DNA of 57,474 bases from assembly GCA_019912545.1 (NCBI GenBank), contig JAIOIK010000114.1, positions 1 to 57,474 on the forward strand. The letters run 5' to 3'. Both the position numbers and the translations under genes were made by a program. The stretch is from Ignavibacteria bacterium. GTDB taxonomy: Bacteria > Bacteroidota > Ignavibacteria > Tepidaquicellales > OLB5. Below the pieces are notes generated by a model that was not told the origin of the DNA, searched no databases, and saw only the letters and a list, made by a program, of their open reading frames with translations. This document shows positions 1 through 57,474 of the stretch, in pieces. Numbering within the stretch: the stretch's first letter is position 1; each line of letters starts with the position of its first letter.

Positions 1-116
1 CCGGCAATAAATCTGAATCACAGAAGTACTTTGATAAGGCAATGGATATTGATTATGAGTATGATTTCAAAGATTCCATGGAAGGCAAAATTAAAAACGA
101 GCTAACCAAAGACTAA
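1..116 (+). CDS. C-terminal end of a truncated gene, possibly a TPR-type protein
   Basis: The frame is open from base 3 to the TAA at 114-116 and encodes 37 residues; the gene begins before the window. The readable tail contains a YFDKAMDID stretch that resembles the second helix of a tetratricopeptide repeat, followed by a charged end. Only this short piece is visible, so the TPR call is tentative. It stops 6 bases before the TTG start of the ABC permease on the same strand, so the two genes are probably co-transcribed. Confidence 0.45.
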   Translation, partial: GNKSESQKYFDKAMDIDYEYDFKDSMEGKIKNELTKD

Positions 117-122
117 AATAGA

Positions 123-1349
123 TTGAACTTCCTGACTGAAATTAAAGAAGGTGTTGTAATATCTCTGAATTCGATCAGAGCAAATAAAGTACGTTCATTT
201 CTTGCAACCCTTGGAATTGTTATAGGCATTACAACAGTAACTATCCTGCAGACTGCAATAGAAGGAATTAACACAGCTTTTGAAAAGAGTATTGCAGCAG
301 TTGGCGCTGATGTACTTTATATACAGAAATTCGAATGGTTTGGCAAAGAAGATTTTGAAGTTTACCGCAACAGGCGCGATATTAACTGGCAGGAATATGA
401 GTACTTCAAAGAGAACATTGCCGGCGCAGAATCAGTCTGCCCTACTGTCGGGACATCTACACTTGTTACTTACCAGGATTTCACCAGCGAAAGCATTCCG
501 GTTTTCGGGACAACAGAAGAATATCAAAGAACTCTTGGGCTTGAAGTAGATGAAGGCAGGTTTTTTACGAAGCGTGAGTCCGATGGCGGCTGGGCTGTTT
601 GCGTAATTGGATATGATATTAAAGAAGCATTCTTCCAGAATATAGATCCAATCGGGAAAGTTATTCAGGTCAAAGGATATAATTTCAAGGTAATAGGTAC
701 TTATGCAAAAATGGGAAGTATGCTTGGGTTATTCAGTCTTGATAACAGGGTTATTATTCCAATAAACAGCTTCTTCAAACTGTTTGGAACGAAAAGGTCA
801 ATTACAATAAATGTAAAATCCCCTACTGTTGAAGCGCTTGATGATACAAAAGAAGAAGTGAGATCTGTTATGAAAAGAGCAAGGAGAATTCCGCTTGGAG
901 GAAACGATGATTTTGGGGTGAATCAGCAGGAAGCTTTTAAGCAGACATATGAATCATTGACCGGACTCATAAAAACTATCGGAACAGCTATTACCCTCTT
1001 ATCGCTTATTGTTGGCTCAATTGGCATAGCTAATATCATGTTCGTTTCTGTTAAAGAAAGGACTAAGGAGATAGGGATCAGGAAGGCAATCGGTGCAAAA
1101 CGTGTAACGATATTGCTGCAATTTTTGATAGAAGCAGTAACAATCTGTGTCGTTGGCGGATTAATCGGTCTCTCGATTGCATTTCCGTTAAGCCTGCTGA
1201 TCAATGCTTTCTTACTGCCAACTGTAATGCCGCTTTGGGTCATTGTACTCGCACTGGTTATTTCGGCAATTGCAGGAGTAGTTTCCGGATTCTTCCCGGC
1301 ATGGAGCGCTTCAAAGCTCGACCCTGTTGATGCATTAAGATATGAGTAG
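123..1349 (+). CDS. ABC transporter permease, MacB/FtsX family
   Basis: 408 aa. One N-terminal membrane segment at about residues 22-42 is followed by a large extracytoplasmic MacB-PCD-like domain (about 45-275), then three C-terminal membrane segments with the FtsX-type cytoplasmic loop carrying KERTKEIGIRKAIGAKR. The family couples to a MacB-type ATPase and works mechanically on lipoproteins, peptides or small molecules at the inner membrane. No ATPase or HlyD-like adaptor is visible in this window; they may lie upstream. The chosen start is TTG at 123; there is no ATG before the conserved N-terminal helix. It ends inside the start of the next small gene (ATGAGTAG overlap), which indicates translational coupling. 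A second permease of the same family lies at 2384. Confidence 0.88.
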   Translation: MNFLTEIKEGVVISLNSIRANKVRSFLATLGIVIGITTVTILQTAIEGINTAFEKSIAAVGADVLYIQKFEWFGKEDFEVYRNRRDINWQEYEYFKENIAGAESVCPTVGTSTLVTYQDFTSESIPVFGTTEEYQRTLGLEVDEGRFFTKRESDGGWAVCVIGYDIKEAFFQNIDPIGKVIQVKGYNFKVIGTYAKMGSMLGLFSLDNRVIIPINSFFKLFGTKRSITINVKSPTVEALDDTKEEVRSVMKRARRIPLGGNDDFGVNQQEAFKQTYESLTGLIKTIGTAITLLSLIVGSIGIANIMFVSVKERTKEIGIRKAIGAKRVTILLQFLIEAVTICVVGGLIGLSIAFPLSLLINAFLLPTVMPLWVIVLALVISAIAGVVSGFFPAWSASKLDPVDALRYE

Positions 1350-1800
1350 TTCGGTTTCAGGTTTCCGGTTACAGGCTGAAAGTTTAATAATCTTTGTAGT
1401 GATTACGTTTTGGATTTCCGGCTCATCGTTCTCTCAAATAATTGATTCAGATACAAGCAATGTTATAATCCGCAAGACAAAGAAGGAAAAGCCGCAGGAG
1501 TATAACATAAGTGATGTTATCGTTAAAAGAGATAGAAGCAAAATTGTTAGTGTTATTAGAGTAGACCTGGATATTCCTATAAAGACAACTTTTAAACTTG
1601 CGGTATCGGATACAAGCAGTAATGTATTGATATATCTTGTTAATGATCAAACACTAAACCCCGGAGTTTACAGAGTCAAATGGGAAATGCCGGTTTGTAT
1701 GCTTAGTAATTCAATCAATACTGAATGTTACTCACCCGGTAAGTATTTTGTTGAGTTCGAAACAGATCAATTTATTTTCGTAAGAGATTTTTTTATATAA
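1342..1800 (+). CDS. small secreted protein with a lone FlgD/sorting-domain-like fold
   Basis: 152 aa, not recognised as a named family. Its ATG overlaps the stop of the permease gene by 8 bases. A hydrophobic stretch at about residues 15-31 ending in SGSSFSQ looks like a signal peptide. The C-terminal half contains a TTFKLAVSDTSSN strand, then a LVNDQTLNPGVYRVKW segment and a GKYFVEFE strand, the same order of elements as the FlgD-Ig-like or T9SS C-terminal domain, but without the usual passenger domain or the YPNPFNP motif. It may be an accessory of the adjacent transporter. The protein at 3695 has a similar design after the second permease. Confidence 0.55.
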   Translation: MSSSVSGFRLQAESLIIFVVITFWISGSSFSQIIDSDTSNVIIRKTKKEKPQEYNISDVIVKRDRSKIVSVIRVDLDIPIKTTFKLAVSDTSSNVLIYLVNDQTLNPGVYRVKWEMPVCMLSNSINTECYSPGKYFVEFETDQFIFVRDFFI

Positions 1801-1872
1801 TGATTTATATTTTTAGGTTTGGAATTGCGGCTAAAGCCGATTCACATTGTAATTATTGGTCCACGAGCTAAA

Positions 1873-1991
1873 GAGGCTGTCTCAAAACCAGTGGGACAGA
1901 CATTCCTGTCTGTCGAAAACAACATTTATGATTAATAATCACAGACAAGAATGTCTGTGCCACTGAAAAATGGAACTTTTGAGACAGCCTC
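1873..1991. repeat. MITE-like palindromic repeat, copy 1
   Basis: Outer arms GAGGCTGTCTC (1873-1883) and GAGACAGCCTC (1981-1991) are exact inverted repeats. Inside, 1889-1913 and 1941-1965 form a second inverted pair with about 23 of 25 bases matching. Each inner arm is itself a small hairpin (ACAGACA/TGTCTGT). There is no ORF inside. The element recurs almost unchanged at 2037-2177. Confidence 0.85.
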
Positions 1992-2036
1992 TAAAGCTCG
2001 CGGCTACTCAAGAAACAACATATTATAATGATTAGC

Positions 2037-2177
2037 CCCGACCTAAAGAGGCTGTCTCAAAACCAGTGGGACAGACATTCCTGTCTGTCGAAAACTACAT
2101 TTATGTTTAACAATCACAGACAAGAATGTCTGTGCCACTGAAAAATAGAACTTTTGAGACAGCCTCTTTAGGTCGGG
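2037..2177. repeat. MITE-like palindromic repeat, copy 2
   Basis: Perfect 26-bp outer inverted repeat: 2037-2062 pairs with 2152-2177. The interior is nearly identical to copy 1 at 1873-1991, including the two nested hairpins. The outermost bases differ between the copies but stay complementary within this copy, so the palindrome extends beyond the common core. It lies in the same intergenic gap between two permease genes. Confidence 0.88.
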
Positions 2178-2230
2178 GATTAAAGATTCCCACAAGAACG
2201 GGACTTTAGTCCCAATTAGAACAAATTAAG

Positions 2231-2380
2231 ATGCCGGTATTCAAATCAACAGCCACAACACAGCTACTTGTAAGAAAGAAAAAGAAGATTAAAGACAAAA
2301 AGGATAAGAATGAATCCGAAAGCAGCAGGCTTCGGAAAAAGAGCATCAAAAAATTGTTAAGCAATAAAACACATAAGTAA
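2231..2380 (+). CDS. possible very basic 49-residue peptide
   Basis: ATG at 2231 opens a 49-codon frame ending 3 bases before the GTG of the second permease. The product is extremely lysine-rich, with a KKKKIKDKKDKNE core, no signal peptide and no recognisable domain. An in-frame TAG lies shortly upstream at 2207-2209. It could be a small leader gene, the remnant tail of a gene broken by the repeat insertions, or chance coding in A-rich DNA. The spacing to the next gene is the only contextual support. Confidence 0.3.
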   Translation: MPVFKSTATTQLLVRKKKKIKDKKDKNESESSRLRKKSIKKLLSNKTHK

Positions 2381-2383
2381 ACA

Positions 2384-3619
2384 GTGAATATAAAAGAAGC
2401 ATTCATATCAGCCCTCAATTCCATCCGCGCAAATAAGCTCAGGGCATCGCTTACCCTGCTTGGAATTGTTATCGGAGTATTTTCGATAATCGGCGTTATG
2501 ACTCTTTTAGATGCATTGCAAAAAGGTATTGATAGCGGCTTGAGTCAATTGGGTACAAACACTTTCCAGGTGCAGAAGTGGCCGGTTACATTTGTATCGG
2601 GACCAGGCAAATGGAGAAAGTACGAAAAGCGTAAGCCTATAACAATTGATGAAGGTAACAGGCTCAGGGAGCTTGCAGTACTTCCAAAACTGGTCGGACT
2701 TGAAGACTGGTCAGGCGGCAAAACCGTGAAGTACGGTCCAACGCAGACCAATCCCAATTTCCAGCTTGCTGGCATTACTTCTGAATTCCTTGAAGCAAAT
2801 AATCACACTGTTTCTGATGGCAGGTTCTTTACTGAGGAAGATATTAAAACAACCAGGAATATTGCAGTGGTTGGAATGGAAGTTGTTGATAAGCTTTTCC
2901 CCTTTTCTTCACCCCTGGATAAAGAGATAGAAATAGACGGAAGCCGCTTTACAATAATTGGAGTTTTAAAAGCAAAGGGCGAGAATCTTGGTCAAAGCCA
3001 GGATAATATTGTACTCATTCCTTTGCTTACAATGGATAAGATTTACGGTGCACGCAAGAACAGGTCTATAAACATTACTGTGAGTGCAAGAAGCAAAGCA
3101 CAGCTTGATGAAACTATGGAAGAAGTAATAGGATTAATGCGCCAGATAAGGAAAGTCCCGCCCGGCGAAGATAATGACTTCGACATTTTTTCGAATGAAT
3201 CATTGATCAGAGAAGCCAATAATTTTACAGTATATTTTAAGTATGGCGCAGGAGTTATTTCATTTATCAGTCTGATAGCTGCCGGTATAGGAATTATGAA
3301 TATCATGCTCGTAACTGTAACCGAACGTACTAAAGAGATCGGCATAAGGATGGCTATTGGAGCAAAACGCGGAAATATTCTTACTCAGTTCTTATTCGAA
3401 GCAATACTTTTGTGTGAGATCGGAGGAATTATTGGTATAGCCGTAGGTATTGGGGCCGGCAATTTGCTCGGAACAATGCTAAACACTCCTGTAAGCATAC
3501 CTTATGACTGGGTTGTGATCGGATTAATTGTTTGCTCACTTATCGGAATACTATTTGGAACTTACCCTGCTTTCAAAGCAGCTAAACTGAATCCGATTGA
3601 TGCTTTGAGGTATGAGTAA
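2384..3619 (+). CDS. ABC transporter permease, MacB/FtsX family (second copy)
   Basis: 411 aa, same architecture as the gene at 123: N-terminal helix at about residues 22-45, a MacB-PCD-like extracytoplasmic domain to about 280, and three C-terminal helices with the loop VTERTKEIGIRMAIGAKRG. The C-termini of the two paralogues both end DALRYE. The start is GTG at 2384, giving MNIKEAFISALNSIRANKLRASL, which aligns with the start of the first copy. Two paralogous permeases in a row suggest a heteromeric FtsX-domain transporter or a duplicated cassette. The MITE-like repeats lie between the two copies. Confidence 0.88.
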   Translation: MNIKEAFISALNSIRANKLRASLTLLGIVIGVFSIIGVMTLLDALQKGIDSGLSQLGTNTFQVQKWPVTFVSGPGKWRKYEKRKPITIDEGNRLRELAVLPKLVGLEDWSGGKTVKYGPTQTNPNFQLAGITSEFLEANNHTVSDGRFFTEEDIKTTRNIAVVGMEVVDKLFPFSSPLDKEIEIDGSRFTIIGVLKAKGENLGQSQDNIVLIPLLTMDKIYGARKNRSINITVSARSKAQLDETMEEVIGLMRQIRKVPPGEDNDFDIFSNESLIREANNFTVYFKYGAGVISFISLIAAGIGIMNIMLVTVTERTKEIGIRMAIGAKRGNILTQFLFEAILLCEIGGIIGIAVGIGAGNLLGTMLNTPVSIPYDWVVIGLIVCSLIGILFGTYPAFKAAKLNPIDALRYE

Positions 3620-3645
3620 AAGGTCAAAAGCTTTAGCCACTAATT

Positions 3646-3662
3646 TCACGAATTACGCGAAT
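3646..3662. repeat. short dispersed repeat fragment
   Basis: The bases around TTTCACGAATTACGCGAAT after the permease stop resemble an inverted, diverged form of the TTCGTGATAATTCGTG stretch at about 4104-4119. The two flank the small gene at 3695-4090. This is weak evidence for a small repeat pair around that gene. Confidence 0.3.
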
Positions 3663-3694
3663 GGAACCAAACAGGTATCTCATCTAAAACTAAA

Positions 3695-4090
3695 TTGAAA
3701 TATTTAATCATATTTTTTCTTTCATCTATTCCCTGCACAATTTTCTCTCAAACTGAATCTGACTCAGTTGAGTATACACATATTTATTTAACAGATTCAA
3801 CAAAAATTGAGAAGAAATATAAAGAACCCAAATATTATTCTATACCCTTTGCTCCAGTTACTTATTTTTCAATTAAAATTCCTCAAACAACATATTTTAG
3901 CCTTACTTTATGCAGTATGGAAGATTCCAAAAAGATTAAAATTGAAAAGGTAATATTCGTAGGTTACTTAGCTGAGGGAAATTTTAGAATTGAAGACATG
4001 AATTTACATAAGGAATTTCAAGGTCTTTATTACTATCAAGTTGATGTTTTAGATTCAGTTCATTATGAAAGAGTCTTCCTGATGAAATAG
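3695..4090 (+). CDS. small secreted protein after the second permease
   Basis: 131 aa, starting at TTG 3695. A clear signal peptide (MKYLIIFFLSSIPCTIFSQ) precedes a short mature domain rich in beta-strand-like segments. The C-terminal part, with TYFSLTLCSMEDS, then FQGLYYYQVDVLDS and a final RVFLMK, follows the strand order of FlgD/T9SS-type C-terminal domains, although no sorting motif is present. No named family is recognised. It parallels the protein at 1342 in position and layout, each lying directly after a MacB-type permease. Confidence 0.55.
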   Translation: MKYLIIFFLSSIPCTIFSQTESDSVEYTHIYLTDSTKIEKKYKEPKYYSIPFAPVTYFSIKIPQTTYFSLTLCSMEDSKKIKIEKVIFVGYLAEGNFRIEDMNLHKEFQGLYYYQVDVLDSVHYERVFLMK

Positions 4091-4764
4091 AACGTTTTTT
4101 TTTCGTGATAATTCGTGTCCCGCTTTTCCCTCATCTATACACAAAAGTATAGATTAAATTTTTGATTTAATTGACATTTCAAACATATATCCTTAACTTT
4201 ACGTATAAAATCAATTAATAATTGAATATATATATTCAAATAAAGCTGTTGCTTAAGAGCGAATTTTTAGCCAAAATTATTTGGGTTTTGAGTAATTTCT
4301 TGACTATGGAATTCTACAGAAAGCTTTGCAACAATCTTTATTGGAAGAAACTCACTCCCCATACAGCATCATACAATACCCGTTTCTGGATGATAATTTT
4401 CACTGCTTTATCGGCTATCTGGCTGGCGTTCTTCTACAACCCAAACGACCCGTCAAATTCCAATTCATCCGGTTTCATTATCCTTCTTTTTGCCCTGATC
4501 TTCAAAAGGTCAAGGGTTTCATTCCACAATTTTTTCAAAAATCTATCGCGGTCTGTTAACCATAAATTAGACCTGCTGACAAGTCATATTCTGGATTCTG
4601 ACAATATATCTCTCTGGCGAAGCCGGGAAACCTATTTAAGAACGTCCGCACTCCTCGTTTAATTAATTCAAAATTCCGTTTTTTGCTTTGCACGCTGATA
4701 CTATATCCATTAAGGGTAACTTTGTGCTTAGTCATAAGCTAATAAAAAAAGAGATTAATTATTA
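4091..4764. other. long gap before hpnC with one doubtful ORF
   Basis: 674 bases without a gene that can be firmly supported. A frame from TTG 4222 to 4662 would encode 146 residues with two hydrophobic stretches (around FWMIIFTALSAIWLAFF and GFIILLFALIF) but has no clear ribosome binding site and resembles no known family. The region probably contains the promoter of the hpnCDE operon; no sigma-factor motif can be assigned with confidence. Confidence 0.4.
4222..4662 (+). CDS. doubtful small membrane protein
   Basis: 146 residues from TTG 4222, or about 118 residues from the internal ATG at 4306. Two hydrophobic segments could span the membrane, with a basic stretch (KRSRVSFHNFFKNLSRS) after the second. 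No family is recognised. A shorter overlapping frame (4326-4559) is also open, as expected for non-coding AT-rich DNA. Listed for completeness only. Confidence 0.18.
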   Translation: MNIYIQIKLLLKSEFLAKIIWVLSNFLTMEFYRKLCNNLYWKKLTPHTASYNTRFWMIIFTALSAIWLAFFYNPNDPSNSNSSGFIILLFALIFKRSRVSFHNFFKNLSRSVNHKLDLLTSHILDSDNISLWRSRETYLRTSALLV

Positions 4765-5634
4765 ATGCATAAAAGCTTAGTTGAAAGTTCTTTTAAATAC
4801 TGCGAGGAGATTGCTAAAGGTCATTACGAGAATTTTCCGGTCGCTTCGCTTCTGCTCCCAAAGGAAAAACGGAAGTATGTCTATGCAGTATATGCATATG
4901 CAAGGGCTGCAGATGATTTTGCAGATGAGCCCGGAATCGAAGGAGGAAATGAAAAAAGACTGGCATTACTTGATGAATGGCATGGTAAATTGAAAGATTG
5001 TTACAATGGCAAGACATATGACCCGATATTCATAGCTTTAAGGCAGACTGTTGATGATAATAAGATTCCCATTGAACCACTTGAAAACCTTTTAAAGGCT
5101 TTCAGGCAGGATGTAGTGAGGTGCAGGTATGATGATTTTAATGAAATTTTGGATTACTGTGTAAACTCAGCAAACCCGGTTGGAAGGCTTGTTTTAATGA
5201 TTTTCGGCTGCCATGATGAAGAGTTCTTTAAGTATTCCGATAAAATTTGCACAGCGCTTCAGCTTACGAATTTCTGGCAGGATGTACAGATCGACCTGCA
5301 AAAAAACAGGGTGTATTTACCTGAGGAGGATCTGCTGAAATTTGGATATAGTTATGAAGAGTTGTTTGATAAGAAATACAATGATAGTTTTAAGAGCCTG
5401 ATGGGATTTGAAGTAGAAAGGACTCAGAAGCTCTTTGATGAAGGTAAAAAGCTTATTGAACTAACTGCTCAAACTAGCGGACTCAAGAAGCTTTCAAAAG
5501 AACTGAAACTGACATGGCTTGGCGGCTCAAAGATACTGGAAAAGATAAGAGAAATTGAATATGATGTATTTACTAAAAGACCGAAAATAGGATTCACAGA
5601 TAAATTAACTATTTTTCTAAGTTCAAGATTCTGA
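4765..5634 (+). CDS. hpnC: hydroxysqualene synthase HpnC
   Basis: 289 aa, member of the squalene/phytoene synthase family. In the HpnCDE route HpnC converts presqualene diphosphate, made by HpnD, into hydroxysqualene. The N-terminus SLVESSFKYCEEIAKGHYENFP is typical of HpnC. The first aspartate-rich motif is at D50-D54 (ADDFADE) and the second at about D173-D177 (NFWQDVQIDLQKNR), the two Mg-diphosphate binding sites; both are intact and the length is normal. First gene of an hpnC-hpnD-hpnE operon; its TGA stop overlaps the presumed CTG start of hpnD. The HpnC/HpnD split rests on gene order and on this N-terminal signature. Confidence 0.9.
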   Translation: MHKSLVESSFKYCEEIAKGHYENFPVASLLLPKEKRKYVYAVYAYARAADDFADEPGIEGGNEKRLALLDEWHGKLKDCYNGKTYDPIFIALRQTVDDNKIPIEPLENLLKAFRQDVVRCRYDDFNEILDYCVNSANPVGRLVLMIFGCHDEEFFKYSDKICTALQLTNFWQDVQIDLQKNRVYLPEEDLLKFGYSYEELFDKKYNDSFKSLMGFEVERTQKLFDEGKKLIELTAQTSGLKKLSKELKLTWLGGSKILEKIREIEYDVFTKRPKIGFTDKLTIFLSSRF

Positions 5635-6482
5635 AAAAAAACACACTGAACGATCACATTGAAATAACGCAAAACAGCAAAACGAATTTTCTGTATTCGT
5701 TCTCACTGCTGCCCAAAGATAAGTATGAGGCCATAAATACGGTTTACGCCTTTTGCAGGCAGACCGATGACATTGTTGATAATGAGCTTGAAACAACTGA
5801 GGTGAAGTTCAAAAAAATTCGCCAGTGGCGTGAAGAGTTTGAAAAAGGGCTTCTTGGTGAATCAAGTTATGCGCTTTTAAACCAGGTTAATAAGATAATC
5901 AAGAAGTTCAGCATACCGCTTGAGCCTTTTTTTGAGCTTATCAAAGGTATGGAAGCCGATCTGCAGGTCTCGCGCTATAAAGATTTTGCGACACTGTACC
6001 AATATTGCTTCCGCGCGGCGGCTACTGTTGGGCTCATGTGCATTGAGATATTCGGTTACAAAAATGATACTGCTAAAGATTATGCGGTGAATCTTGGCAT
6101 AGCACTGCAGTTAACCAACATTTTGCGTGATATCAAGTTTGATGCTTTGAACGGCAGAATATATCTTCCGGAAGAGGACATGAAAAGATTCGGATATACA
6201 GAAGATGACCTTTTGAATTTCAGGTATAATGAATCCTTTGTTAAGCTTATGGAGTTTGAGTGTAAACGGGCAAGAGAGTACTTTGAAAAAGCAAACAACT
6301 GCTTTGTCAAAGAAAACCGTAAACTGCTCTTCCCTGCCCGAATAATGGAGAAGATATATTTTAATATACTGGTTAAGATCGAAAAGATGAATTATAATGT
6401 TTTCGGCAAGAAGGCAAAAGTATCGAAATTAAGGAAGCTGTATTATACATTTGGTGTTTTTGTGAAGTATAAACTGGCTTGA
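5631..6482 (+). CDS. hpnD: presqualene diphosphate synthase HpnD, probable CTG start
   Basis: About 283 aa. It condenses two farnesyl diphosphates to presqualene diphosphate. The first ATG/GTG/TTG in frame is GTG 5802, but conserved sequence continues upstream of it: FLYSFSLLPKDKYEAINTVY, then FCRQTDDIVD with the first Asp motif at D46-D50. The frame is open back to a TAA at 5601-5603 and has no ATG, GTG or TTG between, so translation must begin at a rare codon. CTG 5631 is preferred because it overlaps the hpnC TGA stop; ATT 5628 and ATT 5604 are alternatives. The second motif NILRDIKFDALNGR is intact. Starting at 5802 would remove the first catalytic motif. Confidence 0.85.
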   Translation: MKKNTLNDHIEITQNSKTNFLYSFSLLPKDKYEAINTVYAFCRQTDDIVDNELETTEVKFKKIRQWREEFEKGLLGESSYALLNQVNKIIKKFSIPLEPFFELIKGMEADLQVSRYKDFATLYQYCFRAAATVGLMCIEIFGYKNDTAKDYAVNLGIALQLTNILRDIKFDALNGRIYLPEEDMKRFGYTEDDLLNFRYNESFVKLMEFECKRAREYFEKANNCFVKENRKLLFPARIMEKIYFNILVKIEKMNYNVFGKKAKVSKLRKLYYTFGVFVKYKLA

Positions 6483-6515
6483 TAAATTAAGTATTCAATT
6501 CAATGATAGGTTTAT

Positions 6516-7835
6516 ATGATGGATACTGATGAAGGTTTTAAAAATACAGTAACAGTCATAGGCGGAGGAATCGCAGGGCTTTCTTCTGCGGTCTTCCTGG
6601 CGGAAAGAGGTTTTAAAGTTACTTTGTATGAAGCGTCTCCAAAACTTGGAGGCAGAGCTTATTCGTTCGTTGATAATACTATTGGTGCAGTTTTGGATAA
6701 CGGCCAGCACATTCTGGCAAGCTGGTACGAAAATACATTTGATTATCTGAAGATAATCGGCTCATTTGATAAGTTATCATTCCAGAATCAGCTTGAAGTT
6801 AATTTTGCAGATCAAAATGGCATGATTTACCGCTTCAAATGCCCGAAGCTTCCTCCCCCATTACATTTACTGGCGGGAATAATGAAGTTTAAGGCGCTTG
6901 GCTCAAAGGATAAACTTGCATTAATAAGGCTGGTGAGATTCATAAAGAATAAGAAGCTTACAAGGGACAAATTATCTGAGTTGAACACCGATAAACTGTT
7001 CAGTATGACGGGACAAACTGAGAGGCTGATTGAAAACTTCTGGAAACCGTTCATCGTAGCAGTTTTCAATGCGTCACCGGATAATACCAGCGCTCTTTTA
7101 TTTGCAGATATGATTAGGAAGGGTTTCCTCGAAAAAGGCGGCTCAAATCTGGTTTTACCAAACGATAATTTAACTGATATATTCGTAAAACCTGCAGAAG
7201 AGTTTCTTAAGAGCAAGAATTGTGAAGTTATTTTTAAGAAGCGAATTGCAAAAATTATCATTGAGGGTAATATCATAACTTCATTATTAGATGAAGATAA
7301 CAGAGAAATCAAAAGTAGTTTTTATATTAGCGCAGTTCCGTTCTTTGAATTTGAAAAGTTGTTTGTAAATGAGCTTTATCATGGCGGCCTGGAAACTTCA
7401 CCAATTGTTAATATCCATTTAAAGTTTGATAAGGATATTGATGAAATCTTCAGCGAGCGATTCGTTGGGCTGCTTGGAAGCGAAGTTCAGTGGGCCTTTA
7501 AAGTGAAAAGTGACCAGTTATGTCTTGTTATTAGCGCGGCACGCAAAATAGCCGAAATGAGCAAAGAACAGATCATAGATCTGGCAGTAAATGAGCTTCA
7601 TTATGCATTTCCGAGGCTGAAAAGTGCGAAAATAACAGGAAGCAGAGTGATTAAAGAAATGAAAGCTACATTTATTCCAAATAGTCATTCAATTTCAGCC
7701 AGGCCGATCAGCAAGACGGTTATCAAAAACCTGTTTATTGCAGGTGACTGGGCAGATACAGGGCTCCCTGCTACTATTGAAGGAGCAATTAAGAGCAGTA
7801 AGACATGTGTAAATGAGTTATTGAAAAGTATATAG
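6516..7835 (+). CDS. hpnE: squalene-associated FAD-dependent desaturase HpnE
   Basis: 439 aa, flavin amine oxidase/phytoene desaturase family. HpnE reduces hydroxysqualene to squalene, completing the three-step route from farnesyl diphosphate. The dinucleotide-binding motif VIGGGIAGLSSAVFLAERG is at about residues 14-32, followed by the acidic ribose-binding end LYEAS and the GGRAYS motif. The C-terminal FAD motif FIAGDWADTGLPATIEGAIKS is complete. It follows hpnD by 33 bases. Squalene probably feeds hopanoids or other polycyclic lipids; no squalene-hopene cyclase is in this window. ATG 6516 is used; ATG 6519 is an equivalent alternative. Confidence 0.93.
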   Translation: MMDTDEGFKNTVTVIGGGIAGLSSAVFLAERGFKVTLYEASPKLGGRAYSFVDNTIGAVLDNGQHILASWYENTFDYLKIIGSFDKLSFQNQLEVNFADQNGMIYRFKCPKLPPPLHLLAGIMKFKALGSKDKLALIRLVRFIKNKKLTRDKLSELNTDKLFSMTGQTERLIENFWKPFIVAVFNASPDNTSALLFADMIRKGFLEKGGSNLVLPNDNLTDIFVKPAEEFLKSKNCEVIFKKRIAKIIIEGNIITSLLDEDNREIKSSFYISAVPFFEFEKLFVNELYHGGLETSPIVNIHLKFDKDIDEIFSERFVGLLGSEVQWAFKVKSDQLCLVISAARKIAEMSKEQIIDLAVNELHYAFPRLKSAKITGSRVIKEMKATFIPNSHSISARPISKTVIKNLFIAGDWADTGLPATIEGAIKSSKTCVNELLKSI

Positions 7836-7888
7836 AAACAAAATTAAAATAATCAAACCAGAAAATACCTAAAGGAAGGGTAACAATC

Positions 7889-9703
7889 ATGGGACATCTA
7901 AACCAAAAAGAAGATTCAAATGCCGCAACGGTAAGTGCACCGGTTGGTATTAATCTTAAAAAATCTGAAAGCAAAGAAGCTGAAATTCAGCGTATGCTGC
8001 TTGAAGAAAGAATGCGACTTGAAAAGGAATACGGAGTTGGTGCAAAACCAATAGACCATTTCAAGAAACCACTGGAACATACTTTCACCAAAGATCAAAG
8101 AGCTACAACCACTATTCTCTTTGGCGGTTTAACATGGAAGCATGAAAAGCTGATAAAAGGCGTTCTTGAAGGCTTAGGATATAACGCAAGCGAGATACCG
8201 GTTCCTGATAAAAGAGCTTTCCAGTTAGGTAAAGAATACGGAAATAATGGACAATGCAATCCGACCTACTTCACAGTTGGGAATCTGGTTCAGTACCTGC
8301 AGTCACTTGAAGAAAGCGGAATGTCAAAGCAGGATATTATAGATAAATATGTATTCTTTACAGCTGGTGCATGCGGGCCGTGCAGGTTCGGAATGTATGA
8401 AGCTGAATACCGCTTAGCGCTCAGGAATTCCGGATTTGACGGATTCAGAGTATTAATCTTCCAGCAGACCGGAGGATTGGAACAGGATGAACTTGAAGCA
8501 GGTCTGGAAATGAACCTCGACTTCTTCCTTGGCATCATAAACGCAATGAATGTTGGTGATATCGTCAATGATATAGCTTACCAGATAAGGCCATATGAAG
8601 TAGTTCCGGGCGAAACTGATAAAGTTCTTGCTGAATGCATGGAAATGATGTATCACAAGATGAAATCAAAGAAGTATTTCGATTTCAACAGCAAGCTTGG
8701 GGCGCTTATTAAGAAAGTACCGGGCACAAATTATATACAGCGTTTTGTTGAGCAGATGACAAGCGACTATTATGTTGAAACCGTACTTGCAATAAGAGGT
8801 AAATTCAACGATGTGAAAGTTGACCGCACAAGAGTTAAGCCTATCTGCAAAGTAACAGGCGAATTCTGGGCTCAGACAACTGAGGGCGATGGTAACTTCA
8901 ATATGTTCCCCTTCCTCGAAAGAGAAGGAGCTCAATTGCTAATAGAGCCAATTGCAACATGGATATTATACATGCTTCACCAGGCTAAGAATATGTACCA
9001 TGACAGAAAAGGACTTAAAGAAGGCGAAGAAGATCCAAAAAACTACCAGGTACTTAAAAAATTAAAGAATCTAACTGATTACAAAAAAACAGTAACAGTT
9101 CTTACTCTCGCTGAAAAAGTATTCGAAAGAGAATATAACCGTATCCGCGACGCATTTGACGGTATGCCGCATAAACTTGCTAACCAGCTTGAAATGCAGA
9201 GGCTTGGCCACCCATTCTACAATTCACGTGTAGAAGGCGGCGAGGGACATCTTGAAATAGCAAAGAATATCTATTATGCTAATAATGATCTTTGCCACAT
9301 GGTACTTTCGCTTAAGCCATTCGGATGCATGCCTTCGACACAGTCTGATGGCGTTCAGTCAGCAGTTACAAGTATGTTCAAAGATATGATATTTATTCCG
9401 ATTGAAACCTCTGGTGAAGGCGATGTTAATGCTCACTCAAGAGTGCAAATGGCTCTTGGCGAAGCTAAGGCAAAGGCTAAGCTTGAATTCAAGAAATGCA
9501 TGGATGCAACCGGTTACACAATTGATGAAGTAAGGGCATATGTCGAAGCTAACGATTACTTACAGAGGCCGTTCTACAGAATTGGCCACAGGAAAGGAAT
9601 CGTAGGTATCGCTGCTAACTTCGTAATGGATGTAACTGAGCTGATGAAAAAAGACGGTATAAAACCTGTTGCATTAAAAACTAAAGAAGAAGTAACAGCA
9701 TAG
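7889..9703 (+). CDS. 2-hydroxyacyl-CoA dehydratase-like protein (COG3581 type)
   Basis: 604 aa. After a polar N-terminus of about 60 residues it carries the region TTTILFGGLTWKHEKLIKGVLEGLGY, the GQCNPTYFTVGN motif and TAGACGPCRFGMYEAEYR, all typical of the component that in many bacteria is fused to the C-terminus of giant BadF/HgdC-like activator proteins. The cysteines in GQC, ACGPC and FGCMPST are likely Fe-S ligands. The known superfamily performs ATP-driven low-potential one-electron chemistry; the substrate here is unknown. A good Shine-Dalgarno (AAGGAAGGG) lies 9-17 bases before the ATG. The presumed partner starts at 10947, with a secreted-protein gene between. Confidence 0.75.
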   Translation: MGHLNQKEDSNAATVSAPVGINLKKSESKEAEIQRMLLEERMRLEKEYGVGAKPIDHFKKPLEHTFTKDQRATTTILFGGLTWKHEKLIKGVLEGLGYNASEIPVPDKRAFQLGKEYGNNGQCNPTYFTVGNLVQYLQSLEESGMSKQDIIDKYVFFTAGACGPCRFGMYEAEYRLALRNSGFDGFRVLIFQQTGGLEQDELEAGLEMNLDFFLGIINAMNVGDIVNDIAYQIRPYEVVPGETDKVLAECMEMMYHKMKSKKYFDFNSKLGALIKKVPGTNYIQRFVEQMTSDYYVETVLAIRGKFNDVKVDRTRVKPICKVTGEFWAQTTEGDGNFNMFPFLEREGAQLLIEPIATWILYMLHQAKNMYHDRKGLKEGEEDPKNYQVLKKLKNLTDYKKTVTVLTLAEKVFEREYNRIRDAFDGMPHKLANQLEMQRLGHPFYNSRVEGGEGHLEIAKNIYYANNDLCHMVLSLKPFGCMPSTQSDGVQSAVTSMFKDMIFIPIETSGEGDVNAHSRVQMALGEAKAKAKLEFKKCMDATGYTIDEVRAYVEANDYLQRPFYRIGHRKGIVGIAANFVMDVTELMKKDGIKPVALKTKEEVTA

Positions 9704-9719
9704 GCACGAAAAACTGAAA

Positions 9720-10937
9720 ATGACAAGAAATAATCTGGAAATTTCGGTAATTGTATTGTTGATCTCTGTTTGCAGTGCAAACTCACAGTGGACACAAATC
9801 TCAACCATTCCTGTGAGCAAGATCAGTGCCATTAAGTTTTTTAATGAAACTACTGGTTTTGCTTGCGGCGGCGGAGTGTGGAAAACCGTTGATGGAGGGT
9901 ACAACTGGATACAGATGTTAAACGCTTCAACAAATTCTATCTGTTTCGTGGACTCAATGAATGGCTACGCTGGGGGTGTTCCTTCAATAATCTATAAGAC
10001 CACCAATGGCGGCTTAAACTGGTCATCATATTCTCTAGTGAGTGGTTTGGGAGGTGTAGATGCAATGTCATTCTTCAATGCTTTAACAGGTCTATCGATT
10101 GGATTTCACGGAATTATCAACAGAACAAGCAATGCAGGAACAACCTGGCAAAGGCAGGACACAACATATTTCCAGGAGCAAGAAGCTATATCAACTTTAG
10201 ATAACGGTCACGGCTGGATAGTTGGTTTTGGTGTATATGAGATAATAAAGAAGACTACTAATTATGGTCTAAGCTGGGTCTTTCAAAGTCCCGGTGCAAT
10301 AGGCGCATTAAACGCTGTCTTTGCCTTTGATAATAACCTAATTTATGTTTGCGGACACTATGGTACGATCAGAAGATCAACTACAGGCGGAGGCAACTGG
10401 ATTAAGTTGGATAGTATGACGAATAGGCATTTAAGAGGCGTTCATTTTACTAGTTCAACATCCGGTACAGTTGTTGGCGAGAGTGGTACTATTTTGAGAA
10501 CAACTAATTCCGGCGCAAACTGGTTTTTCCAATCATCCCCTACTTCAAGCAGTTTGTTTGCAGTTCAATACTTAAATGAAGAAACAGGATGGATTGGCGG
10601 AAATAATGGAGTGATTTTAAGAACTACTAATGGAGGCTTTACATTCATAAATCAGGTAAATACCGCTGTCCCAAATGACTACCAACTATTTCAAAACTAT
10701 CCTAATCCTTTTAACCCTAAAACTATAATAACATTCTCTGTTCTCAGATCCGGGCGGGTAAACTTAACTATTTATAACAGCTCAGGTGAAGAAATATGGA
10801 GTCATACGAAGAACAATTTGAATCCGGGAAAATATGAAATTGAGTGGAATGCCGAAGGATATGCCAGCGGAGTATATTTTTATACAATGGAATCAAATGA
10901 TGTTTTTTTAACCAAGAAAATGATCTTAATCAAATAA
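9720..10937 (+). CDS. secreted beta-propeller protein with T9SS sorting domain
   Basis: 405 aa. Signal peptide at about residues 1-22 (ISVIVLLISVCSANS). The mature part contains repeated W-x-K-T-x-x-G-G-x-x-W units (for example TVDGGYNWIQ, TTNGGLNWSS, TTNSGANWFF), the pattern of YCF48/BNR-like beta-propeller blades; at least six are visible. The C-terminus from about residue 318 is a type A T9SS sorting domain: NYPNPFNPKTIITFSV, a central IYNSSGEEIW strand and a final MILIK. It is therefore expected outside the outer membrane. Oddly, it sits between two genes whose products belong to one cytoplasmic enzyme system, only 16 bases after one and 9 before the other. Confidence 0.88.
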   Translation: MTRNNLEISVIVLLISVCSANSQWTQISTIPVSKISAIKFFNETTGFACGGGVWKTVDGGYNWIQMLNASTNSICFVDSMNGYAGGVPSIIYKTTNGGLNWSSYSLVSGLGGVDAMSFFNALTGLSIGFHGIINRTSNAGTTWQRQDTTYFQEQEAISTLDNGHGWIVGFGVYEIIKKTTNYGLSWVFQSPGAIGALNAVFAFDNNLIYVCGHYGTIRRSTTGGGNWIKLDSMTNRHLRGVHFTSSTSGTVVGESGTILRTTNSGANWFFQSSPTSSSLFAVQYLNEETGWIGGNNGVILRTTNGGFTFINQVNTAVPNDYQLFQNYPNPFNPKTIITFSVLRSGRVNLTIYNSSGEEIWSHTKNNLNPGKYEIEWNAEGYASGVYFYTMESNDVFLTKKMILIK

Positions 10938-10946
10938 AAGTTTAAT

Positions 10947-13900
10947 ATGACAAATCAGAAAAATCCGCTTTATATTGGGTTTGATGTAGGCTCAACTACA
11001 GTTAAGGCTGTGGTTATGGATATCACAAATGATAAGATCCTCTGGAGTGATTACCAGAGGCATGATACTAAACAGCCTGAAAAATCATTAGAGTTGTTAA
11101 AAGATGCTGAGTCAAAGCTTGGTAAAGATGCTTTTGAAGGAGCACGTATATTCATCACCGGCTCAGGCGGAAGTAATATTGGACGCTTCCTCGGAGCTAA
11201 GTTCGTTCAGGAAGTTAATGCAGTATCTCTGGCAGTAGAGAAATTCTATCCCAAGACGCTTTCTGTAATAGAGCTTGGCGGACAGGATGCGAAGATCATC
11301 GTATTCAAAGAAGACCCCGAGACCGGTAAGAAGAAAAAGATACCTTCGATGAATGACAAATGTGCCGGAGGTACAGGCGCTGTTATTGATAAGATCAATG
11401 CAAAGTTGAAAATTCCGGCTGATGAACTCTGCAATATGGGATATAACGGAATCAGGCTCCACCCTGTTGCCGGTAAATGCGGTGTATTTGCCGAAACCGA
11501 TATTAACGGGTTGCAGAAATCAGGTGTACCCGCTGATGAGCTTATGGCAAGTCTGTTTGAATCTATCATTCAGCAAAATCTTTCAGTATTAACACGCGGC
11601 CATACATTAAGGCCCGAGGTATTACTGCTTGGCGGACCGAACTGTTACATCAAAGGCATGATGGATTGCTGGCGTTCGAACATTCCCAAGATGTGGGATG
11701 AAAGAAATGTTCCGTATGATAAAAATGTCCCGATCGAAGAGCTTATACGTGTTCCCGAAAATGCTCAGTACTTTGCAGCTATTGGTGCTATTGAATACGG
11801 AAAAGAAGAAGAACCGGAGATCGGAGTTTACAAAGGTTATTCTGATCTGGAGTATTATATAAATGTTGGCAGAGGCGAAGAGAAGAAGAAGTTAATGAAA
11901 CTCTCCGGCGGCGGCGGTCTTTATAAAGATGAAGACGAGCTGGCAAGGTTCAGGGAAAAATTCAAAATTCCTAAATTTACTGCTGCAGCGTTTAAGCCGG
12001 GTGAAGTTGTGAAGGGTTTTATTGGACTCGACGGCGGTTCTACATCAACAAAAGCAGCGCTAATTTCTCTTGATAAACAGGTATTAGTAAAATCTTATCA
12101 GCTTTCTAAAGGTAATCCAATTGAAGATACTGTAGAGATACTGCAGAAATTAAGAGACCAGGTTGAGGAACAGGGTGCAACTCTTGAAGTACTTGGAATT
12201 GGTACAACAGGTTATGCCAAAGATATTTTAAAGGACGTTTTGCATGGAGATGTAGCTCTTGTTGAAACTGTTGCTCATACTCAAGCGGCTCTGCATTTCT
12301 ATTCCGATACGGACGTTATTGTTGATGTTGGCGGCCAGGATATTAAGCTAATTATCCTTGACCAGGGCCGTGTAACTGATTTCAAGCTTAATACACAATG
12401 CTCAGCAGGTAACGGGTATTTCCTGCAATCAACAGCGCAGGGATTCGGCTATGCAGTTGAAGACTTCGCTGAAGTCGCTTTTTCAGCTAAGCAATATCCC
12501 ACATTTGGCTATGGCTGCGCTGTATTTATGCAGAGCGATATAGTTGACTTCCAGAGGCAGGGATGGAAACCTGAAGAAATTATGGCGGGTCTCGCAAACG
12601 TATTGCCAAAGAATATTTGGCTTTATGTTTCGCAGATACCAAATCTAGCCAAGCTTGGCAGGAATTTTGTACTGCAGGGCGGCACTCAGCACAATCTTGC
12701 CGCAGTGAAGACGCAGGTTGATTTCATTACCGATAGATTCAAAGGCAGTGGTATCGATCCGAATGTGTTTGTTCACAAACATACCGGAGAAGCCGGCGCT
12801 ATTGGCTGCGGTATTGAAGCTGCAAGGCTTTATGATAACGGCATGAGGACTCAGTTCATCGGACTGGATAAGGTCGCAAGAATTATGTTCAAAACCACAA
12901 GAAATGAATCCACAAGATGCTATTTCTGTAAGAATAAATGCTTAAGGACTTTCATAGATGTAGCTACTGAAGAAAAGGCTATTCCTTTTGTTACAGATGA
13001 ATCAATAGAATTCCCGAAGGATAAGATCGTTAATCCGGATTCCAAAGTTCCTATAGTTGACGGAACTCAAAGGCTAATTATCGCAACATGCGAAAAGGGT
13101 ACGGTTGAAGATCTTAGTTCGATGAAGGATATCAAAAAGGGACTGGATGCTATTAAAGATATTACTCCGAATATTGTTGAGATCGCAGCTACGGAGGTAT
13201 GGAAATCATGCTCACCTGCAATTGTGAAAGATGAAATTCCGGTTCTAACAAAACTTGAAGAGTTAAAACTTAGGTTTGATAAAAAAGCAAAAGCAAAGCG
13301 TGATAAGAGAGTTGAACTGATGAAAAAGCGCGAGAAGATCGTGATCGGTATTCCGAGAGCGCTAAACATGTATCAGCACACGCCGTTCTTCACCGCTTAT
13401 TTCGAAGCGCTTGGAATAAAGCCTTCAAATATTGTTTACTCTGAATACACAAGTGAAGAGCTGTACAAAGAAGGAGCAAAACGCGGCGCAATTGACCCCT
13501 GTTTCCCTTCAAAGATAGGTATTCCGCACATTCATAACCTTATGTATAAGATCAACAAGAAGAAGAAGCTGGACTATATCTTCTTCCCCGTTGTTGATAC
13601 TATGCCTTCAGATTTGATCTATGCCCAGGAACATCATGCCTGTCCGACAGTAACGGCAACTTCGGAAGCAGTTAAAGCTGCATTTATTAAAGAAGGTGAC
13701 ATATTCAAAGAATTTGGAATAGAGTATGTTAACACATATTTAAGAATGACAGAAGAGAAGCTTTGTGCAAGACAGATGTTTGAGGAGTGGAAAGATAAGC
13801 TCGGACTTTCCGAAGAGGAAAACAACAAGGCTGTAGATGAAGCTTTTAAAGCCTATTACAGGTATGTTGATATGCTTAAGAAGAAGTCACGCGAAGCACT

Positions 13901-14636
13901 GGATATGCTTGAAAAAGAGAATAAGCTTGGTATAGTTATTCTTGCAAGGCCATATCATAATGACCCGGGCGTAAATCATGAGATACTTGAGGAATTCCAG
14001 AAGCTTGGATACCCGGTGTTCTTCCAGGATTGTTTACCTACGGATGAAGATATGTTAGAGAGACTCTTTGGTGATGATGTGAAAGCAGGACTCATTAAAG
14101 GACCTATGGATGTGGGCGATGTATGGAAGAATTCATACAGCGAAAACACCACAAGGAAAGTTTGGGCTGCCAAATATACTTCCAGGCATCCAAATCTTGT
14201 GGCGCTTGAGCTTTCATCGTTCAAATGCGGCCATGACGCTCCAATTTATACCGTAGTAGAGGAAATAGTTTCCATCAGCGGAACGCCTTACTTCTCTTTC
14301 AAAGATATTGATGAGAATAAGCCTACCGGTTCAATAAAGATACGCGTTGAGACCATTCACTACTTCCTGAAACGTTACCGCGAAGATATGGTAGCTAAGA
14401 GCATGAAACTATTGACGATTGAAGAAAAGATGAAGGAATTTGAAGATAAGGTAAGGAAGCAGCATGAATTGCAGAAAAAACTGAATGCAATTCATAAAGC
14501 ACAGGGTACCGGACAGTATCACACGGGAAGCAAAGACGGAAATGCTGTTGAGATAGATCTAAGCAAGGTGAAAAAGGGAGTTTCTGAAAACTCTGAAACG
14601 AAAAAGATTGAAGAAACAGAAGAAGTGATAGCTTAA
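10947..14636 (+). CDS. giant double-ASKHA activator of a 2-hydroxyacyl-CoA dehydratase-like enzyme
   Basis: 1229 aa. Two BadF/BadG/HgdC-like ATPase domains are in tandem. The first (about 6-290) has IGFDVGSTTVKAVV, NDKCAGGTGAVID and GKCGVFAETDI; the second (about 350-630) has IGLDGGSTSTKAALI, NTQCSAGNGYFLQ and GYGCAVFMQSDI. In HgdC (archerase) the cysteines at these positions hold one [4Fe-4S] cluster between two identical subunits; here one chain could supply all four. A CYFCKNKC motif follows, then a DUF2229/COG3580 domain (about 790-1150) containing IGIPRALNMYQHTPFF and DPCFPSKIGIPHIHN. The C-terminus is charged and probably disordered. It likely fires electrons into the protein at 7889; the reaction is unknown. 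Confidence 0.8.
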   Translation: MTNQKNPLYIGFDVGSTTVKAVVMDITNDKILWSDYQRHDTKQPEKSLELLKDAESKLGKDAFEGARIFITGSGGSNIGRFLGAKFVQEVNAVSLAVEKFYPKTLSVIELGGQDAKIIVFKEDPETGKKKKIPSMNDKCAGGTGAVIDKINAKLKIPADELCNMGYNGIRLHPVAGKCGVFAETDINGLQKSGVPADELMASLFESIIQQNLSVLTRGHTLRPEVLLLGGPNCYIKGMMDCWRSNIPKMWDERNVPYDKNVPIEELIRVPENAQYFAAIGAIEYGKEEEPEIGVYKGYSDLEYYINVGRGEEKKKLMKLSGGGGLYKDEDELARFREKFKIPKFTAAAFKPGEVVKGFIGLDGGSTSTKAALISLDKQVLVKSYQLSKGNPIEDTVEILQKLRDQVEEQGATLEVLGIGTTGYAKDILKDVLHGDVALVETVAHTQAALHFYSDTDVIVDVGGQDIKLIILDQGRVTDFKLNTQCSAGNGYFLQSTAQGFGYAVEDFAEVAFSAKQYPTFGYGCAVFMQSDIVDFQRQGWKPEEIMAGLANVLPKNIWLYVSQIPNLAKLGRNFVLQGGTQHNLAAVKTQVDFITDRFKGSGIDPNVFVHKHTGEAGAIGCGIEAARLYDNGMRTQFIGLDKVARIMFKTTRNESTRCYFCKNKCLRTFIDVATEEKAIPFVTDESIEFPKDKIVNPDSKVPIVDGTQRLIIATCEKGTVEDLSSMKDIKKGLDAIKDITPNIVEIAATEVWKSCSPAIVKDEIPVLTKLEELKLRFDKKAKAKRDKRVELMKKREKIVIGIPRALNMYQHTPFFTAYFEALGIKPSNIVYSEYTSEELYKEGAKRGAIDPCFPSKIGIPHIHNLMYKINKKKKLDYIFFPVVDTMPSDLIYAQEHHACPTVTATSEAVKAAFIKEGDIFKEFGIEYVNTYLRMTEEKLCARQMFEEWKDKLGLSEEENNKAVDEAFKAYYRYVDMLKKKSREALDMLEKENKLGIVILARPYHNDPGVNHEILEEFQKLGYPVFFQDCLPTDEDMLERLFGDDVKAGLIKGPMDVGDVWKNSYSENTTRKVWAAKYTSRHPNLVALELSSFKCGHDAPIYTVVEEIVSISGTPYFSFKDIDENKPTGSIKIRVETIHYFLKRYREDMVAKSMKLLTIEEKMKEFEDKVRKQHELQKKLNAIHKAQGTGQYHTGSKDGNAVEIDLSKVKKGVSENSETKKIEETEEVIA

Positions 14637-14684
14637 AAATTCTTCAGGGGACACAATTCTGCCAGCCTTGAAGTCTTGTGATCC

Positions 14685-16208
14685 CTATTTATTATTAATT
14701 TGCGAAAACCTGTAAAGATCAATTCGCACGGGCACATTATAAAAAGTCATACAGAAATCTTTTCTGAAGCGTGAATTCAAATCTTTTAAATAGGCTGAAT
14801 ATTTCGTTGTATCAACTGCACTGTAATCCATAACAACCCAAAACCCCTCAGGCTTTTGCACATTGATTGAATCGAGTATCTCGTTCCATCCATACCTAAT
14901 ATATGTTGTGTTAGGTAGCTGAAGACTATTCTGCTTCTTATAATAATCAATTATCCATCCATAGTAATGCGGCTCAACGTAGATCCTGTCCCCTGTCTTA
15001 AACTCAGATTCAATCTTTCTTATCAGGCTTCTGTAATCATCGTTTTTGAAAGAGAATGAATTTTGAATTGCAAGTCCGTATATATTAATTCCGGCATAAA
15101 TAAGGATTATGACATAGATGAAGATCTTTTTATTCCATCTATTTAGTCCATAAACAAATAGTATCAGAATATATGGCACAAGAATGCTCAAATACCGGTA
15201 AAACTCAACTTTTTGTTTCAGAGAAATAATTCCTGCCAAAACCAGAGGTATTACAGCAGTAAGTAGTATCAACACCGCATAATTGTCTTTTTTTACTTTC
15301 CTTTTTAGAAATAGGCCAATAATTGCGAGAAACAGGGCGGCGGAGATAAAGATCGTTATGTATTTGATCAATGTCAGATCGGTATAATGATAATAAAGTC
15401 CCAGGTTCATATCCTTGATGAAATTGAGGTATTCAGTAAGAACCTGTACAATTGTTTGCGGACTTCGCCATGACTGCCCCCTGCTTAAATGATCTTTAAA
15501 AACCGGCAGCCACGGAATGTAGAGAATTATCAATCCGGCCCATAAATATATGAAGTTTGAAATCTGTTTAAGATCAGACCTGTAACTATACAAAATATAA
15601 ATAAGTTGGGCTGCCAGGATAAAAAACGAAAAATAGTGTGTGTAAATGGCGCATCCGGTAAACAGAATATACAAGCATGAAAGCTTATTGCTGAAGACTT
15701 CCTTGATCCCGGATTTCTTTGAAATAAAAGAGTCAGTCAATTTTAGCAGGAAATAAACTGAGCCGGCATTGAAAAACAGGTTCATTGCTGCCATTCGCAC
15801 TTCCTGCGAGTAGTAAACATTTAGCGGCGATATTACGTATAAGAGCAATACTATAAATGACATTGGGATATTGAGTATTCTTCTGCTTATTGGATATATG
15901 AAAAAGACCGAAGAGCTTGTAAAGATAGCCGATAGCAGCCTCATAGATAGTACACTATCACCTAACATCGCATTCCAAATCTTAAGTATGAAATAATACA
16001 GCGGCGGGTGGATGTCATTTGAAGTACGGACTATTATCTCATAGAATGAGCCAAGAGTAAGATGCCATGAAAATATTTCATCAAACCAGAGGTTTTTCTG
16101 TGTGATAAAGGCAAGGCGTATGCTGAGGCAAGTTACAAATATAAGAAATAAGAGTATCTTCTCTCTATTAGAAACGACTTCAGTATTCCCATGCTGATCA
16201 TTTTTCAT
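14685..16208 (-). CDS. membrane glycosyltransferase, GT39/ArnT-like
   Basis: About 507 aa from ATG 16208. An acidic first loop, LWFDEIFSWHLTLG, is followed by the NDIHPPLYYF motif, both typical of GT-C fold transferases that use polyprenyl-phosphate sugars. Roughly ten hydrophobic segments follow, then a soluble C-terminal domain. The donor and acceptor are unknown; lipid A, S-layer or protein glycosylation are all possible. The frame is open further, to an ATG at 16322, but that extension (MAQAFLPVQ...) is encoded by a dispersed hairpin repeat at 16299-16318 and is unlikely to be translated; the chosen start MKNDQHGN lies just before the first membrane helix. Confidence 0.8.
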   Translation of the reverse strand: MKNDQHGNTEVVSNREKILLFLIFVTCLSIRLAFITQKNLWFDEIFSWHLTLGSFYEIIVRTSNDIHPPLYYFILKIWNAMLGDSVLSMRLLSAIFTSSSVFFIYPISRRILNIPMSFIVLLLYVISPLNVYYSQEVRMAAMNLFFNAGSVYFLLKLTDSFISKKSGIKEVFSNKLSCLYILFTGCAIYTHYFSFFILAAQLIYILYSYRSDLKQISNFIYLWAGLIILYIPWLPVFKDHLSRGQSWRSPQTIVQVLTEYLNFIKDMNLGLYYHYTDLTLIKYITIFISAALFLAIIGLFLKRKVKKDNYAVLILLTAVIPLVLAGIISLKQKVEFYRYLSILVPYILILFVYGLNRWNKKIFIYVIILIYAGINIYGLAIQNSFSFKNDDYRSLIRKIESEFKTGDRIYVEPHYYGWIIDYYKKQNSLQLPNTTYIRYGWNEILDSINVQKPEGFWVVMDYSAVDTTKYSAYLKDLNSRFRKDFCMTFYNVPVRIDLYRFSQINNK

Positions 16209-16298
16209 AATACACAATTGTCTCTTGTACGAAAAAAAAGAATAGCTGCACAGACCTAACTGCAGAGGGTAGTCATTCATGTCTGTGATGTAATTTTG

Positions 16299-16318
16299 CA
16301 CAGGCAAGAATGCCTGTG
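16299..16318. repeat. small hairpin repeat related to the MITE-like elements
   Basis: Perfect 8-bp stem CACAGGCA/TGCCTGTG with loop AGAA. The same hairpin in the copies near 1940-1960 reads CACAGACA/TGTCTGTG with the same AGAA loop, so both stem positions have changed together. It lies upstream of the likely glycosyltransferase start and immediately after yjbQ on the plus coordinate axis. Confidence 0.75.
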
Positions 16319-16325
16319 CCACTGT

Positions 16326-16745
16326 TCACTCTCCTATTAATTGAAATACAACTTTTCGGTTTCGGGGTCTTTCATCAAAATCTATCAAAATTATCTGCTG
16401 CCAGGTTCCCAATAAAAGCTCACCGTTAACAAATGGGATTACCTGAGAGCAGCCGAAAAGCGTTGAACGGAGGTGTGAGTGGCCGTTATTATCTCCCCAT
16501 GTTGAATTATGATGGTACTTCTTTCCTGAAGGGATGAACTTCTCGAGAATTTCAGGCAGATCTTTTTTGAGCCCCGGTTCATACTCAATTGTACTGATAG
16601 ATGCTGTTGAACCGACTGCAAATACGGCTAAATTGCCGTTTTTGAGCTTTGATTTTTGCAGAAACTCCCTTGCTTCATCAGTAATATCTATGATATCACA
16701 ATTGCCTTTTGTATTAAAGGAAAGATTATCAGTTAGAATATTCAT
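16326..16745 (-). CDS. yjbQ: YjbQ/UPF0047 family protein
   Basis: 139 aa. The C-terminal half carries the family signature: HNSTWGDNNGHSHLRSTLFG, then GELLLGTWQQIILIDFDERPR, with conserved histidines and an arginine that line the pocket. Members of this family are annotated as secondary thiamine-phosphate synthases because some can replace ThiE in E. coli; the true cellular role is uncertain. The length matches the family. Its ATG overlaps the coaX stop by 4 bases (16742-16745), indicating co-translation with coaX. Confidence 0.88.
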   Translation of the reverse strand: MNILTDNLSFNTKGNCDIIDITDEAREFLQKSKLKNGNLAVFAVGSTASISTIEYEPGLKKDLPEILEKFIPSGKKYHHNSTWGDNNGHSHLRSTLFGCSQVIPFVNGELLLGTWQQIILIDFDERPRNRKVVFQLIGE

Positions 16746-17509
16746 TTTGAAGAATAGTTGTTTAGAATGATATTAATTCCATGCAAAACAGTATTTTCAA
16801 TATAGATCGCTGGATGCGATAATCTACTTACAAAGGGTTTTGCAGCGCCGCCTGTCAAGATCACCCTGAATTTACGCTTTAACTCCTTCTCTATTGAGGA
16901 AACTATCCCGTCAGTCGCAAATAGTGGATAATTTATCAATCCTGATAGTATTGCTTTTTTAGTATATTTGCCGATTACTGAATTGTTAAATTTCATTTCT
17001 TTATAATCTATAAGAGGAAGCTTCCCGGTAGATAAACTCAATGCCTTGGAAGATGTCATTATTCCCGGTGCAATTATCCCGCCGATAAAATCACCATTCC
17101 TGAGTACGATATCATAAGTATTAGCAGTTCCAAAGTCAGCAATTATTACATTTTCCTTTTCCTTGTAGTACTCAAATCCAAATGCAGCATTGCATAATCT
17201 GTCCGCTCCAATACTACCAGGATTTTTGATTTTAATAGTTACAGGTAATTCTGTTTTATTATTAATAGTTAAAGGGGTTAATTTGAACTTATTTCTCGAT
17301 TCTTTGATACATATTGAAGTCAACTTAGGTACCACCGAAGAAATACCAACTGAAGTGATATTACCCCTTGTTCTTTCAAAAGCATTTCTCAAAGTTTTCC
17401 GGTAATTTTTCGGAGAACCATTGGAAAAAGAAAGAACAAATACAGGTTTCGATCCTGCAAATACAGCTAAATGAGTATTACTGTTGCCGATATCTATTGC
17501 CAGTTTCAT
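16742..17509 (-). CDS. coaX: type III pantothenate kinase CoaX
   Basis: 255 aa. It phosphorylates pantothenate in the first step of coenzyme A synthesis; type III enzymes need a monovalent cation and are not inhibited by CoA. ASKHA-fold motifs are visible: phosphate-1 LAIDIGNSNTHLAVF at residues 3-17, the GADR motif in SIGADRLCNAAFG, phosphate-2 IIADFGTANTYDIV, GGIIAPG, and the C-terminal VILTGGAAK. CoaBC, acting two steps later, is encoded at 38715-39938. A hairpin at 17527-17551 separates this gene from the upstream DUF151 gene. Confidence 0.93.
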   Translation of the reverse strand: MKLAIDIGNSNTHLAVFAGSKPVFVLSFSNGSPKNYRKTLRNAFERTRGNITSVGISSVVPKLTSICIKESRNKFKLTPLTINNKTELPVTIKIKNPGSIGADRLCNAAFGFEYYKEKENVIIADFGTANTYDIVLRNGDFIGGIIAPGIMTSSKALSLSTGKLPLIDYKEMKFNNSVIGKYTKKAILSGLINYPLFATDGIVSSIEKELKRKFRVILTGGAAKPFVSRLSHPAIYIENTVLHGINIILNNYSSK

Positions 17510-17526
17510 ATACTTATTATAATTAT

Positions 17527-17551
17527 AAACGCCTGCTCAAAACAGGCGTTT
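17527..17551 (-). terminator. hairpin between the DUF151 gene and coaX
   Basis: AAACGCCTG pairs perfectly with CAGGCGTTT around a 7-base loop. It lies just downstream of the stop of the minus-strand gene at 17583 and before the coaX start. On the minus strand the stem is followed only by an AT-rich stretch without a long T run; on the plus strand it is followed by TTTATTTTATAT. It probably attenuates or ends upstream transcription. Confidence 0.6.
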
Positions 17552-17582
17552 ATTTTATATACTTTAATATGATTACCGTCTA

Positions 17583-18197
17583 TCACCTGCTGATTTCCAG
17601 TCTTTTTATCTCATCCCTGATCGATGCCGCTTTTTCGTAATCTTCGCCATCAATTGCAGATTTAAGGTCAGTTTGCAGTTTATTTATCTTCCTTGTATAT
17701 GGATCAGCTGTCTCAAGCTGAACTTCGCCTGATTCTGATTGTTTAAAGATATCTTCTTCAGGGCCCTCTTCATCGTTCTCTTTATCAGGGATAAATGCGA
17801 CCTCGTTCATTACATCATCAGATACATAAATAGGGACAGCAAACTTAAGCGCCAGGGCAATTGCGTCTGAAGGACGGGAATCGATCTCATCTATACTGCC
17901 AACATCAAGTTTTATTTTGGCAAAGAAAGTGCCGTCTCGTAATTCGTTAATATATACGTAAGAAATTGAAAAGCCGAGCTGCTCTATTATGTTTCTTATC
18001 AGGTCATGGGTAAGCGGCCTGGGCGGCTTGATCCCTTCAAGCTCCAGTGCGATATGCTGTGCTTCAAAACTGCCGATTATGATAGGAAGACGCCTCTCTC
18101 CGCCTATTTCTTTAAGAATGAGGGCATAACCGCCTCCACCCGGGGCCGGAGTAGGTGAAAGTCCTAATATATCAACCTGAATTTTGTCATTATCCAT
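17583..18197 (-). CDS. bifunctional nuclease (DUF151) with C-terminal UVR motif
   Basis: 204 aa. The DUF151 domain spans about residues 5-130, with LPIIIGSFEAQHIALELEG, RPLTHDL and SRPSDAIALALKF, all characteristic. A short acidic linker follows (about 131-165), then a UVR motif (about 168-203) with KINKLQTDLKSAIDGEDYEKA, the module that UvrB and UvrC use to contact each other. The DUF151+UVR combination is common in Bacteroidota and Chlorobi. DUF151 members are reported to cut RNA and DNA; a repair or stress role is inferred. Confidence 0.85.
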   Translation of the reverse strand: MDNDKIQVDILGLSPTPAPGGGGYALILKEIGGERRLPIIIGSFEAQHIALELEGIKPPRPLTHDLIRNIIEQLGFSISYVYINELRDGTFFAKIKLDVGSIDEIDSRPSDAIALALKFAVPIYVSDDVMNEVAFIPDKENDEEGPEEDIFKQSESGEVQLETADPYTRKINKLQTDLKSAIDGEDYEKAASIRDEIKRLEISR

Positions 18198-18237
18198 ATG
18201 ATGTCATGTAATTTAAAACTAATATAAACAATTTTGG

Positions 18238-19215
18238 TTAATTTGATAATACCTTTTTAAATTCTTCGGTAAGTACCGGTAATATTTCCAGCGCATCGCC
18301 AACAATTCCGTAATCAGCAACCTGGAATATCGGAGCATCCTTATCTTTATTTATGGCCACAATACATTTAGAAGACGACATACCAGCCAAATGCTGAATT
18401 GCACCGCTTATGCCTACGGCAATATACAGGTTTGGAGCAACAGTCTTACCTGTTTGCCCAACCTGATCTGAGTGCGGCCTCCAACCTGCATCAACAATGG
18501 CTCTTGAGGCACCTGCTGCGCCCCCCAGAACTTTTGCCAGCTCTTCCACAAGGTGGAAGTTCTCAGGGCCCTTTAATCCCCTGCCACCTGAAACAACAAT
18601 ATTCGCCTCAGTAACATCCAGTTTCTCATTGTTAACAACAATCTCCTTAACCTGCGATTTGAAGTCATCATCACTGATATCCGGAGTAACTTTTACAACC
18701 TCAGTGGTAACACCATCAACTTTAACAGGCTTAAAAACATTAGGCCTTAGAGTAAATATCTTTATGGTCGAGCATACCTTCACGTCAACCATCGCCTTAC
18801 CTGCATAAACAGGCCTGGTGGCTATTATGTTTCCGCTTTCAACTTTGATCTCGGTACAATCTGCAACTAATCCAGCTTCAAGCTTTGCTGAAATCCTTGG
18901 AGAAACATCTTTCCCCATTGATGTTGCCGAAAGCAATATTACATCTGCGCCAGACTCCTTACAAGCCTGTGCAATGATCTTTGAATAAGCTGTAGTTGAA
19001 TACTTCTCAAACCTTTGGTCTTCGGTAACAATTGCTTTTTTGATGCCATAAGCTCCAAGCTCTGAGGCAATACCTGAAAGCGCACTACCTATCAAAAAAG
19101 CTACTGCTTCACTGCCTGTTTCTCCGGCAAGCTTCACAGCTGCTGAAGCAGTTTCGAACCCTGAATTCTTAATTTTATTATCACGTGTTTCTATGAATGC
19201 CAGTACTTTTCCCAT
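18238..19215 (-). CDS. etfA: electron transfer flavoprotein alpha subunit
   Basis: 325 aa. EtfA binds the redox-active FAD and, with EtfB, passes electrons from acyl-CoA dehydrogenases to the quinone pool. The C-terminal FAD domain (about 195-310) has VVSGGRGLKGPENFHLVEEL, the SRAIVDAGWRPHSDQVGQTGK motif and LYIAVGISGAIQHLAGM, all intact. The N-terminal domain is normal. Its start overlaps the etfB stop by one base (19215). A role in beta-oxidation is supported by the 3-hydroxyacyl-CoA dehydrogenase at 49231, though that gene is distant. Confidence 0.95.
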   Translation of the reverse strand: MGKVLAFIETRDNKIKNSGFETASAAVKLAGETGSEAVAFLIGSALSGIASELGAYGIKKAIVTEDQRFEKYSTTAYSKIIAQACKESGADVILLSATSMGKDVSPRISAKLEAGLVADCTEIKVESGNIIATRPVYAGKAMVDVKVCSTIKIFTLRPNVFKPVKVDGVTTEVVKVTPDISDDDFKSQVKEIVVNNEKLDVTEANIVVSGGRGLKGPENFHLVEELAKVLGGAAGASRAIVDAGWRPHSDQVGQTGKTVAPNLYIAVGISGAIQHLAGMSSSKCIVAINKDKDAPIFQVADYGIVGDALEILPVLTEEFKKVLSN

Positions 19216-19961
19216 TATATAACTTTCGCTTCCTCTCTTAAAAGTTTAACCAGTTCCGGAACTGCTGAAACATCTGTTCCTACGATCTTGCCTTTGGATT
19301 TTGGTTTAGGCAGCGTCATAGCAATTATTTCTGTTTTATTCCCGGTGTAAGTTGGCTGTCTTTCTTCTATTGGTCTTGATTTAGCCTGCATAATTCCTTT
19401 CAGGTTAGGGTAACGTGGATTATTGAGTCCTCTTTGTGTAGTGATAGCAGCAGGAAGCGTTGCTTCAACTACTTCTTTTCCGCCTTCAATTTCTCTCTCA
19501 CATGTGATCTTATTTCCATCAACTTCTATACCTACAACCACTGTAATTGAGGGGATACCCAGCATTTCGGATACCAAAGAGCCAACCTGTGAATCATCGT
19601 AATCTATAGATTGCTTTCCGAAAAATATTACATCGGGGTTTATCTCTTTTAGTAAATCTGCAATATTCCGTGCAACAGCATATGAATCCATTTCAACATC
19701 TGTTTTTACGTGGATCCCTTTTTCGATCCCCATTGCATAAGATTTCTTTATCGCTTCTTTATTTGAATCTTTGCCGACGGATACTACGATTGTTTCACCA
19801 CCGTGTTTTTCTTTAAACTGAAGTGCGGCTTCTACTGCAAACTCATCGTAAGGATTGATAATGTATGTAACCCCGGAAGGATCTATTGATTTACCGTCAG
19901 GACCTATTTTTACTTTAGTTGTGGTATCCGGAACCTGAGAAACACAAACAGCAATTTTCAT
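19215..19961 (-). CDS. etfB: electron transfer flavoprotein beta subunit
   Basis: 248 aa. It has the usual EtfB N-terminus MKIAVCVSQVPDTTTKVKI and NPYDEFAVEAALQFKE. The region DVIFFGKQSIDYDDSQVGSLVSEMLGIPSI corresponds to the AMP-binding and subunit-contact segment (classical ETFs bind AMP here, whereas bifurcating ETFs bind FAD; motif reading alone does not separate them). The loop ITTQRGLNNPRYPNLKGIMQAKSR is the recognition loop for partner dehydrogenases. First gene of the etfBA operon. A hairpin terminator at 20101-20129 isolates it from the upstream protease gene. Confidence 0.95.
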   Translation of the reverse strand: MKIAVCVSQVPDTTTKVKIGPDGKSIDPSGVTYIINPYDEFAVEAALQFKEKHGGETIVVSVGKDSNKEAIKKSYAMGIEKGIHVKTDVEMDSYAVARNIADLLKEINPDVIFFGKQSIDYDDSQVGSLVSEMLGIPSITVVVGIEVDGNKITCEREIEGGKEVVEATLPAAITTQRGLNNPRYPNLKGIMQAKSRPIEERQPTYTGNKTEIIAMTLPKPKSKGKIVGTDVSAVPELVKLLREEAKVI

Positions 19962-20100
19962 TGATTTTCCTTTCTATAGCCAGATGCCCATATAGGGCAA
20001 TTCTATCAATTTTGTGCTTATTTATACAAAAATAGTCTAATATTGCAATAGTTTCAATCTTGAAAATTATCCCTATTTACTAAATTACTAATTTAAAACA

Positions 20101-20129
20101 CAAAAGGAACGAATAACTCGTTCCTTTTG
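20101..20129 (-). terminator. rho-independent-type terminator of the protease gene
   Basis: Stem AAAAGGAACGA (20102-20112) pairs with TCGTTCCTTTT (20118-20128) around loop ATAAC. It lies 25 bases after the stop codon of the minus-strand protease gene; on that strand the stem is followed by TGTGTTTTAAATT. Confidence 0.75.
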
Positions 20130-20153
20130 CAGTAAAAACTAATTGAACAGGTA

Positions 20154-22415
20154 CTATTTTACCAGAACCATCTTATTAACCTGCATTACATTATCTGATT
20201 CAAGTGTATAGAAATATATACCACTTGCCAAATTTGAACCGTTAAAATCCACACTATATGTGCCCGGATTCAATGATTGGTTTAACAAAGTTGTAACTTC
20301 TTTTCCAAGCGCATTATAAACCCTGATCTTAACAAGTTGATATTTTGCAACATCAAATTTGATAATTGTACTTGGGTTAAACGGATTTGGATAATTATTA
20401 TACAAATTGAATTTCTCAGGTATGTTAGAACTGATCTGTGTAATACCGATAGGTATCCTTTTGATTGTCAATATGTTTGTGCCTGCAGAGTGAAGTGTAT
20501 CAACTCCGTTTGTTGCACCAACTCGCCATGTACACCTTACAGAGTCACCGGTATAGCCCATTGTGTTGCCTAAGCTATCCAGAAAGCTCTTTCTGAAGTT
20601 AGCATTACTATCAAGTCCGCCATTATCGCTCGGATAAACATAATCAATAGTCGTAGTCAGTTTTTTGAACTTTATTATATAATGTATTGTCGGACCGGTC
20701 TGTGATCTCTTCCAGTTGAATTTAAATAAAGTAGGATCCTGGCTTGATACTTCTACTCTTGCGAGTGTCGGTGGTTCGCTCAAATAGAAGCCATCTAATG
20801 GAAGTCCTTCTACCCTGATATAATTAACTATGGTCTTAACATTTGATCCGTTAGCATTGGTTGTAGTAAGTGATACAGTATAAGCACCGGTAGCAGTATA
20901 GCTAATATTAGTTGGATTCTGAACATTAGATGAAGATGGTGTACCGCCTGGGAAACTCCAGCTCCATGTTGTAGGACCGTTGGATGTAAGGTCAAAGAAA
21001 TTAATATTACCTCCGCCAATTGGCACGGATTGTGTATCAGATGTAAAATTTGATAGTGGCGCACTTCCCTGAACTGCATCAATACCGTCAAGTGTCATAA
21101 TACCGGAGTTATTTGGATCGAGCCAGTTTTTTAACTGATTAGTTGAAGAACCGCCGTTATCCCATGATGAGGAGAATTTTCCAAACACTTTTGAAACAAT
21201 TTGCGGGTTTGTGCACTGTGAAGGTGTACCGCCCAAATTCTGGCCGATAACTCTTTTATTTTGATCGTATAACGGACAACCGGATGAACCGCCTTCAGTC
21301 ATACCGGCATCCCAAAATACCTGCCAGAATCCGTTTGGAAGCCTTCCGCCAAATCCGCTTGAAGTAGTAGCAGGATTATAGTCAAAAGAGATCTTCTTGT
21401 TTGCCCCGCCCGGATGGTGTATAGCAACCTGGCCGGTTGGCTGTGAATTTGACCTATCCCAGCCATTGAAATAAGCATTATAAGCTGATGGCAATGGTCC
21501 GTTTAACTGAAGCAATTGAAAATCTGTAGCATAGTTTGAAGCTTTTAAGGTTGCACCGGTCAATGTCTGGTTGGTTGGCCCACCAGTTCCGTAACAGGTC
21601 GGGTTCTCGTAATTGAAGTAGAACTGCATGCTTGGATAGCTATCCGTAGCACAATGCTCTGCAGTTAAATAATACAAAGTCCTATCCTGCAATGCATTGT
21701 TAACAAGTGAACCGGTACATAAATAGCCGTTGCCTCCCTGGTTGAAAGTAATCCTTGTAACAGACCTTTTCTGCTCTACCCAGGGTGCGCCTATGGGGCA
21801 ATTAATATTAATATTGCAGGCAAGCTCTTCTGTATTCATATATCCAAATATATCCTTATATGCATGTACTACCTGCGCTATTTTTAACTTTCCTTTGTTC
21901 TTAGAATAAACAGGTTCATAATACTCAAGTATCGTTCTCTCGCCGATTGTTGCAGATGTAGAGAATTTCTTATCGGTCGTGTTATTCAGTTCATTGAACG
22001 CGCCAAGCAAGTTTGATTTATCAGTATTATAAACAAACAGCATACCGCCCTGAGGCATTAAAAAGGCGCTGTAAACAAGACTGATACCTACAGCGTTTTC
22101 AGATTTAATTTCTAATCTCCATACACGGCTTCCATCCGAGAGTGTTTCCCATGTCCCTGAATTATTTAAGTCATAATTAACTTCAAAGACTTTTGCGTAC
22201 CTAAAAGGAACATCCATTTTGGAAGCGTTTTGATAATCCTCGGCGAGCATTTGATTAACGTCAAATCCGGGCATTGAAACTGATTGAACTTCGGAGTTGA
22301 GCTTAAGCATAGAGCTCATCGGTAAACCGCCTGAATTGTATTGAGAAAACAATGAGAGCGGCAGAATTACTACCGCAAACAGGAGGACAAGCTTGATTAA
22401 GAAGATTTTCTTCAT
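20154..22415 (-). CDS. secreted trypsin-like serine endopeptidase with PKD and T9SS sorting domains
   Basis: 753 aa. Signal peptide at residues 1-25. A trypsin-like catalytic domain of the lysyl-endopeptidase type follows: His in YLTAEHCATDS, a probable Asp in YATDFQLLQLNG, and Ser in TEGGSSGCPLYDQNKRVIGQ. After about residue 455 comes a PKD-like domain with GPTTWSWSFPGGTPSSS and PTNISYTATGAYTVSLTT. The C-terminus is a T9SS type A sorting domain with NYPNPFNPSTIIKFDV and a final KMVLVK. Expected outside the cell, degrading protein. The many cysteine pairs (for example ACNININC) fit an exported enzyme. Transcribed alone, with its own terminator. Confidence 0.9.
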   Translation of the reverse strand: MKKIFLIKLVLLFAVVILPLSLFSQYNSGGLPMSSMLKLNSEVQSVSMPGFDVNQMLAEDYQNASKMDVPFRYAKVFEVNYDLNNSGTWETLSDGSRVWRLEIKSENAVGISLVYSAFLMPQGGMLFVYNTDKSNLLGAFNELNNTTDKKFSTSATIGERTILEYYEPVYSKNKGKLKIAQVVHAYKDIFGYMNTEELACNININCPIGAPWVEQKRSVTRITFNQGGNGYLCTGSLVNNALQDRTLYYLTAEHCATDSYPSMQFYFNYENPTCYGTGGPTNQTLTGATLKASNYATDFQLLQLNGPLPSAYNAYFNGWDRSNSQPTGQVAIHHPGGANKKISFDYNPATTSSGFGGRLPNGFWQVFWDAGMTEGGSSGCPLYDQNKRVIGQNLGGTPSQCTNPQIVSKVFGKFSSSWDNGGSSTNQLKNWLDPNNSGIMTLDGIDAVQGSAPLSNFTSDTQSVPIGGGNINFFDLTSNGPTTWSWSFPGGTPSSSNVQNPTNISYTATGAYTVSLTTTNANGSNVKTIVNYIRVEGLPLDGFYLSEPPTLARVEVSSQDPTLFKFNWKRSQTGPTIHYIIKFKKLTTTIDYVYPSDNGGLDSNANFRKSFLDSLGNTMGYTGDSVRCTWRVGATNGVDTLHSAGTNILTIKRIPIGITQISSNIPEKFNLYNNYPNPFNPSTIIKFDVAKYQLVKIRVYNALGKEVTTLLNQSLNPGTYSVDFNGSNLASGIYFYTLESDNVMQVNKMVLVK

Positions 22416-22626
22416 AGTTAAGTTTTTTTTGTTTATGATTGTTAATTAATTGATAAAATCTATTGTTTAACTGCTGAGTTAGTTTTCAAATACACGGGAA
22501 TATCCCCTAAATGTTATAAAATTAGTAATAAATTTAAATAATTTAAACAAATTTAATGGAAAATAAAACCTTAAATTAATTCCAGAAAAACTTTTAAGTT
22601 AAATAAAACTATATATTAACATTAAA

Positions 22627-22657
22627 AAAGAGCCACCCGGAATCGGAGCGGCTCTTT
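22627..22657 (-). terminator. rho-independent terminator of the lipoprotein gene
   Basis: AAAGAGCC (22627-22634) pairs with GGCTCTTT (22650-22657). Read on the minus strand, the stem is followed directly by TTTTTTAAT, a proper U-run, 22 bases after the stop of the gene at 22680. Confidence 0.82.
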
Positions 22658-22679
22658 GCAATATAATAAAAATTTTATT

Positions 22680-23450
22680 TTATTTGCTGTACTTTTTCAT
22701 TATATCTTCCATCTCTTTAGTCTTATCATCAAGGTTTTTCATTTTGTCTTTCATGTTCTTCATATCCTTCATTCCGTTAAACATATCTGCTGCATCTACA
22801 TAGTTCACGTCAGCCGGGGGTGTAAAAATATCATCAGAGTATTTCGCATCCGTTTCAAACTCCTTTGCAACCATCACCATTTTACCTTCGGCAGTGCTGA
22901 ACTTAAGCGGAACCATTTCTTTATAAATGCTCATCTGGTACTTTCCGTCTTTGGATTTATAGATATCGCACTGCTTATCAAGTATCGTTTCTGTACCGAT
23001 CTTATCCATATTTTTCAATTGATCTTTGAAAGTAACGGCATCAAATTCTCCTTCTTTTTTCTGCTTATCATATTCATCTTTCTTGTATTTCAAACCTGTT
23101 TTCATTCCAGCTGCTTCACTGATAATATATACATAGTCGCCCCCGTCAAAATAAGCAGATGCACTCATTTTCTGTCCGGCGATACTCATGTTACTGGTGG
23201 ATTTGGATTTAGTTTTATGGTAATAGGCGTCAACAGTACCGCTCATTGTTCCGCTGATATCAAACTTAACGTGGATCGGCGAATCAGTTGAAAGCTTATC
23301 GCTTACTTCAGATTTGTTGTCTCCGGATTTTTCTTTATCACCCGAAGTTGTATTACCGTCTTTCTTTCCGCAGCCGTTTACTGTAAAGGACACTGTAAGA
23401 AGAATTGACAACAGAAAACTAATCGTGAAAAAAGATTTTAGTTTATTCAT
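22680..23450 (-). CDS. lipoprotein, DUF4412-like
   Basis: 256 aa. The N-terminal signal ends in SFTVNGCGKK, a plausible lipobox with the acylated Cys at about residue 27, followed by a disordered S/D/K-rich linker. The folded part has YYHKTKSKSTSNMSIAGQKM, a QCDIYKS segment and KEMVPLKFST, the general layout of periplasmic DUF4412/LolA-like lipoproteins (tentative). The C-terminal 55 residues are rich in M, K and D (MKDMKNMKDKMKNLDDKTKEM) and probably form a helical coil. No enzymatic motif. The gene just upstream on this strand is queC, 28 bases away, possibly giving read-through transcription. Confidence 0.7.
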   Translation of the reverse strand: MNKLKSFFTISFLLSILLTVSFTVNGCGKKDGNTTSGDKEKSGDNKSEVSDKLSTDSPIHVKFDISGTMSGTVDAYYHKTKSKSTSNMSIAGQKMSASAYFDGGDYVYIISEAAGMKTGLKYKKDEYDKQKKEGEFDAVTFKDQLKNMDKIGTETILDKQCDIYKSKDGKYQMSIYKEMVPLKFSTAEGKMVMVAKEFETDAKYSDDIFTPPADVNYVDAADMFNGMKDMKNMKDKMKNLDDKTKEMEDIMKKYSK

Positions 23451-23478
23451 TTTATTAAATATTTATTTATAAAAAAAA

Positions 23479-24180
23479 TCAATTTACATATACATGTTTA
23501 TACGCATAAGGGATCGGATCTTGAATTCCTGCTAACTGAAATCCCTTTAACCTGAGTGCACATGAATCGCAAACACCGCAAGCAATATCTTCATTCTTAT
23601 AGCATGACCATGAAAGTTCGAATGGCGCCTTTAGCTCTAATCCTTTCTTAACGATCTCGTACTTTTTCAGCATTATGATCGGAGTTTTAATTACGATTCC
23701 CGTCCCCGGTTTAGTGCCAGTCTCTATAACCCTATTAAAAGCATCATAGAATACCTGTCTGCAATCAGGATACCCGCTTGAATCTTCTTCAACAGCGCCG
23801 ATAAATATCCACGAAGCTCCAATTACCTCCGCCCAGCTGGTGGCTATGGAAAGCATGTTTGCATTCCTGAAAGGAACATACGAAGTTGGGATATCTTTAT
23901 TGTTAATATCAGCCGCAGAAACTTCAATTGACCTGTCTGTTAAAGATGAACCGCCAATTTGAGAAAGATACTCAATGCTTACAACAAGTCTATCCGCAAC
24001 CGAGTAGTAATCTGCAATTTCATTAAATGCTTTCAATTCACGGGACTCGGTCCTCTGCCCGTAATTGATGTGCAGCAATGCAAGTTCAAATTTTTCATTT
24101 GCAATAGCTGTTGTTACTAAAGAGTCCATTCCCCCGCTTACTAACACTATTGCTTTATCTCTATTACTCAAATTAAACAT
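23479..24180 (-). CDS. queC: 7-cyano-7-deazaguanine synthase QueC
   Basis: 233 aa. It converts 7-carboxy-7-deazaguanine and ammonia to preQ0 with ATP, towards queuosine in tRNA or deazaguanine in DNA. The PP-loop SGGMDS is at residues 15-20. The zinc site is complete: [20 protein letters not shown] gives the four cysteines. Gene order on the minus strand is queD, queE, queC, so substrates pass along the operon. The 53-base gap to queE is short. No QueF or Tgt is in this window. Confidence 0.95.
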
Positions 24181-24233
24181 AATTTATATATTCTTCTAAA
24201 TCCTGAAATCACAAATCCGCAATCCCGAATCAA

Positions 24234-24872
24234 TTACACTCCTCTTGTTTCAGGATGCCAAATGTATTTATGCATCTGCAACTGAAACCGAACATTCAGC
24301 CTGTCATGAAGTATCCATTCAGCAAGCTCAATATTTTCAATTTTATCAAATACCGGTGACATTAAAACATGCGCAGTCATTCCTGTCAGATCATACTTCC
24401 TGATTAATTCCCTGGCCCAATCATAATCTTCCCTGCTTCCGATGACAAACTTAACCTCATCAACGGATTTTAAAAATTGAATATTTTCGTAGCGGTTTTT
24501 CTTTTCCATCTTACTGTAAGGTGTCTTGATATCCATAATAACTTTGACTCGTTTATCGATAACATCAATCGGCAGGGTGCCTCCTGTTTCAATTAGGACT
24601 TCATAACCTTTAGCACAAAGCTCTTTCATCAGTAAATGTACATTTTCCTGAACCAAAGGCTCACCACCAGTTATTTCTACCATATTGCATTCATACTTTG
24701 CAATAGCATCAATGATATCATCTATCTGCATATCCTTTCCTTCGTAAAAGGCATATTCAGTATCACAATAAACACAACGTATATTGCAGTATGTTAGCCT
24801 TACAAACACACATGGTAATCCGGCCCGGGTTGATTCACCCTGGATAGAATAGAAGATTTCGTTAATTTTCAA
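24234..24872 (-). CDS. queE: 7-carboxy-7-deazaguanine synthase QueE
   Basis: About 212 aa from TTG 24872. A radical SAM enzyme that contracts the ring of 6-carboxytetrahydropterin. The CX3CX2C cluster motif is TYCNIRCVYC, and EITGGEP is the SAM-binding GGE motif. The start IFYSIQGESTRAGLPCVFVRL is the usual N-terminus. The frame stays open to an ATG at 24926, but that 18-residue extension is encoded by a dispersed palindromic repeat (24876-24924) and lies outside the family's normal length, so the TTG just before KINEIFYS is preferred. The repeat insertion may have displaced the original start region. Confidence 0.9.
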   Translation of the reverse strand: MKINEIFYSIQGESTRAGLPCVFVRLTYCNIRCVYCDTEYAFYEGKDMQIDDIIDAIAKYECNMVEITGGEPLVQENVHLLMKELCAKGYEVLIETGGTLPIDVIDKRVKVIMDIKTPYSKMEKKNRYENIQFLKSVDEVKFVIGSREDYDWARELIRKYDLTGMTAHVLMSPVFDKIENIELAEWILHDRLNVRFQLQMHKYIWHPETRGV

Positions 24873-24875
24873 TAC

Positions 24876-24924
24876 CTCGTTCCCGCCAAAGCGGGAATCC
24901 ATTCTTGTATTGTTATCCATTATC
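24876..24924 (-). repeat. direct repeat B: tail of a deleted GIY-YIG element
   Basis: 49 bases sharing about 42 positions with 25053-25101, including the palindrome CCCGC-N4-GCGGG and the flanking AATCCATTCTTGT. In the better-preserved copy this sequence directly follows the GIY-YIG reading frame. Here the GIY-YIG coding part is missing. Confidence 0.75.
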
Positions 24925-24992
24925 ATGAATCGTTCTTATCAAATAGTTGGTCAAACGCATGCGTTTTACTTATTCAGTCATCCAAGTAAGTA

Positions 24993-25045
24993 CCCCGCTT
25001 TCGCGGGGATTACAGACTTAATACCTTGTTCAGCATCCTTGATTT
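24993..25045 (-). repeat. direct repeat R2: copy of the queD 3' end plus palindrome
   Basis: 53 bases, 49 identical to 25457-25509. Read on the minus strand it re-encodes the last residues of QueD (KSRMLNKVLSL, then TAA) and the palindrome CCCCGC-GAAA-GCGGGG. Three of the four differences from the real queD end are silent. Confidence 0.85.
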
Positions 25046-25052
25046 TTAGCCG

Positions 25053-25101
25053 CTTGTTCCCGCGTAAGCGGGAATCCATTCTTGTTTCGCTATCCATTAT
25101 T
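25053..25101 (-). repeat. direct repeat A: tail of the GIY-YIG element
   Basis: 49 bases immediately after the GIY-YIG frame, containing palindrome CCCGC-TTAC-GCGGG in gene orientation; about 42 positions match 24876-24924. Confidence 0.75.
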
Positions 25102-25449
25102 TTGAACTGGTTTTAATAATTCTTTCATAAACTTCACATTTTCTTCCATGCTTGCAAAGGTCTGAGACAAGTCTTTTCATTCAGGATTTGTCTTTTCCAA
25201 CAATTCAATTTTCCACTGCCTATTCCACTTCTTAATTCGTTTCTCTCTTTTCAGAGCATCTTCTTTAGAATAATGGTTCTCGTAATAAACGAGATTCAAG
25301 ACATCGCATTTTTTAGTAAAACCATCAAATACTTTGTTTTTGTGTTGGTGTATTCTTCGCATTAAATCACTGGTAGAACCAACGTACAGCGTCCCATTCT
25401 TCCTGCCGGACAATATGTATACATAATATTTTTCCATTCCAAACATCAT
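25090..25449 (-). pseudogene. GIY-YIG endonuclease gene with in-frame TGA
   Basis: The N-terminal 90 residues form a complete GIY-YIG domain: YYVYILSGRKNGTLYVGSTSD, then the RRIHQHKN arginine/histidine segment and YYENHYSKEDALKREKRIKKW with the catalytic Glu. A TGA at 25179-25177 stops the frame after TNPE. In the related gene at 34641 the same place reads NPDWKDLSENF; here, after the TGA, the frame continues KDLSQTFASMEENVKFMKELL for 28 codons to TAG at 25092-25090. A single TGG-to-TGA change therefore truncates the tail. Start is ATG 25449 or, more likely, ATG 25437. The catalytic domain itself is intact, so partial activity is possible. Confidence 0.75.
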
Positions 25450-25456
25450 AGTGGAT

Positions 25457-25509
25457 CCCCGCTTTCGCGGGGATTACAGACTTAATCCCTTGTTTAACAT
25501 CCTGGATTT
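25457..25509 (-). repeat. direct repeat R1: genuine queD 3' end plus palindrome
   Basis: Covers the last 12 codons of queD, including its stop, and the palindrome CCCCGC-GAAA-GCGGGG at 25457-25472. It is 8 bases from the GIY-YIG frame and matches 24993-25045 at 49 of 53 positions. Confidence 0.85.
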
Positions 25510-25914
25510 CTCTGCGTATGAATTCGGACTCTCATATATCTTAACTGTCAGCTCTTCAAACTTATGTTTCTTTATATCAAGGAGTTTATGAGTTATCTTA
25601 TCAAGAAAATCAGAGCATATATTCTCAACAGTTGAATGATAATCAGCCATTACGCATTTCATCTTATTCTTAACCAGGAAATCTTTCACTTTCTTATCAC
25701 CTTCCCAGCAAAGGAAGGCATGGTCATATTTTTCAACAATCGGTTTGACGATTTTGTTCAGGTCGAAGAAATCAATTATCATTCCGTTTTTATCAAGTTC
25801 ACCGGTAATTTCAACGGACATTTTGTAAGAATGCCCATGAATATTCCTGCATAAACCTTTGTGAAAGGGTAAACGGTGCCCCATTTCCCAGCGGTATTCT
25901 TTTGATATTTTCAT
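25474..25914 (-). CDS. queD: 6-carboxy-5,6,7,8-tetrahydropterin synthase QueD
   Basis: 146 aa, PTPS/QueD family. It makes 6-carboxytetrahydropterin from dihydroneopterin triphosphate, the substrate of QueE. The zinc-binding histidines are in EMGHRLP and NIHGHSYKM, the catalytic Cys in KGLCRNIHGH, and the conserved DHAFL and TVENICSDFL segments follow. The YESPNSYAE stretch near the C-terminus corresponds to the substrate Glu region. The extreme C-terminus SRMLNKGLSL is encoded by a sequence duplicated at 24993-25045. First gene of the queDEC operon; a GIY-YIG block now separates it from queE. Confidence 0.93.
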   Translation of the reverse strand: MKISKEYRWEMGHRLPFHKGLCRNIHGHSYKMSVEITGELDKNGMIIDFFDLNKIVKPIVEKYDHAFLCWEGDKKVKDFLVKNKMKCVMADYHSTVENICSDFLDKITHKLLDIKKHKFEELTVKIYESPNSYAEKSRMLNKGLSL

Positions 25915-25962
25915 AATTCAACAAAGTTAACTAAATTTGCACGTAAATTAAAGGACCTGAAA

Positions 25963-26433
25963 TTGTACGAAATCATAAAAGCTACTTCGGAGGAACATAT
26001 TAATGCTGTTAGGGAACTTTTCCTTGAATATGCCAAATGGCTTGATTTCCCTTTATGCTTCCAGGGATTTGATGAAGAGCTTGCCGGACTCCCCGGAAAA
26101 TATGCACCACCTGATGGCAGATTATATCTGGTATTGGAGGACGGTAAATATGGCGGCTGTATTGGACTCCGCAAATTTGATGAAGGAATCTGCGAAATGA
26201 AACGGCTTTATGTTAGGCCTGAATTCCGTGGAAAACGAATCGGTGATGCACTTATCGAAAAAGTAATTTTGGAAGCAAAGAAAATATGTTACAAAAAAAT
26301 GCGTCTTGACACTATAAAAGAAAGAATGCAGCAAGCAGTTTCATTATATGAAAAACACGGTTTCGTAGAAATTGAAGCTTATTATGAAAATCCCAATCCA
26401 CATACTTTGTATATGGAGCTTAAGCTAAGCTAA
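25963..26433 (+). CDS. GNAT family N-acetyltransferase
   Basis: 156 aa from TTG 25963, with a good upstream AAAGGA. The GNAT core is visible: strand beta-4 MKRLYVRPEFRGKRIGDALIEKVI contains the acetyl-CoA pyrophosphate loop (R/Q-x-x-G-x-G/A variant RGKRIGDA), and the C-terminal YEKHGFVEIEAYYENP is the motif B region. The substrate cannot be predicted. It is divergent from queD, whose start lies 48 bases away on the other strand, so the two share a small promoter region. Confidence 0.88.
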   Translation: MYEIIKATSEEHINAVRELFLEYAKWLDFPLCFQGFDEELAGLPGKYAPPDGRLYLVLEDGKYGGCIGLRKFDEGICEMKRLYVRPEFRGKRIGDALIEKVILEAKKICYKKMRLDTIKERMQQAVSLYEKHGFVEIEAYYENPNPHTLYMELKLS

Positions 26434-26512
26434 TGGAATTGTTTAGCAGCTTGTAATGTTATATGTTTGTGAGAGTTTAATTGTTCTTTTAGTATTTAAA
26501 AATTGATTATAT

Positions 26513-26873
26513 GGGGATGAATTTGGTTTCGACGGGAATAAAGATGTTTAAGACAGCATTCCGTGTTCTCAGCAAGCACGTTAAAAAGGCTGGAAAGTCA
26601 AAATAAACGACAACTATAACTACGCTTTAGCTGCTTAATAAATAAGCCGCTCGTCTTTTGCCACTTCGCCGCTTGTCCGGAAGGCAAAAAGACGCCAAAA
26701 TGACAAGCTGGCCGTAAGGTTTACCTGAGCCAAGCGGTGAGAAAACATCGGGTGTAACATTTAAGCTGCTAGGTTTGCGGTGCGGTATAAATGTGAAATC
26801 TAAACGCGAACTATGAATGTAGAAGTCTTGATGGTCTTGTTTTCGGACCCGGGTTCGACTCCCGGCATCTCCA
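26513..26873 (+). ncRNA. ssrA: transfer-messenger RNA (ssrA)
   Basis: The 5' end GGGGATGAATTTGGTTTCGACGGG and the 3' end with a T-arm (GGGTTCGACTCCC) and CATCTCC form the tRNA-like acceptor (7 base pairs, one G-U). The tag frame runs from about 26600 to TAA at 26636-26638 and reads KINDNYNYALAA if translation resumes at AAA after AGTC; the first tag residue is the alanine carried by tmRNA. The ALAA end is the normal protease signal. CCA is not encoded. The RNA rescues stalled ribosomes. A terminator hairpin follows at 26874. Confidence 0.95.
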
Positions 26874-26908
26874 CAAAAAAAGGTGAGCCTAATTGACTCA
26901 CCTTTTTG
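26874..26908. terminator. bidirectional terminator between tmRNA and yidC
   Basis: AGGTGAG (26881-26887) pairs with CTCACCT (26897-26903). The stem is preceded by a run of A and followed by a run of T, so it can terminate both the tmRNA (plus) and the yidC operon (minus). Confidence 0.85.
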
Positions 26909-26926
26909 AATTTTCAAAAACAGCTT

Positions 26927-28729
26927 TTACTTCTTGCCTTTATACTTAAAATTAGGCTTTGGCTGAATAACCACTTCAACTTTATCTTCTGCTTCTTTCT
27001 TCCCCTTTTTCTGAACGAAATACTGCTCAATTATAGAAAGCAGATTGAACATGAAATAATACAGGTTCAGTCCGGCAGGCAGGGTTGTGAAAAGGAACGT
27101 AAGCATAATCGGCATGATGTAAACCATAGCCATTTGCTTTGGGTCTTTAACGGTCATCTTCTGCTGTATGAACATTGTAATACCCATCAACAAAGCCAGT
27201 CCGGATAAATAATCAACTCCGAAAAGAGGTATCTTGAACGGCAGTTGCAAAATTACATCAGGTACGGCCAGGTCATGTATCCATAAACCGAAATATGCCT
27301 GTCTAAGCTCAATTGTTGAACTGAAAACACCGAAGAGTGCATACAAAATCGGTAACTGAAGCAGCATAGGGAGACATCCTCCAGCCGGATTTATTTTCTC
27401 TTCCTTATAAAGCTTCATCAGCATTTGCTGCTGTTTTTGCGGATCATCTTTGTACTTCTCCCGCATTGCAGTCATCTTAGGCTGAAGCTCGCCCATTTTC
27501 TTCATCGACTTCATCTGGTAGCGTGTGAAAGGAGTAAGCACAACCTTCATTACAATTGAAAAGATAATAATTACTATTCCCCAATTTGAAATGAATTTAT
27601 GGAGGAAAAGGAAAAATGGCAATATTGCATACTGAGCGATTGGCCTAACCAAAAAATCAAGCGAGAATCTCATTGTTGACTGGAGATTCATATTGTAACC
27701 TTTGAGTATCTCATAATCAACCGGCCCAAGGTAAACGTTAAACCTGTTCTTTTCTGACTTATCATTCTTTATTGACATCTTAAGGGCTATTGAATAATCC
27801 TTTTCAAATCCATTCTGAGGAAGCTCAGAGTACGTTCCTGTGATATATGAACCATCTGCTTTTCTTCCCTCAGGGATCAGGAAAACCGTAAAGTACTTTA
27901 TTCTCGAGCTTACCCAGCTTGTTTGCCCGTTCAGGTCAGATTTGAGCGGTTCATCTTTACTTGTGACATCCAGAACTTCAAGTTCGCCGCCTGATTCTGC
28001 AAAAGCATTAGCATGGCCGCCTTCTCCGTCGCTTCTGTATTCAGTAAGCTTGAGTGAATTTTCCCATGCAAGCTGGTACTCAAAATTCGAAATGAACTTA
28101 GAAGAATTATCAAGATTGATCTCAACACCAAACATATAAGAATCATTCTTAATTGTATATGTCTTAGTTATCTTTGCGCCATTTGAATCTACCGGCATTT
28201 CAAAAACAATTTTATATTCGCTGTTTCCCCTAACATTAACTCTCTCCCAGGTATTATAGGCAGTATTGAAGTATAGTTCCTTAGTATTGATTAGCTTGCC
28301 TTCGGTTGAATTAAACAAAAGGTTTAGCTGTCCACCCTTTTCAAGCTGGAGTAACTGTACCGGGAAGCCATCCCATGTTTTAAAACCTTTTACTTCATAT
28401 TTGATAAGCGAGCCGCCCTTTGTAGAAAACTCAGCGTGAAATTTATCAGTTTCTACAATAATAATTTTATCATCGCCTTTTTCAAACTTGCCGAATAATG
28501 AACCATACTTATCCGAAACCGGTTGATTTGTTTTGCCGGTATCTAAAGTTGTTACCTTTTTTTTAACAGTATCAACTGGCTGAGTTTTTACAGAATCTTT
28601 TGGAATTTGCTGCTCAGTCTGTTTTTTGTCCTCAGGTTTTACAGGCGGTGCATTCTTATTCTGGAAATACAGCCAGCCTATAAGTATTACACCTATTAAA
28701 ACAAAACCTATAATTGAATTTCTATCCAT
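26927..28729 (-). CDS. yidC: membrane protein insertase YidC
   Basis: 600 aa. An N-terminal membrane anchor (about residues 5-22) and a P/K/Q-rich linker precede the periplasmic beta-sandwich domain (about 75-345). The conserved insertase core has five helices from about 350: FISNWGIVIIIFSIVMKVVLTPFTRYQMKSMKKM with the functional arginine, then PAGGCLPMLLQLPILYALF, and the last helices around LPAGLNLYYFMFNLLSI. The C-terminus is basic and may contact the ribosome. It inserts inner-membrane proteins alone or with SecYEG. Genes rpmH, rnpA, yidD and yidC are in the classical order on the minus strand. Confidence 0.96.
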   Translation of the reverse strand: MDRNSIIGFVLIGVILIGWLYFQNKNAPPVKPEDKKQTEQQIPKDSVKTQPVDTVKKKVTTLDTGKTNQPVSDKYGSLFGKFEKGDDKIIIVETDKFHAEFSTKGGSLIKYEVKGFKTWDGFPVQLLQLEKGGQLNLLFNSTEGKLINTKELYFNTAYNTWERVNVRGNSEYKIVFEMPVDSNGAKITKTYTIKNDSYMFGVEINLDNSSKFISNFEYQLAWENSLKLTEYRSDGEGGHANAFAESGGELEVLDVTSKDEPLKSDLNGQTSWVSSRIKYFTVFLIPEGRKADGSYITGTYSELPQNGFEKDYSIALKMSIKNDKSEKNRFNVYLGPVDYEILKGYNMNLQSTMRFSLDFLVRPIAQYAILPFFLFLHKFISNWGIVIIIFSIVMKVVLTPFTRYQMKSMKKMGELQPKMTAMREKYKDDPQKQQQMLMKLYKEEKINPAGGCLPMLLQLPILYALFGVFSSTIELRQAYFGLWIHDLAVPDVILQLPFKIPLFGVDYLSGLALLMGITMFIQQKMTVKDPKQMAMVYIMPIMLTFLFTTLPAGLNLYYFMFNLLSIIEQYFVQKKGKKEAEDKVEVVIQPKPNFKYKGKK

Positions 28730-28763
28730 TTTTAGAATTAATTGAACTTTGAGTTATTTGATT

Positions 28764-28988
28764 TTATGGTACGGGGTCATAACCGCCTTTGAAAAGTGGA
28801 TTACATTTTAATATCCTAACTGATGCAAGATATGTTCCTTTAAAGAGTCCATGCTTTTCCAGAGCTTCAATTGCATACTCAGAGCAAGTTGGATAGTGTC
28901 TGCAGGCAGGAGGAAAAAGCGGAGATATTAACAGTTTATACAATCTGACCAGAATTATTAAGAGGTATTTCGGATTCAGATATTTCAT
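28764..28988 (-). CDS. yidD: membrane protein insertion efficiency factor YidD
   Basis: 74 aa. Contains the YidD signature [25 protein letters not shown] with the conserved cysteines, followed by [17 protein letters not shown], ending normally. The protein is an amphipathic helix-containing inner-membrane-associated factor that helps YidC. Its ATG overlaps the rnpA stop (28985-28988), which shows that ribosomes are expected to arrive in the second rnpA frame. Confidence 0.93.
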
Positions 28989-29388
28989 GAATTTATACTG
29001 CTATTGATCTTATTTAATAAAACAGACATCGAGTCCGATAATTGTTTGAAAGTGATGGTTTTGTGATTACTGTAAGCAGAATTAGAGAGGGATAGTAACA
29101 ATCGTATTCTTAAATCAGTTTTGGAAACAGGCTCCAGTAGGTTGTATTTATTCAGCCTGTAAGCTTCGCGCATTAAGCGTCTTATACGATTACGTTCATG
29201 CGCTTTTTTGATTTTTTTTTTGAAACTAAAAAACCGACCTTTACAGGGAAGTCGGTCTGCAAACCACTTTTATCAAAAAAAGCTGAAAGATAATTTTCCT
29301 GCACTCTGGCAGGGCCTGATAATATTTGTTCAAAGAGGGAAAACCCTCTGAGTACTTCATCTCGCGATAATGTATATGTTCTATTCAA
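28985..29388 (-). CDS. rnpA: ribonuclease P protein component RnpA, split by a frameshift
   Basis: About 134 aa if the frames are joined. The first part (TTG 29388 start) reads [20 protein letters not shown] up to VGFLVSKKK; the second reads [20 protein letters not shown], which is the RNR signature that binds the P RNA, and runs to 28985. The frames differ by one base at a run of ten A (minus strand; T10 at 29212-29221). Eight or eleven A would restore one frame. RnpA is essential for tRNA maturation, so either the sequence is one base wrong or the A10 run causes slippage during expression. It sits in its normal place between rpmH and yidD. Confidence 0.85.
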
Positions 29389-29396
29389 AAGAGATT

Positions 29397-29555
29397 TTAC
29401 CTTGTAAATTTCTTTTCGTCGCTAACGGTAAGCTTTTTTCTTCCTTTAGCTCTGCGGCTTGCCAGCACTGCTCTGCCGTTTTTGGTAGCCATTCTTTCCC
29501 TGAAACCGTGCTTATTTTTTCTTTTGGTATTACTTGGCTGAAACGTTCTTTTCAC
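29397..29555 (-). CDS. rpmH: 50S ribosomal protein L34
   Basis: 52 aa, starting at GTG 29555. It reads [20 protein letters not shown], then [21 protein letters not shown], the near-invariant L34 sequence, with a short C-terminal extension ending KKFTR. A strong GGAGAGGAG ribosome binding site precedes the start. First gene of the rpmH-rnpA-yidD-yidC operon. In many bacteria dnaA and the origin lie upstream of rpmH; here a CapA gene follows instead, so the origin is probably elsewhere. Confidence 0.96.
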
Positions 29556-29690
29556 AACTGCTCCTCTCCGCTTATGGCGGGGTTATAATTTCTAATTACA
29601 AAAGGCTAAAATAATGATATTTTTAAACACTTTCAAGGAATCAGTTAATACCTAATTATTTGATTTTTTGAATTTTAACAAAATATCGTA

Positions 29691-30800
29691 TTATTTCAGT
29701 AATATAGCCCCATCTTCTTCAATAGCAATATTAGTTTCCGGAAAATCAGAAACTGTCAGGCTTCTCATTAAGGCAACTACTGAGTAATCATCATCGAAAA
29801 CAGGAAACCCCCTTTTTATCTGCTTAAAAGGGAATATCCTGCCTTTTTCAAAATCTCCTTTTTTGTTAATATACACCTTTAAAATTGGAGCCAAGCCCAG
29901 ATTCCCGCTTAAACCAAATTTACCATAAGTACAGAAATTGCCAAGACTGTATGCAATGATCTTGTTTTTATAAAGTTCTAAACCACGGGGTACATGTGGA
30001 CCCTGCCCAAAGACAACATCTGCGCCTGCATCAACTACTGCATGAGCAAAATCATATACATTGCCCCTGTCTTCACCAAGATACAATTCACGCTTTCTGT
30101 TTACATGAGTTGCGCCTGAACCTTCTCCGCCGCCATGAAATGCAACTATCACTATATCACATGTTGATTTAAGATCTTTGACTGTCTTAATTGCGGATTT
30201 GATGTCATTAATACTCTGTGTGCCATTATTAGGAGCAAATGCAGTGAAACCGAATTTTACCCCATCTTTTACAAAAACTGAAGTAGGGTTTGTAGAATAA
30301 CCCGCATATACAATACCATATTCATCCAGTGTCTTCATTGTTGATTTTCTGCCGGTCTCTCCCATATCCCCGCTGTGATTATTCGCAGTACTCATAATAT
30401 CAAAACCTGCGTCTTTAAGATATCCGGCATAATGTTCCGGCATTCTAAATGATACGCAGTTCTCCGGGTTCTGGCATTGCTTCGGAGTACCGCCCTTATC
30501 TAGCAATGTCCCTTCAAGATTACCAATGGTAACATCAGCAATTTGCAGGAACTCGGCTGCGTCTTCCAGAATATATTTGCCATCATCCGGCGGAAGACTG
30601 CCCTCAGAGGGATAATTAGTACCCATCATAACATCACCAACCATGATAATTGCATAAAGGCTATCCTGTTCTATCTTTTCTTCTGGCTTTTCGTTTACAG
30701 ATTTTTCATCCTGTTTAACGGACTTTTTTTCATCGCATGCAGCAAACACAGCAAGGATAAGAAAAAACAGTATTACATAATTTGTGAACTTTATCCTCAC
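29691..30800 (-). CDS. CapA-family metallophosphatase-like lipoprotein
   Basis: 369 aa. The signal peptide ends in LAVFAACDEKK, a lipobox with Cys at about residue 22. The CapA/PGA_cap domain (about 50-320) has IIMVGDVMMGTNYP, ADVTIGNLEGTL, STANNHSGDMGETG, the AFHGGGEGSG segment and VFGQGPHVPRGLELY; these Asp, Asn and His residues are the metal ligands of calcineurin-like phosphoesterases. CapA proteins take part in poly-gamma-glutamate capsule synthesis in Bacillus, but most homologues are uncharacterised. No CapB/C partner is nearby, so no capsule role is claimed. Confidence 0.85.
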   Translation of the reverse strand: MRIKFTNYVILFFLILAVFAACDEKKSVKQDEKSVNEKPEEKIEQDSLYAIIMVGDVMMGTNYPSEGSLPPDDGKYILEDAAEFLQIADVTIGNLEGTLLDKGGTPKQCQNPENCVSFRMPEHYAGYLKDAGFDIMSTANNHSGDMGETGRKSTMKTLDEYGIVYAGYSTNPTSVFVKDGVKFGFTAFAPNNGTQSINDIKSAIKTVKDLKSTCDIVIVAFHGGGEGSGATHVNRKRELYLGEDRGNVYDFAHAVVDAGADVVFGQGPHVPRGLELYKNKIIAYSLGNFCTYGKFGLSGNLGLAPILKVYINKKGDFEKGRIFPFKQIKRGFPVFDDDYSVVALMRSLTVSDFPETNIAIEEDGAILLK

Positions 30801-30815
30801 TTTTGGGTTGTTGAG

Positions 30816-31052
30816 TTATACTTTAAGAAATTCAATTAATTTTTCTTTATTAAGTTCTATCCTGGAAATAATTACACCATCACCAAAAATTACAGGAATA
30901 TGTTCTTTGAACATTTCAAATAAACTTTGCCTTGTGGTGATATCAATTTCGGTCAACGAGAATTCAAATTTATTTTTGAATTGCAGGATCTCCTCTCTGG
31001 CAACTTCGCAAAGGTGGCAATCTGGCTTGGTTAATAGTTCTACTGATTTCAA
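30816..31052 (-). CDS. glutaredoxin-like protein (DUF836)
   Basis: 78 aa. A thioredoxin fold of minimal size with the redox motif CHLC at residues 11-14 (KPDCHLCEVA) and the cis-proline in IPVIFGDG. The family is annotated as glutaredoxin-like, with an uncertain physiological partner. Transcribed downstream of lgt on the same strand, 39 bases away. Confidence 0.85.
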   Translation of the reverse strand: MKSVELLTKPDCHLCEVAREEILQFKNKFEFSLTEIDITTRQSLFEMFKEHIPVIFGDGVIISRIELNKEKLIEFLKV

Positions 31053-31091
31053 CTTTAATTCTTAAAACTGATAATAATGTTTCAATTTGAT

Positions 31092-31961
31092 CTATTTCGA
31101 ATTTCTTTTTGTGTTCTTTATGGGTTCAGGAGTTCCAAATGGTGCTTTATAGTAAATAAATAAGCCAATAATTACAAACACAACAGAAATCAATTGCGCC
31201 TCGGAAAGCCCAAATGCTATTTTAGGATTAAGCCTAATAAACTCTACAAGAAGCCTGAAAGCCCCTGTTAAGATCAGATAAAGCCCAAATAGCTTACCAT
31301 CAGTTTTAAAAACTTTCCGTTTGCTCCATAGAATGGAAAAAATTATGATGGCAAAAACCAGTTCGTAAATTGGTGTTGGGTGGCAAAGTGTATTATCCGG
31401 AACGACACCTCCGAATTTTTGCGCAAGCTCAGATCCTCGGAAAGCAATTGAAGGAGGAAGCGTGCCTTTTGAATAATCTGTACCCCATGGTACCCATGAC
31501 ATGAACTCGGAAACAGGCAGGCCGTAATCACCATCACCGGATAAATGGCATCCAACACGTGCGATCCCATAACCTATGGCAAGTGAGGGGGCTGCAGCAT
31601 CTGCGATCCTTAAGAAAGGGATCTTTTTTACACGAGCGTAGATAAAAACCAGGATAGTTGCCAGTATCAAACCGCCATAAAAAGTCAGGCCGGCTGGAGA
31701 GAAAAGTCCGTCTGTAGAAAACATCCTGGATGTTGGCATTGACATGATAGAGCCCCATTCTTCAATCACATACAGGAGCTTTGAACCTATCACGCCTCCA
31801 ACAAGCGCAATAAAAGTAATATTAATAGCCGCGCCTTCTTCAAGCTTTCTTCTTTTAAATTCTTTCTGCATCAGCCAGCTTGCAACAATGAAGCAAATTC
31901 CAAGCATCAATCCATAGCTGTAAACAGGCACCGGGCCTATCTGAAATAATTTAGGAATCAT
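31092..31961 (-). CDS. lgt: prolipoprotein diacylglyceryl transferase
   Basis: 289 aa, about seven membrane helices. It transfers diacylglycerol to the lipobox Cys of prolipoproteins, such as the products at 22680 and 29691. The start MIPKLFQIGPVPVYSYGLM is typical. The central loop reads IARVGCHLSGDGDYG, keeping the essential arginine, while the GNFxN part of the E. coli signature is replaced, as in many non-proteobacterial Lgt proteins. HPTPIYE and the C-terminal LVEFIRLNP segment are conserved. Its start overlaps the upstream hypothetical gene by 11 bases. Confidence 0.92.
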   Translation of the reverse strand: MIPKLFQIGPVPVYSYGLMLGICFIVASWLMQKEFKRRKLEEGAAINITFIALVGGVIGSKLLYVIEEWGSIMSMPTSRMFSTDGLFSPAGLTFYGGLILATILVFIYARVKKIPFLRIADAAAPSLAIGYGIARVGCHLSGDGDYGLPVSEFMSWVPWGTDYSKGTLPPSIAFRGSELAQKFGGVVPDNTLCHPTPIYELVFAIIIFSILWSKRKVFKTDGKLFGLYLILTGAFRLLVEFIRLNPKIAFGLSEAQLISVVFVIIGLFIYYKAPFGTPEPIKNTKRNSK

Positions 31962-32370
31962 GTTCGCCCTTAATTTCTATAAAACTCTTTTTTGGTATCC
32001 TCGAAAGCTTAACCGGCCGCGTTTTAGAACGCTGTACAGTCATTTTGAATTTTGACTTATCCGAATCTTTTTTATCAACCAGAATGTTATATTCGGCAAG
32101 TTTATAATCAAATAACCGGTATTCATAACCGGCAGTTCCATAGTCAGATAGATCACCAATCGGAGCCGAAAAACCGAGTATATTAAAACAAATGTTCTTT
32201 TCCTCGACCTTGCTTTCGATCTTTAAAATATACTTAAATGTTAAAAACTCTTTTGTGGTCTGAAAGCGAAATGAAATATAATCTCTTTTGGTAACTCCAT
32301 CATGCTCTTTGGAAATATCAAGAACATATTCGTATTTCTTTGGCGGTGGTTTAACTTTCTTAGTGCGCAT
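31951..32370 (-). CDS. conserved-looking hypothetical protein between hisS and lgt
   Basis: 139 aa, no family recognised. Basic N-terminus (RTKKVKPPPKKYEYVLDISKE), alternating beta-like strands and a basic C-terminus ending KGEHDS; no signal peptide, cysteines or catalytic motif stands out. It overlaps hisS by one base and lgt by 11, so it is translated as part of that operon, which supports it being a real gene. Predicted cytoplasmic. Confidence 0.7.
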   Translation of the reverse strand: MRTKKVKPPPKKYEYVLDISKEHDGVTKRDYISFRFQTTKEFLTFKYILKIESKVEEKNICFNILGFSAPIGDLSDYGTAGYEYRLFDYKLAEYNILVDKKDSDKSKFKMTVQRSKTRPVKLSRIPKKSFIEIKGEHDS

Positions 32371-33620
32371 TAAAGAATATTTTCCCTGACCTTATCAAAG
32401 CTAACCTCAATTTGCGAGCTATCACTCATATTTTTAAGAATTCCCTTTTGTTTTTTAATTTCATCATCTCCGATAATATAAACATACTTCACTCCAAGTT
32501 TATTTGCATCTCTCATTTGAGCCTTAAAACTTCTGTTAAGCAGGTCGGTATCGCAGGCGATGTTATTATTCCTTAGAGATAAAGCCGCCGAATAAGCAAT
32601 TTTCTTCGCATCATCATTCAACGCAATAAAATAAACTATAGGATTTTTTGGCATACCGAATGTAAAACCATTTTTCTCTGCAACGATTATTATTCTTTCT
32701 ATTCCGCTTCCAAATCCGACTCCTGCACAGGGTTTACCTCCAAGCTGCTCTATGAGTCCGTCATACCTTCCGCCTCCGCCTAGAGCGTCCTGCGAGCCAA
32801 GGTCGCTTGAAACAAACTCAAATGTTGTATCTGTGTAGTAATCCAAACCTCTTACTATCCTGAAATCAATCTCACTTTCAATCCCAAGTCTGGTAAGCTC
32901 GTTTACAACGTCATCAAACCTTTTCTTTGATTCAATTCCAAGATGATCTGTAATTTTAGGGGCCGAATCAGTTATTTTCCTGTCCCCTAGTTCCTTTGAA
33001 TCAAGTATCCTCAAAGTATTTGTTTCGTATCTTTTTTTGCTTTCTTCGGAAAGTTCGTCTAAATGTTCTTTAAGATATTCTTTGAGTATTTCGATGTAGT
33101 TTCTGCGTTCATCAGGCTTTCCGATTGAATTAAGCTTTATCTTGAAATTACTAATTCCGCACCTGTTATAAACCTCTTTTGCCATAAGAATAAGCTCAAC
33201 ATCTGTATAAATGCTATCGCTGCCAAGTATCTCTCCGCCAAACTGAGTATGCTCGCGGTATCTTCCTGCCTGCGGCTTTTCGTAGCGGAACATACTTGTA
33301 AGGTAATACAGCTTATGCAGATTCTGCTCGCCGTAAATACCGCTTTCAAGAAATGCCCGCATAACCGGTGCTGTACCTTCGGGCTTAAGAGTTATGGAAT
33401 CTCCGCCTTTATCAAGGAAAGTGTACATTTCCTTGCCTACAATATCAGTTTCAGTTCCCACTCCCCTTTTGAAAAGATCAGTATATTCAAAAGTGGGCGT
33501 TCTTATCTCGCTGAAATTGAATAAGCCGGTTACCTCCCTTATGACACTCTCTACAAAATGCCATTTACTGATCTCTTTCGGTAATATATCCTTAGTGCCC
33601 TTGGGTTTCCTGAAATTCAT
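32370..33620 (-). CDS. hisS: histidine--tRNA ligase
   Basis: 416 aa. Class II aminoacyl-tRNA synthetase. Motif 1 is near IRTPTFEYTDLFKRG, motif 2 is MFRYEKPQAGRYREHTQFG, the histidine-specific sequences are RGLDYYTDTTFEF and ALGGGGRYDGLIEQLGG, and motif 3 is GVGFGSGIERI. The C-terminal anticodon-binding domain (about 325-416) is complete. The N-terminus KPKGTKDILPKE is typical. Start of an operon running through the hypothetical gene to lgt. Confidence 0.96.
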   Translation of the reverse strand: MNFRKPKGTKDILPKEISKWHFVESVIREVTGLFNFSEIRTPTFEYTDLFKRGVGTETDIVGKEMYTFLDKGGDSITLKPEGTAPVMRAFLESGIYGEQNLHKLYYLTSMFRYEKPQAGRYREHTQFGGEILGSDSIYTDVELILMAKEVYNRCGISNFKIKLNSIGKPDERRNYIEILKEYLKEHLDELSEESKKRYETNTLRILDSKELGDRKITDSAPKITDHLGIESKKRFDDVVNELTRLGIESEIDFRIVRGLDYYTDTTFEFVSSDLGSQDALGGGGRYDGLIEQLGGKPCAGVGFGSGIERIIIVAEKNGFTFGMPKNPIVYFIALNDDAKKIAYSAALSLRNNNIACDTDLLNRSFKAQMRDANKLGVKYVYIIGDDEIKKQKGILKNMSDSSQIEVSFDKVRENIL

Positions 33621-33733
33621 CCTGTTTTTAAATTATCACGTAATATAATTTTCATAATCGGCAAAATCTATGAAAATAAGCAGTGAATTAATGAATTTAC
33701 TAAAAACATAATTAATGCTATATTTAAATTATT

Positions 33734-33907
33734 ATGACAAAACAATTCAAAATAGTAGTGGAAAAGCATGAAGACGGATATGTTGCATATCCAATTGGAA
33801 TTGAAGGAGTAATTGTTGGACAGGGAGATACATATGATGAAGCAATGTTAGATGTTAAATCTGCAATTAAGTTCCACATTGAGACATTCAATATTTTGCC
33901 GCAATAA
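33734..33907 (+). CDS. orphan HicB-like antitoxin domain protein
   Basis: 57 aa: KQFKIVVEKHEDGYVAYPIG, then a GQGDTYDEAMLDVKSAIKFH helix. This is the partial RNase-H-like fold of HicB, where a strand-turn-strand with DGYVA is followed by the G-x-G-x-T-x-E-A helix. The DNA-binding C-terminal domain of full HicB is missing and no HicA toxin ORF is next to it, so it may be a stand-alone HicB-like regulator or a remnant of a toxin-antitoxin pair. It lies 28 bases before the HAD gene. Confidence 0.7.
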   Translation: MTKQFKIVVEKHEDGYVAYPIGIEGVIVGQGDTYDEAMLDVKSAIKFHIETFNILPQ

Positions 33908-33935
33908 ACTCCATACTCCTAATTAATCTAATTTT

Positions 33936-34616
33936 ATGATAAAAGCTGTAGTTTTTGATTTAGATAATACATTAATTGACTTCATGCGGATGAAAAATAC
34001 CGCAGTTGAAGCCGCAACTAAAGCCATGATAGATGCCGGGCTGGACTATCCATACACAGAGATCCGAAATAAGATCGATGATATTTACAAAGAAAAAGGA
34101 ATTGAATACCAGCAGGTTTTTGATCAATTGCTAAATCATTTCATTGGCAGAATTGATAATAAGATACTCTCTGCCGGAGTAGTGGCATACAGAACAGCCC
34201 GTGAGGCCGAGTTGAATACATACCCACAGGTTATTCCAACTTTGATAAAGCTCATTAAGATGGGAATTCAGCTTGGAGTAGTCTCTGATGCTCCATCAAA
34301 AGAGGCGTGGCTAAGGTTGACGTATATCGGTTTGCATCACATGTTTGATGCAATTGTTACTTATGACGATTCCCGTGAAAGAAAGCCATCTCCTGTTCCG
34401 TTCAATCTTGTACTCGAAAAGCTTGGTGTTGCCGCAAAAGATGCATTGATGGTGGGCGACTGGGCAGAGCGCGATGTAGTTGGCGCCAAGAGCGTTGGCA
34501 TGAAAACAGCCTTTGCGAAATACGGCGATACTTTTGATACAAAAGTCCATGGCGCAGATTATGAGATAAATTCTGTGGCTGAGCTGGTGGATATAGTGAA
34601 GAAGGAGAACGCATAA
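33936..34616 (+). CDS. HAD-superfamily hydrolase
   Basis: 226 aa. HAD motif I is VVFDLDNTLID (nucleophile D9, acid D11 by count), motif II is LGVVSDAPS, motif III contains the Lys of ERKPSPVPF, and motif IV is MVGDWAERDVVGAKSVG. A helical cap lies between motifs I and II (about 15-95), as in subclass I phosphatases such as phosphoglycolate or nucleotide phosphatases. The substrate is not predictable. A GC-rich palindrome begins 4 bases after its stop, at the left edge of the GIY-YIG element. Confidence 0.88.
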   Translation: MIKAVVFDLDNTLIDFMRMKNTAVEAATKAMIDAGLDYPYTEIRNKIDDIYKEKGIEYQQVFDQLLNHFIGRIDNKILSAGVVAYRTAREAELNTYPQVIPTLIKLIKMGIQLGVVSDAPSKEAWLRLTYIGLHHMFDAIVTYDDSRERKPSPVPFNLVLEKLGVAAKDALMVGDWAERDVVGAKSVGMKTAFAKYGDTFDTKVHGADYEINSVAELVDIVKKENA

Positions 34617-34620
34617 ACTA

Positions 34621-34638
34621 TACCCGCGAAAGCGGGTA
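34621..34638 (+). repeat. left palindrome of the second GIY-YIG element
   Basis: TACCCGC-GAAA-GCGGGTA, a perfect 7-bp stem with a GAAA loop, located between the HAD stop and the GIY-YIG start. It has the same core and loop as the palindrome at 25457-25472, read in gene direction. Confidence 0.85.
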
Positions 34639-34640
34639 TC

Positions 34641-34988
34641 TTGATCATGAATACATATTTTGTTTATATATTGTCGAACATCAATAAAACCGTTTTATAT
34701 GTTGGATTTACAAATGATATAATACGTAGAATACAAGAGCACAAAGATAAAAAATACGATGGTTTTACAAAATTCTATAATGTAAACAGATTGGTATATT
34801 TTGAGAATCATGACACGGTTGAAGAAGCTATGCGTCGGGAAAAGCAATTGAAAAAATGGAACAGGGATTGGAAGAATAATCTTATAAACAAATGGAACCC
34901 AGATTGGAAAGATTTATCGGAGAATTTTAATAAGAAGTTAGCTGATTTAGAGTTTTTAGAACTATTATACAAAAATTTGAATAATTAA
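34641..34988 (+). CDS. GIY-YIG domain endonuclease (UPF0213-like)
   Basis: 115 aa from TTG 34641, or 113 from ATG 34647, which is more likely. The domain is YFVYILSNINKTVLYVGFTND (the GIY and YIG equivalents are VYI and YVG), then the RRIQEHKDK segment and YFENHDTVEEAMRREKQLKKW containing the catalytic glutamate. The tail NPDWKDLSENFNKKL is the part lost by a nonsense codon in the copy at 25090. Proteins of this size contain only the nuclease module, without a DNA-binding domain; their cellular role is unclear. The palindromes on both sides suggest it belongs to the repeat. Confidence 0.88.
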   Translation: MIMNTYFVYILSNINKTVLYVGFTNDIIRRIQEHKDKKYDGFTKFYNVNRLVYFENHDTVEEAMRREKQLKKWNRDWKNNLINKWNPDWKDLSENFNKKLADLEFLELLYKNLNN

Positions 34989-34996
34989 AAATAGAG

Positions 34997-35016
34997 ATTC
35001 CCGCTTTCGCGGGAAT
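34997..35016 (+). repeat. right palindrome of the second GIY-YIG element
   Basis: ATTCCCGC-TTTC-GCGGGAAT, an 8-bp perfect stem. It has the ATTCCC-N8-GGGAAT form known for the neisserial dRS3 repeats; this is a resemblance, not proof of relatedness. It ends 3 bases before the first possible start of acpS. Confidence 0.85.
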
Positions 35017-35019
35017 AGT

Positions 35020-35397
35020 TTGTTTATGATAAAAGGCGTAGGAATAGACATAATCGAAGTCTCGAGGATAAAAGGAATAATGGATAAGTACGGGGACAAG
35101 TTCTTTAACCGCATACTAACAGATAAAGAAATTGCGTACTGCAAGAGCTATGTCAATCCGGAAGTGCATTTTGCCGGAAGATTTGCCTCAAAGGAAGCAT
35201 ACAGTAAGGCAATCGGCACAGGAATATCAAAGGATTTTAAGTGGAAAGATATTGAGATATTGAATGATGAAAGAGGTAAACCGTATATACATCACCTCGC
35301 AGAAAACGAATATTCAAAATTCAAATATGAAATAAGCATTTCTCATACAAAGGATCACGGCTGCGCTGTTGTGATTTGTGAAGAACAGGGTTTGTAA
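35020..35397 (+). CDS. acpS: holo-[acyl-carrier-protein] synthase
   Basis: 125 aa from TTG 35020; ATG 35026 (MIKGVGIDII) is the more usual start. AcpS moves 4'-phosphopantetheine from CoA to acyl carrier protein. The Mg-binding GVGIDIIEVSRI near the N-terminus and RFASKEAYSKAIGTGI are the family signatures, and SISHTKDHGCAVVI is the C-terminal one. The length is normal. The palindrome ends 3 or 9 bases before the start, leaving little room for a ribosome binding site; this suggests that the repeat has replaced native upstream DNA. A likely client ACP is encoded at 57213. Confidence 0.94.
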   Translation: MFMIKGVGIDIIEVSRIKGIMDKYGDKFFNRILTDKEIAYCKSYVNPEVHFAGRFASKEAYSKAIGTGISKDFKWKDIEILNDERGKPYIHHLAENEYSKFKYEISISHTKDHGCAVVICEEQGL

Positions 35398-35435
35398 AAA
35401 TTTCGTAAGGCAAGTATTATTGAAGTAACCATAAT

Positions 35436-35465
35436 GAGATTGCTTTGTCGCTTTGCTCCTCGCAA
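35436..35465. repeat. fragment of a dispersed repeat
   Basis: The stretch GAGATTGCTTTGTCGCTTTG followed by CTCCTCGCAA resembles a repeat phrase found between genes in many bacteria. It lies in the acpS-DUF1460 intergenic region, between convergent genes. Confidence 0.4.
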
Positions 35466-35513
35466 ATCGAGTCCAACCTGTAAACTTAATACACTCAATT
35501 TACTCAAAACACT

Positions 35514-36392
35514 CTACACATCAAGTGGCCTTGCGACCATAATACCAGTCTTTTTGGAATCGCTTGACACATATTCCTGAAGTTCTTCCGGTGATATTAT
35601 CACTTTTTTGCTTTTGCTTGATGCATGCATGAAATATGTCCCGCCGCCTTCTTTGTAAACATATCCGGTGTGGGTTACATCAAGTCCCCCGATACTGGTT
35701 GTGGTAGCAATAATATCGCCGCTTTGCATCAGGTCATATGACTTCGAGATATCGCTTTTTGGAATATAATAATAATACCTGGAGTTTATTGCATCTTCGG
35801 CAGCGTTAATTCCTTCAACATTTGTACTTTCTGCAAGCTGTTTGTATGAACCGGTATGAGTTGACATGAAATTGATCTTTTTGTTGTACTCAACTCCGCC
35901 TATTTCGGCAGTGATATTTTTAACTATGCCTTTATCTTCATTATCGCTTATCCAGTCACAGAAATAATGCAAACGGCTTGCATAACCGTTCAAAGAACCT
36001 CCGCGGTAACGAACTTTCTTTAACTGGGCTTTATAATCATCAAAACTTGACTTTCCAAGCTTTATACAGCGCGCAAATACCAGGCAATTTTCAACAAAAG
36101 TAACGCAATCAAGTCCCGTTAAGTTGATTACCAATCCTTCGCTCATGCTCTTATCCAGAGTTCCGGCAACATAATCGGTATCAAGGAATGACTTCCCGAC
36201 TTCGACAATTACATCACCAATAGGTGAAGCAGAAATGCCAGCATCAAGCAAAACCTTAAACTTTTTCCTGCATAACACCTCATCATAATCATCATAAAAA
36301 TGGCGATAATTTATATTAGCGAGTCCGGATAATGGTGTTAGCAATAAGGCGCTTAGAGCAGTATTTTTAATAAATTTTCTACGTGATTGCAT
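35514..36392 (-). CDS. exported DUF1460 protein (amidase-like)
   Basis: 292 aa. The N-terminus MQSRRKFIKNTALSALLLTP has a twin-arginine-like signal, so export may use the Tat route. The DUF1460 domain follows, with LTGLDCVTFVENCLVFARC holding the probable catalytic cysteine and DVTHTGYVY plus YFMHASSKSKKV holding the histidine; a papain/NlpC-like fold is known for the family. Such proteins are annotated as N-acetylmuramoyl-alanine amidase-like and probably act on cell-wall peptides in the periplasm. It is 17 bases downstream of dnaB on the same strand. Confidence 0.85.
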   Translation of the reverse strand: MQSRRKFIKNTALSALLLTPLSGLANINYRHFYDDYDEVLCRKKFKVLLDAGISASPIGDVIVEVGKSFLDTDYVAGTLDKSMSEGLVINLTGLDCVTFVENCLVFARCIKLGKSSFDDYKAQLKKVRYRGGSLNGYASRLHYFCDWISDNEDKGIVKNITAEIGGVEYNKKINFMSTHTGSYKQLAESTNVEGINAAEDAINSRYYYYIPKSDISKSYDLMQSGDIIATTTSIGGLDVTHTGYVYKEGGGTYFMHASSKSKKVIISPEELQEYVSSDSKKTGIMVARPLDV

Positions 36393-36409
36393 GTACTCTG
36401 TTTGTATGA

Positions 36410-37864
36410 TTAAAAAGGTGCATCCTGCGGTGCATAATAAGCAGGTTCTGCATCTCTTGCCCGGTTTTCAAACTTGGCATAATTGTGAATGAACGTCAAT
36501 TTTGCTTCTCCAATAGGTCCATTACGCTGTTTGCCTACGATTACCTCGGCCAGTCCTGCTACTTCATGGAATTTCGGGTCATCTTTGCTCATAAATACCT
36601 CAGGCCTGTTTATAAATATTACTACGTCAGCATCCTGCTCAATTGCACCGGATTCCCTTAAGTCAGATAGCTGAGGGCGTTTTTCTTTACCGGCTCTATC
36701 TTCCACCTTACGGCTTAACTGAGATAACGCAACTACGGGAATATCAAGTTCCTTGGAAAGCTGCTTTAATCCCCTTGTAATATATGCGATCTCCAGATGT
36801 CTATCCAGATTTCCCCGGTTCGAGACTTCCATCAGCTGAAGGTAATCAACCATTACCATATCGATATTCTGTGTTGCCTTCATTCTTCTGGCCTTACTTC
36901 TAAGCTCCAGTAAGCTCAAAGGTGAAGAATCATCAATTATGATATTGATCTTATTATTCATTAACCTGGGAGTCTGCTTGGCGATCTTTGCCCAATCGCT
37001 CTCAGGCAGCCTGCCTGTCTTAAGTTTGGAAATGTCAACCCTTGCTTCAAGACAGATGAACCTCAAGGCAAGCTCGCGGTTCGACATTTCAATTGAAAAT
37101 ATTCCAACACTCTTGCCGTGATCTACCGCTGCATTCCTTGCGAAGTTCAAAGCAAGGGCAGTTTTACCGTGTGAAGGACGTCCGGCAATGATAATAAGCT
37201 CTGATTTCTGGAATCCGCCTGTTAGGGCATCAAGCTCATCATACCCTGATGGAACACCAAAGACCGATATTCCGCTTTCATGCCTTTCATGAATAAGCTC
37301 AACATACTCCATTGTATCGCGTACTTCATCTTTAATGTGAGAATAGTTCTTCTTTTGCAGATAATTTGTGATCTCAAGGATCTCCTGTTGGGCCTTATCA
37401 AGAAGGTTTTCTGTATTCATTGTAGGGTCATAACACTGCTCATTAAGCGAGTATGTAAGAAGTATCATATCCCGTTTGATCCAGTTTTCAAGAACCTTGT
37501 TGGCTGAATAAATTATGCTTTCCTGCGAAGAAAACGCAGTCGAAAGTTCTGCAAGGTAAAACGGACCGCCCACTGCTTCAAGCTCAGCCCTGGATTTCAG
37601 TTCTTCAGTAAGAGTTATAAGGTCCACAGGTTCATTGCGGTCTCTTAGCTCACTAATTGCCCTGTAAATAAGGCCGTTCGCATTCACGTAAAAATGTTTA
37701 GGCTTAAGTATAGTTGTGACAGCATCAATAAGCGAGTTATCGATTATCATTCCGCCAAGAATGTTCATTTCCAGTTCACGGCTATGAGGCGGTACTTTAC
37801 CTGCATAAAGTACTTCATCGGAAACATTTTTAAGCTCTGTAATATTATTTTTTTGCTTTGCCAA
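36410..37864 (-). CDS. dnaB: replicative DNA helicase DnaB
   Basis: 484 aa. The N-terminal domain (about 20-125) starts at PPHSRELEMNILGGMIID, and the RecA-like C-terminal domain (about 195-465) has Walker A GRPSHGKTALALNFA, Walker B VMVDYLQLM, DRHLEIAYITRGLKQLSKEL and QLSRKVEDR. DnaB unwinds DNA at the fork as a hexamer. No intein is present. Its ATG is 2 bases after the udg stop, so it is co-transcribed with udg and coaBC. Confidence 0.96.
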   Translation of the reverse strand: MAKQKNNITELKNVSDEVLYAGKVPPHSRELEMNILGGMIIDNSLIDAVTTILKPKHFYVNANGLIYRAISELRDRNEPVDLITLTEELKSRAELEAVGGPFYLAELSTAFSSQESIIYSANKVLENWIKRDMILLTYSLNEQCYDPTMNTENLLDKAQQEILEITNYLQKKNYSHIKDEVRDTMEYVELIHERHESGISVFGVPSGYDELDALTGGFQKSELIIIAGRPSHGKTALALNFARNAAVDHGKSVGIFSIEMSNRELALRFICLEARVDISKLKTGRLPESDWAKIAKQTPRLMNNKINIIIDDSSPLSLLELRSKARRMKATQNIDMVMVDYLQLMEVSNRGNLDRHLEIAYITRGLKQLSKELDIPVVALSQLSRKVEDRAGKEKRPQLSDLRESGAIEQDADVVIFINRPEVFMSKDDPKFHEVAGLAEVIVGKQRNGPIGEAKLTFIHNYAKFENRARDAEPAYYAPQDAPF

Positions 37865-37866
37865 TT

Positions 37867-38718
37867 TTATTTCATACCTTTTGATTCGATTGTTTTGCCC
37901 GTCATTTCTTCATAGAGGGCTTTGAGCTGAAGCATATCATCCCATGTGGGGCGTTTCCAGTTAGGGTTTCTTAGTAATGCCGCCGGATGAAACGTAACCA
38001 TAACTTTCCATCCTTTATAATTATGAATTTTACCCCTGAGTTTTGCCAGAGGTTCCTTGGTTTTTAAGAGTGATTCGGCAGCTACTCTGCCAAGCAGTAA
38101 AATAAGTTTTGGATTAACTAATTTCAATTGCTTTTCAAGGTACGGCCTGCATGCCTCAACCTCAATCGGCAAAGGATTCCGGTTTCCGGGCGGGCGGCTC
38201 TTTAGAATATTGCATATAAACACCTCTTCACGTGCAAATCCGGTAGCATCAAGTATCTTGTTGAGTAATTGCCCTGCCCTGCCAACAAAGGGCTCGCCCT
38301 GAGCATCTTCATCTGCGCCGGGAGCCTCGCCGATCACAACAATATCAGCGTTTGGATTCCCGACGCCGAAAACAAAATTTGTCCTGGTTTTCCAAAGTTC
38401 GCACTTTTTGCAGTCATGAATGAGTGAATTCAACTGATCTAGTGATTCTGCAAATTCCCATTCTTCACGCTTCACAGTTTCATTGCCGAAAATGTCCATT
38501 TCTGCAACACCTCCGGTTTCCTTTTCGGATTTCTCAGTTTTCAAAGGTATAGTTTTAACTTTTTTCCCCACTTGATTTAATTCCTCACTTTTCGGATCAG
38601 ATGCTTTCTTTAGCTCAATTCCGTTATCAATTAATAACCTGTCATGGTAAAATCTTTCGAAGTTCTGTACAAACTTTTCTGTCTGGCTGATCAGGTCATC
38701 TAATTTATCATTACTCAT
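37867..38718 (-). CDS. uracil-DNA glycosylase, family 4 type
   Basis: 283 aa, longer than a minimal enzyme because of about 90 N-terminal residues of low conservation. The catalytic domain (about 95-280) has the four Fe-S cysteines: two in HDCKKCEL, one in VFICNILKSRPPGNR and one in VEACRPYL. Motif A is GEAPGADEDAQGEPFVGRAG; motif B is HPAALLRNP. It removes uracil from DNA to begin base excision repair. It overlaps coaBC by 4 bases (ATGA at 38715-38718). The N-terminal extension resembles the one seen in phage-type or Bacteroidota homologues. Confidence 0.9.
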   Translation of the reverse strand: MSNDKLDDLISQTEKFVQNFERFYHDRLLIDNGIELKKASDPKSEELNQVGKKVKTIPLKTEKSEKETGGVAEMDIFGNETVKREEWEFAESLDQLNSLIHDCKKCELWKTRTNFVFGVGNPNADIVVIGEAPGADEDAQGEPFVGRAGQLLNKILDATGFAREEVFICNILKSRPPGNRNPLPIEVEACRPYLEKQLKLVNPKLILLLGRVAAESLLKTKEPLAKLRGKIHNYKGWKVMVTFHPAALLRNPNWKRPTWDDMLQLKALYEEMTGKTIESKGMK

Positions 38719-39938
38719 AGTTCAATCATTTTAGATAGAATAATATTTGCTGACTCATACTTCGTCATCTTTTCAAATTTCTCCTGTAAACCATTTCTGG
38801 TGATGATAGTAATAACATTAGTTTCAGTTCCGAATCCTGCACCCTCAACTTTGGGATTATTGACAACTATCATATCAAGATTCTTCTTATTTAATTTGTC
38901 TTTAGCATAATCAATTTCATTTTCAGTTTCTAAGGCAAATCCAACGAGCTTAAATGAACCTTTGTTTTCGCCAAGATACTTCAGTATATCAATGGTCTTT
39001 TCAGTTTCAATCGTTAAGTTATCTTCGGAAGATTTCTTCAGTTTTCCTTCTATCTTTTTTGAAGGCTTATAATCAGCTACAGCCGCAGACATTATGACAT
39101 AATCCATACCAATTGTGTTTGAGTTAACGGCATTAAACATCTCATCGGATGTTTTAACATCAATTCTCTTAACGTTTAGAGGCGTTTCAAGGAGTGTAGG
39201 GCCCGCAATTAGAGTAACTTCCGCTCCCTGCTGCATTGCAGCTTTTGCAAGGCTGAATCCCATTTTACCGGTTGAATAGTTACCAAGGAATCTCACATCA
39301 TCAATTGGTTCATAAGTCGGTCCCGCAGTAATTAATATTTTCTTACCTTTGAGCGGTCTTCTTTCAAATTCACCTGAGAGAAACTTTGCTGCATATTCAA
39401 ATATTTCAGTTGGTTCAGGCATTCTTCCCGCTCCGTGCAATCCGCTAGCAAGTTCACCTGTTGCCGGGGGTATAACCCAATATCCAAACTCTTTTAGCCT
39501 TGAAATATTTTGTGCTGTGACCTCATTACTCAGCATATCTTCATCCATTGCCGGCGAAACAATAACAGGACATCGTGCTGAAAGCACAGTTGCTGCTAAA
39601 AAATTATCGCTGATGCCGCAAGCAAGCTTGGCAATTGTATTTGCCGTTGCGGGGGCAATAATAAATAGATCTGCCCACAATCCGGTATAAACATGCCATG
39701 TTTTGTTTTCAACTGTTTCAGTTTTGGCTGGATCAACTTCGGGGAAAAGATTAATAAGGACTTCATTTCCGGATAGAGCAGAAAGCGTTACCGGTGATAC
39801 AAAATTTAAGGCAGAAGGGGTCATAATAACCCGAACTTCCGCCTCTTGTTTTTTGAACAATCTTACAAGCTCAACACTTTTGTAAGCCGCTATGCCGCCT
39901 GAAATTCCGAGTAATATTTTTTTTCCTTTTAAAGACAT
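38715..39938 (-). CDS. coaBC: bifunctional phosphopantothenoylcysteine decarboxylase/synthetase CoaBC
   Basis: 407 aa. The N-terminal flavoprotein CoaC domain (about 1-185) has GISGGIAAYKSVEL and IAPATANTIAKLACGISDN. The C-terminal CoaB domain (about 190-407) has ITAGPTYEPIDDVRFLGNYSTGKMG and the GFALETEN motif. Two catalytic CoaC positions differ from E. coli Dfp: PAMN reads PAMD here, and the ACGD-like loop reads LASGLHGAGRM, with Ser in place of Cys. I recall this pairing in other Bacteroidota, so it is probably a lineage variant. Forms the coenzyme A route with CoaX. Confidence 0.93.
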   Translation of the reverse strand: MSLKGKKILLGISGGIAAYKSVELVRLFKKQEAEVRVIMTPSALNFVSPVTLSALSGNEVLINLFPEVDPAKTETVENKTWHVYTGLWADLFIIAPATANTIAKLACGISDNFLAATVLSARCPVIVSPAMDEDMLSNEVTAQNISRLKEFGYWVIPPATGELASGLHGAGRMPEPTEIFEYAAKFLSGEFERRPLKGKKILITAGPTYEPIDDVRFLGNYSTGKMGFSLAKAAMQQGAEVTLIAGPTLLETPLNVKRIDVKTSDEMFNAVNSNTIGMDYVIMSAAVADYKPSKKIEGKLKKSSEDNLTIETEKTIDILKYLGENKGSFKLVGFALETENEIDYAKDKLNKKNLDMIVVNNPKVEGAGFGTETNVITIITRNGLQEKFEKMTKYESANIILSKMIEL

Positions 39939-39972
39939 CCAGGCTGAAAGCTTATAGAATTATTTTAGTAAA

Positions 39973-40275
39973 TTAGTCTGCCGGTTCTTCAGTTCTTGCC
40001 CTGAATTCAAGGTCATCGTTCAAAAGTTCATCAAGTCCCATTTCGGTTGATTTAGTCCTTGACTCAAACTCAATACTGATATTCATTTTATCTTTGCTTA
40101 CTACAGTATCATCATTATCGTCTTCGGCTTTCATAAGCGGCTCGACCCTCTGGTTGTATTCAAGCTTGGTCTCATCACTGATCTGCCGCGCTCGTTTTGC
40201 AGCGACAATCACTGCCTCGTAGATATTCCCAGCTTTGGATTCAACTTCTTCTATTTCAAGCGGTTTGATTCTCAT
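39973..40275 (-). CDS. rpoZ: RNA polymerase subunit omega (RpoZ-type)
   Basis: 100 aa. The first 50 residues, IKPLEIEEVESKAGNIYEAVIVAAKRARQI, match the Rpb6/omega fold found in Bacteroidota and Chlorobi. The C-terminal half is acidic and probably disordered. Omega helps assemble the polymerase and mediates ppGpp binding in some bacteria. Position between gmk and coaBC is the common arrangement. Confidence 0.85.
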   Translation of the reverse strand: MRIKPLEIEEVESKAGNIYEAVIVAAKRARQISDETKLEYNQRVEPLMKAEDDNDDTVVSKDKMNISIEFESRTKSTEMGLDELLNDDLEFRARTEEPAD

Positions 40276-40302
40276 TTTGTTTAACCTTCTATATGCTTTA
40301 AA

Positions 40303-40863
40303 TTATTTATTTAATTTCTCTTTTATGATCTTCGCAGTTTCGTTTACTGCATCCTCCAGGCCATGACTGTTATCAACAACATAATCGAACTCATGTTTTT
40401 TCTCTACTTCCATCTTGATCCTTGAGGTTCTTTTTTCTATCTCTTCGTCTGATTCAGTTTTGCGGTTCTTTAGCCTTCTGATCAATTCTTCAACCGGAAC
40501 TTCGATAAAAATACTAACAGCTTCGGGATAAAGTTTCTTGATTGAAAGTGCGCCTTTTACATCCAGGTCTAATACAAGATTTCCTGCGCTGCTGCCGGAA
40601 TCAACATACTTACTGATCTCGCTTTTAAGTGTTCCATAAAAATTACCATGTACTTCTTCAAATTCAGCAAACTCATTACTCTCAATATGCTTATTGAACA
40701 TCTCCGGAGTTATGAAATGATAATCTTTCCCGTCAGTTTCGGTATCTCTTTTCCTGCGGGTAGTAGCAGAAACCGAAAATTTCAACCCGGGAATCTTTTT
40801 GAATAATTCCCTGATAATTGTCGTTTTACCCGCTCCGCTTGGTGCACTAATCACAAAAAGCAT
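40303..40863 (-). CDS. gmk: guanylate kinase
   Basis: 186 aa. P-loop SAPSGAGKTTI at residues 6-16, GMP-binding SATTRRKRDTETDGKDYHF and HGNFYGT, the LVLDLDVKGAL strand and a normal C-terminal NKI region. It phosphorylates GMP to GDP. Start ATG 40863 has no clear upstream ribosome binding site. Lies between yicC and rpoZ in the widespread yicC-gmk-rpoZ-coaBC cluster. Confidence 0.95.
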   Translation of the reverse strand: MLFVISAPSGAGKTTIIRELFKKIPGLKFSVSATTRRKRDTETDGKDYHFITPEMFNKHIESNEFAEFEEVHGNFYGTLKSEISKYVDSGSSAGNLVLDLDVKGALSIKKLYPEAVSIFIEVPVEELIRRLKNRKTESDEEIEKRTSRIKMEVEKKHEFDYVVDNSHGLEDAVNETAKIIKEKLNK

Positions 40864-41056
40864 TAATATTTAATATCGTTAAATTTTTGATTTTTTGAAA
40901 GTCAAAAAGAATCATAAAAATGACTAAAAAAGCACTCTAATTAAGAAAAGACACCAATTGGGTTTCAGGCTTCATGTCTTCGGCATGCCACATGACAGTT
41001 TCATTTTGCAGCTTCTAACCCAAAACCTGTTGAAATCGGGCGGAGCGTGATTGAAA

Positions 41057-41070
41057 TCCCCCTTGGGGGA
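41057..41070 (-). terminator. possible weak terminator after yicC
   Basis: TCCCCC-TT-GGGGGA lies 12 bases after the yicC stop on the minus strand and is followed by a short T-rich stretch. It may be part of a dispersed repeat rather than a terminator. The remaining gap to gmk (40864-41056) shows only a weak inverted pair (TTGGGTTT/AACCCAA) and no gene. Confidence 0.35.
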
Positions 41071-41082
41071 CAACTCACTGCC

Positions 41083-41964
41083 TTACTCTATATTCTGCAG
41101 CTGTTCCTTGATCTTCTCAAGCTCTTCCTTCATCTCAACTACATGCTGCGAGATATCTGAGCTGTTTGATTTTGAAGCGATGGTATTTATTTCACGGTTC
41201 ATTTCCTGAACGAGGAAGTTAAGCCTGCGGCCGGAGAGCTCTTTTTCTTTAACATTATTTTTGAAGTACTCTATGTGTGATTTAGCGCGAATGACCTCTT
41301 CAGTGATATCAAGCCTGTCGCTTATCATGATAAGCTCATACTCAAGCCTGTTATTATCAGCCTGAATACCGGCTTCTGCGATAAGTCCGTTGACTTTTTC
41401 CATCATTTTTGCTTTCGTATCTTTTATGTTCTTTGCAGATTGCTTCTTCACAAACTCCAGCTTTTTATCAATTGAACTTATCCTGCTCATAATATCTTTT
41501 TCAAGAACTTTGCCTTCTTTATTCTTCATCATGTAAAGATCACTTACCGCAGCGATAATTGTCTTCCTGATATCACTCCAATATTCAGTAATATCTTCGC
41601 TTTCATCCCCTTTGAATATTTCGGAGAACTTTAAGATATGATCGAGCTTAATTTCTTCCTTTATACCGGTTGCTTTTTTGATACCAACAAGCAGTCTATG
41701 ATAATCCCGGATCACATCCGGTTGAATCTGAAGATTGACTGTGCTCTCAATGCCCCTATCCAGTGAAAGCTGAACAGTAACTTTCCCCCGAGATATCTGT
41801 TTACTGATAACTTCCTTAATTTCGTTTTCCTTATCTGAAAACGACTGGGGCAGGCGGCAGGAAACCTCAAGGAATTTACTGTTTATGCTTCTCAGTTCAA
41901 CCCCGATACTCATTTTTTTCAGGCTTTTGGAAGCTTTTCCGAATCCCGTCATACTGATGATCAT
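41083..41964 (-). CDS. yicC: YicC family endoribonuclease
   Basis: 293 aa. The N-terminal YicC domain starts MTGFGKASKS and has ELRSINSKFLEVSCRLPQ; the C-terminal DUF1732 part has HIEYFKNNVKEKELSGRRLN followed by FLVQEMNREINTIASKSN, the most conserved region, with the two acidic residues proposed for metal binding. YicC of E. coli degrades certain small RNAs. It overlaps the LOG gene by 4 bases (41961-41964). Confidence 0.92.
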   Translation of the reverse strand: MIISMTGFGKASKSLKKMSIGVELRSINSKFLEVSCRLPQSFSDKENEIKEVISKQISRGKVTVQLSLDRGIESTVNLQIQPDVIRDYHRLLVGIKKATGIKEEIKLDHILKFSEIFKGDESEDITEYWSDIRKTIIAAVSDLYMMKNKEGKVLEKDIMSRISSIDKKLEFVKKQSAKNIKDTKAKMMEKVNGLIAEAGIQADNNRLEYELIMISDRLDITEEVIRAKSHIEYFKNNVKEKELSGRRLNFLVQEMNREINTIASKSNSSDISQHVVEMKEELEKIKEQLQNIE

Positions 41965-42833
41965 GATATTTTCCTTAGTTTTTTCTTTTCTTTTGGTGTA
42001 ATTTTTGCTTTTTGGTTGAACAGGCTAACAGGTTTTTGCAGATATTGTTTGCCGAGCTCAAGCCTCAGGTACTCAAATGCATCTTCAACAGTTTCGGCTA
42101 CATAGAATAATTTCAGGTCATCCTTATCGATAAGCCGTTTGTTCGCAAGTTCCTCAAAGTTTATCACATTCTGCCAGAACAATTTGTCATATACAACGAT
42201 CGGCATTTTCTTTCTTATCTTTTTTGTCTGAACAAGGGTCAGAAGTTCAAAGAGTTCATCAAAGGTTCCGTAGCCTCCCGGCATAATTACAAGAGCTTTT
42301 GCAAGATATGCAAACCAGAACTTGCGCATGAAAAAGTAGTGGAATTCGAAATTAAGCGTAGGTGTAATGTATGGATTTGGATTTTGCTCGAATGGCAAAC
42401 TAATGTTCAGCCCAATTGACTTACCGCCTGCTTTCTTTGCTCCCCTGTTTGAGGCTTCCATAATTCCGGGTCCGCCGCCGGAACACACCACAAACCTATT
42501 TGCAGGCTCCTGCTTCATTGACCATTCAGTTATGAGATGTGATAACTTTACTGTGTCTTCATAATATCTCGACATTTCGAGGTCCACTTGTGCATCCAAA
42601 ACCCTGTCTTTCGAAGGGTTTTTTAATTTCCTTATTGCCGAAAGTTTCTTGATAGCAGCACTCTTTGAAAGCAATCTGGCTGAACCGTAAAATACAATGG
42701 TATCTTTAACATTCTCTTTTCTGAACCTGTCCTGCGGCTCAATGTATTCGGAAAGTATCCTTAAACCCCTTGCTGCGGGTGATTTCAGGAAGCTTTCATC
42801 ATTATATGCTTTTGGTGCTTTCTTTAATGTCAT
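41961..42833 (-). CDS. LOG family (TIGR00730-like) Rossmann protein
   Basis: 290 aa. The lysine decarboxylase-like fold with VVCSGGGPGIMEASNRGAKKA and the PGGYGTFDELFELLTLVQ motif (PGGxGTxxE) identifies a nucleotide 5'-monophosphate phosphoribohydrolase. It is longer than the usual 180-200 aa, with about 100 extra N-terminal residues carrying KDTIVFYGSARLLS. The family cleaves nucleoside monophosphates to base and ribose phosphate; in plants and actinobacteria it activates cytokinins. The bacterial role here is unknown. Confidence 0.85.
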   Translation of the reverse strand: MTLKKAPKAYNDESFLKSPAARGLRILSEYIEPQDRFRKENVKDTIVFYGSARLLSKSAAIKKLSAIRKLKNPSKDRVLDAQVDLEMSRYYEDTVKLSHLITEWSMKQEPANRFVVCSGGGPGIMEASNRGAKKAGGKSIGLNISLPFEQNPNPYITPTLNFEFHYFFMRKFWFAYLAKALVIMPGGYGTFDELFELLTLVQTKKIRKKMPIVVYDKLFWQNVINFEELANKRLIDKDDLKLFYVAETVEDAFEYLRLELGKQYLQKPVSLFNQKAKITPKEKKKLRKIS

Positions 42834-42899
42834 CTAACTGAGTTATAAAGTTTGAAAGTTAAAGCAAAATCAATATTGCTCATTATTAATTGTTCATTG

Positions 42900-43628
42900 C
42901 TAATTGTTTAAGTGACTTCCGCCATCAACAGGAATAACATGCCCGGTTAGATATTGGCACTCAATAATAAACTTAACAGCGGCAATAACATCATTTGGAT
43001 TTCCGTACTTCTTAAGCGGGATCTTATCCATATCAATTTTTTTTAGTGTGCCTTTTTCTTCGCCTTCGATAATTATCGTTCCCGGTGCGATTGCATTAAC
43101 CCTTATTTTCGGCGCAAGTTTTCGGGCAAGTAAAAATGTAAGCTTAATGAGTCCTGTTTTCGATACACTGTAAGGCATAAACCCTGACCAATTCTGCAAT
43201 CCGCCTAGCGAGGCTATGTTAATGATCAGCGGGGCTTTTGCTCTTCGGAGATATTGCAGTGAATATTGCGAAACGAAAAGGGGAGCTTTGAGATTTAGTG
43301 CAATTGTTTTATCAAAAAGTTCAGTCGTGATCTTCTCAAAATCAATTTTCGTGATCATACCTGCATTATTAATAAGCAGATCGATCTTTTTGAATTCTTT
43401 ACCAATTGAACCGATGACTTTCTTAAGCCTTACTGAATCTGTAATATCACACTCATAAAATCTGAACTTAATACCCTTTGATGAAAGAACTTTTGATGTT
43501 TGAGCAAGCTCAGCTTTAGAGCTTGAATTGTAAATCAAAGCAAGGTTATAGCCTTCATCTGCCAAAAAATAAGAAATATATCTTCCAAGCCGCCTTACTC
43601 CCCCCGTAACAATTGCATTCTTTAACAT
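42900..43628 (-). CDS. SDR oxidoreductase, pteridine-reductase-like
   Basis: 242 aa. N-terminal motif VTGGVRRLGRYISYFLADEG is the TGGxRRxGR form typical of pteridine reductases/FolM, where the arginines favour NADPH. NNAG is at about residues 90-93 (LLINNAGMITK), the catalytic Tyr-Lys is in PYSVSKTGLIKL, and the C-terminus is HVIPVDGGSHL. It may reduce a dihydropterin or a related substrate; fatty acid or polyketide reduction is the alternative. Near-neighbour genes give no further clue. Confidence 0.82.
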   Translation of the reverse strand: MLKNAIVTGGVRRLGRYISYFLADEGYNLALIYNSSSKAELAQTSKVLSSKGIKFRFYECDITDSVRLKKVIGSIGKEFKKIDLLINNAGMITKIDFEKITTELFDKTIALNLKAPLFVSQYSLQYLRRAKAPLIINIASLGGLQNWSGFMPYSVSKTGLIKLTFLLARKLAPKIRVNAIAPGTIIIEGEEKGTLKKIDMDKIPLKKYGNPNDVIAAVKFIIECQYLTGHVIPVDGGSHLNN

Positions 43629-43744
43629 AAGATCAGATAATTCGCCTGACTGGAACTATTTTTTGCACCCACACTTCCCCAAAGTGGATAATCTTTTGAT
43701 TCTAATTCGTAATTCTCAATTCCTAATTGAGAATTGAAAGATTG

Positions 43745-43818
43745 TACCCACGACAGGAGTCGAACCTGTGGCCTGCGGTTTAGGAAACCGACGCTCTATC
43801 CTACTGAGCTACGTGGGC
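43745..43818 (-). tRNA. tRNA-Arg(CCU)
   Basis: Cloverleaf on the minus strand: acceptor GCCCACG/CGTGGGT with one G-U pair at the end, D-stem GCTC/GAGC, anticodon loop TTCCTAA with anticodon CCT, T-stem ACAGG/CCTGT with loop TTCGACT. 74 bases, discriminator A, no encoded CCA. It decodes AGG. The first anticodon-stem pair (T-C) is unpaired in this reading. The accessory helicase locus begins about 190 bases on its 5' side. Confidence 0.93.
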
Positions 43819-43825
43819 AAATTTT

Positions 43826-43836
43826 CTACTGAGCTA
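43826..43836 (-). repeat. 11-bp duplicate of the tRNA D-arm
   Basis: CTACTGAGCTA occurs at 43801-43811 inside the tRNA and again at 43826-43836, 7 bases beyond the tRNA 5' end. It is too short to be sure it is not chance, but it is at the junction with the accessory locus. Confidence 0.5.
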
Positions 43837-44011
43837 TCATGCCTTCGGCTTGACACAGCGAGGGCTTTCGAATAATTTATGTAAATGCAATTATTTGCCA
43901 TTCAGAATATTTTCAAACACTCTAGACTTACAATATTACTAAATCCAAAAATAAAGCAAATTAACAAAATAAACAGTGCAGAAAAAACTTGCATATTTTG
44001 ATATTGAATTT

Positions 44012-45361
44012 TCAATTAATGTCATCATAAGGATAAGCATCTCTAATGTCAGGAGGAGGTTCTGGTGTAGGTGCGTTTCTGATTTCATCCGGAGTTCGAA
44101 CATCGAAATCCCCTTCAAAAGGCATACTTAATCCATATGCTACCGATATTCTGTGATAATGTTCTTCCCCAATTGATGATTCAATATTTTTGGGTTTATG
44201 CAAATCCTCCTCTTTGACCTTAGGAGTTCCGTGACTATTTGCAATTTGATTTATCTCAGAAAGTACTTTCTGATAAATAGGAATGTTTCGACCCCCTCCA
44301 CACATAAAAGTAATTATACCCGTCTTATATTCCGGAGCATTGGGATACTTTTTTAGTAAAGCAGAAATATTTTCCTGAACAGCTGTGTAACACTTATTTG
44401 AAAATTCCAAATCAATAGTTTTAATATCCAATTTTTCAGCAACATTGGGGACATAAGCTTCTATCACAGTTGGAATTGCTTTTATTGGATTCTCAGCTCT
44501 ACCTGCTTGCGATAGCCATTCATTTACAAATGTTTTCACATTGTTTATCCTATTCTTATGAATTTCAAAACCGCCTAATTGTTCAACTTCACCGGTAAAT
44601 ATTGAAAACTTTAATTTACGTTCTCTTTCAAACAAGTTGAATGTCGATATATCTAATGTACCTGCCCCAATATCAATTAACATATGAAGTGCCTCTTTTC
44701 TTACGTCAGATTTTGCATAACCCAATACCTGGGCAATTACTTCCTGAAGAACATTAATAGAAGCAATGTCCTTTACGGTTACAGACTTTTTGTGCATTTC
44801 TTCACATACTTTTTCAGATGCAACCAAAGTGATATTCTCATGCAATGACAAAGACCATGCGGCGTAAGCAATGTCCATAAAATATTCCTTGATTTCGTTG
44901 AATTGTTTACCGATTGAAGGTACGCCCAAATTAAGATTCCAACTTACTTTGAATTGTTTATATGATTCTTCATATTGTTTTAGAAACCAAGTCCTAGATA
45001 ACTGAATAACACGTGCTAAATATCCTACGGTTAATACTTCTGGTGTAGTCTCCAATTCCATTTCCGGTACAAATTCTAATTGTGCTTCATCATTCCCTAG
45101 TAACCTTAATTTAAGTTCACGTAGAGGGATGGTATCATCAACACTGGCTAATTGAATATCACCATTCTTATCAAAAAAAGGACGAGTAGGCATAAGGAAT
45201 TTACTATCAGGATAACCATTTTCAAAAATTACTGGATATGCTCTAATATACTCTGGAACCTGAAGGACTACTTTGGAACTTGATGTACCAAAATCCAAAC
45301 CCATAATTACATTTAGTTCCTTTTCTTTTTGTTCGTTTGAAAATTGAGTTAAGTTTTCCAT
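44012..45361 (-). CDS. Hsp70/actin-like ATPase partner of the SNF2 helicase
   Basis: 449 aa. All three ASKHA nucleotide-binding motifs are present: phosphate-1 GLDFGTSSSKVVLQV (D23-K30), phosphate-2 LIDIGAGTLDIST (D230-D237) and adenosine motif ITFMCGGGRNIPIY at about 350. There is no substrate-binding beta domain of a true DnaK; instead the C-terminus ends in a proline-rich tail (PTPEPPPDIRDAYPYDD). It therefore looks like a dedicated Hsp70-related ATPase, not a general chaperone. It starts 9 bases after the helicase stop, so the two are one operon. No family name can be assigned by eye. The pairing with an SNF2 helicase suggests nucleic-acid or polymer remodelling, perhaps defence. Confidence 0.7.
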   Translation of the reverse strand: MENLTQFSNEQKEKELNVIMGLDFGTSSSKVVLQVPEYIRAYPVIFENGYPDSKFLMPTRPFFDKNGDIQLASVDDTIPLRELKLRLLGNDEAQLEFVPEMELETTPEVLTVGYLARVIQLSRTWFLKQYEESYKQFKVSWNLNLGVPSIGKQFNEIKEYFMDIAYAAWSLSLHENITLVASEKVCEEMHKKSVTVKDIASINVLQEVIAQVLGYAKSDVRKEALHMLIDIGAGTLDISTFNLFERERKLKFSIFTGEVEQLGGFEIHKNRINNVKTFVNEWLSQAGRAENPIKAIPTVIEAYVPNVAEKLDIKTIDLEFSNKCYTAVQENISALLKKYPNAPEYKTGIITFMCGGGRNIPIYQKVLSEINQIANSHGTPKVKEEDLHKPKNIESSIGEEHYHRISVAYGLSMPFEGDFDVRTPDEIRNAPTPEPPPDIRDAYPYDDIN

Positions 45362-45370
45362 ATATTGTAT

Positions 45371-48300
45371 TTATATTAAGTTGATTAAACCGATTGCAAT
45401 TTCTTCTTTTTCGGAAGTTATGGATTTTCTATTTCCAATCTCTAGCGTTTTCCTTTCAAACCGACTTTCTAATGCTTGCATCTTTCCTTCTGTTGCCTTA
45501 ACAAGAGACTTTCTATCAAAAGCAATGTGCTTTTGTTTTATTTCTTGTAGTGTTTCTATTTGATTCTCTAAATGTAACTTTAAAGTCTTCAATTGTAGAT
45601 TAGCTCTGTCTTCGTTCTGCAATTCTAAACTTAGGACAAAATCATCATAGTTTGTGTCAGCTATTGATAAACATCTATCATTTGCGAGGTCGTAGATTCT
45701 ATCAAAATCGATTATATTACTTGCCTCAAGCCAATCCTCACCTAAAACTGCCGCAGAAGTTACGAGCATTTCAGAGTCTTTGTCTGATAAGTTCTTCTCG
45801 TCATCAATATTTATAGCAACGTAAAATAGTTTTTCTATATCCTGCAAACCCTTTATTGACCATTTTTGAATAGCAAATAAGTACCTACCATTTTTTATTT
45901 CCAAATTAGCTCTATCCTTCTTTAAGATTATGCTCATAACAGGGAAAAATGGAAAGCTTTCCTTTTCAATCATCTTGCTTACGAATCTTACTATAGGGTG
46001 TATTTGATTAATTACTTCTGCTCTATCAGTACTTTCACTTATTAACTTGTTTTCAAATCTGCATTTTATAGGCATTTGAGAATTGCTTATTAATCTTGTG
46101 TTTAATGCAATTCTATTTATTTTTATAAAATCATCAAGTTCATTTTTTGCTTCATTTGTAAGCTTAATAAAATACTCTAATTTATCTTCTTGTATCTGTT
46201 GAAGTTCTGTACCAGGAAAATTCTTTCGTAAATAATCAACTACATAAATTTGAATATCTTTTCCAGTAATCCACCTATTCATTTCCTTAATAGCCTTAAC
46301 TTGATTCAATATGTAATCACCATATGCAATTAAGTGTGCAGCTTCTTTCTCCAATCTTTCTTCATCATTTCTAATATTTTCAAGTGCTTGAGCTGTTTGT
46401 TCAATTCTTTCATCCTCTTGTTGAGGCGTAAGTTTTGAAGTGAATAATTCTACAGTTAACTTTTGTATTTCTTCCCCAATAATTGGTTCTAAACCCCCCA
46501 GCGCTCTGTTGAATATTTTCAATCTATCATGAAGTTTCATATAAATTCGTGCATCAATTGTACCGTTATATAACAGGTTCACTATATCGATTTTATCTGC
46601 TTGTTGTCCAAGCCTATCAATCCTACCGATGCGCTGTTCTATCTTCATAGGATTCCAGGGCAAATCATAGTTAATTAATATTCTACAAAACTGTAAGTCG
46701 ATACCTTCGCTACCAATCTCAGATGACAAAAGTATATTATGATTTTCTGTTTCTCTAAAATCTGTCAATAATTCTTCTTTGTCTTTTTTCTGGTCACCTG
46801 TCAGCAACACAGCTTTAATGTTTTCCGTTTCTAATCTACGCTTAAGATAATTAAGAGTGCCTTTGAAGTAAGAAAACAATACCAATTTTTCATTTTTTTT
46901 GTCATTTAAGATTCCCTTAATTACTCTAATGAGGCATTTGTACTTTGAATCATTATTATATAATTCGTCATAATCGCCTAATTCTTCAATTTTGGAAATT
47001 AACTCTCTTATTATGGGGCCAACCTTTTCTGCATCACCCTGAAATCCATAATCCTCATACAACTGCTCAGATAATTTTACTGCTTTCTTTTTCCACTCAT
47101 ATAGTGCAGCGGGTATAGAACTTGACATCTGCCTTTGAGGAGTTGTAAGTATAAATCCTTCATACTGGTAATTATTGAGACAAAAGTCTCTCACTATTTC
47201 AGTAACTTTGTCATAGAATTGTTTTTCCAAAGAATTTAAATCAATCAAATGTAATTTAGGGTCTCTGACAACCTTTAGTTCAACAACATCTCTTCTTCTG
47301 GTTCTTGTAATAACATTACTTAACAAATTGATCTGGTCAAGTCGAGACGCAATTTCACTTCGTTTCTCAAAACTCTTCAAATCATTTTCAGAAGGAGGTT
47401 TAAGCAAGAAATTCCTTAATTGCTGATTATCACTAAGTAGTTCATTAGAAAGGGCATTCGTTATTAACTCATTAAACTCAGTTCTATTCATTTTACTACT
47501 TAGAACTGCTTCCCTTGCTTTAATTAAAGGTTCGTTTGCCTTTAAAATTTCATCGAATACATTAGGCTGATTAAATGTTGTTTCATCTACAATGTTTAAT
47601 AACTGATACAAGTCATCGCTTCTCAAATGGATTGGCGTTGCAGACAGTAAAACTATATAATCAGAAACACCTCTCAATAATCGTCCTAATTTAGAAGTCT
47701 TCTTATCAGTTTTCTTTATATCTCCTAGTCTTAGGTAATGAGCTTCATCAATGACCAACATATCAATAAGTGACTCTTCGTTCTGTCTATCTAATAATAA
47801 TTTTCCTAACAATGTAGTCGGTCTTTTATTATTAGAACTTTCATCGTCCCATCCTTTTGTCGGTCTCAATCCCTGCATGCTAGCTATAATAGCAAATGAA
47901 GAAAGATGATTATGTTTTGCATGTTCTAAATATGTCTTTGCTTCTCTAGCATCTACTATAACTGCATCAATATTAAATCTGCTTTTTAGTTCCCTTTTCC
48001 ATTTTTCTCTTAAGAATGCTGGACATAAGACAAATAGTCTTCTAAGTTCATATCGATTTTTAAGTTCTGTCCAGATTAAGCCTGCCTCAATGGTTTTACC
48101 TAATCCAACTTCATCTGCAATTAGCAAACCATTGCTAACTGAATTTAGCATTCTAATTACAGGTTTAAATTGGTATGCATAATAGTCAGTATTGGAAACA
48201 TCCATGCTATACAACAAATCCGCAAGTCTTCCATTAAGCCTAACATGCGTCAATAATTTTCTTAAATCTCTGGATTGACCAATTTTCCCTTTTTTAATTA

Positions 48301-48508
48301 GGTCTAACGGATGTTCTTTAACTCCCGTAACTACTTCCAGTTGATTTTCTGTAAAGTACTGATACTGATTTGTATCAAAAAAATGAATTTGCCACAACAA
48401 TCGTTTCTCCTTTGTTACAGGGTCTTCTCTTGTTATTGTCGTTCCGGTACAGGTTCCTATTCGACTCGGGTTTGCAACCAACCGAACTGTCTGTCCAATA
48501 CTTAGCAT
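45371..48508 (-). CDS. SNF2/RapA-like helicase
   Basis: 1045 aa. A small SH3/Tudor-like N-terminal domain (about 1-62: IGQTVRLVANPSRIGTCTG) is followed by a two-lobed SNF2 ATPase: Walker A ADEVGLGKTIEAG (D132-T139), DEAH at 254-257, LLSATPIH, and the second lobe with SSEIGSEGIDLQFCRILIN and QRIGRIDRLGQ. The linker region between lobes is long (about 300-540). The C-terminal 350 residues are helical, with coiled-coil-like stretches, and end in a basic helix. Similar domain order is seen in RapA and in DrmD of DISARM systems. No nuclease motif is visible. It translocates on double-stranded DNA in its relatives; the target here is unknown. Confidence 0.82.
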   Translation of the reverse strand: MLSIGQTVRLVANPSRIGTCTGTTITREDPVTKEKRLLWQIHFFDTNQYQYFTENQLEVVTGVKEHPLDLIKKGKIGQSRDLRKLLTHVRLNGRLADLLYSMDVSNTDYYAYQFKPVIRMLNSVSNGLLIADEVGLGKTIEAGLIWTELKNRYELRRLFVLCPAFLREKWKRELKSRFNIDAVIVDAREAKTYLEHAKHNHLSSFAIIASMQGLRPTKGWDDESSNNKRPTTLLGKLLLDRQNEESLIDMLVIDEAHYLRLGDIKKTDKKTSKLGRLLRGVSDYIVLLSATPIHLRSDDLYQLLNIVDETTFNQPNVFDEILKANEPLIKAREAVLSSKMNRTEFNELITNALSNELLSDNQQLRNFLLKPPSENDLKSFEKRSEIASRLDQINLLSNVITRTRRRDVVELKVVRDPKLHLIDLNSLEKQFYDKVTEIVRDFCLNNYQYEGFILTTPQRQMSSSIPAALYEWKKKAVKLSEQLYEDYGFQGDAEKVGPIIRELISKIEELGDYDELYNNDSKYKCLIRVIKGILNDKKNEKLVLFSYFKGTLNYLKRRLETENIKAVLLTGDQKKDKEELLTDFRETENHNILLSSEIGSEGIDLQFCRILINYDLPWNPMKIEQRIGRIDRLGQQADKIDIVNLLYNGTIDARIYMKLHDRLKIFNRALGGLEPIIGEEIQKLTVELFTSKLTPQQEDERIEQTAQALENIRNDEERLEKEAAHLIAYGDYILNQVKAIKEMNRWITGKDIQIYVVDYLRKNFPGTELQQIQEDKLEYFIKLTNEAKNELDDFIKINRIALNTRLISNSQMPIKCRFENKLISESTDRAEVINQIHPIVRFVSKMIEKESFPFFPVMSIILKKDRANLEIKNGRYLFAIQKWSIKGLQDIEKLFYVAINIDDEKNLSDKDSEMLVTSAAVLGEDWLEASNIIDFDRIYDLANDRCLSIADTNYDDFVLSLELQNEDRANLQLKTLKLHLENQIETLQEIKQKHIAFDRKSLVKATEGKMQALESRFERKTLEIGNRKSITSEKEEIAIGLINLI

Positions 48509-48721
48509 AAAGTTAAAAATGAGTGAATAAACAAATTACTTCTTAATAGGTTGAGTAAATTTAAGCATGTATAGATGTCCGCCAACATCTATTATTTCGA
48601 GATCAGGAATTCTATCTTTTTGTGTCTTGCTGTGATAATTATATGGATTACAAGGAATTACTATAAAACTAATATAAACAGCCAATGGATTCCCATTAGC
48701 CTACATATATTTATACATTGC
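48509..48721. promoter_or_regulatory. upstream region of the helicase operon
   Basis: 213 AT-rich bases between the helicase start and the small membrane protein gene. It must hold the helicase promoter, but no operator palindrome or sigma-factor motif can be named. The open frame on the plus strand here (48575-48775) is probably not a gene. Confidence 0.35.
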
Positions 48722-49036
48722 TTAATAACTAAACTCGTCTTTTTTCGGTTCTTTGGATTTATCAAGCGCATCTAAGAACATTATCATGCGGTGATTCATG
48801 CTGTCCAGGAGCTCAATGACAATACCAAAGCTCAAATAAAGCATACCTGAAACTATTGATGAGAGAATAATAGCTCCGCCCGCTACGATCTTAATTAGGT
48901 AGATCTGTTCAAGGTATGGATTTGGAGCGCCCTTAAGGCTGGCATAAAGGCTTAGTGCATCGGAAATAACATATATGCCGGCAATAATGCCGATAAATAT
49001 GGTTACAAATCCTAAAATCTTAAGTAATGTTTGCAT
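48722..49036 (-). CDS. small two-helix membrane protein
   Basis: 104 aa, not recognised. Two hydrophobic segments: about 6-28 (LKILGFVTIFIGIIAGIYVI) and about 48-72 (IKIVAGGAIILSSIVSGML), then an amphipathic C-terminus with LLDSMNHRMIMFLDALDKSK. The predicted arrangement is an integral membrane protein with a cytoplasmic tail. AT content is like that of the core genes rather than the helicase locus. Confidence 0.6.
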   Translation of the reverse strand: MQTLLKILGFVTIFIGIIAGIYVISDALSLYASLKGAPNPYLEQIYLIKIVAGGAIILSSIVSGMLYLSFGIVIELLDSMNHRMIMFLDALDKSKEPKKDEFSY

Positions 49037-49170
49037 AATATTTCCTTCTGCTTGTTAATTACAAAGATAAGAAAAAATCAGTGCATTTGAAAACTGTTAA
49101 AAAAGATGAATTCCAGACTGCATATGTCTGTAATCTCGTAAATGATAATAATAATTGAAAATCTGTTTTC

Positions 49171-49218
49171 ACCTCACCCCCTGCCCCTCTCCTCTCAGGA
49201 GAGGGGTCGGGGTGAGGT
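49171..49218. repeat. large intergenic palindrome
   Basis: ACCTCACCCC at the left pairs with GGGGTGAGGT at the right, and the centre CCCCTCTCC/GGAGAGGGG forms the rest of the stem around a short loop. It is a single 48-base hairpin of a type widely dispersed in bacterial genomes. It lies 12 bases past the stop of the dehydrogenase gene and could also act as a terminator. Confidence 0.82.
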
Positions 49219-49230
49219 TATCGAAAGTTT

Positions 49231-50094
49231 TCAATACTTATAAAATCCCTGCTTGGTCTTTCTGCCTAAGAGCCCTGCATCTACCATTTTCTGCTGTATT
49301 GGGCTTGGCTTATACTTTTGATCATAAAAGAATGCTTCGTATACCGATTTGGTTACGGATAGATTCACGTCAATTCCGATAAGGTCCATTAATTCAAACG
49401 GTCCCATTGCGAAGCCACCTTCCTCTTTCATAATAGTATCTATCAGCAGCGGATCAGCCTGTTCTTCGTCCATTATCTTAAGTGACTCGCCATAAAAAGC
49501 ACGGGCTACACGATTAACAATAAAGGCCGGAGTATCATTGCAAACAACAGGTACTTTACCTAATTTTTTGCACAATTCAATAACAGTATATACAGTTTCA
49601 TCCGAAGTAAACTCGCCTTTTATGACCTCAACAAGCTTCATAATACTGGCTGGGTTGAAGAAGTGCATTCCTATGACGCGGCCGCTATTATTCTTAACAG
49701 CTGATGAAATTGCAGTAATCGAAAATGACGAAGTATTAGTTGCAAGGATCGTATCATGCCTGGTCATTTCATCAAGCCTGCGGTAAACGTCTTTTTTCAG
49801 GTCAAGATTTTCAATCGCGGCTTCAATTATAATATCGCATTCGGATAGAGAATCAAAGTCACTTGAAGGCAAAACCAGGTTCACGGCGGAATCCTTTTGG
49901 GCAATATCGAGCTTACCTTTTTCAACCAGCCTGCCGTAACCCTTAACGATTCCTTCTTTTGAACGGACAAGAGCATCAGGGCTGATATCAAAAATAACTG
50001 ACCTATAGCCGCTGATAGCCGCAGCAGATGCAATTCCGCTGCCCATTGTGCCGGCCCCAATAATGCCAATTGATTTGATTTTATCTGCTGTCAT
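49231..50094 (-). CDS. 3-hydroxyacyl-CoA dehydrogenase (Hbd/PaaH type)
   Basis: 287 aa. NAD-binding IGIIGAGTMGSGIASAAAISG near the N-terminus (about 8-28), conserved Ser in LATNTSSFSITAIS, catalytic His in GMHFFNPASIMKLVEVI, Asn in VCNDTPAFIVNR and the C-terminal domain signature GPFELMDLIGIDV. It oxidises L-3-hydroxyacyl-CoA, or reduces acetoacetyl-CoA, in beta-oxidation or butyrate-type metabolism. The length is that of the single-function enzyme. It is 7 bases downstream of the Gfo/Idh/MocA gene. Confidence 0.93.
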   Translation of the reverse strand: MTADKIKSIGIIGAGTMGSGIASAAAISGYRSVIFDISPDALVRSKEGIVKGYGRLVEKGKLDIAQKDSAVNLVLPSSDFDSLSECDIIIEAAIENLDLKKDVYRRLDEMTRHDTILATNTSSFSITAISSAVKNNSGRVIGMHFFNPASIMKLVEVIKGEFTSDETVYTVIELCKKLGKVPVVCNDTPAFIVNRVARAFYGESLKIMDEEQADPLLIDTIMKEEGGFAMGPFELMDLIGIDVNLSVTKSVYEAFFYDQKYKPSPIQQKMVDAGLLGRKTKQGFYKY

Positions 50095-50101
50095 TCAATA
50101 A

Positions 50102-51103
50102 TTAAAATAAGATTTCTTTGCCCTGCTTTGCTGATTCATAAACGGCATCAACAATTTTCATTCTGCTTAATGCTTCATTGCCATCGGAAACTGTCTTTTG
50201 ATTATTCCTGAGAGAATTAATGAAGTGGCTTATCTCATATTCATATGATCTCTTGAATATATTGGCAGGCTTTTCCATTTTTAAAGGAGTAACGTTCACA
50301 AGTGTACCGTGCATTTGCTTATATATCTGCAAAGGATTTATATTCGCGCTTCCTTCCTTGCCGTAAACATTGCTGTAAAATAAGTCGTTCTCTCTGTGTA
50401 ATGTCCAGCTTGCTTCTATTGTAACGGTCGAACTGTTCGCAAAACGAAGCATAACAAAAGAAGAATCCTCAACATCTTTAAATGTATGGTAGTAATTTAC
50501 TGCGGAAACACTTTTTATTTTTGGGAATTTAAGTATCCATAATGCAATATCAAGCATTACAATGCCAAGATCCATAAAAACACCGCCGCCTGACTCATTT
50601 TTATTCAATGACCATTTTTCCTGGGTACTCCTTTTCTTTAGGAATCCGGTTTTAATATAGAATATTTCGCCAAGTTCACCTGCTGATACAAAGCTTTCCT
50701 GCATCATAAGGTCGGGACGAAAACGGTTATTCATTCCAACCATCAGCAGTTTTTTTGCTTTTTTGGAAGCTTCAACTATTGCTACAGCTTCATCATAATT
50801 TCTTGCAACAGGCTTTTCAACAAGAACGTTTAAGCCTTTTTCAAGACCCTTAATAGCCTGTTCTTTATGCAGATTAGTTGGTGATGTTACGAAAAGGCAG
50901 TCTGCTTCTGTGTTTGCAAGCATTTCATCTATACTTGTAAAATGATTTGTTACACCGTATTTCTGGGCTATTGATTTCAGTTTAGATTTATCAATATCAC
51001 ATACTCCGGCAATTTCCACATCAGCCATTTTCGAAAGGATTGGAAGATGCGCGATCTGGGCTATCCCGCCGATTCCCGATAATAATACCCTTATTTTTTC
51101 CAT
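50102..51103 (-). CDS. Gfo/Idh/MocA family oxidoreductase
   Basis: 333 aa. The N-terminal Rossmann domain has VLLSGIGGIAQIAHLPIL and AGVCDID; the conserved EKPVARNYDEA contains the catalytic lysine of the family. The C-terminal domain has the GGGVFMDLGIVMLDIALWILK segment, which includes the family's acidic and histidine-like positions (here D in MDLG). Substrate unknown; typical substrates are sugars and nucleotide sugars. Operon partner of the dehydrogenase at 49231. Confidence 0.88.
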   Translation of the reverse strand: MEKIRVLLSGIGGIAQIAHLPILSKMADVEIAGVCDIDKSKLKSIAQKYGVTNHFTSIDEMLANTEADCLFVTSPTNLHKEQAIKGLEKGLNVLVEKPVARNYDEAVAIVEASKKAKKLLMVGMNNRFRPDLMMQESFVSAGELGEIFYIKTGFLKKRSTQEKWSLNKNESGGGVFMDLGIVMLDIALWILKFPKIKSVSAVNYYHTFKDVEDSSFVMLRFANSSTVTIEASWTLHRENDLFYSNVYGKEGSANINPLQIYKQMHGTLVNVTPLKMEKPANIFKRSYEYEISHFINSLRNNQKTVSDGNEALSRMKIVDAVYESAKQGKEILF

Positions 51104-51147
51104 AATGTAATAACAGTGTTAAAGTTAAATTTCAGCAAATAAAAAAA

Positions 51148-51240
51148 GTCAAGTATCCCGGATCACACAATTTTTTGCTTACCGTTGCTTCCTTTCAGAC
51201 CTGGCGGAGTTGGGCAAAAAACCGTTGCCCGGGACTTGAC
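51148..51240 (-). ncRNA. ffs: signal recognition particle RNA, small type
   Basis: Minus strand. The outer stem GTCAAGT/ACTTGAC encloses a long hairpin whose tip contains CAGGTC, the GGAAGCA loop and CAGGTCTGAAAGGAAGCAAC, the universal Ffh-binding sequence. About 93 bases, the 4.5S-like size. The stem is followed by TTTTTTT, which provides the terminator. It lies between lptF/G and the oxidoreductase gene. Confidence 0.95.
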
Positions 51241-51255
51241 TTAAAACTCTTAAAT

Positions 51256-52587
51256 TCATCTTGCTTTAAACAATCTATTTATGTTTAAGCTATCCCTGAA
51301 CACAAAATAAATACCTGCTAAACCTAATACAATATTTGCTACCCACATGCTTAAAAACGGACTGAGCAGCTCACGGTCTGCAAGCTTCTCTCCCCCTATC
51401 AAACATGCCCAATATAATAAAAAAAATCCTAAACTCATACCTGCTGCTACTCCGAATCCGCCTTTGCGTGTAATAATTCCAAGCGGCGCACCTATCATCA
51501 CAAAAACCACACAGGCAAAAGGTATTGAATACTTCTTGTAAATTTCTACAAGGAACATATTAATCTGCTTTTGGTTAGCGCGCTCGACCAGCTTCTGACC
51601 TGCCAATTTGTTCCTGTAACCCTTGAACCTGTTTGCTACAGACTGTATCAGTAGCCGGTTTTGCTTTAAAGCAGTCGTATCCAGTTTTGTTGTATCGTAT
51701 TTTACTCTGCCAAACTCAAGCGCCAATTGCTGAACCTGTGTTGTTGAATTTAACTTATCAGATTCAAAGCTTTTATTAATATTTGCTATAATATTCCGCA
51801 TTGAATCTGCGCTAAGCTCCCTATCGCCCCTTGACATCGCATTATCATCGGATTTGTTGAATCCAAATCCCTGAGCATCAATCGAGACAATATGCTTTTC
51901 AAATCTTATCTTCCTGTACTCACCGTTTGGATCTTTTTTATCTACCTGGTGTATCTCGCCATAATAAAGATCCAAAATTACTTTAGTGAAGTCACGCGAA
52001 AAATTTATCTGTCCGCTATCGGCAGTTAAAGTGTTTGCGTAAAGCGGATTGGAATTATCAATTATGAAAACACCTTCAAGCTTGTTGGAGTTTTCGAAAG
52101 TTTTCCTCGCCAGCAGATTATAACCGCTGATATCATCAGTGAATCTGCCCTGTTCAATCACAAATGTCGGTCGGGTCTTCTGAATATCAGTCATTAACAC
52201 CCTTGTGCGGTGATTTGCCTCGGGAAGTACTTTATTGTTAAAAAGTATTAGCAAGTAGCATAATATTCCCGAAAATAACAGAACCGGAAGTATAAGCCTG
52301 ATGGTACTAAGGCCCGAAGATCGCATTACAGTTGTTTCATTCGTAGATGACAAAGAACCGAAAGCCATTAGAGTGGCTATTAAAACAGCCATTGGAGCGG
52401 CAAGGGTAACCATCCACGCCAGGTTAAGGGTTATTACCTGTGTAATTACCCACCAGCTTAACCCCTTACCTACCAGGTGATCTATATACTTATAGATAAA
52501 CTGAAAGGTGAATACAAAAATAACTATAAAAAAAGATATAAAAAACGGAGCAAAATGTGCCTTTAATATGTACCTGTATATTAACAA
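51256..52587 (-). CDS. LptF/LptG family permease
   Basis: 443 aa. Three N-terminal helices (about 10-110) begin with the conserved YILKAHFAPFFISFFIVIFVF, then a periplasmic beta-jellyroll of about 200 residues, then three C-terminal helices around FACVVFVMIGAPLGIITRKGG. Members form the inner-membrane part of the Lpt machine moving lipopolysaccharide outward. The RxGG(F) motif is intact. The gene is followed on this strand by the SRP RNA. One chain only is encoded here; whether it is LptF or LptG cannot be told. Confidence 0.9.
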   Translation of the reverse strand: MLIYRYILKAHFAPFFISFFIVIFVFTFQFIYKYIDHLVGKGLSWWVITQVITLNLAWMVTLAAPMAVLIATLMAFGSLSSTNETTVMRSSGLSTIRLILPVLLFSGILCYLLILFNNKVLPEANHRTRVLMTDIQKTRPTFVIEQGRFTDDISGYNLLARKTFENSNKLEGVFIIDNSNPLYANTLTADSGQINFSRDFTKVILDLYYGEIHQVDKKDPNGEYRKIRFEKHIVSIDAQGFGFNKSDDNAMSRGDRELSADSMRNIIANINKSFESDKLNSTTQVQQLALEFGRVKYDTTKLDTTALKQNRLLIQSVANRFKGYRNKLAGQKLVERANQKQINMFLVEIYKKYSIPFACVVFVMIGAPLGIITRKGGFGVAAGMSLGFFLLYWACLIGGEKLADRELLSPFLSMWVANIVLGLAGIYFVFRDSLNINRLFKAR

Positions 52588-52867
52588 TAGATAATGTGCA
52601 TCTCTGCGATTTTTTAGTTATTAGCAAAGATACTAATTTAAGAGGTTTATGTTCATACCAAAAATGATATGAAAAGACAAAATCATACGTAAGTTCCGCA
52701 AGCCAAACAAGATTTGATTGAGAATCACATACTTCTTTAAAAATTGTCCTTATGACACCAACAATAATCATAAGACACTCTAAATTAGAAACATTATGGG
52801 AGGCAGCTGCTTGCTGCATTTTCGGGTATTTGGATGTCCTGCTAAGTGGTCAATTCAAAGGTAATGT
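52588..52867. other. 280-base gap, nothing recognised
   Basis: AT-rich intergenic DNA between the LptF/G gene and the SBBP-repeat gene. A 109-codon frame on the minus strand overlaps the start of LptF/G and looks random. A TGCAGCAAGCAGCTGCC-like stretch near 52803 is a weak inverted repeat. Confidence 0.4.
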
Positions 52868-54478
52868 TCATTTCAACAATATCATTTTTTTTGTATCTGC
52901 AAATCCATTGATTTCTAACATATAAAAATATATCCCGCTTGAGTATTTATTCATGTTGATCTCAACTTCAAATAATCCTTTTTCTTCAACGTTGTATAGA
53001 AATTTTTCTAATTCCCTTCCGCTGATATCAAGTATAATCATACTTGCAAGTCCGCTTGAAGGCAAATCGAATCTGATCCTGGTTGATGGGTTGAATGGAT
53101 TGGGATAATTCTGGTAAAGCTTGATATGCTTAGGTATTTCAGTTGACCCTTGAGAAACAGGAGTTATAGAAGAGAATTTCATGATAACGGCGTCATAATT
53201 ATCCAGACTTTTAGTATAACCCGTTACATAAACATTGTTATAATGATCAGTTTTAACTACATAAGCTCCATCTTCTTCATCTCCACTGCCATTGAACCTA
53301 TACACCCATTGCTGCAGACCAGCTGAATTATACTTTACAGTTGCAATATCGAAATTTTGATTCAAATTATTGCTTTCACCTGTTACATAAACATTTCCAT
53401 ACGTATCGACTGCGATTGAATTCGCTGCATCACTCCCACCGTATGGACCAGCGTAGATTGATATCCATTGCTGCTGACCGGAACTATTGTACTTAATTGT
53501 TGTGTAATTAGTGGCAGATTGCACACTAATGCCGGTCACATATATATTACCAGAATTATCGTAGACCAAATCAGAAGCTTGATCAAATGAAAAGGCAGGT
53601 CCGGCATAGTATGATTGCCAAAGCAATACTCCTCCTCCATTGTACTTTAGAGTCATAATATCACGATTCATACTTCCGTTTCCCTTTTCACCAGCAACAT
53701 ATACATTAAATTCTTCATCTGTTTTAACCACAAACCCGCTTTCGCCGTTTCCCAATGTTCCAAACCTTTTGTTCCAAAGGACATCACCCTCAGGTGTATA
53801 TTTAATTATTATGGCATCCCAAAGATTAACGTCCTCACTGTATCCGGTTACTACAATGTTCCCAATCTTATCGATATCAATGCTTAATCCAAAATCATCA
53901 CGATTAGCAGGACCATTATATTTCTTATGCCATTTTAGATCTCCATTTCCATTATATTTCAGGGTAAACATGTCGTATTTGAGATTTAAATCAGCTCCAT
54001 ATCCAACTATATAGGCATTTCCAGAGTCATCAAGCGCAATTTGCGATGGCCAATCTTCAATTCCTCCAGGGTTAAAAAGTCTATGCCAAAGCAAGGTTCC
54101 GGCAGCATTATATTTTGCAATGATTACGTTATAGTTTGATGTATAAATTATTCCGGTAATGTAAATATTGCCAAAATTGTCTATATCCATGCCGTACAAA
54201 CTGATTGAGCTATTAGATGTTGTATCAAATTGTCGTTTCCATACAATCTCTCCGTTTGAATTATACTTAATTAATAGTGCATTCACTTTGTTTAAAGAAA
54301 TCTCAGTTGTACCTCCGAGGTAGATATGTCCCGAATCATCCAGGACTGAACGATATCCACGATCATTTAGATTATTCGCTCCATTGTAAAGTTTTAACCA
54401 CTCAGGGTTAACTTGAGAATACAAACTGAAAGTGAATAAAGAAATATTTACAAGAATTAAGTACTTGATTAAAGGCAT
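52868..54478 (-). CDS. secreted SBBP-repeat beta-propeller protein with T9SS sorting domain
   Basis: 536 aa. Signal peptide at residues 1-21 (ILVNISLFTFSLYSQ). At least seven SBBP-type repeats follow, each of the form (D)-x-x-G-N-x-Y/I-V-T-G-x-x, for example GNIYVTGISVQSATNYTTI and GNVYVTGESNNLNQNFDIAT, spaced about 50 residues apart. The C-terminal sorting domain begins at NYPNPFNPSTRIRFDLP and ends KKMILLK. It is exported through T9SS and probably displayed on the surface; the ligand is unknown. It stands alone, with about 110 bases to the next gene. Confidence 0.88.
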   Translation of the reverse strand: MPLIKYLILVNISLFTFSLYSQVNPEWLKLYNGANNLNDRGYRSVLDDSGHIYLGGTTEISLNKVNALLIKYNSNGEIVWKRQFDTTSNSSISLYGMDIDNFGNIYITGIIYTSNYNVIIAKYNAAGTLLWHRLFNPGGIEDWPSQIALDDSGNAYIVGYGADLNLKYDMFTLKYNGNGDLKWHKKYNGPANRDDFGLSIDIDKIGNIVVTGYSEDVNLWDAIIIKYTPEGDVLWNKRFGTLGNGESGFVVKTDEEFNVYVAGEKGNGSMNRDIMTLKYNGGGVLLWQSYYAGPAFSFDQASDLVYDNSGNIYVTGISVQSATNYTTIKYNSSGQQQWISIYAGPYGGSDAANSIAVDTYGNVYVTGESNNLNQNFDIATVKYNSAGLQQWVYRFNGSGDEEDGAYVVKTDHYNNVYVTGYTKSLDNYDAVIMKFSSITPVSQGSTEIPKHIKLYQNYPNPFNPSTRIRFDLPSSGLASMIILDISGRELEKFLYNVEEKGLFEVEINMNKYSSGIYFYMLEINGFADTKKMILLK

Positions 54479-54588
54479 GTTAACACTCCTGTTTGAAATG
54501 TTTTGTGTATCTTACTCAAATATAAGCAAAAAAGTTTGAATCTAACTCCAACTAATTGGTCCCATAAAACTGCATTTAAACTGATCTA

Positions 54589-55782
54589 CTATTCTATCAC
54601 TTTCAACTCTTTCCCAACCTTTTCAAATGAAGATATCGCTTTATCCAGATGCTCTTTTGTATGAGCGGCCGAGACCTGCACTCTAATTCTCGCCCGGCCC
54701 TTTGGCACTACCGGATAGTAAAATCCGATTACATAAATACCTTCATCAAGTAGTTTTGCTGAAAACGTTTGCGAGAGCTTTGCATCATAAAGCATGACGG
54801 GTACTATTGGGTGAGTACCTTCTTTAATATCAAATCCAAGCTTACTCATTTCTGAGCGGAAATATATTGTATTCTCTTCAAGTTTGTCTCGGAGTTCTGT
54901 ATTATTTGTAAGCAGATCAAAAACTGCAATTGATGCTCCTACAATTGCCGGAGCAAGTGAATTTGAGAACAAGTAAGGACGCGACCGCTGCCTGAGCATT
55001 TCAATGATCTCTTTTCTGCCGGTAGTGTAACCGCCCATTGCACCGCCCAGAGCTTTGCCAAGAGTACCTGTAACGATATCAATCTGGCCATGGACACCGC
55101 AATGTTCAGCGGCGCCTCTTCCGTTCTTTCCAAGGAATCCCGCCGCGTGGCATTCATCTACCATCGTTAATATGTCATATTCCTTTGCGATCTTAACTAT
55201 CTCTTTCAGATTTGCAATATATCCATCCATTGAAAATACGCCATCGGTGACAATGATCATATTCTTTGCGCCTTCGCGTACTGATTCATCAAGCTTGCGC
55301 CGTAGATCATCCATATCATTATTCTTATACCTGTGGCGGGTTGCTTTGGCAAGCCGGATGCCATCGATAATACTGGCATGATTAAGCTCATCTGATATTA
55401 TCGCATCTGTATCATGCAGAATTGATTCAAATACTCCCCCATTGGCATCAAAGCATGCGGCGTAAAGTATTGCGTCTTCGGTTCCGTGATAGTCTGCAAT
55501 TTTCTGCTCAAGCTCTTTATGAATATCCTGTGTACCGCAAATGAATCTGACCGACGACATTCCGAATCCATGTGAATCGAGAGTTTTTTTGGCTGCTTTT
55601 ATTATGGCGGGATCTGATGACAATCCAAGGTAATTGTTAGCGCAAAAATTCAGCACTTCCTTGCCGGTATCAAGCTTTATTGCTGCTCCCTGGTCAGAAG
55701 TAATGACCCTTTCGTGTTTATAAAGGCCGTCAACCTTCATGTTATCAAGCTCAACCCTTAATTTTCCTAGAAAATTGGACAT
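54589..55782 (-). CDS. kbl: glycine C-acetyltransferase (Kbl)
   Basis: 397 aa, alpha-oxoamine synthase family, PLP-dependent. Kbl converts 2-amino-3-ketobutyrate and CoA to glycine and acetyl-CoA in threonine breakdown. ICGTQDIHKELE, the TMVDECHAAGFLG aspartate region, and VTGTLGKALGGAMGGYT with the PLP lysine are all complete; the length matches Kbl. Threonine dehydrogenase is not in this window. A close relative is encoded at 55938, only 155 bases upstream on the same strand. Confidence 0.92.
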   Translation of the reverse strand: MSNFLGKLRVELDNMKVDGLYKHERVITSDQGAAIKLDTGKEVLNFCANNYLGLSSDPAIIKAAKKTLDSHGFGMSSVRFICGTQDIHKELEQKIADYHGTEDAILYAACFDANGGVFESILHDTDAIISDELNHASIIDGIRLAKATRHRYKNNDMDDLRRKLDESVREGAKNMIIVTDGVFSMDGYIANLKEIVKIAKEYDILTMVDECHAAGFLGKNGRGAAEHCGVHGQIDIVTGTLGKALGGAMGGYTTGRKEIIEMLRQRSRPYLFSNSLAPAIVGASIAVFDLLTNNTELRDKLEENTIYFRSEMSKLGFDIKEGTHPIVPVMLYDAKLSQTFSAKLLDEGIYVIGFYYPVVPKGRARIRVQVSAAHTKEHLDKAISSFEKVGKELKVIE

Positions 55783-55854
55783 ATTAAATAATTAGAATTT
55801 ATAAATAATTCTTCAAAGATAAAAAAATAAGTGTTATATGATTATACCAAAAAT

Positions 55855-55886
55855 AAAGGCTCTCAATTCCTCAATTGAAAGCCTTT
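55855..55886 (-). terminator. rho-independent terminator of the ACP/oxoamine synthase operon
   Basis: AAAGGC and GCCTTT are the outer arms, with TCAATT/AATTGA inside. On the minus strand the stem is followed by TTTATTTTTGG, a proper U-rich tail, about 50 bases after the stop of the gene at 55938. It separates the two oxoamine synthase genes. Confidence 0.82.
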
Positions 55887-55937
55887 AACGTTTTGAATTA
55901 CCTCCGTCAACGTCATATAAGGGAATAGTAAAAATTA

Positions 55938-57185
55938 TCACATACCGTACATATCAATAACTTCCTGCTTAGTCTTGCCAAGTATTCCGAATTTTTTGCC
56001 AGCCTTAGTGAAAGCCATGAGGGCTTTTTCAAGATGATGCATTTCATGCGCAGCTGAGAGCTGTGTTCTTATCCTTGCCTGGCCCTTGGGGACGACCGGG
56101 AAGAAGAACCCGACGGCATAAATTCCATCATCGTATAAAGTCTTTGCGAAATCCTGTGAAAGTTTTGCGTTAAAGAGCATTACAGGTACTATCGGAGTCT
56201 CACCGGGTTTAATTATCAAACCTGCTTCAGTCAATCCTTTACGCCAGAAAGCAGTATTGACTTCCAGCTTATCACGCCTTTCGGTTGATCTGCTGATAAG
56301 ATCAAGTACTGCGAGCGCTCCCGATACAACTACCGGAGCCACCGTGTTTGAAAACAGGTAAGGACGCGCTTTCTGCCTGCACATTTCAACAATCTCACTT
56401 CTGCCTGATACACATCCGCCGGATGCTCCTCCAAGCGCTTTGCCTAGGGTTGTTGTGATAATATCTATCTTCCCTACTACTCCGCAATGCTCATGTGTTC
56501 CCCTGCCTGTTTTTCCTATGAATCCTGATGCATGGGAATCATCAACAAATACCATTGCATTATATTTTTCGGCAAGCTCAACAATTTTATCAAGCTTGGC
56601 AAGGTCGCCATCCATTGAGAACGAGCCATCTGTAATGATGAGTCTAACCCTTTTATCCTGGTGCAGCTTTAACTTGTCTTCAAGATGCGCCATATCGGAG
56701 TGCTTGAATGTATCCTGCTGTGCTTTGCATAAGCGCATACCATCAACAATTGATGCGTGAACAAGTCTATCGGCAATCATTACATCCTGTTCGGTAAGCA
56801 CAGCCTCAAACACACCTGCATTTGCATCCATACATGAAGGAAAAAGTATTGTATCCTCAGTACCCAGAAACTTTGTCAGGCGGTCTTCGAGCTCTTTGTG
56901 TATATCCTGTGTGCCGCAAATGAACCGAACCGATGACATTCCGTAACCGCGTGAATCAAGTCCTGCATGTGCTGCTTTTATTACTTCGGGATGGGAAGAA
57001 AGGCCAAGGTAATTATTTGCACACATATTAATTTCCTGTTTTTGCGCTGAGCCAATCGGAAACTCAACTTCGATATCAGCATTCTGGGGACTGAAGATAG
57101 CTCTTTCTTCCTTAAAGATCCCTAAATTCCTGAGTTCGCTTATCTGCGAACCGTATATTTCTCTTATACCCTGCGGGTAAGCCAT
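55938..57185 (-). CDS. Kbl-like alpha-oxoamine synthase linked to an acyl carrier protein
   Basis: 415 aa. Same family as the gene at 54589: SVRFICGTQDIHKELEDRL, FVDDSHASGFIGKTGRG, and TTTLGKALGGASGGCVSG with the PLP lysine are intact. It differs by a longer N-terminus (about 20 extra residues) and a C-terminal tail (GKKFGILGKTKQEVIDMYGM). It starts 27 bases after an ACP gene, which suggests that it uses an acyl-ACP rather than acetyl-CoA, as serine palmitoyltransferases of some bacteria do. Glycine C-acetyltransferase activity remains possible. Confidence 0.8.
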   Translation of the reverse strand: MAYPQGIREIYGSQISELRNLGIFKEERAIFSPQNADIEVEFPIGSAQKQEINMCANNYLGLSSHPEVIKAAHAGLDSRGYGMSSVRFICGTQDIHKELEDRLTKFLGTEDTILFPSCMDANAGVFEAVLTEQDVMIADRLVHASIVDGMRLCKAQQDTFKHSDMAHLEDKLKLHQDKRVRLIITDGSFSMDGDLAKLDKIVELAEKYNAMVFVDDSHASGFIGKTGRGTHEHCGVVGKIDIITTTLGKALGGASGGCVSGRSEIVEMCRQKARPYLFSNTVAPVVVSGALAVLDLISRSTERRDKLEVNTAFWRKGLTEAGLIIKPGETPIVPVMLFNAKLSQDFAKTLYDDGIYAVGFFFPVVPKGQARIRTQLSAAHEMHHLEKALMAFTKAGKKFGILGKTKQEVIDMYGM

Positions 57186-57212
57186 TATATGATTCCTTCT
57201 TTCTTATTGAAA

Positions 57213-57464
57213 TTAATTCACTCCAAATCCTTTTAGCAAAGCTATGATATTGTTAACGCTATCAAATGCTTCAGGTGTTGCCTTATCATCAGGGATTGAA
57301 ATGTTGTATCTTGTTTCCAGAAATACTTTAAGCGAAACCATTGAAAATGAGTCAACGAATCCCCCGGTTATTAATGCTGTATCATAAGTAATTTCCCTGT
57401 CATCGCCATCTTCAAGGTATTCCTTTTTTACATAATCAAGAACTATATCTTTTGCGTTTTCCAT
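57213..57464 (-). CDS. acyl carrier protein
   Basis: 83 aa. The phosphopantetheine serine lies in GGFVDSFSMVSLKVFLE; the motif D-S-F is a variant of the common D-S-L. Four helices are predicted, and the protein is acidic (KEYLEDGDDREITYD). The sequence differs from the canonical fatty-acid ACP (no DSLDTVELVM), so it is probably a specialised carrier. It precedes the alpha-oxoamine synthase by 27 bases. AcpS at 35020 can load it. Confidence 0.88.
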   Translation of the reverse strand: MENAKDIVLDYVKKEYLEDGDDREITYDTALITGGFVDSFSMVSLKVFLETRYNISIPDDKATPEAFDSVNNIIALLKGFGVN

Positions 57465-57474
57465 TATTATATTT

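What the first reader, a model, noticed from the sequence alone, without database searches (positions are those of the whole stretch)
10947..14636. Two HgdC-like ATPase domains in one chain, with both pairs of cluster cysteines
Archerase holds a [4Fe-4S] cluster at its dimer interface, two Cys per subunit. Here each of two fused domains keeps its Cys pair (NDKCAGG / GKCGVF and NTQCSAG / GYGCAVF), so one chain could build a pseudo-dimer around one cluster. With the COG3580-like domain it forms an ATP-powered low-potential electron injector for the 604-aa protein. The substrate is unknown; relatives include double-cubane cluster proteins that reduce small molecules, so an unusual reduction is plausible.
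Basis: partly seen in the sequence, partly recalled or inferred. Interest (0 to 1): 0.5.

Follow-up and report, generated by a model that had tools for sequence, protein, structure and literature searches.

The report
Bacterial ether-lipid synthase, two-gene form
The gene is most likely half of a two-protein, ATP-driven enzyme that turns the ester bonds of membrane lipids into ether bonds, a known bacterial enzyme type; its placement right after squalene-making genes in this group of bacteria is the unexpected part.

Summary
In detail: the 1229-aa protein (F) has two complete HgdC-type ATPase domains, both cysteine pairs (invariant in 57 of 57 aligned homologues) and DUF2229. The 604-aa protein (S) is its partner: F lies downstream in 74 of 80 S relatives.

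The substrate guess is not supported. F+S has the Act1-Act2-Red1 + Red2 layout of PlsA/PlsR plasmalogen synthase and Ger glycerol ester reductase, shares 14 cysteines with PlsA-type homologues, and F is sister to them. Most likely it reduces glycerolipid esters to ethers, as already proposed in print for Solibacter PlsAR homologues.

Additions: a distant single-chain form (T) has lost or altered the ATP motifs of its first ATPase domain but keeps both cysteine pairs in 22 of 22, which favours one shared cluster. In Ignavibacteriales S follows hpnE in 20 of 20 genomes where this could be read, and T in 9 of the 12 T loci of one family (one contig ends; two genomes lack HpnE), although hopene cyclase is nearly absent.

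Cysteine distances, substrate and product are untested.

The parts
10947..14636 (+). F, 1229 aa: Act1-Act2-(CxxCxxxC...C)-Red1, PlsA/Ger-type chain
10962..11816 (+). Act1, aa 6-290, HgdC-type ATPase domain with C139 and C178
   Evidence: its profile scores 160-204 bits against Act1 of four PlsA-type proteins
12012..12842 (+). Act2, aa 356-632, HgdC-type ATPase domain with C485 and C524
   Evidence: fold match to MbdQ chain 9gai_D, Z 29.4, rmsd 2.0 over 257 residues
12909..13091 (+). four-cysteine segment C658, C661, C665, C715: probable extra [4Fe-4S] site (inferred)
   Evidence: Cys in 12 of 12 proteins aligned
13329..14381 (+). Red1 (DUF2229 and following residues), aa about 795-1145, with C852, C899, C1094
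   Evidence: its fold was barely tested
7889..9703 (+). S, 604 aa: Red2 / PlsR-like partner, invariant C123, C162, C165, C480
   Evidence: DCCP/HAD/BCR-like fold
9720..10937 (+). Ycf48-like repeat protein with a T9SS sorting tail, lying between S and F; not part of the system
   Evidence: in most order loci that show both, S and F are direct neighbours
4765..5634 (+). HpnC, squalene synthase (context)
   Evidence: TIGR03464, 314.8 bits, cut-off 250.45
5652..6482 (+). HpnD, presqualene diphosphate synthase (context); similarity starts before the listed ORF 5802-6482
   Evidence: the short ORF scores 213.5 bits, under the cut-off of 278.6
6516..7835 (+). HpnE, hydroxysqualene dehydroxylase (context); its stop is 53 bases before S
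   Evidence: TIGR03467, 372.5 bits, cut-off 283.05

Best explanation
F and S together are an ATP-dependent glycerolipid ester reductase of the PlsA/PlsR-Ger type. Act1 and Act2 form a pseudo-dimer holding one [4Fe-4S] cluster. ATP drives single low-potential electrons from that cluster into the Red1(F)-Red2(S) pair, where a cluster with an open coordination site makes a ketyl radical at the acyl ester of a phospholipid. Protonation, further reduction and loss of water give a vinyl or alkyl ether. Shown here: domain order, intact ATP motifs in both Act domains, invariant cysteines, pairing of F with S, sister relationship to PlsA-type homologues. Inferred: one shared cluster, electron route, ester substrate, ether product (alkyl ether slightly more likely than vinyl ether).
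For: Same Pfam architecture (two BcrAD_BadFG stretches + DUF2229) as homologues from Listeria, Fusobacterium, Collinsella and Haliovirga; a review names Listeria as carrying plsA/plsR orthologues (PMC9702350, part 1 of 3 read). F's Act1 and Act2 profiles score 160-204 and 165-197 bits against the matching domains of those four, against 89-137 for Act2 of the four T proteins printed and 43-71 (best stretch each) for three HgdC-type proteins of the genome's own benzoyl-CoA reductase locus. F is sister to the four, SH-aLRT 100, with the T clade and L095 outside. Cysteines 139, 178, 485, 524, 658, 661, 665, 715, 852, 899, 1094 of F and 123, 165, 480 of S are Cys in 12 of 12 proteins aligned for each half. 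The S profile finds the Red2 end of Haliovirga, Listeria and Collinsella and the separate Fusobacterium Red2 (E 9e-29 to 2e-13), more weakly the T chains (7e-16 to 1e-6), and no protein of the benzoyl-CoA reductase locus at E 0.01. F lies downstream of S in 74 of 80 relatives. In print: PlsA-type genes give plasmalogen in E. coli (PMC12838417, passages and section 16); Ger of Desulfatibacillum gives alkyl ethers in E. coli (PMC11150832, passages); PlsAR homologues were proposed for ester-to-ether conversion in Solibacter usitatus (PMC10087280, section 18). Three S relatives here are titled Candidatus Solibacter (L070, L084, L090).
Against: F is only 30-32% identical to the four PlsA-type proteins compared, low enough for a change of substrate. 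None of the biochemically tested sequences (C. perfringens, E. faecalis, T. maritima, D. alkenivorans) was at hand, so the comparison rests on homologues. No curated plasmalogen-synthase family hit F or S. S is 200 aa longer than Fusobacterium Red2 and comes before F, whereas in Fusobacterium the activase gene comes first. The tree is a quick one and warns that long branches meet. No lipid data for this organism were seen.
Confidence: 0.78

Rival explanations
1. DCCP-like reductase of small molecules at a double-cubane cluster.
For: S's five best Foldseek matches are DCCP chains (7yyl_A E 2.1e-3, prob 1.00). HAD, BzdNO and DCCP chains score about alike by VIA-align (Z 9.9, 9.0, 8.9), so the fold does not choose.
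Against: S has four invariant Cys against six for the [8Fe-9S] cluster of BzdN (PMC11971306, section 8). F's ATPase domains group with PlsA-type Act domains. No double_cubane NCBIfam hit for F or S at E 1e-3.
Confidence: 0.08
2. Dehydratase or reductase of an acyl-CoA (HAD or benzoyl-CoA reductase type).
For: Shared superfamily fold and cysteines.
Against: The genome already has a separate class I benzoyl-CoA reductase locus with BcrB and BcrC over their cut-offs; no acyl-CoA gene was recognised among the most widespread neighbour clusters of the 80 loci (45 clusters listed, judged by eye); F's domains group with PlsA-type ones.
Confidence: 0.06
3. The enzyme acts on a squalene-pathway intermediate or on squalene itself, hence its place after hpnCDE.
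For: S directly follows hpnE in 20 of 20 genomes of the order where this could be read, and T does so in 9 of the 12 T loci of family f2.
Against: In the 60 S loci outside the 20 counted as Ignavibacteria, 54 of them with at least 1.5 kb before S, no HpnE homologue was clustered; one (L085) has a squalene/phytoene synthase homologue. T loci outside the order: 0 of 6 beside hpn genes (L097 has only 0.2 kb upstream). No hpn gene is annotated beside the four PlsA-type relatives. Isolated C=C bonds are poor one-electron acceptors (recalled).
Confidence: 0.05

Closest known systems
PlsA/PlsR plasmalogen synthase (Clostridium perfringens two-gene type; Enterococcus, Lactococcus, Bifidobacterium single-chain type)
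   Same: Act1-Act2-Red1 and Red2 domains, 14 cysteines shared with PlsA-type homologues, gene pair; PMC12838417 (passages, section 16) names Act1, Act2, Red1, Red2
   Different: 30-32% identity to the PlsA-type homologues compared here; Red2 gene first and 604 aa long instead of 404 in Fusobacterium; an extra invariant Cys162 in S that Listeria, Fusobacterium and Collinsella lack and Haliovirga has
Ger glycerol ester reductase (Thermotoga maritima, Desulfatibacillum alkenivorans)
   Same: PlsA-like enzyme with two activation domains giving alkyl ethers (PMC11150832, PMC13274423, passages)
   Different: D. alkenivorans Ger is given as one 159-kDa protein (PMC11150832); no sequence held here, so no direct comparison
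Class I benzoyl-CoA reductase (BcrABCD, BzdNOPQ, MbdONPQ)
   Same: two HgdC-type subunits share one bridging cluster and drive two Red-type subunits (PMC11971306, section 4); fold match of Act2 to MbdQ
   Different: separate subunits, CoA-thioester substrate, double cubane in BzdN
HgdC archerase / 2-hydroxyacyl-CoA dehydratase
   Same: ATPase fold, nucleotide motifs and the Cys pair
   Different: homodimer and separate dehydratase (recalled), no fusion
DCCP:DCCP-R
   Same: fold of S and of the ATPase
   Different: double-cubane cluster, six Cys in the related BzdN site; S has four invariant Cys

Membership tests
PlsA/PlsR-Ger lipid ester reductase | Act1-Act2-Red1 order with a Red2 partner or fusion | tested here: met
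PlsA/PlsR-Ger lipid ester reductase | Cluster cysteines of Act1, Act2, Red1 and Red2 | tested here: met
   12 of 12 proteins aligned at 11 positions of F and 3 of S
PlsA/PlsR-Ger lipid ester reductase | Groups with biochemically tested members in a tree | tested here: inconclusive
   sister to Listeria, Fusobacterium, Collinsella, Haliovirga homologues; tested sequences were not held
PlsA/PlsR-Ger lipid ester reductase | Forms vinyl or alkyl ether lipid from the ester | not testable with these tools
   needs expression and lipid analysis
HgdC/BcrAD archerase ATPases | Nucleotide motifs and two cluster Cys per domain | tested here: met
   both domains, 57 of 57 rows
HgdC/BcrAD archerase ATPases | One [4Fe-4S] cluster bridging two ATPase units | not testable with these tools
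Double-cubane cluster protein (DCCP) | Six Cys ligands in one catalytic subunit | tested here: not met
   S: four invariant Cys in 80 rows. For F, with 3+4 Cys in and before Red1, the count alone is not decisive
Class I benzoyl-CoA reductase | Passes the curated BcrA, BcrD or BzdQ equivalog cut-offs | tested here: not met
   117.3 bits against 578, 77.1 against 312.85, 86.5 against 380.2

The most novel reading that the evidence does not exclude
In Ignavibacteriales, squalene synthesis without hopanoid cyclisation and ATP-driven ester-to-ether conversion of phospholipids form one membrane-building operon (hpnC-hpnD-hpnE plus ether-lipid synthase), giving a bacterial membrane with archaea-like ingredients. 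The slot for the ether-lipid synthase has been filled by two only distantly related forms, a two-protein one with two live ATPase domains and a single-chain one in which one ATPase domain is a nucleotide-dead half-site kept only to hold the cluster.
Probability: 0.4. Interest if true: 0.55.

Novelty: new member of a known kind. Interest (0 to 1): 0.36.

Why it matters
It replaces an 'unknown substrate' by a testable one, and it places a well-conserved two-gene clade of Acidobacteria, Ignavibacteria, Dadabacteria, Zixibacteria, Latescibacteria and Poribacteria beside the PlsA/Ger type. Acidobacteria are a suspected source of the brGDGT ether lipids used as temperature proxies, and how they make their ether bonds is still open (PMC13274423, PMC10087280). 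The hpnCDE link suggests that ether lipids and squalene are made together in Ignavibacteriales.

Tried and rejected
Small-molecule (DCCP) and acyl-CoA substrates: judged less likely, see rivals. A role set by conserved neighbours across phyla: none seen beyond the pair itself and a small protein. ETF genes at 18238-19961 were considered as electron donors; they are on the other strand, and ETF-alpha relatives were seen only in family f1 loci, in 2 of the 20 Ignavibacteria loci and in L074.

The published rule of thumb that two activation domains mark alkyl-ether (Ger) rather than vinyl-ether enzymes (PMC13274423, passages) does not decide here: the Listeria and Fusobacterium homologues also show two BcrAD_BadFG stretches.

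AlphaFold2 models were obtained (F residues 1-1200: pLDDT 79.3, pTM 0.68; S: pLDDT 78.0, pTM 0.78), but no coordinates were given out, and the ten-residue blocks holding C139, C178, C485 and C852 average pLDDT 53-63. Most VIA-align rows for F start at Act2, so the folds of Act1 and Red1 were barely tested. For S no Foldseek match reached E 0.001, and the best unrelated VIA row has Z 7.9, so its fold match is not strong by itself.

Paper searches: led to PMC11971306; to PMC5322559 (passages, selenium genes, not pertinent); led nowhere useful. Jackson 2021 and Sahonero-Canavesi 2022 are not held and are known only through papers that cite them.

Tree cautions: quick searches with SH-aLRT only. 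In the Act tree T-Act1 does not join F-Act1; it lies by the BCR rows on long branches, so a common origin of T's and F's Act1 was not shown. The tree warns of meeting long branches, naming T_L100 with T_L101, Haliovirga's pair with Listeria's pair, and the T side with the F rows; the join of F with the PlsA-type rows is not among those named. The form switch T/F needs 3 changes on the HpnE tree and 2 on the HpnD tree, but well-supported branches force only 1. In the larger T alignment the column of C658 does not line up (Cys in 1 of 22) and C661 is Cys in 21 of 22; counted within T alone the four are Cys in 22, 21, 22 and 22 of 22.
Full report
What is there. The ORF 10947-14636 (+) codes for 1229 aa, called F here. 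Pfam finds BcrAD_BadFG twice and DUF2229 once, and NCBIfam finds the acyl-CoA dehydratase activase domain twice. In the 57-row alignment (the window and 56 relatives that reach nearly full length) these four, seven more cysteines (658, 661, 665, 715, 852, 899, 1094) and nucleotide-motif residues of both ATPase domains are invariant. The 604-aa protein at 7889-9703 (S) has no Pfam or NCBIfam family. Its predicted fold comes nearest to DCCP (Foldseek prob 1.00, E 2e-3) and to HAD, BzdNO and DCCP chains (VIA Z 9.9 for 3o3n chain B, 284 residues, rmsd 4.8; best unrelated row 7.9). C123, C162, C165 and C480 of S are invariant in 80 rows (79 relatives and the window).

F and S belong together. A scan of genome contigs kept the best 80 of 352 stretches that encode an S relative (titles name Ignavibacteria, Bacteroidetes, Acidobacteria, Dadabacteria, Zixibacteriota, Latescibacterota, Poribacteria). 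F was found on the same strand in 72 of 80, and shorter F pieces in two more, L015 and L050: 74 of 80. Of the 72, 55 have F within 200 bases of S, 67 within 1.1 kb, and the widest gap is 7.0 kb in L027. Of the other six, four contigs end within 0.9 kb of S (L020, L023, L061, L075); L041 (2.0 kb left) and L055 (8 kb left) show no F. No other gene was seen as conserved across phyla around the pair, apart from a small protein listed below.

What it is. A plasmid-record search found 31 records with a match, 5 of them covering at least 80% of F in one place. Four relatives were fetched: Haliovirga (1449 aa), Collinsella (1479 aa, next to a TetR-type regulator), Listeria (1475 aa) and Fusobacterium (975 + 404 aa, two adjacent genes). 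Listeria is named in a review as carrying plsA and plsR orthologues (PMC9702350, part 1 of 3 read); I did not show that this protein is the one meant. All four have the same Pfam make-up as F. The layout Act1-Act2-Red1-Red2 and its activity in E. coli are described for plasmalogen synthases in PMC12838417 (passages and section 16). [quoted passage not shown]

Sequence tests of that filing. Profiles of F's Act1 and Act2 score 160-204 and 165-197 bits against the corresponding domain of these four proteins, and lower against T proteins and the benzoyl-CoA reductase locus. In the Act tree F's Act1 groups with their Act1 (SH-aLRT 99) and F's Act2 with their Act2 (98), so the tandem predates the split of these two. 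In a 39-row tree of the Act1-Act2-Red1 part F (12 rows) is sister to the four, SH-aLRT 100. All 11 F cysteines are Cys in 12 of 12 proteins aligned, and 3 of the 4 S cysteines in 12 of 12. Cys162 of S is shared with Haliovirga only among the nine non-S rows; it might close the fourth site of the Red2 cluster and leave Red1 as the substrate site (inference).

A second form. In the order of the window's genome 42 of 44 genomes have a DUF2229 protein; in a sample of the phylum 9 of 296 do. Some carry F, others a single chain of about 1430 aa, called T (22-24% identical to F in four compared). Twenty-two T proteins of at least 1380 aa were compared: 16 from the order and 6 from elsewhere in the phylum (L097, L098, L100-L103). 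They keep both pairs, C128/C166 and C427/C467 in L099 numbering, in 22 of 22. But Act1 of T has lost or altered its ATP motifs: D13 is Cys in 20 of 22, K20 is kept in 2 of 22, and D114 in none. Act2 of T keeps D362, S365, K369, D465 and K467 in 22 of 22. An ATPase domain without the usual ATP residues that still keeps its cluster cysteines is what one expects if both Cys pairs of one chain build one cluster. It is indirect.

Place in the genome. In the window S starts 53 bases after hpnE of an hpnC-hpnD-hpnE set (HpnC and HpnE over the curated cut-offs, HpnD's short ORF under it; in the T-type locus L133 HpnC is over, HpnD and HpnE are under by 1 and 12 bits). In the order, S is the gene after hpnE in 20 of 20 genomes where the DNA before S was assembled and read: G000, G271, G296, G297, G299, G300, G302, G306, G308, G315, G319, G320, G321, G323, G324, G329, G332, G333, G334, G335. 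A second S copy in G301 also follows hpnE. In the other F genomes the contig ends before this can be read, or, in G326, no S was seen in the stretch fetched. T loci of family f2: 12. Nine follow hpnE, eight with gaps of -16 to 19 bases, the ninth (G316) with its T frame split and the first piece next to hpnE; one contig ends at T (G313); two genomes (G330, G331) have no true HpnE (best E 6.5e-10 and 4.5e-9). Eight further T loci are in family f1 (seven genomes, six of which also carry F; G305 has T only). None was seen to follow hpnE; four of them have over 4 kb of upstream DNA, four too little. Outside the order 0 of 6 T loci lie beside hpn genes. The two genomes without DUF2229 (G309, 77% complete, and G328, 98%) have no true HpnE either. 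Taking E below 1e-20 as true HpnE, the table is 37 with both, 5 with DUF2229 only, 0 with HpnE only, 2 with neither; Fisher p 0.022, not corrected for relatedness. That threshold is mine: at E 0.001 the HpnE model also rings in all 14 control genomes, and only 28 of 44 genomes pass its curated cut-off. Squalene-hopene cyclase (PF13243) gave one weak match in 44 genomes (E 3.7e-4), while the same search rings in Bacillus subtilis among the controls. So these bacteria seem to make squalene without hopanoids, beside an ether-lipid synthase.

How novel. The architecture is known, and PlsAR homologues were already proposed to make ether bonds in Solibacter usitatus (PMC10087280, section 18). Three S relatives titled Candidatus Solibacter are among the 80; I did not show that they are the homologues of that paper. 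Whether the product is an alkyl or a vinyl ether cannot be told from sequence, as PMC13274423 and PMC11868695 (passages) also say. I found no paper joining hpnE with plsA or ger: search 42 (none for Ignavibacteri + squalene + hopanoid) and one search (40 papers, 20 listed, only the listing seen; none of the 20 has hpnE together with plsA, plasmalogen synthase or glycerol ester reductase).

Limits. No coordinates came with the models. Trees were quick ones. No lipid data for the organism were seen.

Noticed in passing
L097-L103, L133-L177 (22 T proteins): Single-chain PlsA/Ger-like proteins whose first ATPase domain has lost or altered the nucleotide motifs (D13 to Cys in 20 of 22) but keeps both cluster cysteines in 22 of 22.
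   Followed up: partly
window 4765-7835 and order-wide: hpnCDE present with no convincing squalene-hopene cyclase: one weak PF13243 match in 44 genomes of the order.
   Followed up: partly
L035, L046, L049, L062, L066, L071, L072, L080, L087, just after F: A conserved protein of about 90 aa without a significant Pfam or NCBIfam match follows F in 9 of 52 loci with over 400 bases beyond F (also in L059, which has less room), in Acidobacteria, Zixibacteriota, Poribacteria, Dadabacteria and Latescibacterota.
   Followed up: partly
G000:C81, locus L104 3318-16780: The same genome has a class I benzoyl-CoA reductase cluster: BcrB, BcrC and 6-oxocyclohex-1-ene-1-carbonyl-CoA hydratase over curated cut-offs, BcrD just under, BcrA under.
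   Followed up: partly
L104 6869-8722 (-): A 617-aa fusion of a 2-dehydropantoate 2-reductase-like domain (13-315) with an HgdC-type activase (357-598), both over cut-off, next to a HadB-like protein.
   Followed up: no
control genomes: DUF2229 proteins also ring in Thermus composti and Deinobacterium chartae, surprising for an oxygen-sensitive enzyme type if these are aerobes (lifestyle recalled).
   Followed up: no
window 5652-6482: HpnD is similar to a relative in one open stretch from 5652 on, so the listed ORF start at 5802 is too late.
   Followed up: yes
window 9720-10937; L147, L178, L146, L027: Genes lie between S and F in some Ignavibacteria (one of 405-408 aa in the window, L147 and L178; 673 aa in L146; several over 7 kb in L027); in the window it is a Ycf48-like protein with a T9SS tail.
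   Followed up: partly

Follow-up and report, generated by a model that had tools for sequence, protein, structure and literature searches.

SNF2 proteins of the RapA type occur in described defence operons of prokaryotes, as BrxHII in BREX type 3 and as ArmA in ARMADA (PMC12839542, PMC12458937). Their partners there are a methylase, PglZ or a YprA-type protein, and an Hsp70-like partner goes unmentioned in these two sources (PMC12839542, PMC12458937). Hsp70-like proteins are also known as parts of prokaryotic defence, namely CnuD of CoCoNuT and the Hsp70-like components of other conflict systems; they are tied to McrB/McrC or to GTPases, not to SNF2 (PMC11090510; PMC7159879). In eukaryotes, the SNF2 motors of SWI/SNF and INO80 are bound by actin-fold (actin/Arp) subunits (PMC5969521, PMC6098158).

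The locus presented here combines an SNF2 motor with a partner from the actin/Hsp70 superfamily. The arrangement resembles that of SWI/SNF and INO80, although the bacterial partner is Hsp70-like rather than actin-like, no HSA domain was seen, and in bacteria it is the genes that are found paired. The likeness is probably convergent, and the eukaryotic parallel is instructive by analogy, not a proof of relationship. As a system, the pair appears to be without earlier description. No published pair of SNF2 and an Hsp70-like protein was found in the open-access literature, a scope that mostly leaves aside subscription papers and preprints, and term searches of the CoCoNuT, BREX, Dnd, YprA/ARMADA, HEPN and Kaur 2020 papers brought up no account of the pair (PMC11090510, PMC12839542, PMC10853773, PMC7159879, PMC12458937, PMC3710099).

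The two genes and their genomic site

The window, the whole stretch of 57,474 nucleotides of Ignavibacteria DNA that was analysed, contains the two genes on the minus strand. The first gene of the operon (45371..48508) encodes a predicted DNA translocase of the SNF2 (Swi2/Snf2, SF2) type, 1045 aa in length and with a RapA-like architecture; the second (44012..45361) encodes an Hsp70-fold (ASKHA) ATPase of 449 aa that consists of a nucleotide-binding domain only. Both open reading frames are intact and start with ATG, and the SNF2 gene lies upstream of the ATPase gene with a gap of 9 bases, exactly as the preliminary description had placed them. Among the open reading frames of the window there is no third gene in the operon, and no defence genes are visible among the neighbours. 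The pair occupies the lowest-GC kilobases of the window (0.302–0.352, against mostly 0.36–0.43 elsewhere), in agreement with the AT-richness noted before. A short open frame at about 48536-48620 (minus strand), ending DLEIIDVGGHLYMLKFTQPIKK, is situated just upstream of the SNF2 gene and may be what is left of a gene that has decayed.

The tRNA-Arg previously seen beside the pair is tRNA-Arg(CCT) at 43744..43818 (minus strand). It forms one border of a variable site, the other being a gene for a DUF6814-like membrane protein of 104 aa (48722..49036, minus strand); both serve as markers and lie outside the system. To find the site in relatives, the SDR and 3-hydroxyacyl-CoA dehydrogenase genes that flank it were traced by orthology, and four intervals (L048, L049, L050 and L051) were compared. 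All four relatives have the tRNA-Arg(CCT) and the DUF6814 gene as borders, while the content of the site, with product names judged from sequence, ranges from DinB-like genes (G009) through DinB, UmuD/UmuC, SRAP and DUF72 types (G006), and a similar set with additional genes (G002), to a single small gene (G004). When the window's genome is compared with these four, it alone carries the SNF2 and ATPase genes at this position. Since the borders are constant, the contents differ and the pair is found at this position in the window's genome alone, the locus belongs to the accessory DNA, and its site is a variable one in the genus.

The ATPase gene was absent from all 58 other related genomes searched, and only one other genome of 395 in the phylum (G232) contains it. 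A further weak match of the phylum search, in genome G215 (L003/L011), was rejected as a family relative, being a true DnaK-type protein with a substrate-binding region and without SNF2. As to marks of insertion, the window holds no second copy of the 3' end of the tRNA-Arg that could represent a tRNA-derived attachment repeat, and direct repeats at the borders were dismissed as chance-like. Upstream of the DUF6814 gene, at 49178-49212, there is a strong inverted repeat, rich in G+C and with a loop of 3 bases.

Family and fold of the two proteins

The SNF2 protein matches the Pfam families SNF2-rel_dom and Helicase_C, and no nuclease domain is found in it by Pfam. Its AlphaFold model (mean pLDDT 83.7) is most similar in the PDB to E. 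coli RapA structures, with an E value of 2e-32 and along most of its length, and the helicase motifs are all near-invariant across 46 homologues. The protein nevertheless differs from RapA itself, scoring 150.6 bits with the NCBIfam RapA equivalog NF003426, for which the cut-off is 576. We know of no ASKHA partner gene of RapA.

The preliminary description had called the protein RapA/DrmD-like. As a family label this is borne out by Pfam and NCBIfam, but the protein belongs to a clade of its own, apart from the DrmD of DISARM. In a tree that included 11 other SNF2 proteins and the second SNF2 of locus L080 as outsiders, the ATPase-linked SNF2 proteins form one clade with a support of 0.94, and no ATPase of the pair's family is found near any of the 11 SNF2 genes outside it. 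The nearest outgroup by tree distance consists of three loci with a parallel arrangement, in which SNF2 is directly followed by a gene of the sacsin/Hsp90 type (L152 9863-16347, L153 9821-16157 and L154 9728-16048). Here, too, an SNF2 gene is paired with that of a chaperone-fold ATPase, but the partner has 1,034–1,113 aa and an Hsp90-type sacsin domain, and is not of the Hsp70 type.

The pair could alternatively be a DISARM class 1 locus, orphaned or in decay, with the SNF2 protein as its DrmD. The two share the same broad SNF2 family, and the PADLOC model PDLC02623 'DrmD' matches the window's SNF2 over its full length with 855 bits. The same model matches all seven pair SNF2 proteins scanned, and PADLOC recognises only this protein of the pair, as DrmD; automatic annotation may therefore partly mislabel the pair as DISARM. 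In a few pair loci, DrmA/DrmB-like genes are indeed present (see below). However, the window's SNF2 reaches only 391 bits with the DISARM_DrmD equivalog NF038317, below its cut-off of 610, and in 12 pair-bearing genomes the pair SNF2 proteins score 385–468 bits with this model. One of these, a cyanobacterial genome, contains a bona fide DrmD of 1371 bits at a place other than that of the pair (468 bits), and at the bona fide DrmD locus examined there is no ATPase of the pair's family nearby, in contrast with the near-obligate Hsp70-like partner of the pair. The MZB/DrmB domain (PF09369; MZB/DUF1998) has no match in the whole genome of the window, no DrmA, DrmB or DrmMI genes lie beside the pair there, and the pair SNF2 proteins form a clade separate from DrmD. 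On the equivalog score, the MZB search, the tree and the neighbourhood, the candidate of a DISARM remnant was rejected; we consider it very improbable.

The ATPase matches no Pfam family above cut-off, HSP70 included. Its AlphaFold model (pLDDT 89.5, pTM 0.90) has an Hsp70-type nucleotide-binding fold, and the best 50 Foldseek matches in the PDB are all of the Hsp70 type (Hsp70/DnaK), with E values of about 1e-10 to 1e-13 and TM scores of about 0.4–0.5 by query length and up to 0.56 by target. The phosphate-1 (GLDFGT), phosphate-2 (DIGAGTLD) and adenosine (GGG) motifs are complete, and 57 homologues conserve them, so that fold and conservation uphold the earlier assignment to the ASKHA ATPases. 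Residues D23, G25, K30, K84, E207, D230, G232, G355 and G356 are invariant across these homologues, and T26, T235 and D237 nearly so. In an alignment with the true DnaK-type protein L011, residues D23, G25, T26, K84, E207, D230, G232, T235 and G355 are common to both. K84, E207, D230 and T235 presumably correspond to the catalytic residues K70, E171, D194 and T199 of DnaK. Because the catalytic residues are conserved, the protein is predicted to bind and hydrolyse ATP.

In the AlphaFold model the nucleotide-binding domain fills the 449 residues, and a substrate-binding domain with its lid is absent. The view that the protein is not a general chaperone thus holds. CnuD, by comparison, is reported to possess a substrate-binding domain and to have Walker-like motifs that are degenerate, in contrast with the invariant catalytic residues of the pair ATPase (PMC11090510). 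Neither the window's operon, nor any conserved third gene across loci, links the pair to a CnuB/CnuC (McrB/McrC-type) operon. The PADLOC candidate PDC-M61 was also discarded for the ATPase: model PDC-M61B gives 31 bits over 73 residues only, a generic DnaK motif match, and it matches other Hsp70-type open reading frames in most relatives as well.

The proline-rich end described before (APTPEPPPD, with YPYDDIN as the last residues) is real in the window's ATPase but is not a hallmark of the family, most members of which end in a short conserved motif. This motif, [YF][VI]xK[DE]Q[VM], forms the very C-terminus of 40 of 71 ATPases, where about 0.02 would be expected from its internal frequency; it was picked post hoc, after the sequences had been viewed. 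In the window's ATPase it is lost or changed. That the motif is terminal suggests a tail used for docking. In four of the 71 ATPases (L073, L075, L080 and L099), DnaJ-type CxxCxGxG zinc motifs stand at the end and replace the usual tail.

Pairing, mobility and neighbourhoods

The constancy of the pair was analysed by scanning 84,980 genomes with the N-terminal 127 residues of SNF2 only, upstream of the helicase motifs. This confirmed 177 relatives, the best 80 of which were kept as loci, and the ATPase was then detected at the loci with an iterated ATPase profile. In 72 of these 80 loci it is the immediate neighbour of SNF2 and shares its strand (70 with a full-length SNF2 open reading frame, and L071 and L125 with a fragmented one). 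As these loci were retrieved independently of the ATPase, the adjacency is beyond chance. Among the eight unpaired loci, a contig end cuts five (L077, L084, L085, L094 and L104) and SNF2 is disrupted in two (L109 and L121). The last, L059 (3384-5516), has a full-length member of the SNF2 clade; downstream of it are genes for a coiled-coil-like protein and for another kind of Hsp70-like ATPase, the latter truncated at the contig end, as though it had taken the place of the family ATPase. The gaps between the two genes are mostly −30 to +30 bases, with a 4-base overlap frequent. SNF2 precedes the ATPase throughout, except in five cyanobacterial loci with the reversed order. In L080 the SNF2 gene that belongs to the pair is split but stands before the ATPase gene, and the locus has another, distinct SNF2 gene further downstream. 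Across 86 loci, each further gene family is limited to 9 loci at most, and the two-gene nature of the operon claimed in the preliminary description is thereby corroborated. The distances among SNF2 proteins correlate with those among the ATPases (r = 0.82, a value reached by none of 2000 permutations), a correlation that co-inheritance alone would yield.

The pair is present in more than 10 bacterial phyla. By title, the best 80 of the 177 relatives come from Pseudomonadota, desulfobacterial lineages, Acidobacteriota, Planctomycetota, Cyanobacteriota, Gemmatimonadota, Myxococcota, Bdellovibrio-type bacteria, Ignavibacteria, Cloacimonadota, Marinimicrobia and others. Six plasmid records from alphaproteobacteria and cyanobacteria contain relatives of the ATPase, each with SNF2 adjacent, and on two Sphingobium plasmids the pair is near parAB and mobilisation genes. 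In L005 a serine recombinase and an integrase flank the pair, one on each side. Given the plasmid copies, these flanks and the variable site in the genus, the unit is horizontally mobile. Across the 86 loci, integrases are found near 7 and WYL-type regulators near 9. Phage records gave no match for the ATPase, and viral contigs none for the ATPase or the N-terminal motifs of SNF2, the ATPase-only scan being blank in genome contigs also; a search of E. coli with one Photobacterium query at the DNA level was likewise negative.

The 136 nearest flanking genes matched 276 PADLOC models, as against 34 for 136 control genes (E<=1e-10); the counts are of models, which are redundant, and not of genes, and the control, 20 stretches of 20 kb from the window's phylum only, is not taxon-matched. 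Within these limits the enrichment accords with the defence association proposed earlier. When homologues were inspected for a constant housekeeping setting, none emerged, as the preliminary description had supposed from the window. The matches in the flanks include BREX, DrmA/DrmB, methylases and Hachiman. In L054 (6392-18554) an apparent BREX operon encloses the pair, with brxC-like and pglX-like genes on either side and all on one strand, and in L010 it is near pglX-, pglZ- and brxL-like genes, an HsdR-like (type I restriction) gene and an integrase. DrmA- and DrmB-like genes lie with NERD/UvrD-type helicases upstream of the pair in L105 (72-9237), and members of the same gene clusters are found in L078 and L110; these three loci possibly represent a DISARM-related composite system. 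In L006, on a plasmid, Hachiman and restriction genes adjoin the pair, and in L108 Vsr does. Many chromosomal loci thus belong to defence clusters, with no tie to one type of element.

Proposed function

From the neighbourhoods we infer a role in defence, and the DNA-remodelling or sensing role proposed in the preliminary description is conjectural in the same way. The best reading, to which we assign a probability of roughly 60%, is a mobile module in which an SNF2 double-stranded DNA translocase and its near-obligate Hsp70-fold ATPase subunit form one complex that acts on invading DNA. The Hsp70-fold protein would be an ATP-driven regulatory, switch or clamp subunit on the SNF2 motor, docking on it probably through the short conserved C-terminal tail; the long helices near the C-terminus of SNF2 (935-1026) are a further candidate interface. 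The unit has no nuclease or methylase, which makes an action driven by the motor the likeliest. The complex might load on foreign DNA and strip or block bound proteins such as polymerases or replication factors; alternatively, it might feed DNA to the nucleases or methylases of neighbouring systems (BREX, DISARM-like or restriction modules). As the pair itself is without a nuclease, any account of the harm done to invading DNA is conjecture.

That RapA is the closest solved structure to the pair SNF2 raises the alternative of a transcription or chaperone module, in which a RapA-like recycler of RNA polymerase and an Hsp70-type helper would give a benefit in stress or growth. The position of the window's pair among ordinary genes and the zinc motifs at the ends of four ATPases would suit such a module, but it would have to be reconciled with the patchy and mobile distribution (the ATPase being absent from the 58 related genomes), with the plasmids and defence islands in which the pair is found, and, for a chaperone, with the missing substrate-binding domain; we hold it to be unlikely. 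The unit could also serve mobile elements themselves, in maintenance, transfer or competition between elements, and not the defence of the host. The six plasmid records, among them the two Sphingobium plasmids with parAB and mobilisation genes, and the integrases near seven loci are in keeping with this, whereas the blank searches of phage records (with the ATPase) and viral contigs, and the many chromosomal loci in defence clusters linked to no one element type, argue against it and leave it rather improbable.

If the pair is indeed a defence module acting on invading DNA, it takes its place among the SNF2-based modules of this kind, and possibly signifies more. A tentative and rather doubtful extension is a so far unnamed class of DNA-acting defence machines in prokaryotes, whose SNF2 motor would always be accompanied by an actin/Hsp70-fold ATPase, parallel to the actin/Arp modules and probably convergent with them, and which would have a sister class with an ATPase of the Hsp90/sacsin type. 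For annotation, the pair is a warning that defence finders can label such loci DISARM from SNF2 alone. SNF2 motors are part of many prokaryotic immune systems, and little is known of their control. With a single SNF2 motor and a single putative ATP switch of the Hsp70 type, the pair is small enough to be purified and assayed, and would probe whether bacterial DNA motors are controlled by chaperone-fold ATPases in the way that eukaryotic ones are by actin-fold subunits.
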